From a virus: a stretch of DNA of 25,145 nucleotides. Below the pieces are notes generated by a model, which worked only from the letters and a program-made list of their open reading frames with translations, was not told the DNA's origin and ran no database searches. Numbering within the stretch: the stretch's first letter is position 1; each line of letters begins with the position of its first letter. Below, in pieces: positions 1 to 25,145 of this stretch. Position numbers and translations under genes: made by a program. The DNA lies in IMG/VR virus record IMGVR_UViG_3300042376_000788, positions 1 through 25,145 of that record; one strand, 5' to 3'.

Positions 1-545
1 CGGGTTTTGTAGCTCTCTAGCTCTTCCTGAAGGCTTTTAACTGTTTCGCCCTCATATTTGCCAACCTTCCCTTTGGTGGCGTCCAATTCGGCCTTCAAGC
101 GATCCCGCTCCTCGCGGGCCTTTTTCATTTCGCTTTTGATCTCTTTCCAGCTTGAGACACCTTTCTCGGAATCATCACCTTCGGGCTTGTCAGAAACGGG
201 CTTATCGGCAAAGTGGGGATTTAGTGGGAGATCGTCATCTGAAGTATTTTCATTTGATTGTTCGCCAGTCTCCTTGGACGAGGCGCTTTTGGTAATATCG
301 GCAACTACTTTCTCCGTCTCTTCCTTGGTTGCCTTGGCCTTGGGCTCCGCTTTAACGGGAGCTTTTTTCTCCGCCTTTGGAGCTTCTTCTTTCGGGGTTT
401 CGGCAACAGGTTGCTCTTTCGGGGTTTCGGTTGCAGGCACTTCATTTGGTTGAGCTTCAGGAGTTGGCTCGGCGTTGGCCCCTCCAAAAATGGTTCCAGC
501 GAAGTCTGCCTCACCCGTAAGGGCGGAATTAAGTATATTAGCCAT
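1..545 (-). CDS. Scaffold-like acidic protein, partial (runs off left edge)
   Basis: The frame is open from an ATG at 545 to the left edge, giving 181 residues without a stop. The N-terminus (MANILNSALTG) is followed by a low-complexity region with alternating Glu, Lys, Ala and Pro and two copies of ETPKE. From about residue 130 a charged, probably coiled-coil stretch begins (SWKEIKSEMKKA, then LKAELDATKGK). This composition, and the place just downstream of the portal in the leftward transcript, match phage head scaffolding proteins, which are acidic, helical and lie between portal and major capsid genes. There is no sequence motif that proves it. The function is inferred from position and composition. 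The C-terminus and the expected capsid gene lie outside the window. Confidence 0.6.
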   Translation of the reverse strand, partial: MANILNSALTGEADFAGTIFGGANAEPTPEAQPNEVPATETPKEQPVAETPKEEAPKAEKKAPVKAEPKAKATKEETEKVVADITKSASSKETGEQSNENTSDDDLPLNPHFADKPVSDKPEGDDSEKGVSSWKEIKSEMKKAREERDRLKAELDATKGKVGKYEGETVKSLQEELESYKT

Positions 546-553
546 AAGTTATG

Positions 554-841
554 TTAGTTTGTTTCTTCTGAAATTATATGAGAGAAGGGTTCTGGCAAGT
601 CAAATTTAGGTTTATTTACCTGTCCCTGACTCAAGGTATCAATGAGATCCAAAACCTCTTGACTGCCCTCATAAAAACCCGCGCTCTTAATGAACACTGG
701 CGACAGATCAAATCCTTGGGCAACAGGGCTGCTACTCCGCCTTGGGCGCACTCGCTTAGATATGAATCTAAGCCCCTTTTGCATATGGGGCATAGCCCAA
801 GTTTTGCTCCATTCACGCGAATCCTGATCTGTCCAATCCAT
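554..841 (-). CDS. Small protein between portal and scaffold-like genes
   Basis: This 95-residue reading frame starts at ATG 841 and stops 8 bases before the start codon of the scaffold-like gene, consistent with one leftward transcript. The middle is basic (FISKRVRPRRSSSP) and the C-terminal half is acidic (EVLDLIDTL, then FSHIISEETN). I do not recognise a family. An overlapping frame (631-816) contains a CPIC and a CRQC pair that look like a zinc finger, but it is shorter and ends far from the next gene. The 95-residue frame is preferred on spacing alone. Small genes between portal and scaffold are common in podoviruses. Confidence 0.55.
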   Translation of the reverse strand: MDWTDQDSREWSKTWAMPHMQKGLRFISKRVRPRRSSSPVAQGFDLSPVFIKSAGFYEGSQEVLDLIDTLSQGQVNKPKFDLPEPFSHIISEETN

Positions 842-940
842 TAATAAAGTCTAACTATACTCAGATTCTAACTTTGTCTAGCACAAATAGCATAGAAATT
901 AATACATTCCTGCATAAATAGCTTAATATGGTAACAATTT

Positions 941-3220
941 CTAAGCAGTTTGTGCGGCCATTGGGGGTCGGCCTGCGGGCCTTGCCGTTTTCTCAAGAAT
1001 AGAACTGCGGGTTTTAAGATCATTAAGAGCCATCTGCTGACGGATCGTTTCCATCTTCTGCTGATGGGTTTCTTGGTTCATCATGCGTTTTTCCTGCATT
1101 TCTGCCAACTTAAGTTGCGCTTTTTGCATTTCCATCTCCATCTTGGGATCAATCTGTCCCTGCGGTTGTTCTCCAACTTGCATGGCCTGTTCTTGAGCCT
1201 TGCTCTGTTGTGCCATCATACGATTGATGACCTGTTGCTCAAGCTCATCGATATAAGCGGTTAGGTTCTGGATTTGGCGCTTAAGTTCACGGACTTCCTG
1301 CGCCCTAAAGCTATTGTTGGAGAAGAAGACAAGGTGTTCGGTAACGTGATCAGAAGCAGGACGCAAGATCTGCATTGCCTGCTCATCGGCCATTTGCTGT
1401 TGGCGGTGGGCCTCAATGATCTCGGCAATCATCGGGATATGGGCCTCAATATGTACCGCATGGTTCTGGCTATCGTGAACCATCTGAGGAATGCCCTGAC
1501 GGAGGTTGCCATTCTCAAGGTTGGCGATATCAAAGTCCACCACACGGCGCGGGCCTTTGTCGGATACGAAGAGATTGACCTTCTGCCAACCCACACCAGA
1601 GATGCCAGCAATGACGGAACGCAAGGTATTCTCTTTGCCCTTCTCATCCATTAAGGAATAAAGCTCCATAAGTTGCTTGCTCGCCATTTCTGTCATTACG
1701 GGACTTCCATCACCCATGGCGCGGAACGCCGTGACCTTGAGGAACTGGCGCATACGTTCAATGGAAACTCCTCGACGCGCACAACGGCGGCGGAACTCAA
1801 GGGCAAGCTTTCCTCCCTTGTCATTGGCTGTAAGTAGGGGATTAACGGCCCTGCGGTATTGCTCTGTCAAAAGCTTATTGTAAGGAGTGTAGAAAAGTTC
1901 CAGTGCTGCGGCGTTGAGCGTGGACTCTTGACGGGCTTGCTGGACAACTTCAGTAGCAGAGCGGGCCTGTCCGTCTGGAGTAGCCTGACGCGAGCGATAG
2001 CTACCCGTGTTGTTCTGCAACACTTGGCTCATAAGATTGTAAACGGGAAGACCCTGAGTAGCAATCGACGGCGGTTGAAGTTGGATCGGGGTCAGCCCAC
2101 TAGGGATGAACGTGTAAGGCCCGACCTCAATATATTGAAAGTCTTGGATGGCTTCGGCGTCACCCTGCAATTGGATAAGCCCAGAGGTAATTGCGGCTTG
2201 GGCCGACTGACACAGAACCCTGTTAGAAATCTGGATCTGGTTGTAAATCTTCTGTTTTAGTCCGCGAATCGTATGGAAGGTTCCTTGTCCAACTCCATAG
2301 GTGAAGATGACAAAGCACTGATTCACGTTTCCGTAGCGGGAATAACGCTCGTAGAGGAAGTCCGAAGAATCACGGGAGCCGATAAGTTGGGTGAACTTGC
2401 CATCGAATTCGCGGTTGTAGCCGTAGATTAGCTGTGCGCGGTGGTAAGCCGACTCCCCAGCATAAAGGTCATTCTCCTTGATTTCGCGCTCAAAGTCTTC
2501 CCAGTGAGCGGTATAGTTCTTCCACTGATCCCGCTTGGTCGAAGCTTTCCAGATAGCCTGCTTAACCGCATTGATGTTCCACCCCAAGGCTTTGGCAGCT
2601 TTGGGATTTCGGATGTAATTGTAAAGCTCGCTTACGCTCATGGAGCGTTGGACGATGCCAACTTCAATAGCCTCATCTGATACTTTTGTATCGCGGGCAA
2701 CTTTGAAATCTTTGAGTCCACAGGGCTCCCAGAAGATAGAACGTTCGTCGGGCCACATAGCCACTCCAACTCCGTCACCCACAAACTCGCGGGAAAGAAG
2801 TTGCATGTTATAGGCGTGGTCGCTCCACTCCTTAAGCATCCAGTCAAACTCTTCAGAAATGATCTCAGAGTCCTCGTTAGAATCCCCATCATAGGAATTC
2901 ATAATGACGTTGGCGATGCGGGGTACTCCGTTCTGGAGTTCGATATACGGAGCCAAAGCGGCTTCCATGATGGCGTTGGCTTCCCCGAAGTTGGCGTTGA
3001 CCACATGGGTTAACCCCTTACTTTTCAGTTCTTCGGCATCGTATGGGGCTTCGCCGTTGACTAGGGCTTGCGCCCGCGCCCGAAGATACGCCGCATCCTC
3101 ATCTTGTTCGATATACTTGTTGGCGATTGCCACAAGGCTATCGGATGATTTGATGCGTTTTTTTGGTGGACTACCACTTTCTGGTAAGTTTTCCAGTTCT
3201 GCGTTACCTTGAGAAGCCAT
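941..3220 (-). CDS. Portal protein (P22/T7-type head-tail connector)
   Basis: At 759 residues this has the size expected for podoviral portals, which form the dodecameric ring at one capsid vertex through which DNA is packaged and ejected. The N-terminal third contains the mixed alpha/beta segment typical of the family, with AYNMQLLSREFVGDGVGVAM and a Trp/Pro-rich stretch after it. The central part (about residues 320-440) has QIQISNRVLCQSAQ, then VGPYTFIPSG, and a Gln/Ala/Arg-rich helix around SATEVVQQARQEST, as in portal stem and crown regions. The last 110 residues form a long Gln/Met/Lys-rich coiled coil. The start is ATG 3220; no clear Shine-Dalgarno site precedes it. Position between tail genes and the scaffold-like gene supports the call. 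The call rests on architecture and context rather than a single diagnostic residue. Confidence 0.85.
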   Translation of the reverse strand: MASQGNAELENLPESGSPPKKRIKSSDSLVAIANKYIEQDEDAAYLRARAQALVNGEAPYDAEELKSKGLTHVVNANFGEANAIMEAALAPYIELQNGVPRIANVIMNSYDGDSNEDSEIISEEFDWMLKEWSDHAYNMQLLSREFVGDGVGVAMWPDERSIFWEPCGLKDFKVARDTKVSDEAIEVGIVQRSMSVSELYNYIRNPKAAKALGWNINAVKQAIWKASTKRDQWKNYTAHWEDFEREIKENDLYAGESAYHRAQLIYGYNREFDGKFTQLIGSRDSSDFLYERYSRYGNVNQCFVIFTYGVGQGTFHTIRGLKQKIYNQIQISNRVLCQSAQAAITSGLIQLQGDAEAIQDFQYIEVGPYTFIPSGLTPIQLQPPSIATQGLPVYNLMSQVLQNNTGSYRSRQATPDGQARSATEVVQQARQESTLNAAALELFYTPYNKLLTEQYRRAVNPLLTANDKGGKLALEFRRRCARRGVSIERMRQFLKVTAFRAMGDGSPVMTEMASKQLMELYSLMDEKGKENTLRSVIAGISGVGWQKVNLFVSDKGPRRVVDFDIANLENGNLRQGIPQMVHDSQNHAVHIEAHIPMIAEIIEAHRQQQMADEQAMQILRPASDHVTEHLVFFSNNSFRAQEVRELKRQIQNLTAYIDELEQQVINRMMAQQSKAQEQAMQVGEQPQGQIDPKMEMEMQKAQLKLAEMQEKRMMNQETHQQKMETIRQQMALNDLKTRSSILEKTARPAGRPPMAAQTA

Positions 3221-3229
3221 TAAAGTATA

Positions 3230-3258
3230 AGTTTAGGTTGATTTTTATATAAAGTCAA
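3230..3258 (-). promoter_or_regulatory. Candidate sigma70 promoter upstream of the portal gene
   Basis: On the minus strand TTGACT (3258-3253) is followed by a 17-base spacer and TAAACT (3235-3230). The -35 matches consensus at five of six bases and the -10 at four of six. Transcription would start only a few bases before the portal ATG at 3220, so the mRNA would be leaderless or nearly so, which weakens the call. A second -10-like TATACT lies at 3229-3224 but with wrong spacing. The intergenic gap is only 38 bases and AT-rich. Confidence 0.3.
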
Positions 3259-4593
3259 CTAGGAAGAAAAATTAGTAAATCCCGAAAGATTTACGGTTTC
3301 ATAAGTTTGTCCACTTGGGCCAAGTGTATTAATCATGCTTTGAATAAATGAAAGGCAATTAGGATGAAACGGCCCACTATTTCCTGTGGCATGATGGCTA
3401 ACAAGGACTAAATCATTGTTAATAATAAAAAAACAAGGACTTCCACTGTCCCCGCCACGAATATTTGATGGATCTCCGTTATAATTTGGCAAGTTATTTG
3501 CATATGCTATGAAATTTGCTGAAATATAATAAATTACGTCTAATCCAAATAAAGGATTTATGATTTCACCAGTTTCATAAAAATAAGCATATCTATTGGG
3601 CCTCTGTAAGGGCCATTCAGAGTCCCATCGGTAATGGCTACAAACGACTATCGGAATACCAGAAGATCTTAATGACCTACTGGTTCCATCAGTTCGATAA
3701 ATATTCCTATTGATTGGTAGATAATTTTCAAAATTTGATGGTAGTGTTTTGTATTTTTTTACAGTTGATGGAAGTGGCTCTGAAAATTTAACTACCACCC
3801 CATCGAAATCCCCAGAAAGAATTCTGCTTTCAACTGTCCTTGAAACGAGTTGATTGTTTGTATCGCAAAAATATAATATATCGCCAACTTCTGGAGGATA
3901 ATGCCCCGCACCAATCGCATGATATGGTGTTATTGCCGTTACATTTGTAATTCCTCCGCTACCAGATTTATTGACTGTTAAACCAGAAAAATCCAATGGA
4001 TAAGTCCAACTTCCTGTATTTCTAACATAAATATTATTCGTATAGTCAAATGTGGAATATAGCGGATAATGATTTGGAGGAGAAGTTGATCCATCGGCGT
4101 ATTGTCTTATCTGATCATAGATGTGACGCCCCAAAGAACCATTAAGAAAAGATTGGAAAACTTCTTTTGTGGCCGATTCTGACAACGTGGAAGTTGTTAC
4201 GGCTTTTGTTATTTTTTCATTAGTACCAAAAGCTACCGTTAATGACGTAGTCCCAGTAGATTCATATTCAAAGAGATTTGATTCTTCTGATGAATTTGAA
4301 AGAATTGATGTGTTTTCACTGGCATAAGACTCAACAAAGCCAAACTTTTCTGGTCGAAAATTAACAATAGCCCTAACATTAGTTGCTGATGTTGGATATG
4401 TGTCTCTGATAAGATTAATATCCCCCAACACATCAGATTGAGATGATCCAGATGATAATGGCGTATATTCTATAACAAGATCGAGGTCTGCCGTTCTGTC
4501 TGCAACGGTTTGCTTGGAGAATTGCCTAGCAAAAGTAGGAGTTGTGGCAACCCCGCAATCAATAGGACAGTTGATAGCTGGCTGAATAGCCAT
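3259..4593 (-). CDS. Virion-module protein with a trypsin-like serine peptidase domain
   Basis: This 444-residue protein has a C-terminal half with the three signatures of chymotrypsin-fold serine peptidases in the right order. TPYHAIGAGHY places the candidate catalytic His at 231 (compare AAHC). FDGVVVKFSEPLP places the Asp at 264 (compare DIALLKL). RGGDSGSPCFFI places the Ser at 383, followed by a beta strand and LVSHHATG. Residues 1-215 match nothing I know and may attach the enzyme to the virion or be a propiece. There is no signal peptide. The start ATG at 4593 lies 2 bases after the stop of the upstream fibre gene, so the two are probably co-translated. The coding sequence is visibly AT-richer than the flanking genes, which suggests recent acquisition. 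Likely roles are processing of tail proteins or cleavage of host surface proteins; substrate and activity are unknown. Confidence 0.75.
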   Translation of the reverse strand: MAIQPAINCPIDCGVATTPTFARQFSKQTVADRTADLDLVIEYTPLSSGSSQSDVLGDINLIRDTYPTSATNVRAIVNFRPEKFGFVESYASENTSILSNSSEESNLFEYESTGTTSLTVAFGTNEKITKAVTTSTLSESATKEVFQSFLNGSLGRHIYDQIRQYADGSTSPPNHYPLYSTFDYTNNIYVRNTGSWTYPLDFSGLTVNKSGSGGITNVTAITPYHAIGAGHYPPEVGDILYFCDTNNQLVSRTVESRILSGDFDGVVVKFSEPLPSTVKKYKTLPSNFENYLPINRNIYRTDGTSRSLRSSGIPIVVCSHYRWDSEWPLQRPNRYAYFYETGEIINPLFGLDVIYYISANFIAYANNLPNYNGDPSNIRGGDSGSPCFFIINNDLVLVSHHATGNSGPFHPNCLSFIQSMINTLGPSGQTYETVNLSGFTNFSS

Positions 4594-4595
4594 GG

Positions 4596-5756
4596 CTATG
4601 CAATGTCCATTTCGCAGCCGCGCACAACGGCAAGCCAGCGAAGAGTTTTAGAACTATCCCCAGTTACAGAAATCTTCAAGTAATCCGAAGTATTATCAGC
4701 GGTAATAGAAACATCATATCCAGCCTGAGATTCATGGTCTGTTCCGACAGTTGTCACTGATCCGATTAATGAAGTAGTTCCTCCTAAATTTTGGATGGCA
4801 AACTTGCGGATATAGTGTGCTGCTTCTGTGGCCGTGGCCTCCTCAATAGCACAAATCTCAACCTGACCGAATAATGCAACATCCGTTGGTATGGTAAGAT
4901 ATGTTGCGGTGTGGATGATTAATTCGGTTGGAGTGGAGTTTGTTGTCCTGCCCTTAAGGATAAACTGAACAGCTTGTGCCCTCTCTGAAAAATCAAAATT
5001 TGCTAACGTGCCACTTGATCCATGGGCGAGCATGTTTCGTCGATCTGCCCTACCTGTAAAGGCGACCGACTCATTAGAAGTAATGTTTGAGCGAAATGCA
5101 AAAGAACCAGAGCCGCTAACCGTAGTACCACTATCTCCAGAAATTAAACAAGATGAAAATCCGCTAACAGTGGAAGTTAAAGAGCCTATAATAGACGAAT
5201 TGTTCGCGCTTACCGTGCATCTTGCAGAGCCAGCAATAAAGGAATATGAGCCAGAAGCAACCTGAGTTGCCGCTGTTCTCTCACCCTGTAAATCTACAGC
5301 CGATCTGCCTCTCGCATTACCAGCAACAAATGGCCCACCAACAAATGTGCCGCCAATGGCCTCTACATCGCCACCTATAAACACAGACCCCGCGCCCCTT
5401 GAATTTGGCCCTGTGGGAAATGTCATCAGGGTTCCATCAAGGGGAAATTTTGAAGCGGGGAATCCACCAACTGTAGACCCGTCACCAACTACAAGCTTTT
5501 TAAGATCAGTTTCCCAAACGGGCTCTCCCTGTAACGGGGTGATTGCCCCTACTTCCGCTGCTGTTCCGCGACGAATCTGAAGGTTGGCGGGCTCTGTGAT
5601 ATCCACCCAGTCAGCATCTTTTCTTCCATAAATAACTCCATCTTCGGGAGCTTCGGCAAGGCCGTCCCCAAAGCGCGGATCATCACCTTCCGCATAGGTT
5701 CCTGCGGTAGTACCAGCTACTACTGGTAATGGGTAATATGCAGAGAGGGATGCCAT
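4596..5756 (-). CDS. Receptor-binding tail fibre with Mtd-like N-terminus and YadA-head-like repeats
   Basis: The 386-residue protein has three parts. Residues about 60-102 contain IRRGTAAEVGAITPLQGEP, WETDLKKLVVGDGS and GGFP, the pattern of small N-terminal domains in phage tail proteins such as major tropism determinant. Residues about 150-240 contain RSAVDLQ and repeated (A/S)xGSxSxxxG-type turns, as in trimeric YadA-type beta-roll heads of phage fibres. Residues about 255-386 form a beta-rich C-terminal head with LKGRTTNSTPTELII and LRWLAVVRGCE, a module I recognise from other phage fibres. The product is expected to be a trimeric fibre or spike tip that contacts the host. An AT-rich sequence without a Shine-Dalgarno site precedes ATG 5756. 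Confidence 0.75.
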   Translation of the reverse strand: MASLSAYYPLPVVAGTTAGTYAEGDDPRFGDGLAEAPEDGVIYGRKDADWVDITEPANLQIRRGTAAEVGAITPLQGEPVWETDLKKLVVGDGSTVGGFPASKFPLDGTLMTFPTGPNSRGAGSVFIGGDVEAIGGTFVGGPFVAGNARGRSAVDLQGERTAATQVASGSYSFIAGSARCTVSANNSSIIGSLTSTVSGFSSCLISGDSGTTVSGSGSFAFRSNITSNESVAFTGRADRRNMLAHGSSGTLANFDFSERAQAVQFILKGRTTNSTPTELIIHTATYLTIPTDVALFGQVEICAIEEATATEAAHYIRKFAIQNLGGTTSLIGSVTTVGTDHESQAGYDVSITADNTSDYLKISVTGDSSKTLRWLAVVRGCEMDIA

Positions 5757-5796
5757 TTCTATTTAGTATATCTGGATTCGGGGTTGCAGGCGACTA

Positions 5797-6240
5797 TTAT
5801 GTTTCGGGGTTCGGGCTGGCGAGATCGGTAACGGCCTCCGCGCTGGCCTCTTCAAACGATGCCGCAGGACTTCCAAAGCTGGCCGCTGGCGCAGCGACAG
5901 GATTCATCGCCCAGCCCAGCATCACGCCTTCCAGCCATGTCTTGCAGGCGGTCATCTTCGGGCCGAGGGGCTTGCCTGCTTGCATGAGGGCCATCTCAAA
6001 ACGCTGCAAGGCGAGCGTCTGGTAGGGAGAGAAGTATTGGCTGACGGCTTGTTCGGCGGTCATCGTCGGCAACGGCGGCACAATCCACGCGCCGTCAGTC
6101 CACACGGCATCTGCTGATGGCGCTGCTGGCTGCACGGCCCAATCATCAGCCTTGGGATTGCCAGCGGCCTGCCATGCAGCCATCTGCTCGCCAAGATCGC
6201 GGACATCGGAGGGATCGGAAATGCGGTAGTAGTTGCTCAT
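5797..6240 (-). CDS. Small fibre-associated protein of unknown function
   Basis: This 147-residue protein starts at ATG 6240, which overlaps the stop of the LamG-like gene in an ATGA arrangement, so translation is probably coupled. The first part (MSNYYRISDPSD) is followed by a Trp-rich stretch with DDWAVQPAAPS and DGAWIVPPLPTMTAEQAV. A helical middle has FSPYQTLALQRFEMALMQAG and GPKMTACKTWLEGVM. The C-terminus is Ala/Ser/Pro-rich with two FGSPAASFEE-like segments. No catalytic motif is visible. Its place between a lectin-like protein and a fibre suggests a fibre chaperone or small structural component, which is inference. Confidence 0.6.
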   Translation of the reverse strand: MSNYYRISDPSDVRDLGEQMAAWQAAGNPKADDWAVQPAAPSADAVWTDGAWIVPPLPTMTAEQAVSQYFSPYQTLALQRFEMALMQAGKPLGPKMTACKTWLEGVMLGWAMNPVAAPAASFGSPAASFEEASAEAVTDLASPNPET

Positions 6241-6893
6241 GCGTAAACTCGCGGATGGTTGGCGACTGTCGCCGTGTTGTTGTTGGTGATGGTCAAGCCG
6301 CCCTTAACGTCTTGCAGTTCGCGGACGAGCGGGGCGTAAAAGACGAGCGACTGCGGGCGCACCTTGTCGCAGGTCATTCCGTCCGCGAGTGAGGCGATTT
6401 CGTCGGCAGTTAGGGCGGCGTTCCAGATGCCGACTTCGGCGATCTGCCCATCGTGGTATTGTCCTAGAGATCCTGCGGATGTGCGAGCGCCCACAAGAAT
6501 TTTGTTAATTCCGCTTACGCTAACTGCTGGTGAATCTGTGACTATTGTCCCAACGCTCCCGTTGAAATATGCGTTTATAGTGTCATTGTCCTCAAAAACG
6601 CCAGCAGCATGATACCACGTGTCGGTTGAATAGGTAGCTGTGTTTGATCCAACTCGACCAAACACGTTTGAAGAATTTAATGTAAGCGCTTGAACTGCGC
6701 GTTTTGGAGACGCTACTCCGTTGTTGGTAATTTGAATGCGCGAAGACGCGCCAGAATCTAACGCCAGCAACACGGTATTGTTGTTTGTGTTTGTAATGCG
6801 AAACCAGCAAGCCAGCGTGCAGGGCAATGACGAGACGGGTGTGCTTGCAGTGCTCAAATACTGACTGCTCGCCGCTGTGAAAGAGTAAGCCAT
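6237..6893 (-). CDS. LamG/concanavalin A-like jelly-roll protein
   Basis: The 218-residue protein has the order of motifs seen in LamG-type lectin/glucanase folds. The start has YLSTASTPVSSLPCTLACWF, where lectin jelly rolls carry a strand ending in a Trp. The middle has STDTWYHAAGVFEDNDTINAYFNG, matching the usual W-H-x-A-x-V-x-D...YxNG pattern. The last part has DGQIAEVGIWNAALTADEI, typical of LamG domains. The protein would bind carbohydrate, probably as a receptor-binding accessory in the fibre complex. The start ATG 6893 overlaps the stop of the upstream fibre by one base (TAATG). The gene has no signal peptide, consistent with a virion protein rather than a secreted one. Confidence 0.78.
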   Translation of the reverse strand: MAYSFTAASSQYLSTASTPVSSLPCTLACWFRITNTNNNTVLLALDSGASSRIQITNNGVASPKRAVQALTLNSSNVFGRVGSNTATYSTDTWYHAAGVFEDNDTINAYFNGSVGTIVTDSPAVSVSGINKILVGARTSAGSLGQYHDGQIAEVGIWNAALTADEIASLADGMTCDKVRPQSLVFYAPLVRELQDVKGGLTITNNNTATVANHPRVYA

Positions 6894-9490
6894 TAAGCCG
6901 CGCTCCTTACTTCGACAGCGATCAACTCCGCATCGCCTGTCATGGTGTCGTTGGTCGCATCGTCGGCATTGCGAAAGACCTTCAAGCGAAACCTGTTGCC
7001 TGCCGCCAGCGAGTCGATGGCCGTGGCGGTGATTTCGGTCACAGTCTCGATGCCGCTTGTGCCGTTGGCTGCGCTGTGCGCTTCGGTGGCCGTGTCGAAT
7101 GAGTCCGAATCAAGGTCTGTGCCAGACTTCTCAAACTGGACGCCCCAGCGGCAGTTGCCGCTTGTTGCGGTGCTTGCCATCCAGTGAATGAAAACCTTGA
7201 GGCCGCTGCCGAGCGATGCACCTTCGGGGATGACGCCAACAAATACTGCGCTTTTGTCCGTGGCGGCGTCGAAGTCGAGGACGGCGATGCTGTTGCGGGT
7301 GTCGAGGGTGGCGAAGGCGGTGGCCGTGGGCTGGTTGTCGGTTGCGGTGAAGACGGCGCAGGTCTTTGATCCGCCGCTGGCCGTTGCCGAAAGCGTATCC
7401 CCCGACACACTCAACCCGCTGCCAATAACAAACCCAATCGCCTTCCCCGCCGAGTCATCCCAGCCGTAGAGCTTGTCGGCAGCCAGATCATCGGCCACAA
7501 GGTCACTGCCGCTGACGGAAAGGATGTCCGCGAGGGTCGTGCCGACTGCGGTGATGCCCGATCCCGTAGCCGACAACTCCCCCGCCGACAGCGAAAGGCC
7601 CGCTCCGATTTGGATCTCCTCGACGGCACCTGTGCTGGCACTCGTCCTTCCGAGTAGCCGCGCCGTGGATTGGGTGAGGCCGCTGGTGGTGATGGAGCCG
7701 CTGGCGGCTGCGCCTGTTACTTCCGCGACGACGTGGGTATGACGATTTGTTCCGTCTTCGGCCCAGCTGTTATTGGAAGTCGAAGCGGCAATGTATGTTA
7801 CTCGCTGACCGTTTGTAAGGCTATTGCCCAAAAAACTACCATTGCCATTGCGAACGGGCATTTCTCGCCCCGTGAAAGTTGTGAACCGAATTTGCACAAC
7901 ATCGCCAGCCTGCACATTTGTTGTTGGTAGCTGGACGTTTGGTGTTGGCGTATCAAACGTGTTGACTGTGACCGTGTAAATTTTTGCGCGGGCGGCGGTC
8001 AGTGTGACGTTGGCGGTGATGGTTCCGAGGTCTTCGGTGACAAAGATCGACTGAGCCCCAATATCACTTGGAGCCAGCGCATCCGTGCCGCCTGTGGAAT
8101 GGGATTGTTTGTGCGCGAGGGTGCTGCTTGGCGTCCTCGCATCGCTCAACCGCGCATCATTACCCTGACAGGCAGTTCCTGCCGTTGTTCCGTAGCTTAC
8201 TGCCAGTGTGCGGTTGGCTGTGAGGTCGCCGCCGCCAGTCAATCCAGTGCCAGCACTAATACTTCGGGATGTTGGCACACCTCCAATATTAGTTAGTGCA
8301 GTTGCGGGGTTGCTGACATCACTGAGATTGTTGACCTCCAGAAGCGCACCTTGCGCCGTCAAAAGCCCGCCAACATTGATTGTCCAAGCTGTAAATGGCC
8401 CGCCTGTTCCTTCTACGGTATCGACATTAACCACCAACGTTGTTCCAGAATAGCTTGTAACAAAAGCATGCATATGACGATTTACATCATAGACAATCGT
8501 AACGTCCTGTGTTGGAGTATAACTAAGTCCCGACTGTACAGTAAATGTTTTGGAACCTGTAGTAAGCGAATGAGAAGATGTGCTGGTCGTTAGATATCGG
8601 TCTCCGCGATTTGCCAGTGTAAATGCCGTAGTAGCAATCTGGGTGGTATCAGTTCCAGCAGCAGCAGTCGGTGCTGTCGGTGTTCCTGTGAGCGCGGGAG
8701 AATCTAGATTAGCCTTTAGATTTAGTGCAGTCTGGGTAGCTGTGGATACGGGCTTGTTGGCATCAGACGTATTGTCCACATTGCTTAATCCGACATCAGA
8801 CTTTGTGGCGGAAGCTCCGACAGTAGCCCGCCCTTTGGTATCGACTGTTACCTTGGTGTAGGTGCCAGCAGTTACTCCTGAAGTGGTTAAGGTTGGATTG
8901 GGATAGGTTCCTGTAAGATCTCCGCCTGCGGGGCCGCTGGGTGCCGTAGAGATAGTTCCCCATTCAGGTGCCGTGGCTCCGCTATTTACCTTTAGGACTT
9001 GGCCCGCCGTGCCGATAGGAAGTCTCTCGTTGACCAGAGGGCCGCGATAAAGGGTATCGCCTTGGTTGGTAAGGATGGACTCTCCTCCGCCTCCAGAGGT
9101 TCCATAGCGAGGAAGGATCTGCCATCCACGGGTTGCCCCCGTATAGATCATCGTGAAGTAGGCTCCCTCGACGTTACAGATAAGATTTTCTTCCAGACTT
9201 TCGATTCTTTGTCCGTTTCGGGAGATGGTCAGAGGATTGGTGTCGAAGGTCTCCGAGTAGTCGAAGATATCAATGGAATCACCAGCATTCGGGTTTGCGG
9301 GCAAGGTAAGTGTGAAAGCTCCTCCCGAAGTATCGGCTGCGATATTCTGCGAGTTAGAAAGCGTTTGCGGACTAGAGACTACCGTGTAGTTGATGTTGGC
9401 TTGCGGGCCAGTTGGGCCCGCTGGCCCCTTCTCCACTACCTCAATGATCTCAATCTCCCTCTCTGTAATCTCAATGACCTCTTGGCTCAT
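6893..9490 (-). CDS. Large tail fibre protein
   Basis: The 865-residue protein begins with an Ile/Glu-rich strand ([19 protein letters not shown]) and a short collagen-like GPAGPTGPQ (residues 22-30), a combination often seen where phage fibres attach to the tail. The centre carries classical fibre modules: [44 protein letters not shown] and two [12 protein letters not shown]-like turns. These form repetitive beta shafts. The C-terminal 160 residues ([20 protein letters not shown] onward, ending in [11 protein letters not shown]) look like a jelly-roll head for host binding. The start ATG 9490 overlaps the upstream Ig-like gene by 4 bases. GC content is clearly higher in the C-terminal third (about 6900-7700) than in the centre, which suggests mosaic assembly of fibre modules. 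Confidence 0.85.
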
Positions 9491-9852
9491 CGGGCAATCT
9501 CCTCGTAGACCTTGGCCTTACCTGTGGCAAATGCGATATAGGTATAGCCAAGACTTAGTTCAATTTCGTAAACATTGTCTCCCGCCGTCAAATTTGACGC
9601 CTGAGTGGCCGTCATTACTATTTCGATAGTTCCGTCCGATCCTAACGTAATACCGTTTCCTGCGGTCAATGTGAGCAGGGTGGCACTATCCTTGGCGCAC
9701 TCCCGAATAACCATATTGGCCCCGTAGCCCGAAAGATTGACTGGGACATTAGACTTCCCCTTACAAGACTTGGTCAGATAACGAAACTTCGCCGTCCATG
9801 TCTTTCCTTGGACGATTTCAATATCTCTCTCAAGTCTCCAGTAGTTGGTCAT
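9487..9852 (-). CDS. Ig-like/BppU-N-like virion module, copy 2
   Basis: The 121-residue protein is all beta. It shares a pattern with the gene at 12147-12509: an opening QGKTWT or QGATFN strand, a [14 protein letters not shown] core strand, a Leu-rich strand ([12 protein letters not shown]), then [11 protein letters not shown], and a final YEIELSL strand. The pattern resembles small phage modules related to the N-terminal domain of upper baseplate proteins. It is probably an adaptor that joins the fibre encoded next to it to the tail. Its start ATG 9852 overlaps the stop of the upstream fibre gene by 4 bases, so the genes are tightly coupled. Family assignment is by strand pattern only. Confidence 0.6.
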
Positions 9853-11825
9853 TTATAAACTGGTAGCCAGAATTGATTGGTTCCAACACGAATTTCAATG
9901 AAGTCATTGATCTGGTTGCTGGTTGCGGGGTTTGAGTTGGTGTGGTTGGTGGAGAAGTCTACAAACCCATTAACCACAAGATTGGTGGTTGCCGTCACAG
10001 TGCCAGTAGCTGTCAGAGTTCCAGATGCCGTGACATTGGAGAAGGAGACGTTGTTAGTGGCTCCGAGGTTCAGGTTGGTGCGGGTTGTTGCGGCGTTGGT
10101 AGTATTTAAAAAACTGATTATTCCAGCGTTGCTTATTCCGCTCCCCTCATAATTCCAATTATTACCACCAGCATAAAATTTAGATTCTTGAAAATTAAGA
10201 TATTTACCATATCCACTCACTCCAGTTTGATCTATAGTGATTTCTCCGCCCGCTTCCACTATATTAAAAATAGCAGTATTTGTTGTTCCCAGCCCAATCG
10301 CCGTGCGGAAATTCGTGACGTTGGTGTTGGTGAGGGCTGGGAGAGGAAGGCCGAGGTTGGTGCGGGCTCGCGCTTGCAAACTTGCCGACTCATCTCCTCC
10401 AAAAGTAAAAATAGAAGAATAATTTGTGCCATCTGCTTCAAATATAATACCACCTTCACCGTATAACGCGGTAGTAAGATCATTGTCTATAACAACAACT
10501 TGTGCAAATTCCACACTATTTGCGGAACCTAAACCCAAATTCGTTCTGCTTGCCGCTGCATTGGCTGCTGCATTGGTGCCCGAAAAGAAGATAGGCTCAA
10601 TGTAGGAGATGTTGTCGGCCAATATCCATGCTCCGCTTCGATACATCAGTAGAACCGTCTCATCAAGCTGGTTGAGGGTGATTAGGTTGGTTGCCGCACC
10701 CAACTGCCTAATTGCTGTCACTGCATTGGTTGAATTGGCAAGATGGGTAATAGTAGCTCTATCTCCTTCAAATGTGGTTGCGGAGTTCGTGGGTAATGTA
10801 ACCGTATTGGTAATTCCAGATACCGAAGGAGAAAGGCTGAATAAGAAAAGATTGCGGCTATTGGTTGCGGGATTTGTGGATGTTCCAGTAATATTGGTCT
10901 GGTATTGAACTGTTGTGGATATCGGAGCCGCTTGCCAGAAGTTAGTCGGGCTTACCACATTTCCACTTGTATTAACCAATACTGGATTGGTATTAGATCC
11001 AAAAAGTGCCGCTTGGAATGTTGCTGAATTGGTGCTGGTTAGCCCGCTCCAAGGAAGGCCGAGGTTGGTGCGGGTGACCGCCAAGTTGGTGAGGGTTTCT
11101 GTAAAATAAATTGCTCCTTCAACTGTCAAATTATCAGCACCAACATCTGCGCCAACAAGCTGATTGAACACTACGTCATTTGTCACCCCCAATCCAATCG
11201 CCGTTCTAAAATTAGTGACGTTAGTATTAGTGAGCCATGTGGCTCCAAGTCCAATGGCATTACGGAAGTTTGTGGCGTTGGTGTTGGTTAGCCAAGTCGC
11301 ACCGAGGCCAAGGTTGGTGCGGCTGGTGGCGGCGGAAATTCCAGTAAATTCAATTCCTTCAGAAGTAACAGTGGTGCCGTTTGAGCCAGCGGCAACTTCC
11401 AAACTGCCAGCAAACAAGTCTGCAAGAATCGTGAGGCCGTCAAAAACAGGCTGGGCATTGGTTCCCAACCCAATCGCACTTCGGAAATTTGTGGCATCTG
11501 TATTGGTAAGTGCAGGCCAGCCCAATCCAAGATTGGTTCTTGCTGTTGCGGTGTTGGTGGCTCCTGTGCCGCCATTAGTGAGGGCAATTATAAAAGATCC
11601 AGTAGAAAGATTGGAAAGCGCAGTTGAAGCTGGTTGAAATGCGGTTGCTGCGTTGGTGGCGGCGGTTCCTAATCCTAATCCAGCGCGAGCATTGGAGGCA
11701 TCGGCGCTCCAAAAATTGGTTGGCTGAACAACAGTATTGTTGGTTCCAACAAGAACATTGCGAGTTTGCCCGAAGCCCGAAACAACCAAGGCTCCTCCGA
11801 TAATAAGTGAGAGGATATATTTCAT
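9849..11825 (-). CDS. Repeat-rich fibre-like protein with an N-terminal signal peptide
   Basis: The 658-residue protein starts with a lysine, a hydrophobic core and a small-residue end (MKYILSLIIGGALVVSGFGQ), a good Sec signal peptide and unusual for a virion protein. The rest is Asn/Thr/Gly/Ala-rich. It carries repeated units of RTNLGLG and TNFRTAIGLG type, often joined as LTNTNxTNFR, at least eleven clear copies. Between them are variable spacers, some encoded by AT-rich patches (about 10140-10260 and 10380-10540). The C-terminus (residues about 600-658) is a short domain ending in FWLPVYK. The layout resembles phage fibre shafts, and the neighbours are fibre and Ig-like genes. It could instead be an exported surface protein encoded by the phage. 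ATG 11825 is the only credible start. Confidence 0.65.
   Translation of the reverse strand: MKYILSLIIGGALVVSGFGQTRNVLVGTNNTVVQPTNFWSADASNARAGLGLGTAATNAATAFQPASTALSNLSTGSFIIALTNGGTGATNTATARTNLGLGWPALTNTDATNFRSAIGLGTNAQPVFDGLTILADLFAGSLEVAAGSNGTTVTSEGIEFTGISAATSRTNLGLGATWLTNTNATNFRNAIGLGATWLTNTNVTNFRTAIGLGVTNDVVFNQLVGADVGADNLTVEGAIYFTETLTNLAVTRTNLGLPWSGLTSTNSATFQAALFGSNTNPVLVNTSGNVVSPTNFWQAAPISTTVQYQTNITGTSTNPATNSRNLFLFSLSPSVSGITNTVTLPTNSATTFEGDRATITHLANSTNAVTAIRQLGAATNLITLNQLDETVLLMYRSGAWILADNISYIEPIFFSGTNAAANAAASRTNLGLGSANSVEFAQVVVIDNDLTTALYGEGGIIFEADGTNYSSIFTFGGDESASLQARARTNLGLPLPALTNTNVTNFRTAIGLGTTNTAIFNIVEAGGEITIDQTGVSGYGKYLNFQESKFYAGGNNWNYEGSGISNAGIISFLNTTNAATTRTNLNLGATNNVSFSNVTASGTLTATGTVTATTNLVVNGFVDFSTNHTNSNPATSNQINDFIEIRVGTNQFWLPVYK
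10060..11690 (-). repeat. Degenerate protein-coding repeats (TNLGLG / TNFRxAIGLG units)
   Basis: Within the fibre-like gene the units ARAGLGLG, ARTNLGLG, FRSAIGLG, SRTNLGLG, FRNAIGLG, FRTAIGLG, TRTNLGLP, SRTNLGLG, ARTNLGLP, FRTAIGLG and TRTNLNLG recur. At DNA level the shared core is close to CCGAGGTTGGTGCGG on the plus strand (for example near 10350, 11050 and 11300). Spacing between units varies from about 20 to over 100 residues. Such repeats can recombine and change fibre length. Confidence 0.75.
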
Positions 11826-11826
11826 T

Positions 11827-12150
11827 TTACATTAGTCGCTTCCAGACCCTTTTAGTTCCTGTTTGGCTATCATAGTCGATGGGTCGGACTACAAAAGGAA
11901 GATTTTGGGCATCGGTGCCATTGGTTAGTTGATAGATGGCGGGGATTCCATCAATGATCAGAAAGATGACAATACCAACCGCATATGTTCCGCTCACGGT
12001 ATTTAGACCATCTAGATTGGTTGATCCACCTCCATCTAATCCTGTGATGGATGGTTCAACACGAAGGATATTGACACTTGGTGTGGAGATCGGGGTTGAG
12101 GATACACCGATAACACTTGAAGAAGGAATGGGGATACAGATCTTACTCAT
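11827..12150 (-). CDS. Small beta-rich structural protein of unknown function
   Basis: The 107-residue protein begins with a Ser/Pro/Ile-rich stretch (CIPIPSSSVIGVSSTPI), then a Gly/Ser linker (GLDGGGSTNLDGL). A compact C-terminal part follows with VSGTYAVGIVIFLIIDG, TNGTDAQ, PFVVRPIDYDS and TKRVWKRLM. The C-terminal pattern (polar turn, then P-x-V-x-R-P-x-D-Y, then VW) is reminiscent of short modules found in phage fibre and neck proteins. I cannot name a family. ATG 12150 overlaps the stop of the Ig-like gene by 4 bases, and the stop lies 1 base before the repeat-rich fibre gene. Confidence 0.55.
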   Translation of the reverse strand: MSKICIPIPSSSVIGVSSTPISTPSVNILRVEPSITGLDGGGSTNLDGLNTVSGTYAVGIVIFLIIDGIPAIYQLTNGTDAQNLPFVVRPIDYDSQTGTKRVWKRLM

Positions 12151-12509
12151 CGGGTAACCTCTGGTGAAATAATAACATTGCCTTGCAGAATTCGGGTTGT
12201 GACGGCCCCGTTGTAAAGCTCAAGGTCATATACGGCTTTATCACAGACCGAGAGCGATGCCGTGTCAGACGCCGAAATAAAAAGCCTAATAGATCCTGTA
12301 GCTTCATTCAAGACAATTCTACCATTGGTTGTGGACAATTCAAGAATTAGTGCTTTGGATTCGGGCTTTGACCGAATGTGCATCTTGGCCGTATAGCCCG
12401 CAAGATTAACGGGAGCCGATGGTTCGCCCGTCTCATAAAACAAAGTTTGATTGAAGGTTGCCCCCTGAAATATGCAGATATCAGCTTCGGCAATCGGTAG
12501 TTGAGCCAT
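12147..12509 (-). CDS. Ig-like/BppU-N-like virion module, copy 1
   Basis: The 120-residue protein shares its strand pattern with the gene at 9487-9852: FQGATFNQTLFY, VNLAGYTAKMHIRS, LILELSTTNGRIVL, TGSIRLFISASDT, YDLELY and a final RILQGNVIISPEVTR. The last segment is typical of small phage proteins that precede fibre genes. A TTG nine bases upstream (12518) is in frame, but the ATG at 12509 is preferred. The gene lies 16 bases after the terminase stop, and its own stop overlaps the next start. It is probably an adaptor or decoration-type domain of the tail; this is inferred from fold pattern and position. Confidence 0.62.
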   Translation of the reverse strand: MAQLPIAEADICIFQGATFNQTLFYETGEPSAPVNLAGYTAKMHIRSKPESKALILELSTTNGRIVLNEATGSIRLFISASDTASLSVCDKAVYDLELYNGAVTTRILQGNVIISPEVTR

Positions 12510-12525
12510 AAATGGCAAATAGAAT

Positions 12526-14367
12526 CTACCAATTCTTCCTTATAGTCAAGGCTTGTTTAAGCTTCTTGAACGTTTCTTTGTTGAGCCGTTTCTTCTCTTC
12601 TATTGCTTCTGATCCCGCCATAGCTCCAAATACTTTGCGGGCCACAAATAATCCTACAGCAAACGAGTCAAATAAGTCGGGAGACTTTCCTATCCGCTTT
12701 TTCATGTCGGTTTTGGACTCAATGATAATCTTTCGGGTTCGGCGCACATATTTTCTTTGGGTCATTTCCCACGCCAAATCTGGAGTGATTCCCTTGAGTT
12801 GTTCACATTCTAGAAAGTAGCGGGCGGCGAAACAGAGTTCGCTGGCCATGTTGTGGAACAATTCTTTACCGACTTGCGGTTTTCCAGTGACTTCGTTCCT
12901 CATGGCGTATTGGGCGCTCACAGGTAAATCTGACGCCGCTCCAGCAAAACTAACTGCATGCCAACCCTTTAGGAGTTCTCTTTCTCCAATTGACCAGAAA
13001 ATACCGCCCGCCGAAGCATCTACCCCCATCCATTGATTTGGAATTCCTAACTTAAGAGAGAGATCGTGGATTTGTTGGATCATCTCGTATTGGAAATCTT
13101 CTTGAGATCCCGCCCTTCGGTTGAGAACATACTGTTTTTCCACAGCTATCGCCCACTTGCCACTAATTAGCCTACCATACTTGAGGTGGGTAAACACAAA
13201 CCTATCACCGCCTTCGGTGTAGCTTGGGTCAATACCAGCAATATCTTTCGGGGTTCCATCCCAGATCGGCTTGTCCAGCGCCCCATGGCGAGCTAAAAGG
13301 ATATCAGAAACAATCGTGGAGTCATCGGCATCGGCTGGGGGCCAGAATCCTCTAAACTTTCTCCAATACTGCGGATTGAGTTCTCCGAGTTCCTTTTTGG
13401 CAAGAGCCACATCATTAGGCTTTGGTAGAAATGGATAGCGCAATCCCTTACCAGCGTCGAAGGACTGTTGGTTCGGGTTGTCGTTTTCTGAATCAAACCT
13501 GATGCACACCCCCTCGATACCAGCCACCCGTATCTTCCAGTTCGGGGTTTGCTCGTCCACGCTCATCCATCCCTTGATGGGTTCGCAGAACTTCCCGTGG
13601 GGGTCAAAAATGGAGGACGGGTTACCAGCGCCTACGATGTAGAGTTCTTGTGCGCCCTTGAACCCCCAGACCGCCTCATTGATTACCGAAGCCGAGCAGT
13701 CTTGTAACTCGTCAATAATCAACACGATACGACGATTTTTCTTACCCTGAAGTCGCTTCTGGGCATCGTCTTTGTATTCGTCACCAGCCGCCAAAAGCAT
13801 GATGGAGGATGCGTCACTCACACCCGTTTCGGGATCAATAATAGCACCCTCCTCATCCGAAAGCTTGATGATGTCCATGGACTCAATGAGTCTTCCAGAG
13901 GCTAATCCCATGTTTCGGGCTTCGCGGTACATCTTGACCAATGCCGCCCAGATACGCTGCTTTGCGTCAATTTTGGACGTAGAGACCACAATGGTCATTG
14001 TATTGATGGGGTCGCAGAACCAGTTAACCAGCGCAAACGCCGCCATTCCATAGGATTTACCAGAGTCGGTACCGCCAGCCAGACCTGTCACACTTCGGAC
14101 AAATCGGTTTCCTGTGGCCTCATCCACCTCATAGACTTGGTTGCAGAATGCCTGTGCGCTTAGTTCTGCCCACCTGTGCCATTGGAAGGTTGGCCAGATT
14201 GCCGAGACAACATTGCGATAGTGGCGAGCCTTGCCGAGCCCTCCTTCTTCGGGGGTAAGCCCCTGCAAGAAGGCGTCCATCTCAATGCGGATTGGCGTAA
14301 TTGCCTGTCCGTCTTTGGGTAACCACAATCTCCCGTATTTCTCTATCCCTTGATCAACTGTTGCCAT
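12526..14367 (-). CDS. terL: Terminase large subunit (packaging ATPase and nuclease)
   Basis: The 613-residue protein has the full two-domain plan of large terminases. The ATPase has Walker A GGTDSGKS (residues 98-105, Lys104), Walker B IVLIIDE (214-220, Asp219 and Glu220) and the coupling motif GAGNPSS (246-252). The RNase H-like nuclease has AGIDPSYTEGGD with Asp380, MGVDAS with Asp450 and KSPDLFDSF with Asp564, the three expected metal-binding acids. The enzyme pumps DNA into the procapsid through the portal and cuts the concatemer. The start is ATG 14367 in a short AT-rich divergent gap, with no Shine-Dalgarno site. Normally the small subunit lies upstream on the same strand; here the candidate small subunit is divergent on the other strand. 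Confidence 0.95.
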   Translation of the reverse strand: MATVDQGIEKYGRLWLPKDGQAITPIRIEMDAFLQGLTPEEGGLGKARHYRNVVSAIWPTFQWHRWAELSAQAFCNQVYEVDEATGNRFVRSVTGLAGGTDSGKSYGMAAFALVNWFCDPINTMTIVVSTSKIDAKQRIWAALVKMYREARNMGLASGRLIESMDIIKLSDEEGAIIDPETGVSDASSIMLLAAGDEYKDDAQKRLQGKKNRRIVLIIDELQDCSASVINEAVWGFKGAQELYIVGAGNPSSIFDPHGKFCEPIKGWMSVDEQTPNWKIRVAGIEGVCIRFDSENDNPNQQSFDAGKGLRYPFLPKPNDVALAKKELGELNPQYWRKFRGFWPPADADDSTIVSDILLARHGALDKPIWDGTPKDIAGIDPSYTEGGDRFVFTHLKYGRLISGKWAIAVEKQYVLNRRAGSQEDFQYEMIQQIHDLSLKLGIPNQWMGVDASAGGIFWSIGERELLKGWHAVSFAGAASDLPVSAQYAMRNEVTGKPQVGKELFHNMASELCFAARYFLECEQLKGITPDLAWEMTQRKYVRRTRKIIIESKTDMKKRIGKSPDLFDSFAVGLFVARKVFGAMAGSEAIEEKKRLNKETFKKLKQALTIRKNW

Positions 14368-14395
14368 TTATGAAATTTATACTAAACTAATCCGA

Positions 14396-15166
14396 ATGGA
14401 GAAAAAGCGCAAGAGCGGAGAGCGGGATTGGGATACGCCAGAAAACCGCATCAAAAAACAGAATGCATTTAGACTCTACGCCGCTGGAAGAGGATTGCCA
14501 GAGGTAATGAAAGCTTTGGAAACAAAGCATAAACCAACTCTGGAAAAGCTAATCTATAGCGAGAAGTGGGACGAGTATGTCAAGGTATGGCAGGAAAATC
14601 CCGAAGCAGAAAACCTCTACCCTTGGGATAAAGAACGTCCCGTGGCCTTGGTTACACCCCCTTCCAGAATGGAGGAGATGGACAAGAAGCGCAGAATGGA
14701 ATGTATCAAGGGATTCTCTATGTATTGTTCGGGGCGGAGCCTGCGGGATATTGCCGAAGAATTAAAGGTAAGCGAGTCTACTGTTTGCTTGTGGCGGGAT
14801 ACCCAACGCTGGATTCAGTGTAGGGAGCGTTTGGTAAACGAACAATCTCCCGCTCCTTGGGAAGATGATGGGGTTCCTTCCGTGATGTCGGAAATTACGG
14901 CTTCATTGGAGACTATGAAAAAATCGATCAAGTTTTTAACTGGCAAGGTTCTGGTGAAAGCCGCTGATGCCGCACAAGACCTAGACGGCATGGAAGCCCT
15001 TGGCATGATGAGAAACATCAAGCAGTTGGCAGAAGCCGCATCTATCAACTTCTCCGAGGGCAATAATCAGCAAAATGCAATTCAGATCAATATTGCCACC
15101 AAGCTGGAGTCCATGAAGATTCCAGAAAACAACACTTATGAAGCGGAGCTAATTATCAATGAGTGA
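14396..15166 (+). CDS. Candidate terminase small subunit (tandem HTH DNA-binding protein)
   Basis: The 256-residue protein has two related helix-turn-helix segments. The first has AFRLYAAGRGLPEVMKAL (24-41) and a Trp at 58. The second has GFSMYCSGRSLRDIAEELK (106-124), then SESTVCLWRDTQRW with Trp139. A Glu-rich linker separates them. The region after residue 165 is helical (TASLETMKKSIKFL, then DGMEALGMMRNIKQLAEAA), as in the oligomerisation domain of small terminases. It would recognise the packaging site and load DNA onto TerL. It diverges from terL with a 28-base gap, which is unusual. TATACT at 14378-14383 is a possible -10, but no -35 stands at the right distance. An alternative is a phage regulator with the same fold. 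Confidence 0.62.
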   Translation: MEKKRKSGERDWDTPENRIKKQNAFRLYAAGRGLPEVMKALETKHKPTLEKLIYSEKWDEYVKVWQENPEAENLYPWDKERPVALVTPPSRMEEMDKKRRMECIKGFSMYCSGRSLRDIAEELKVSESTVCLWRDTQRWIQCRERLVNEQSPAPWEDDGVPSVMSEITASLETMKKSIKFLTGKVLVKAADAAQDLDGMEALGMMRNIKQLAEAASINFSEGNNQQNAIQINIATKLESMKIPENNTYEAELIINE

Positions 15167-15761
15167 CGTACCTAAATTTTGCTATGAGAGAAAAACAGAT
15201 GTTCCACCACAGGGATGGTGGGTAAAGTGTCCAATTATTGACGAGAAAGTCCAAGGCGGGGATTATTGGGATATGGTAAAAAACTGCGAGAAGCTTTTGC
15301 TCTCCAGAGGAATAACACCTCCAGTTGATCTTGTGTCACGAATAGACAACAACCTTTGTGACAGGCTTGCTGGGAATACCAACTGCGTTCCGTGTTCAAC
15401 AGCCAAGCAAACACTTGGATTCGGAGAAATTGTGCGGTGGGTAAAGGCAATGTACCACTTCGCCAAAGACAACAAATTTCAACTGGTTGATCAGGAAGAA
15501 GCGGAACGAAGGGCCAAAATATGTGCATCTTGTCCGCAACAGATCCCCACTTCTGGATGTTGGGGCTGTAAGGGAATTGCTGGAATGTTGCCCCATATTG
15601 CGGGAGCAAAGACAACATCTTATGACCAGCAACTTAAAGCCTGCGGGGTTTGCGGCTGCTACAATGCCGTCTCAGTCCATCTTCCAATTGATGCACAGGG
15701 TGGAGAAGGATTGAACTTCCCGTCCCATTGCTGGAAGGCTACGCCACCTCAAATCGGGTAA
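15159..15761 (+). CDS. Cysteine-rich, probably metal-binding protein of unknown function
   Basis: The 200-residue protein has 14 cysteines. They group as CVPC (residue about 76), CASC and CWGC in the middle, and CGVCGC near the C-terminus, with a further C near HCWKATPP. The clusters in ICASCPQQIPTSGCWGCKG and the later ACGVCGC look like zinc or Fe-S ligands. I recall similar Cys-rich proteins in phages without a proven function. The start ATG 15159 overlaps the HTH gene by 8 bases, so the two form a rightward pair. The last 23 bases overlap the end of the convergent helicase gene. Confidence 0.6.
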   Translation: MSDVPKFCYERKTDVPPQGWWVKCPIIDEKVQGGDYWDMVKNCEKLLLSRGITPPVDLVSRIDNNLCDRLAGNTNCVPCSTAKQTLGFGEIVRWVKAMYHFAKDNKFQLVDQEEAERRAKICASCPQQIPTSGCWGCKGIAGMLPHIAGAKTTSYDQQLKACGVCGCYNAVSVHLPIDAQGGEGLNFPSHCWKATPPQIG

Positions 15762-17043
15762 TTGCCTTGTTAAAGCTCATGTTGGCCACGCCTGTGGGGC
15801 CGTCACGATGCTTGCCGACAATAAACTCCATGGTGGGATTCTGTTCATGGTCTTGGGCGTCTTCGCTGTGAAGCATGATGACAATATCCGAGTCCTGTTC
15901 AATGGCTCCAGATCCCTTGAGGTCTGAAAGGCTTGGGCGTCCGCCGCGCTTGTCTGGGTCGCGGTTGAGTTGAGCCAACACCAAAACAGGAACCTTGAGA
16001 GTCTTGGCCAGATCCTTGATGCCGCCGCTAATCTCTTCCACTTCGCACACACGATTGTCTTTTCCGCGCTTGCTATCACCCTTAACCAACTGGAGGTAGT
16101 CAATGATGATTAGGTCTAGCGGAGTACGTTGATGGGCGCGGCGAGCTACCGCTTTTAGATAGCCGATAGATTTGGCCGAGCTATCGTCGCAGATGATTTC
16201 GGATGCTTGGATTTCCTGCACGGCCCGTCCGAGAGATTGTTTCTGATGCGGGGTCACCCGACCAGATAGAATGTCAGCAGCACCCACACGCGCCCGCGAG
16301 CGGATCATGCGCTCCATGAGAGCAACGCTTGTCATCTCCAGAGAGAAGATCAAGACCCGCTTCTTTTGGTTAAGTGCCACGTTTTCGGCAATCTGAAGGG
16401 CACTGGCCGTCTTGCCAACCGCTGGTCTTGCGGCCAAGACAACCATGTCCCCGCCGCGCAAGCCAAACATTAGAAGGTCATCCAATGGAGTGATGCCAGT
16501 GCGAATGCCGATGCAGGGTTTTCCAGCAATCGTAGATTCGATATTCTGGGCAGCGCGGTCTAGGGCATTGTTGATCGATAGCTTACTACCATCATCCATC
16601 TCGTAGTCAGCCCGCATGACGGTAGTTTCTGACCAGTTCTTGAGTTCTTCGATCTTTAGCTCGCGATCTCTGGCTTTGTGAACCATGTCGTTGGCCAAGT
16701 ATTCCAGCGACCTTCTGTAGCGGGCTTCTTCCAGCTTGGGGTAGTAGCGTTTCCAGTTGTTGTGGGCCACACACGAAGTAGCAACTTCTGTGATCTTCTG
16801 CTCACCTCCAACGATATCGTATTCGTTGGCAGCTTCGATCTCCCCCTTGACATTGATAATATCTGCCTGCATCCCCTTGGCGATACAGCGCATGACCGCC
16901 CGAAAGATGATCTTGTTTTCCTGAAGGTAGAAGTGATCTTCCTTTATGGATAAAAGGATCTCACGCTGATCCTCTGACGGGGCATGACAGAGGCAGGAAA
17001 GGATGGCGGTTTCGGCGGATGGTTCAAAGATGACTTCTTGCAT
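15739..17043 (-). CDS. Replicative DNA helicase, DnaB family
   Basis: The 434-residue protein is close to the normal DnaB length. Residues about 5-110 form the helical N-terminal domain (AETAILSCLCHAPSEDQREI). The RecA-like C-terminal domain starts near TGITPLDDLLMFGLRGGDM. It has Walker A AARPAVGKT (204-212, Lys211), the catalytic Glu in FSLEMTS (Glu236), Walker B LIIIDYLQL (Asp315), LVLAQLNR with Gln358 and SLSDLKGSGAIEQDSD (371-386), followed by KHRDGPTG with the Arg finger region. It forms a hexamer that unwinds DNA at the phage fork. It may also load phage or host primase; no separate primase or polymerase is visible here. The gene overlaps the convergent Cys-rich gene at its 3' end. Confidence 0.95.
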   Translation of the reverse strand: MQEVIFEPSAETAILSCLCHAPSEDQREILLSIKEDHFYLQENKIIFRAVMRCIAKGMQADIINVKGEIEAANEYDIVGGEQKITEVATSCVAHNNWKRYYPKLEEARYRRSLEYLANDMVHKARDRELKIEELKNWSETTVMRADYEMDDGSKLSINNALDRAAQNIESTIAGKPCIGIRTGITPLDDLLMFGLRGGDMVVLAARPAVGKTASALQIAENVALNQKKRVLIFSLEMTSVALMERMIRSRARVGAADILSGRVTPHQKQSLGRAVQEIQASEIICDDSSAKSIGYLKAVARRAHQRTPLDLIIIDYLQLVKGDSKRGKDNRVCEVEEISGGIKDLAKTLKVPVLVLAQLNRDPDKRGGRPSLSDLKGSGAIEQDSDIVIMLHSEDAQDHEQNPTMEFIVGKHRDGPTGVANMSFNKAITRFEVA

Positions 17044-17051
17044 AGGAAGTG

Positions 17052-18035
17052 TTAGACAGCCTCTTGGGCCTTTCGTTCACGCTTTCTTTGCAAAATTTCC
17101 ATCATGGATTGCCTGCGGCGTTCGCGCTCTTCTTCAGAGATAACCCGCTTTTTCTTGGTTTTTTTGGGCGGTTTACGCACCACTTTAGATGCTTTATCAC
17201 AAACCGCCCCACTTTGTGCATCATTGTTGACGCTTTGCTCTAATCCCATGGAATCTGACGGCATTGGAAACCCCTCTTGTGCCATTTTGTGGAGAGACCC
17301 GTCTTTACATCCGTGGATTACCACGGCTTGGCTGGAGATAATTCGGTCTGGGCAAGTAACCCCCTGAACCGCTTGAGCTTCTGGATCTGCGGCAAAGAAT
17401 ACAATCTTTCCGTCCTTCCATTGGTAGTTGACGCTTTTCCAGTAGGTTCGGATAAGCGGCGTGTCGCGGCCAATCTCCATAAAGTTCCAGCGGCAACGAA
17501 CGTCCCAAGGCTCTGGAATGTTTCCTGAGTTTTTGTAGGCCAAGTTGTAAGTCGATAGCGATTGCGCGGAAGGACAGAAGTCCAAGAAATTGGGAGGATA
17601 GACCGCACTTCCCACAATCATCTTGTAAATGTTCTTTCCATTGGAAGCCATTCCACCCTCATAGAGGTGACCAATGATGCCGACTTGTTTATGGTATTCG
17701 GCGTCGAGATCATCAACCCATCCTTCTTTCATTGGAACGCAGTCTGGTTCCCAGAAGTAAAATGGAGTCTTGGTTTGGTACATCGCAGATGCCACATCGG
17801 CAAACATCTGGTTCGGGCCAAGTGGCCAACCATCAAAGCCATCTTGGACAATGAGGTGGTCAACTTCAGGAAAGCTTTTCTTTAGTTCATGGATGACATC
17901 AGAAACGCCAGATGTATCATTCTTGGTACACACTGTTGCCTTGTGGCGCATGTTAATCCCCATGGCTGTGATAGCCTTGGCCGACTCCATTGCCAGTTCG
18001 GCGTCCCCGCTATGGTAGGCAAAGACGATATTCAT
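17052..18035 (-). CDS. Glycosyltransferase-like protein with a basic C-terminal tail
   Basis: The 327-residue protein starts with a Rossmann-like strand (MNIVFAYHSGDAELA) as in GT-A type enzymes. VDHLIVQDGFDGWPLGPN is followed by PFYFWEPDCVPMKEGW, where the EPD (96-98) sits where GT-A enzymes have their metal-binding DxD. A further strand is VVIHGCKDGSLHK (238-250), typical of the end of a GT-A domain. Residues about 282-327 form a Lys/Arg-rich tail (KPPKKTKKKRVISEEER). Enzymes of this type in phages can modify host surface sugars or phage DNA; the acceptor is unknown. Upstream and downstream genes overlap or lie within 9 bases, so it is co-transcribed with the helicase. Confidence 0.65.
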   Translation of the reverse strand: MNIVFAYHSGDAELAMESAKAITAMGINMRHKATVCTKNDTSGVSDVIHELKKSFPEVDHLIVQDGFDGWPLGPNQMFADVASAMYQTKTPFYFWEPDCVPMKEGWVDDLDAEYHKQVGIIGHLYEGGMASNGKNIYKMIVGSAVYPPNFLDFCPSAQSLSTYNLAYKNSGNIPEPWDVRCRWNFMEIGRDTPLIRTYWKSVNYQWKDGKIVFFAADPEAQAVQGVTCPDRIISSQAVVIHGCKDGSLHKMAQEGFPMPSDSMGLEQSVNNDAQSGAVCDKASKVVRKPPKKTKKKRVISEEERERRRQSMMEILQRKRERKAQEAV

Positions 18036-18220
18036 TGTGCGTCGAAGTTAAGAGGCCAGCTTGGATGGACGGGATCTTCCAAGCGAATGCGAACGTTGTT
18101 ATATCCTTGGCCATTCAGCTTTTCGGACTCAATGGTTGCCTCTTCCTTGCTTAGTCCAAAGGCATGGAGTTCAACAACTTTGTCCCCGTAGCACACGATG
18201 AATGTTTTATCTTTAGTCAT
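18032..18220 (-). CDS. Small protein of unknown function
   Basis: The 62-residue protein starts at ATG 18220 (MTKDKTFIVCYGDKVVEL), which overlaps the stop of the gene before it as ATGA. A longer frame back to 18277 exists but would overlap that gene. The stop overlaps the start of the glycosyltransferase-like gene in the same way. The sequence predicts an alpha/beta fold with SKEEATIESEKLNGQGYNNV. No known motif is visible. The tight spacing on both sides supports real translation. Confidence 0.65.
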   Translation of the reverse strand: MTKDKTFIVCYGDKVVELHAFGLSKEEATIESEKLNGQGYNNVRIRLEDPVHPSWPLNFDAQ

Positions 18221-18444
18221 TTTTTCTTTTTCTTTGCTTCTGATTGATTGATGTACTTTTGAAAGGATTCGGCGCAATCTCTGGCCATCTCGATTTCTGA
18301 TTCTGGGTCGAAGAAGTAGCCGCCACGTTCAGCGTAAAGTGTTTCCATCGGCATGGGCCCACTCCTACGAAATCTTGGGCCGACAACGAATGGAGAAACG
18401 GAGTCTTCATTGATTACCGTAAGAACTACTTTGAATCGGGCCAT
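18217..18444 (-). CDS. Small protein of unknown function with a poly-Lys end
   Basis: The 75-residue protein starts at ATG 18444 (MARFKVVLTVINED); a TTG nine bases upstream is less likely. It has two short beta strands, a Pro/Arg-rich turn (GPRFRRSGPMP), an acidic helix (DPESEIEMARDCAESFQ) and ends in five lysines. It overlaps its neighbours on both sides (19 bases with the gene before, 4 with the gene after). No family is recognised. Confidence 0.55.
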   Translation of the reverse strand: MARFKVVLTVINEDSVSPFVVGPRFRRSGPMPMETLYAERGGYFFDPESEIEMARDCAESFQKYINQSEAKKKKK

Positions 18445-18614
18445 GGTGTCCAATACTTAATCACACGTTCAAGAATATGTCCAACCCCGCTCCATCCATG
18501 GTGGGGATGGTAGTAGCAGGCCCATTTTAATGGAGGGTTTGACTCATCGTTTTTGATGAGGTAGATTCCCTCTGCATCAGGTTTTGTATCATTGTAATCG
18601 TTCCAAGTGATCAT
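18426..18614 (-). CDS. Small DUF551-like phage protein
   Basis: The 62-residue protein starts at ATG 18614. It has PDAEGIYLIKND, then WACYYHPHHGWSG, and ends with RVIKYWTPWPDSK. The order (a YLI strand, an aromatic strand, then V-x-x-W-x-P-x-P at the end) is reminiscent of DUF551-type phage proteins, whose function is unknown. It is the first gene of the leftward group after the rightward HNH gene, from which it diverges with a 7-base gap. Confidence 0.55.
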   Translation of the reverse strand: MITWNDYNDTKPDAEGIYLIKNDESNPPLKWACYYHPHHGWSGVGHILERVIKYWTPWPDSK

Positions 18615-18621
18615 AGTAGGT

Positions 18622-19026
18622 ATGACAAGAAAAACTCCACTTCGTTCAAAAACTCCATTAAGCAGAAATCAACCACTTAAACGCAGCGGAAGGTTGCGGC
18701 ATGCATCCCCCAAGCGCCAGAGTGAATACAAGGAGTATGCAAAGGTGAAGAAAGCTTACTTGGCACTGCATCCCATGTGTGAGAAATGCAAGAAGTCGAA
18801 GAGTCAGGACATTCATCATAAGGCGGGCAGGGTTGGTCGCTACCTTTGTGATTACAGCCTGTTTGCCGCGCTTTGTCGGGGTTGCCATGATTGGTGCCAT
18901 CAGAATGGACGAGAAGCCCGCAAGCAAGGCTGGATTATTGATACAGTTCATGTTCCTCAGTATCTGGCGGAAGAGCCTTCAGAAGCTCAATCTCATAGCC
19001 AAAGTCAGGCTCATACTCCCGAATAA
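18622..19026 (+). CDS. HNH endonuclease-type protein, antisense to the leftward operon
   Basis: The 134-residue protein starts at ATG 18622 (MTRKTPLRSKTPLSR). A GTG at 18607 is in frame but would overlap the divergent neighbour. The N-terminus is very basic. The nuclease core has CEKC (53-56), DIHHKAGR (63-70) with the paired His, and CRGCHDWCH (85-93), followed by EARKQGW. This C-C, HH-x-x-GR, C-x-x-CH pattern is typical of small phage HNH proteins near recombination and packaging genes. It may cut DNA structures or act as a homing nuclease. It is rightward inside a leftward block, and its last 92 bases overlap the 3' end of the lipoprotein-like gene. Confidence 0.75.
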   Translation: MTRKTPLRSKTPLSRNQPLKRSGRLRHASPKRQSEYKEYAKVKKAYLALHPMCEKCKKSKSQDIHHKAGRVGRYLCDYSLFAALCRGCHDWCHQNGREARKQGWIIDTVHVPQYLAEEPSEAQSHSQSQAHTPE

Positions 19027-19225
19027 TCGGATTCCAGACCCTCCCTTTGGGGGCTGTCCAGTTGCGGAAGGCGTCAACAGCATTGACCCAACTAGTCTCC
19101 AATGGCGCGTTCCATTCATGTTCTGGGGGGAAGTTCCAAGGATAGGGGCGGGGTGGACAGGAAACACAACCACTTGCAACAAGTAGTGCAATTACTATCC
19201 CTGCTCTTTGAAGTCGTAGAACCAT
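18935..19225 (-). CDS. Small Pro-rich lipoprotein candidate
   Basis: The 96-residue protein has a short N-terminus with two Arg, a hydrophobic core (AGIVIALLVASG) and Cys20, which looks like a lipobox, though Ala at -3 is not ideal. After the Cys comes a Pro/Trp-rich part (PPRPYPWNFPPEHEW). The rest is acidic and ends in PDTEEHELYQ. AGGAGG at 19235-19230, four bases before ATG 19225, is one of the few consensus ribosome sites in the window and supports the start. It overlaps the 3' end of the gene before it by 31 bases. The protein would sit in the outer membrane. It could be the outer half of a spanin pair, but that is speculation. Confidence 0.6.
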   Translation of the reverse strand: MVLRLQRAGIVIALLVASGCVSCPPRPYPWNFPPEHEWNAPLETSWVNAVDAFRNWTAPKGRVWNPIIREYEPDFGYEIELLKALPPDTEEHELYQ

Positions 19226-19845
19226 AGCTCCTCCTCGCTTTCGCTAACCCACCTACTGCCTGTATGCTCGCAGCTAAACTCTTGGCTAAAGACCCTCCAG
19301 TCGGGCTTCATGGGAAATTGTTTGGCAATAAACGATCCCCCATCCATCCACAATACACGATTGTTGGGCTGTAAAAAATATTGACCACCCTCTCCAACCA
19401 ATACATGTCCGCACTTATGCCCAGCCGCCATCTCGCCGTAGCCACTGGTATAGTGGGGGCCGAAACACCAGTCCAGCGTAAACATATATTTCCCTTTTTC
19501 AAAGGTTTTGTTCTTCAACATGATGTTTGCTGCACGGTTTTTGCAATAATCGTACATCGTAACGCTACAATAGTAGCTCATAGAATCCCAGAGTTGTATC
19601 CAATCTAGCGGGTAAGACGATCCTCCCATATCCTCTGCGTGGAGGTAATGGATCGGGACTCTAGCATGCTGGCTTCCGTATTCAGTCATTACACTAAACA
19701 ACCCACACCGTTGGGGAATCGAGGTGAAGGCAAATACCTCGACAAGTTGTCTCTCCCTGCTGACACATGGTTCCAAGTCATAAAAGAACCCCTCGTCTAC
19801 AAAAGCAAAGAAAGTGGGGATATTGACGTTGAGATAGTTGCTCAT
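19195..19845 (-). CDS. Conserved-looking phage protein of unknown function
   Basis: The 216-residue protein has no signal peptide. It contains VMTEYGSQHARVPIHYLH, PLDWIQLWDSMSYYCSVTMY and, near the C-terminus, LQPNNRVLWMDGGSF. I recall uncharacterised phage proteins with the same series of features (VMTxYG, RVPIH, LDxxQLWD, PNNRxxWxD), so it is probably a widespread phage family, but I can give no function. It is rich in Tyr, Trp, Cys and His. The start ATG 19845 overlaps the stop of the gene before it as ATGA, and its stop lies inside the start of the lipoprotein-like gene. Confidence 0.7.
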   Translation of the reverse strand: MSNYLNVNIPTFFAFVDEGFFYDLEPCVSRERQLVEVFAFTSIPQRCGLFSVMTEYGSQHARVPIHYLHAEDMGGSSYPLDWIQLWDSMSYYCSVTMYDYCKNRAANIMLKNKTFEKGKYMFTLDWCFGPHYTSGYGEMAAGHKCGHVLVGEGGQYFLQPNNRVLWMDGGSFIAKQFPMKPDWRVFSQEFSCEHTGSRWVSESEEELWFYDFKEQG

Positions 19846-20120
19846 TGGTCGGCAATCTTACGAAGAAGTCTGGTCTGTTCCCGCAATTCGTAGAGTTGGT
19901 TGTTGGCTGTAATCTCCGCACTCATGCGGGCGTTTGACTCCGCCAATTCCGCATTGATGCGACGAAGAGTCGTAAGATACGGGCTTTCTGTTGGCTTGAT
20001 ATCCACAGACCCACTAATCACCTGTATCCGCCCCGAATCCAAATCATAGACTGTCCCGTTAAACGATCCATCTTGTGCCTGAACGCTAGTGACTAATGCC
20101 AGTAGTAGTAGTTTTTTCAT
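19842..20120 (-). CDS. Small exported protein with a coiled-coil C-terminus
   Basis: The 92-residue protein has a clear Sec signal peptide (MKKLLLLALVTSVQAQ, probable cleavage after AQA or nearby). The mature part starts with a short beta section (GSFNGTVYDLDSGRIQV) and ends in a long helix of heptad type (LTTLRRINAELAESNARM, then NNQLYELREQTRLLRKIA). It would act in the periplasm. The length and coiled coil are compatible with an inner spanin-like or structural periplasmic role, but the cleavable signal is not the usual spanin anchor. Confidence 0.62.
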   Translation of the reverse strand: MKKLLLLALVTSVQAQDGSFNGTVYDLDSGRIQVISGSVDIKPTESPYLTTLRRINAELAESNARMSAEITANNQLYELREQTRLLRKIADQ

Positions 20121-20604
20121 AAAAGAGATTGGAAGCGGGGTGGCGCAACTTCATCGACCCCCCGATCTTTGAAGCTTCCGCATTTTCATGCCGAGTCTCC
20201 CCGCCTCCAAAAATAGCGGAATGCAGACGCTGGGCCACGGCTACATTCCTCGCATGAGCATCGGAGTTGACACTACCCATCCTGCTCCTGCTAGAAATAA
20301 TTTGCTGGGGACGAGTATGCATCCACTTTTCAGCGCACGGGTTGCCATGGTGACGAGGGTAGTGGGGTGCCGTGTTATAGGCCGACACAGGCCGATAAGC
20401 CGTATCCCTCTCCCGACCACGGAGTCCACCATACGGTGCTCCTCGTTTACTGCGCTGCCCAGCATTTTCCTCATCGTTTATTCCCGCGCCATGGAGACGC
20501 GCATCGAAACGTTCGGAATTGCGGGATTTCAGGTCGCTTGCCCCCGTGTTCACAGTGGCACCCTCAATGCATCCCGCAAAGTTGTTCATAGATACATAGA
20601 CCAT
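20086..20604 (-). CDS. Uncertain reading frame, Arg/His/Asn-rich
   Basis: The 172-residue frame is the first candidate gene of the leftward operon. It starts at ATG 20604, with an AAGGGG purine stretch just before it; a second ATG at 20589 has no such site. The product is basic and low in hydrophobic residues, with ARLHGAGINDEENAGQ and RSRMGSVNSDAHARNVAVAQ, and it appears mostly disordered. It overlaps the next gene by 35 bases. A similarly long frame exists on the plus strand (20188-20676), so coding status is not settled. The operon direction favours this one. Confidence 0.4.
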   Translation of the reverse strand: MVYVSMNNFAGCIEGATVNTGASDLKSRNSERFDARLHGAGINDEENAGQRSKRGAPYGGLRGRERDTAYRPVSAYNTAPHYPRHHGNPCAEKWMHTRPQQIISSRSRMGSVNSDAHARNVAVAQRLHSAIFGGGETRHENAEASKIGGSMKLRHPASNLFYEKTTTTGISH

Positions 20605-20735
20605 AGCCCCTTCGGGGCGTTCAATGTTTTTTTTAATAGATACATATTTTATGTATTATCCTCCATATCTGCGTAACCAAATCATGGTTTTACTCTGTTA
20701 AATTGGTTTTTAAAATTTCGGAAATGTTCCCAAAC

Positions 20736-21240
20736 GGCGGGCTTGGAGCCAGTCGCCCGCCTATAGGATTGATTAATTCCTTTGAGCTAGATCCTACCGA
20801 ATGACCACACCTCGCCCCCGCAGGGGCAAAGGCATGGTCAAATGGATCGGCTCATTCCTTGTGAGTGAGTCCTCCGCTTTATTCCACAGATCACGATCTA
20901 GGCTCCGAAGCCGCTAGTAGACCTTCAAACAACCGCAATCAACCTCCGAGGGTATTATCCCTCGCGCTTACCAGAGTTTTTCTGGATTCCCACGCCGCAA
21001 TAAGATCAAGCAATGGGACGGATGGCTAACTGTGAGTGCGGCGGTTTTACCCTTGCATACCTCGTCACAGGTTCTAGTGGCATATTTCACGCCCACTTTA
21101 CGGTGTCCGTCATGTCGTTGACACCGCGACCCTACAAAATGTTCAAACTTGGGTCAAGAAAAAAGAAATAGGGTGCGGCCCCGAATAACAAGTCAACGAT
21201 AAGACACCGCAAAACGGAACCGCACCCAGAACTATGCAAA
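20736..21240 (-). ncRNA. Candidate large structured RNA (or structured origin/leader) in the divergent gap
   Basis: The 693-base stretch 20605-21297 has no convincing gene but many perfect inverted repeats. Helices seen (plus coordinates): 20736-42/20755-61 (7 bp); a nested set 20784-87/20850-53, 20790-94/20844-48, 20802-07/20835-40, 20814-18/20823-27; 20947-52/20959-64 (6 bp); 20971-75/20981-85; 20993-99/21037-43 (7 bp); 21076-80/21093-97; 21101-07/21120-26 (7 bp); 21128-32/21151-55; 21171-78/21220-27 (8 bp). A long-range pair TTGCATA/TATGCAA (21053-59/21233-39) would close the last four into one multibranch domain. TCGTTGAC and GTCAACGA (21114-21/21192-99) offer an alternative or pseudoknot pairing. 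A leftward promoter directly upstream makes the minus strand the likely RNA. No tRNA, tmRNA or RNase P signature is seen. It may belong to a phage-borne large RNA class or be an origin; neither is shown. Confidence 0.5.
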
Positions 21241-21248
21241 CGAACGCC

Positions 21249-21277
21249 AAAATAACTAAGAGTGGCTACTCTGTCAA
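21249..21277 (-). promoter_or_regulatory. Leftward sigma70-type promoter
   Basis: On the minus strand a perfect TTGACA (21277-21272) is followed by exactly 17 bases and TATTTT (21254-21249, four of six consensus bases). Transcription would start near 21242, at the edge of the structured region, and would run into the leftward operon if not terminated. It is the best promoter match seen in the window. Confidence 0.55.
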
Positions 21278-21288
21278 CAAGAGAGTAG
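21259..21288. promoter_or_regulatory. Inverted repeats overlapping the -35 box (candidate operator)
   Basis: AGAGT (21259-63) and ACTCT (21268-72) form one inverted repeat. CTACTCT (21266-72) and AGAGTAG (21282-88) form a second, perfect 7-base one around the leftward -35. The three half-sites share AGAGT. This fits a repressor site controlling the leftward promoter, or a leader hairpin for the rightward HNH gene whose start is at 21298. Confidence 0.4.
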
Positions 21289-21297
21289 GATCTTTCT

Positions 21298-21585
21298 GTG
21301 GATAAAGAATCCTATAAAGCCTACTTGAACACCCCTTATTGGCGGGAAGTAAGCCGACTTGTGAAGAAGCGGTTCGGGTGGAGGTGTGGGGTTTGCAATA
21401 GCCCGCTAGAACTTCAGGCCCACCACCGCACCTACGAACACCGAGGGGACGAACTTAACCATCTGGATGACCTAATCTGCCTGTGCAAGATCTGCCACAA
21501 AATGTTCCACAGAGAACAAAAGAAGGCTAAACCGCGAAAGGCGCGGAAACGAAAGTCTCCACGCCTCTCCAATATTAATATTTGA
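21298..21585 (+). CDS. HNH endonuclease
   Basis: The 95-residue protein has the canonical small HNH core: CGVC (30-33), QAHHRTYEHRGDE (40-52) with the His pair and the YxHxGDE turn, then DLICLCKICHKMFH (58-71). The C-terminus is a Lys/Arg tail. It starts at GTG 21298, since no in-frame ATG precedes the core; AGGA lies 9 bases upstream. Such proteins nick or cut double-stranded DNA using one metal ion. As the first rightward gene it may be a free-standing homing nuclease beside the structured region or a recombination/packaging helper. Confidence 0.85.
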   Translation: MDKESYKAYLNTPYWREVSRLVKKRFGWRCGVCNSPLELQAHHRTYEHRGDELNHLDDLICLCKICHKMFHREQKKAKPRKARKRKSPRLSNINI

Positions 21586-21590
21586 CGTAT

Positions 21591-21617
21591 ATTGAACAAC
21601 AGCTAGGTTTAAGTGTC
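21591..21617 (+). promoter_or_regulatory. Repeated upstream motif, copy 1 (ATTGAAC-N11-TTAAGTGTC)
   Basis: ATTGAAC (21591-97), 11 bases, then TTAAGTGTC (21609-17), ending 13 bases before the ATG of the HTH gene. The same two blocks with the same spacing occur at 23888-23914. Both are also preceded by TTGAC. TATAAT at 21622-27 follows this copy but is very near the start codon. Confidence 0.45.
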
Positions 21618-21630
21618 AATATATAATCAT

Positions 21631-21942
21631 ATGATCAACACATCTATTCTACCTACTGAAATTCAAGAAAACCCCGAAATCACCATTGGCGAACTGGCCG
21701 TAAAACATGGATCAAGCTACCATGCTATGGCTTCGGCGTTGAAGCGGACTGGCATTCGGGCGAGGCGTAAGAAGACCACCAAGAGGCGTTTGTCCAACGG
21801 GGGAAGGTCTTTCAAGATTCTGGGTTTTATTATGAACAACCCCGAAACCAACTTCACTGCCGTTGCCGAAGTATTCAATTGTACCCGCGAGTATGTGAGC
21901 CAGATTGAGGCCATCGCCCGTGAAGAGGGGATCATCAAATGA
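21631..21942 (+). CDS. Small DNA-binding protein with two HTH-like segments
   Basis: The 103-residue protein starts at ATG 21631 (MINTSILPTEIQEN). An in-frame GTG at 21613 lies inside the repeated upstream motif and is less likely. Segment one (ITIGELAVKHGSSYHAMASA, followed by LKRTGIRARRKK) and segment two (FTAVAEVFNCTREYVSQIEA) both read as helix-turn-helix units, separated by a basic linker. It could be an early transcription regulator. No Shine-Dalgarno site precedes it. The stop overlaps the next start as ATGA. Confidence 0.65.
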   Translation: MINTSILPTEIQENPEITIGELAVKHGSSYHAMASALKRTGIRARRKKTTKRRLSNGGRSFKILGFIMNNPETNFTAVAEVFNCTREYVSQIEAIAREEGIIK

Positions 21943-22112
21943 CCGTTGGACGAGTTTATTCTAACATCAACCCCGTCCATGCGGATGTGTTTGAGGTGTT
22001 ACTACAGCAGAAAGAAAGGCAACTGGAGAAGGCCCGCCAAGCACTGATGATGTGCATCGCCCCCGATCCCGAAGCCGAAAAACTCAAAGAGGAAGTATTG
22101 CTTGAGCAATGA
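21939..22112 (+). CDS. Small helical protein of unknown function
   Basis: A 57-residue frame runs from ATG 21939 to TGA 22112. Both ends overlap neighbours as ATGA, which is strong evidence of coupled translation. The middle is a charged helix (FEVLLQQKERQLEKARQAL) and the end is acidic (PDPEAEKLKEEVLLEQ). Probably a small coiled-coil protein; no function recognised. Confidence 0.6.
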   Translation: MTVGRVYSNINPVHADVFEVLLQQKERQLEKARQALMMCIAPDPEAEKLKEEVLLEQ

Positions 22113-22489
22113 AAGAAATACCCGCAGGCTATGTGGAAGTGAGCAAAGGAGTCTATGAGCGAATCGACACAATCCAACGAACCTTTCTTAACCGTAAGGG
22201 TGCCAGCAGTAACGCCAAGCCTAAACGCGCTGTTCGCAATGAACCACTGGCGAAGAGCGGCGGCAAAAAAGAAAATACAAGACGCATTCACATCCGCCTT
22301 ACGGCAAGAAGGAAACGACTTATTGACCCAGACAATCTCGTTTTCAAATACTTCATTGACTGCCTCCGCTATGCTGGAGCAATTCCAGATGACCGTGCGG
22401 AAGATGTCACTATTGAAACGAGGCAAGAAAAAACTCGTCAAAAAGAAGAGACGATTATAGAGTTGTTCCGTGAATCAAAAGCAGTTTGA
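22109..22489 (+). CDS. Reading frame with the C-terminal half of a RusA-family Holliday junction resolvase
   Basis: The 126-residue frame ends in a clear RusA catalytic half: IHIRLTARRKRLIDPDNL with Asp73 and Asp75, a Lys at 80, then DCLRYAGAIPDDRAEDVTI with Asp94 and Asp95. RusA dimers cut four-way DNA junctions with these acids. The N-terminal 50 residues (MKEIPAGYVEVSKGVYERI, then a basic stretch) do not look like RusA: the usual PPSxN opening is missing here. That opening is found in the overlapping frame from 22155. So either this frame is a separate small gene that ends as RusA, or RusA is made by a -1 shift from the other frame at 22265-22271. ATG 22109 overlaps the previous stop as ATGA. 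Confidence 0.75.
   Translation: MKEIPAGYVEVSKGVYERIDTIQRTFLNRKGASSNAKPKRAVRNEPLAKSGGKKENTRRIHIRLTARRKRLIDPDNLVFKYFIDCLRYAGAIPDDRAEDVTIETRQEKTRQKEETIIELFRESKAV
22155..22460 (+). CDS. Overlapping frame with the N-terminal half of a RusA-family resolvase
   Basis: The frame starts at ATG 22155 with AAAGGAG three bases upstream, a better ribosome site than that of the other frame. The product begins with FLTVRVPAVTPSLNALFAMN (residues 11-30) and HWRRAAAKK (31-39), which is how RusA-type proteins open (a strand, then PPSxN, then W). After residue 39 the RusA catalytic acids are not in this frame. A -1 shift at A_AAA_AAG would join residues 1-39 to the C-terminal 72 residues of the 22109 frame, a 111-residue product close to the usual RusA size. 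Without a shift this frame continues to 22460 with a Ser/Thr-rich, then Lys-rich tail that resembles nothing known. Confidence 0.55.
   Translation: MSESTQSNEPFLTVRVPAVTPSLNALFAMNHWRRAAAKKKIQDAFTSALRQEGNDLLTQTISFSNTSLTASAMLEQFQMTVRKMSLLKRGKKKLVKKKRRL
22265..22271 (+). promoter_or_regulatory. Slippery heptamer A_AAA_AAG (candidate -1 frameshift site)
   Basis: In the 22155 frame the codons are GCA AAA AAG, giving the most shift-prone bacterial heptamer exactly in phase. A -1 slip leads into the 22109 frame, which holds the RusA catalytic residues. Only weak hairpins (for example CCGCCTTACGG at about 22294) follow. The A6 run could also be a homopolymer error or real mutation. Confidence 0.5.
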
Positions 22490-22622
22490 TGATGATCTAA
22501 AAGTCGCTTACGATGACACGGGTGTTCTGATGCCGTTCCCAGAACAAGAAGAAGGCTTTTGCGACAATCCTATCAGAAGACTGTTTGAACAAATTGAGGA
22601 AACCGATGTCGAAGAAGAGTGA
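22470..22622 (+). CDS. Small acidic protein candidate
   Basis: A 50-residue frame runs from GTG 22470 to TGA 22622 and overlaps the resolvase end by 20 bases. The product is very acidic (FPEQEEGFCDNP, then EQIEETDVEEE). Its stop shares a base with the ATG of the next gene (TGATG). The start is uncertain; an internal ATG lies at 22530. No function recognised. Confidence 0.4.
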   Translation: MNQKQFDDDLKVAYDDTGVLMPFPEQEEGFCDNPIRRLFEQIEETDVEEE

Positions 22623-23197
22623 TGATGGATCAGGCGACAATCAACTTTCTTGGGCGGGCTATCCTTAAATACCGCCAGTTCAAGCTTTCGTTTGTTCCAC
22701 AAAAGTATCTTATCACGGGCAAGGCCACCTCTGTAGGGTGGGCAGATGACAAAGAGCTACGCATAGCCACCAAGCGCCCGCTATCTACATGGCTGGATGT
22801 CTTTGTCCATGAGACTTGTCACCTAGATCAACAACTCCAAAGACGCAAGTGGCACGATGTCAGAGAGGATGCCCTTGGGAAGCTGGATCACTGGCTTGCT
22901 GGCAAGAAAGTAGACTATGTGGACAAGTATATCCGCCTCGTTGTTGAACTGGAGTGGGATTGCGAGATGCGTTCTGTCCGCAAGATCTCCCGAAACAAAC
23001 TGCCCGTAGATCTTAAACGCTATGCCCAGATGGCCAATGCCTACATTTTGGGCTACCACTGGATGTTCAACAATCGCAAGTGGTGCAAGAAAAGTTACGA
23101 GACTACAAGGATCTGGAGCATGATGCCCGAAAAGATCATTCCCTTAAACACCGCGCTGTTCCCCCCAGCTAAATTAACAGACCCATACTATGATTGA
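22622..23197 (+). CDS. HExxH zinc metalloprotein of the phage early region
   Basis: The 191-residue protein contains LDVFVHETCHLDQQ with HETCH at residues 63-67, the zinc and catalytic signature of metallopeptidases (compare SprT and ImmA types). A helix with LVVELEWDCEMRS (106-118) could give the third, acidic ligand (Glu109, Glu111 or Glu115). The C-terminal part has ANAYILGYHWMFNNRKWCKK. No signal peptide is seen, so it would act in the cytoplasm. I recall uncharacterised phage proteins with the same H-E-x-C-H-x-D plan, but the substrate is not known. ATG 22622 overlaps the stop before it; ATG 22625 is an alternative. Confidence 0.65.
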   Translation: MMDQATINFLGRAILKYRQFKLSFVPQKYLITGKATSVGWADDKELRIATKRPLSTWLDVFVHETCHLDQQLQRRKWHDVREDALGKLDHWLAGKKVDYVDKYIRLVVELEWDCEMRSVRKISRNKLPVDLKRYAQMANAYILGYHWMFNNRKWCKKSYETTRIWSMMPEKIIPLNTALFPPAKLTDPYYD

Positions 23198-23453
23198 CCT
23201 ACTCAACGGAAGTGATGGAAAAGACTACATCCCGTGTCCTTCCTGCTCGCAGATTGATGAGATTAAACAGCTACTTGCTGAATATCAAACCTTTGAAGGA
23301 GAAAGCCCGATTATCTCAATTGATCTACTAATTTCAGAAGTCAAGATGTGGAGAAGTAAAGAAGCTTACGAACGCAAGCTCAAGTCCACCATGATTTCCT
23401 CCATGGTTAAGAAGCTAGAAAACAAAGGATTCCAAGTTGATGAAAACAATTGA
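23190..23453 (+). CDS. Small protein with a CPSC pair
   Basis: The 87-residue protein starts at ATG 23190, overlapping the metalloprotein gene by 8 bases. It has YIPCPSCSQIDEIKQLLAEY near the start, so one zinc-knuckle half is present but no second Cys pair follows. The rest is helical and charged (SKEAYERKLKSTMISSMVKK). It overlaps the deaminase start by 14 bases. No function recognised. Confidence 0.6.
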   Translation: MIDLLNGSDGKDYIPCPSCSQIDEIKQLLAEYQTFEGESPIISIDLLISEVKMWRSKEAYERKLKSTMISSMVKKLENKGFQVDENN

Positions 23454-23886
23454 AGACAAGTGGGTTGCACGATTTATCAAATTGGCTGAAGAAGTCTCCA
23501 CATGGAGCAAAGACCCTTCGTCACAAGTGGGCGCTGTCATCGTCCGACCAGATCGAACCATAGCTTCTGTGGGGTTCAATGGATTCCCGCGAGGAGTAGA
23601 AGACTGCCATGAACGTATCACAAATCGCGATACCAAACTCCTCTATACTATCCACGCCGAGATGAATGCCATCCTATCAGCCAAAGAACCACTTAAAGGC
23701 TACTCTCTTTTTGTTTGGCCCTTCCAACCATGCGCCCATTGTGCGGCATCTATCATTCAATCGGGAATCAAGGATGTCTATTGCCCATTCAACGCCCATC
23801 TGGATAGCTACGAGCGTTGGTCTGAATCTTTCAAAGCCGCACTCCAGATGTTTGACGAGGCTGATGTTAGGGTTATTTTCTCTTGA
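23440..23886 (+). CDS. dCMP deaminase-type zinc enzyme
   Basis: The 148-residue protein starts at ATG 23440 (a TTG three bases earlier is less likely). It has all zinc deaminase motifs: IHAEMNAIL with His72 and catalytic Glu74, and PFQPCAHCAASII with Cys98 and Cys101. SKDPSSQVGAVIV and GFNGFPRGVED are typical of the dCMP deaminase subfamily, and the size fits phage versions. It turns dCMP into dUMP to feed dTTP synthesis during replication. No thymidylate synthase is in this window. It lies in the early operon with overlapping neighbours. Confidence 0.9.
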   Translation: MKTIEDKWVARFIKLAEEVSTWSKDPSSQVGAVIVRPDRTIASVGFNGFPRGVEDCHERITNRDTKLLYTIHAEMNAILSAKEPLKGYSLFVWPFQPCAHCAASIIQSGIKDVYCPFNAHLDSYERWSESFKAALQMFDEADVRVIFS

Positions 23887-23887
23887 C

Positions 23888-23914
23888 ATTGAACGAGTTC
23901 CGACATTAAGTGTC
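23888..23914 (+). promoter_or_regulatory. Repeated upstream motif, copy 2 (ATTGAAC-N11-TTAAGTGTC)
   Basis: ATTGAAC (23888-94), 11 bases, then TTAAGTGTC (23906-14), ending 10 bases before the ATG at 23925. The overlapping TTGACA at 23883-88 followed by 17 bases and TTAAGT (23906-11) could be a weak sigma70 promoter. The match to copy 1 at 21591-21617 in both blocks and spacing is exact. Confidence 0.45.
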
Positions 23915-23924
23915 TTACTTAACT

Positions 23925-24140
23925 ATGAGCAATGGGCTTACAAGAGTCTTTGAGTGGTTCAGCGGATGGAGAGAATACTCTCAGTTTGAGCATGACCATG
24001 AGGGCTATATTACTGTTGAGCGAGTCGGAGAACACGGGTCTGCAATGTTTCTTTGGAGGGTTGACAAAGATCCCGTTCACCTCGATTGTATGTACATGGA
24101 CGGGAAAACTTTCGTCCGATTCAGCAACAACCACCATTAA
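23925..24140 (+). CDS. Small protein of unknown function
   Basis: The 71-residue protein starts at ATG 23925 (MSNGLTRVFEWFSGW), just after the repeated upstream motif; an in-frame GTG at 23910 lies inside that motif. It has several aromatic residues and a central beta section (YITVERVGEHGSAMFLWRVD). No family is recognised. The stop is 3 bases before the next gene. Confidence 0.6.
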   Translation: MSNGLTRVFEWFSGWREYSQFEHDHEGYITVERVGEHGSAMFLWRVDKDPVHLDCMYMDGKTFVRFSNNHH

Positions 24141-24143
24141 TTT

Positions 24144-24398
24144 ATGAGCGAAGAAACCAACCAAACCAAACCATCCGAAGAACTTACTAAGCGCGTTAAC
24201 AGCGCCTATGTGGCCAAGGACTACACACTGCTTAACGGCGGCACAGATAACATCGTAATGATCCAAGGAGAGCGTAAAGACTCTGATCCAGTGGACATTC
24301 TTCTTACCTACGATGGCATGGAAGAAGTCCTTGGATCTCTCAAGGAATCCACCACACCGAAACAAGAAGAAGTCAAAGAAGAGTCTTCTGATGACTAG
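24144..24398 (+). CDS. Small acidic protein of unknown function
   Basis: The 84-residue protein starts at ATG 24144. The ends are charged and probably disordered (MSEETNQTKPSEELTKR at the start; TTPKQEEVKEESSDD at the end). The middle has DYTLLNGGTDNIVMIQGER and PVDILLTYDGMEEVLGSL, a compact alpha/beta section. No function recognised. The end overlaps the membrane peptide gene by 8 bases. Confidence 0.6.
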   Translation: MSEETNQTKPSEELTKRVNSAYVAKDYTLLNGGTDNIVMIQGERKDSDPVDILLTYDGMEEVLGSLKESTTPKQEEVKEESSDD

Positions 24399-24549
24399 CA
24401 TCTGGCTGATTGGGGCGGTAGGCATCTGCTATGGTATTGTCTCTCTAGAGCAAGCTGTGCGCGGAAACTATGCCCTGTCAGTTATCTGGGGAGGATATTG
24501 TTTCTCCCAATGGGGATTGCTTTGGGTAACGCTTTACGGAACCAAGTAA
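24391..24549 (+). CDS. Small membrane protein, two predicted helices
   Basis: The 52-residue protein starts at ATG 24391 (MTSIWLIGAVGICYGIVS), which overlaps the upstream stop. Residues about 3-19 and 29-48 are hydrophobic, with a short charged loop (EQAVRGN) between. A longer frame back to 24313 would run through the upstream gene and is unlikely. Holins have this size and plan, but early position and no lysin nearby make that uncertain. Confidence 0.5.
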   Translation: MTSIWLIGAVGICYGIVSLEQAVRGNYALSVIWGGYCFSQWGLLWVTLYGTK

Positions 24550-24600
24550 TTCTGGCATAATTCCAGCTTCGTTCTTTTACAGAAAGGAGGTGGAAAGGAA

Positions 24601-24741
24601 TTGAACAACTACTACACCAATGAATTCGGTATTGTCTACGGCCCCTATGGGGGAATTGGCTACGCCCCGCGACTCAAAACGAAGCAGGATAAACCCAACT
24701 GTTTCGGTTTGTGCCGCTGGTTTGCGTATCTCTTTCTGTAG
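24601..24741 (+). CDS. Small Tyr/Gly-rich protein with a strong ribosome site
   Basis: A 46-residue frame runs from TTG 24601 to TAG 24741. The ideal ribosome site AAGGAGGTGG (24584-93) lies about ten bases before the TTG, the best in the rightward block. The product has FGIVYGPYGGIGYAPRL, a basic middle and a hydrophobic C-terminus (CFGLCRWFAYLFL). The non-ATG start with a strong site is plausible but not proven. No function recognised. Confidence 0.45.
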   Translation: MNNYYTNEFGIVYGPYGGIGYAPRLKTKQDKPNCFGLCRWFAYLFL

Positions 24742-24768
24742 ACAACGGGTTCAAACTACAGAAACAAA

Positions 24769-24803
24769 GGGAGGGGGCAATTAGCCTCCTCCCTATTTAT
24801 TTT
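24769..24803 (+). terminator. Rho-independent terminator
   Basis: GGGAGGGGGC (24769-78) pairs with GCCTCCTCCC (24784-93) in a 10-bp stem with one G-T pair, a five-base loop and a T-rich tail (TATTTATTTT). It would end the rightward early transcript after the 46-residue gene, or attenuate it before the tiny membrane peptides. Confidence 0.75.
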
Positions 24804-24887
24804 ATGGAAGCTATAGGATCTATCTACGCAATGCTGGCCTGTTTGTTTGTCGGCTGGTGGAAAGTTACGGGCAAGCATCTTGACTGA
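24804..24887 (+). CDS. Tiny membrane peptide candidate (27 residues)
   Basis: ATG 24804 directly follows the T-rich tail of the terminator. The product (MEAIGSIYAMLACLFVGWW, then a short Lys/His end) would span the membrane once. No ribosome site is visible, so translation is doubtful. Confidence 0.3.
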   Translation: MEAIGSIYAMLACLFVGWWKVTGKHLD

Positions 24888-24906
24888 TGGTTGACTAATT
24901 ACCTCA

Positions 24907-24996
24907 ATGGTTGACTCATTTGTAGCTATTGTTTTCTGGGGTGCCATGGTTATCGTGGTTCTCAAGGTCATCAAAGACCGTATTAAACCTGAATAA
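24907..24996 (+). CDS. Tiny membrane peptide candidate (29 residues)
   Basis: ATG 24907 opens a frame MVDSFVAIVFWGAMVIVVLK followed by a basic end. It would be a single-pass membrane peptide with a cytoplasmic Lys/Arg tail. It shares AIxFWG with the next peptide. No ribosome site is visible. ATGGTTGACT at its start also occurs at 24886-24895. Confidence 0.35.
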   Translation: MVDSFVAIVFWGAMVIVVLKVIKDRIKPE

Positions 24997-24998
24997 CA

Positions 24999-25094
24999 AT
25001 GAAGATAACCACAATTGTTGCAGCCTATATCCTAGCCATTATCTTCTGGGGAACATTCTCCTATGGTATCTATGCCCTCCTATACTGGGAATAA
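24999..25094 (+). CDS. Tiny membrane peptide candidate (31 residues)
   Basis: ATG 24999 lies 2 bases after the previous stop. The product has a Lys at position 2, then a long hydrophobic stretch (IVAAYILAIIFWGTFSYGI) and ends YWE. It shares AIxFWG with the preceding peptide, so the two may be a tandem duplicate. Confidence 0.4.
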   Translation: MKITTIVAAYILAIIFWGTFSYGIYALLYWE

Positions 25095-25145
25095 GCTAGA
25101 GAGGTGGATCAAAACCCGATCTGAGGACGAAGTTAAAGTAATGAA
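25072..25145 (+). CDS. Partial reading frame running off the right edge
   Basis: From ATG 25072 a frame stays open to the last base: 24 residues so far (MPSYTGNKLERWIKTRS, then EDEVKVM). It overlaps the 31-residue peptide by 23 bases. The charged, amphipathic sequence looks more like coding than the alternatives, but the piece is too short to identify. Confidence 0.4.
   Translation, partial: MPSYTGNKLERWIKTRSEDEVKVM

Follow-up and report, generated by a model that had tools for sequence, protein, structure and literature searches.

What does a phage keep at a divergent gene junction in which no gene can be found? The window, by which we mean the whole 25,145-base stretch analysed, is an IMG/VR virus record of a phage known from metagenomes only. 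Its leftward arm, with the terminase, the DnaB helicase and other genes, meets at this junction a rightward arm with HNH, HTH and dCMP deaminase genes. A sequence-only reading had described the interval as gene-free and rich in short inverted repeats, and had proposed either a large leftward RNA of the GOLLD or ROOL class, perhaps diverged, or a structured replication origin between the arms. Both observations hold, since 20677-21297 contains no open reading frame of at least 60 aa and 20 pairs of inverted repeats were detected. Among 50,697 phage records there were no matches to the terminase, to the 759-aa protein (941-3220) or to the junction DNA, and relatives of the window were located in IMG/VR only; a scan of cellular genomes with an RNA motif returned just two chance-like matches and did not pinpoint the host. 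The gene to the right of the junction is listed below, and a second HNH-like gene lies within the leftward arm (18607-19026, plus strand).

21298..21585, plus strand: free-standing HNH endonuclease gene that adjoins the module (PHROG HNH families up to 3.5e-9, Pfam HNH 2.7e-4)

Comparison with relatives indicates, beyond reasonable doubt, that the junction carries a real structured RNA, which is almost surely encoded on the minus strand. Against 20 dinucleotide shuffles, the minus strand of the junction folds far better than expected (z = -5.6), and the plus strand gives z = -2.9. Conservation of the DNA extends over about 557 nt in close relatives and over a shorter core in distant ones. About 37 distinct full-length versions were collected from IMG/VR by profile match, and no frame is open throughout the homologues. 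The conserved core comprises about 390 nt, with a 5' end uncertain by tens of nucleotides, and contains the following elements.

20736..21122, minus strand: conserved core of the large RNA, from P2 to P12 with a terminal GC hairpin (37 homologues, compensatory changes, no open frame)
21030..21070, minus strand: helix P4 (21070-21065 with 21035-21030), with double changes at 6 of 6 pairs and 92% of cells paired
20989..21017, minus strand: helix P5 (CCCA...UGGG), where both C-G and U-G are changed to A-U
20971..20985, minus strand: helix P6, a short hairpin (alignment)
20947..20964, minus strand: helix P7, which is CGAGGG/CCCUCG, ACAGGG/CCCUGU or CCAGA/UCUGG by lineage
20889..20940, minus strand: helix P8, 9-10 bp around a CGGAGC(C/U) loop region (cognate versus non-cognate duplexes, p<=2e-4)
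20801..20842, minus strand: helix P11, a nested hairpin with a GCCCC/GGGGC tip (22 distinct versions)
20736..20761, minus strand: terminal GC hairpin GGCGGGC/GCCCGCC (inverted-repeat search, alignment)

The interval first assigned to the RNA was too wide: conserved RNA structure occupies about 21122-20736, while 21227-21158 forms a separate terminator-like hairpin and 20735-20625 is AT-rich and holds no conserved RNA structure. Within the core, P4 closes the most conserved motif, GGUAUGCAAGGRUNANACCGCC, and the irregular hairpin noted earlier at about 20784-20853 corresponds to P11 (20842-20801). Also pointed out earlier was the pairing of TCGTTGAC with GTCAACGA; it is real, and nothing else at the locus covaries as well. 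A 7-bp long-range pair (21053-59 with 21233-39) fared worse: it is not conserved in relatives, GGUAUGCAAGG being universal and its proposed 5' partner confined to the closest relatives of the window.

Folded singly, certain distant members are hardly more stable than expected, and the case for the RNA therefore rests on covariation. In P4 and P5 together, 90.8% of cells are paired, compared with 70.8% in shuffles and at most 48% in slid controls, and both-sided changes occur in 31 cells versus 12.0 in shuffles (0 of 500 as good). When covariation was scanned all against all with two phylogenetic nulls, only four or five column pairs came out significant, two of them clearly complementary and the top one being 21195-21118; such a scan is limited by recombination, by misaligned loops and by the close identity of the sequences, and helices were therefore tested singly by comparing cognate with non-cognate strands. 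In this alignment-free permutation, in which relatedness is not fully modelled, the strands of P4, P5, P7, P8 and P11 each pair more strongly within than between genomes (p<=2e-4), even though the P5, P7 and P8 windows are misplaced in a few sequences, which biases against the result. Every helix that was tested is preserved through compensatory changes.

An untranscribed element acting as DNA, such as a cruciform or a cluster of operators, might also leave inverted repeats and a promoter motif at a divergent junction. We find this hardly credible, as G-U pairs are kept that are valid on the minus strand only (for example the U-G:7 column in P5), helices of 9-12 bp persist while their sequence changes, unpaired loops such as GGUAUGCAAGG are conserved, and hairpins are expandable. 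In relatives P6 is swapped for long-stem arms of about 70 nt or about 100 nt (L043/L088/L090/L109; L001/L011/L091). Replaceable hairpin arms are common among large functional RNAs.

The RNA very probably belongs to no described family, judging from covariance models and from a search of the open-access journal literature. With Rfam 15, neither the window nor 17 related loci matched any family at gathering thresholds, and the window and two distant members gave no match at E<=10. GOLLD and ROOL were rejected at both settings for want of a covariance-model match, as were group I and II introns and other Rfam families; neither ARAGORN nor Rfam identified a tmRNA or tRNA in the junction. The known antisense RNA I, sought for likeness to ColE1 along with other Rfam families, was likewise unmatched. 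The earlier proposal is thereby divided: a large, structured, leftward phage RNA is supported, and membership of GOLLD or ROOL, or detectable descent from them, is not. One viral contig carries a tmRNA (L194 3297-3650; Rfam RF00023, 7.1e-38) directly before its homologue of the 216-aa gene that neighbours the junction.

Three promoter-like elements on the minus strand bear on how the locus would be transcribed.

21249..21277, minus strand: TTGACA-17-TATTTT promoter, most likely that of the P1 RNA described below (conservation in close relatives)
21117..21157, minus strand: candidate promoter of the large RNA, TTGAAC (21146-21141)-N18-GTC (21122-21120) (motif enrichment)
20597..20624, minus strand: phage promoter TTGAAC-N17-GTCTA, serving the leftward gene 20604-20086 (kept with or without the RNA)

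The first of these (21277-21249) had been proposed as the start of the large RNA; the promoter is indeed present, but it probably starts a short hairpin RNA upstream instead. Because promoter-like sites were about equally frequent in shuffles in our promoter scan, support for it comes from conservation: by inspection of the alignment, close relatives have TTGAC(A/T) and, 16-17 nt away, a plausible -10 box. The candidate for the large RNA, which overlaps a sigma70-like TTGACC-17-TAGGGT (21157-21129), belongs to a recurrent motif. TTGAAC-N17/18-GTCWW occurs five times in the window, the N18 site of the RNA gene included, versus 0.06 expected, and the sites with N17 are 18649-18622 and 20624-20597 on the minus strand and 21592-21619 and 23889-23916 on the plus strand. 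When all loci are counted, the spacer is 17 in 92 distinct cases, 18 in 15, and any other length in no more than 10 each. Such a sharply fixed spacer suggests a phage-modified RNA polymerase, and the position of the ATG, mostly 12-15 nt 3' of GTC in TTGAAC-N17-GTCWW, would suit leaderless messages. The third promoter bears on the idea that the RNA serves the leftward operon as a long 5' leader with a regulatory role, as a riboswitch or in antitermination. In favour of this, the RNA is co-directional with the left arm and does not clearly end in an intrinsic terminator; the first leftward gene, however, has this phage promoter of its own (20624-20597), which RNA-less phages keep too, and a leader is thus very unlikely.

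Upstream of the core lies a hairpin, P1, whose loop contains a stretch complementary to the large RNA's 5' end.

21158..21227, minus strand: P1, a hairpin with a GC-rich stem of 12 bp and a long loop (stem-loop 21227-21171), followed by a U-rich tract (compensatory changes)
21192..21210, minus strand: segment X, part of the P1 loop and antisense to the large RNA at its 5' end (duplex permutation)
21097..21122, minus strand: 5'-terminal target of X in the large RNA, able to form the local hairpin P2 instead (duplex permutation, covariation scan)

In the P1 stem 99.4% of cells are paired, and changes on one side are compensated on the other; the hairpin went unflagged in the terminator scan, which allows loops of at most 8 nt. 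P1 is most likely the terminator-like end of a separate RNA of about 75 nt that would start at about 21242. Across 24 distinct alleles, cognate duplexes of X with its target contain 19-26 pairs and average -32.2 kcal/mol, compared with -19.5 for non-cognate ones, and the observed sum of -773 was equalled by none of 20,000 permutations, the best of which reached -615. X and its target diverge widely, yet together. The incompatibility determinants of antisense-controlled plasmids likewise diverge jointly.

The same complementarity would fit pairing in cis equally well, and P1 was at first taken for the 5' domain of one RNA of about 500 nt, transcribed from TTGACA-17-TATTTT, in which X and its target would form an internal long-range (pseudoknot) helix. 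The downstream promoter predicts a start that would leave the 5' strand of P2 outside the RNA, on its upstream side, which also speaks for such a transcript. This idea was demoted to a rival that we now consider doubtful, because P1 appears to have its own promoter, a U-rich tract follows it in all P1-bearing alleles, the large RNA retains a promoter motif of its own, and the core occurs without P1 in distant members (L185, L168, L233, L238, L167, L201 and L223), where the RNA is directly divergent from the HTH gene. RNA-less loci gave no profile match and hence no P1 either. Alleles of P1, of the P6 arm and of the flanks are mixed in many combinations across L001-L111, and the module looks heavily recombined.

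A preference among functions comes from what replaces the RNA. In RNA-less sister phages the same junction holds, on the opposite strand, an ORF of about 180 aa whose product matches phrog_4707 (replication initiation, 1e-14) and phrog_186 (DnaD-like helicase loader, 1e-12). The protein matched no Pfam family and, by sequence, no solved structure; an AlphaFold model of low confidence contains a winged helix. Inside the gene are tandem pairs of 15-16-bp repeats (L131 2926-3005, L149 2373-2436), which may be iteron-like, as are origin iterons within initiator genes. The 28 records fall into 13 with a single RNA and without such a protein, eight with the protein but not the RNA, and seven with neither; those of the seven that were checked have only one or a few genes in common with the lineage. 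At junctions covered on both sides, the counts for RNA, protein, both and neither were 10/6/0/0 in a sample drawn by terminase, 24/7/0/0 by HNH and 29/10/0/0 by the neighbouring 216-aa gene, these samples overlapping and thus not being independent. On the tree of the 216-aa gene, the state changes between RNA and protein nine times, at least six of them across well-supported branches. DnaB of the window is 99.8% identical to that of a protein-bearing phage (L131), and one helicase thus serves both kinds. An RNA-bearing genome that looks complete, with repeated ends (G018; L273), encodes helicase and primase, and no initiator was found among its 20 scanned ORFs. In this genome a 545-aa ORF (L273 13246-14883) replaces the 216-aa gene and is probably an intein, its extra part matching anaerobic ribonucleotide reductase, recombinase and helicase families.

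This exchange also bears on whether the RNA is an ornamental one of the GOLLD or ROOL kind, abundant, self-assembling, possibly forming a cage like the homo-oligomeric nanocage of ROOL, and with no part in replication, its alternation with the replication gene being ordinary cassette swapping at a recombination-prone place. All are large, ornate, phage-encoded RNAs with many helices and variable, replaceable peripheral arms, and exchange at the junction is frequent. In phages and prophages, GOLLD is often close to tRNA genes. Met-tRNA, found near GOLLD env-38 (PMC12286853), is also encoded near our RNA in several phages (tRNA-Met (CAT) at L076 3296-3370, L014 2732-2807, L001 2571-2645, L109 2846-2919 and L167 3005-3079), on the strand of the RNA wherever the RNA is present; the window itself contains no tRNA gene. 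However, a tRNA-Met (CAT) gene lies near the junction of an RNA-less phage as well (L136 1137-1212), covariance models find no match, the core of about 390 nt compares with 659 nt for ROOL env-120 and often more than 800 nt for GOLLD (PMC12286853), and cassette swapping leaves unexplained why RNA-less junctions constantly hold a replication-initiation-like gene. On balance, an ornamental RNA is unlikely.

The other alternative in the sequence-only reading, a structured origin, is the better guess at function, because it is precisely here that the RNA-less sisters carry a replication-initiation-like gene; for the same reason the RNA may help to start the copying of phage DNA. While the evidence for structure and for a new family is strong, the role in replication is one we infer, and we put the probability that the RNA and P1 constitute an RNA-based replication-origin module at roughly 0.5. 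The fuller proposal, that the family substitutes for an initiator protein as an RNA-only origin, often with tandem antisense copy control and repeatedly swapped, is quite possible, if short of probable. The DNA on the 3' side of the RNA would fit an origin.

20625..20735, no strand assigned: AT-rich stretch directly 3' of the RNA (27% GC, in the lowest 0.4% of 100-nt windows)

An A-rich tail follows the RNA in nearly all homologues, and this stretch is a candidate unwinding element, or may be an UP element for the next promoter. The repeat ATAGATACATA occurs on both sides of it, in two copies 48 nt apart (20582-20646). In the mechanism that we propose, a phage-type promoter belonging to the large RNA would drive its transcription leftward into the AT-rich stretch, and the RNA would fold; the folded RNA would remain at, or return to, the DNA as a primer or R-loop and open it, admitting the DnaB helicase and primase that the phage itself encodes. 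In members that have it, the P1 RNA would pair with the large RNA at its 5' end, limiting or timing initiation much as RNA I does for ColE1 RNA II, and in sister phages the whole module would be replaced by the initiator protein gene. Some observations weigh against an origin: GC skew is flat and gives no origin signal, mutual exclusion is partly expected of two allelic cassettes (although never finding neither is not), and an unrecognised initiator may be encoded elsewhere, the HTH gene at 21613 being present in both RNA-bearing and RNA-less phages. Most distant members lack P1, which argues against antisense control as a universal feature.

If the proposal is true, one phage lineage alternates between RNA and protein for starting replication, at the same place and with nearly the same helicase. 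Whether an RNA can replace an initiator protein in a phage is an old question, which module swaps would address directly. Even without a role in replication, the find matters: Rfam lacks this family of large, well-conserved phage RNAs, which comes with an antisense partner of its own that diverges fast, and the terminase of the phage lineage is unmatched in the 50,697 records.

Among known systems, the closest parallels are ColE1 and the R-loop origins of T4, the likeness lying in logic and not in sequence. In ColE1, RNA II is the primer RNA and RNA I the antisense RNA (PMC11012335). Priming there involves an RNA-DNA hybrid that RNase H cuts. Both systems have a structured RNA of several hundred nucleotides and a small RNA, putative at our locus, antisense to its 5' end, with an antisense loop as part of the match, pairing sequences that diverge fast and co-vary, and no initiator protein; here the small partner is seen as sequence complementarity only. 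Unlike that of ColE1, which overlaps its target on the opposite strand, the small RNA here would lie upstream, in tandem on the same strand, and it is missing in many distant members; the setting is a phage rather than a plasmid, Rfam gives no match, and the primer role is putative. ColE1-like antisense control by P1 is a tentative suggestion. Modules of the lambda O/P type, with origin repeats inside the initiator gene, resemble the gene of about 180 aa that sister phages have at this junction, where the window has the RNA and no such gene. The R-loop origins of T4 (oriF and oriG) require a promoter and a downstream A+T-rich element, and R-loop formation there is independent of specific sequence (PMC3016281). 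They share with our locus a phage-encoded helicase and primase and, unless the AT-rich stretch here serves the next promoter, a phage-type promoter followed by an A+T-rich stretch; here, in contrast, a conserved structured RNA lies between the promoter and the AT-rich stretch.
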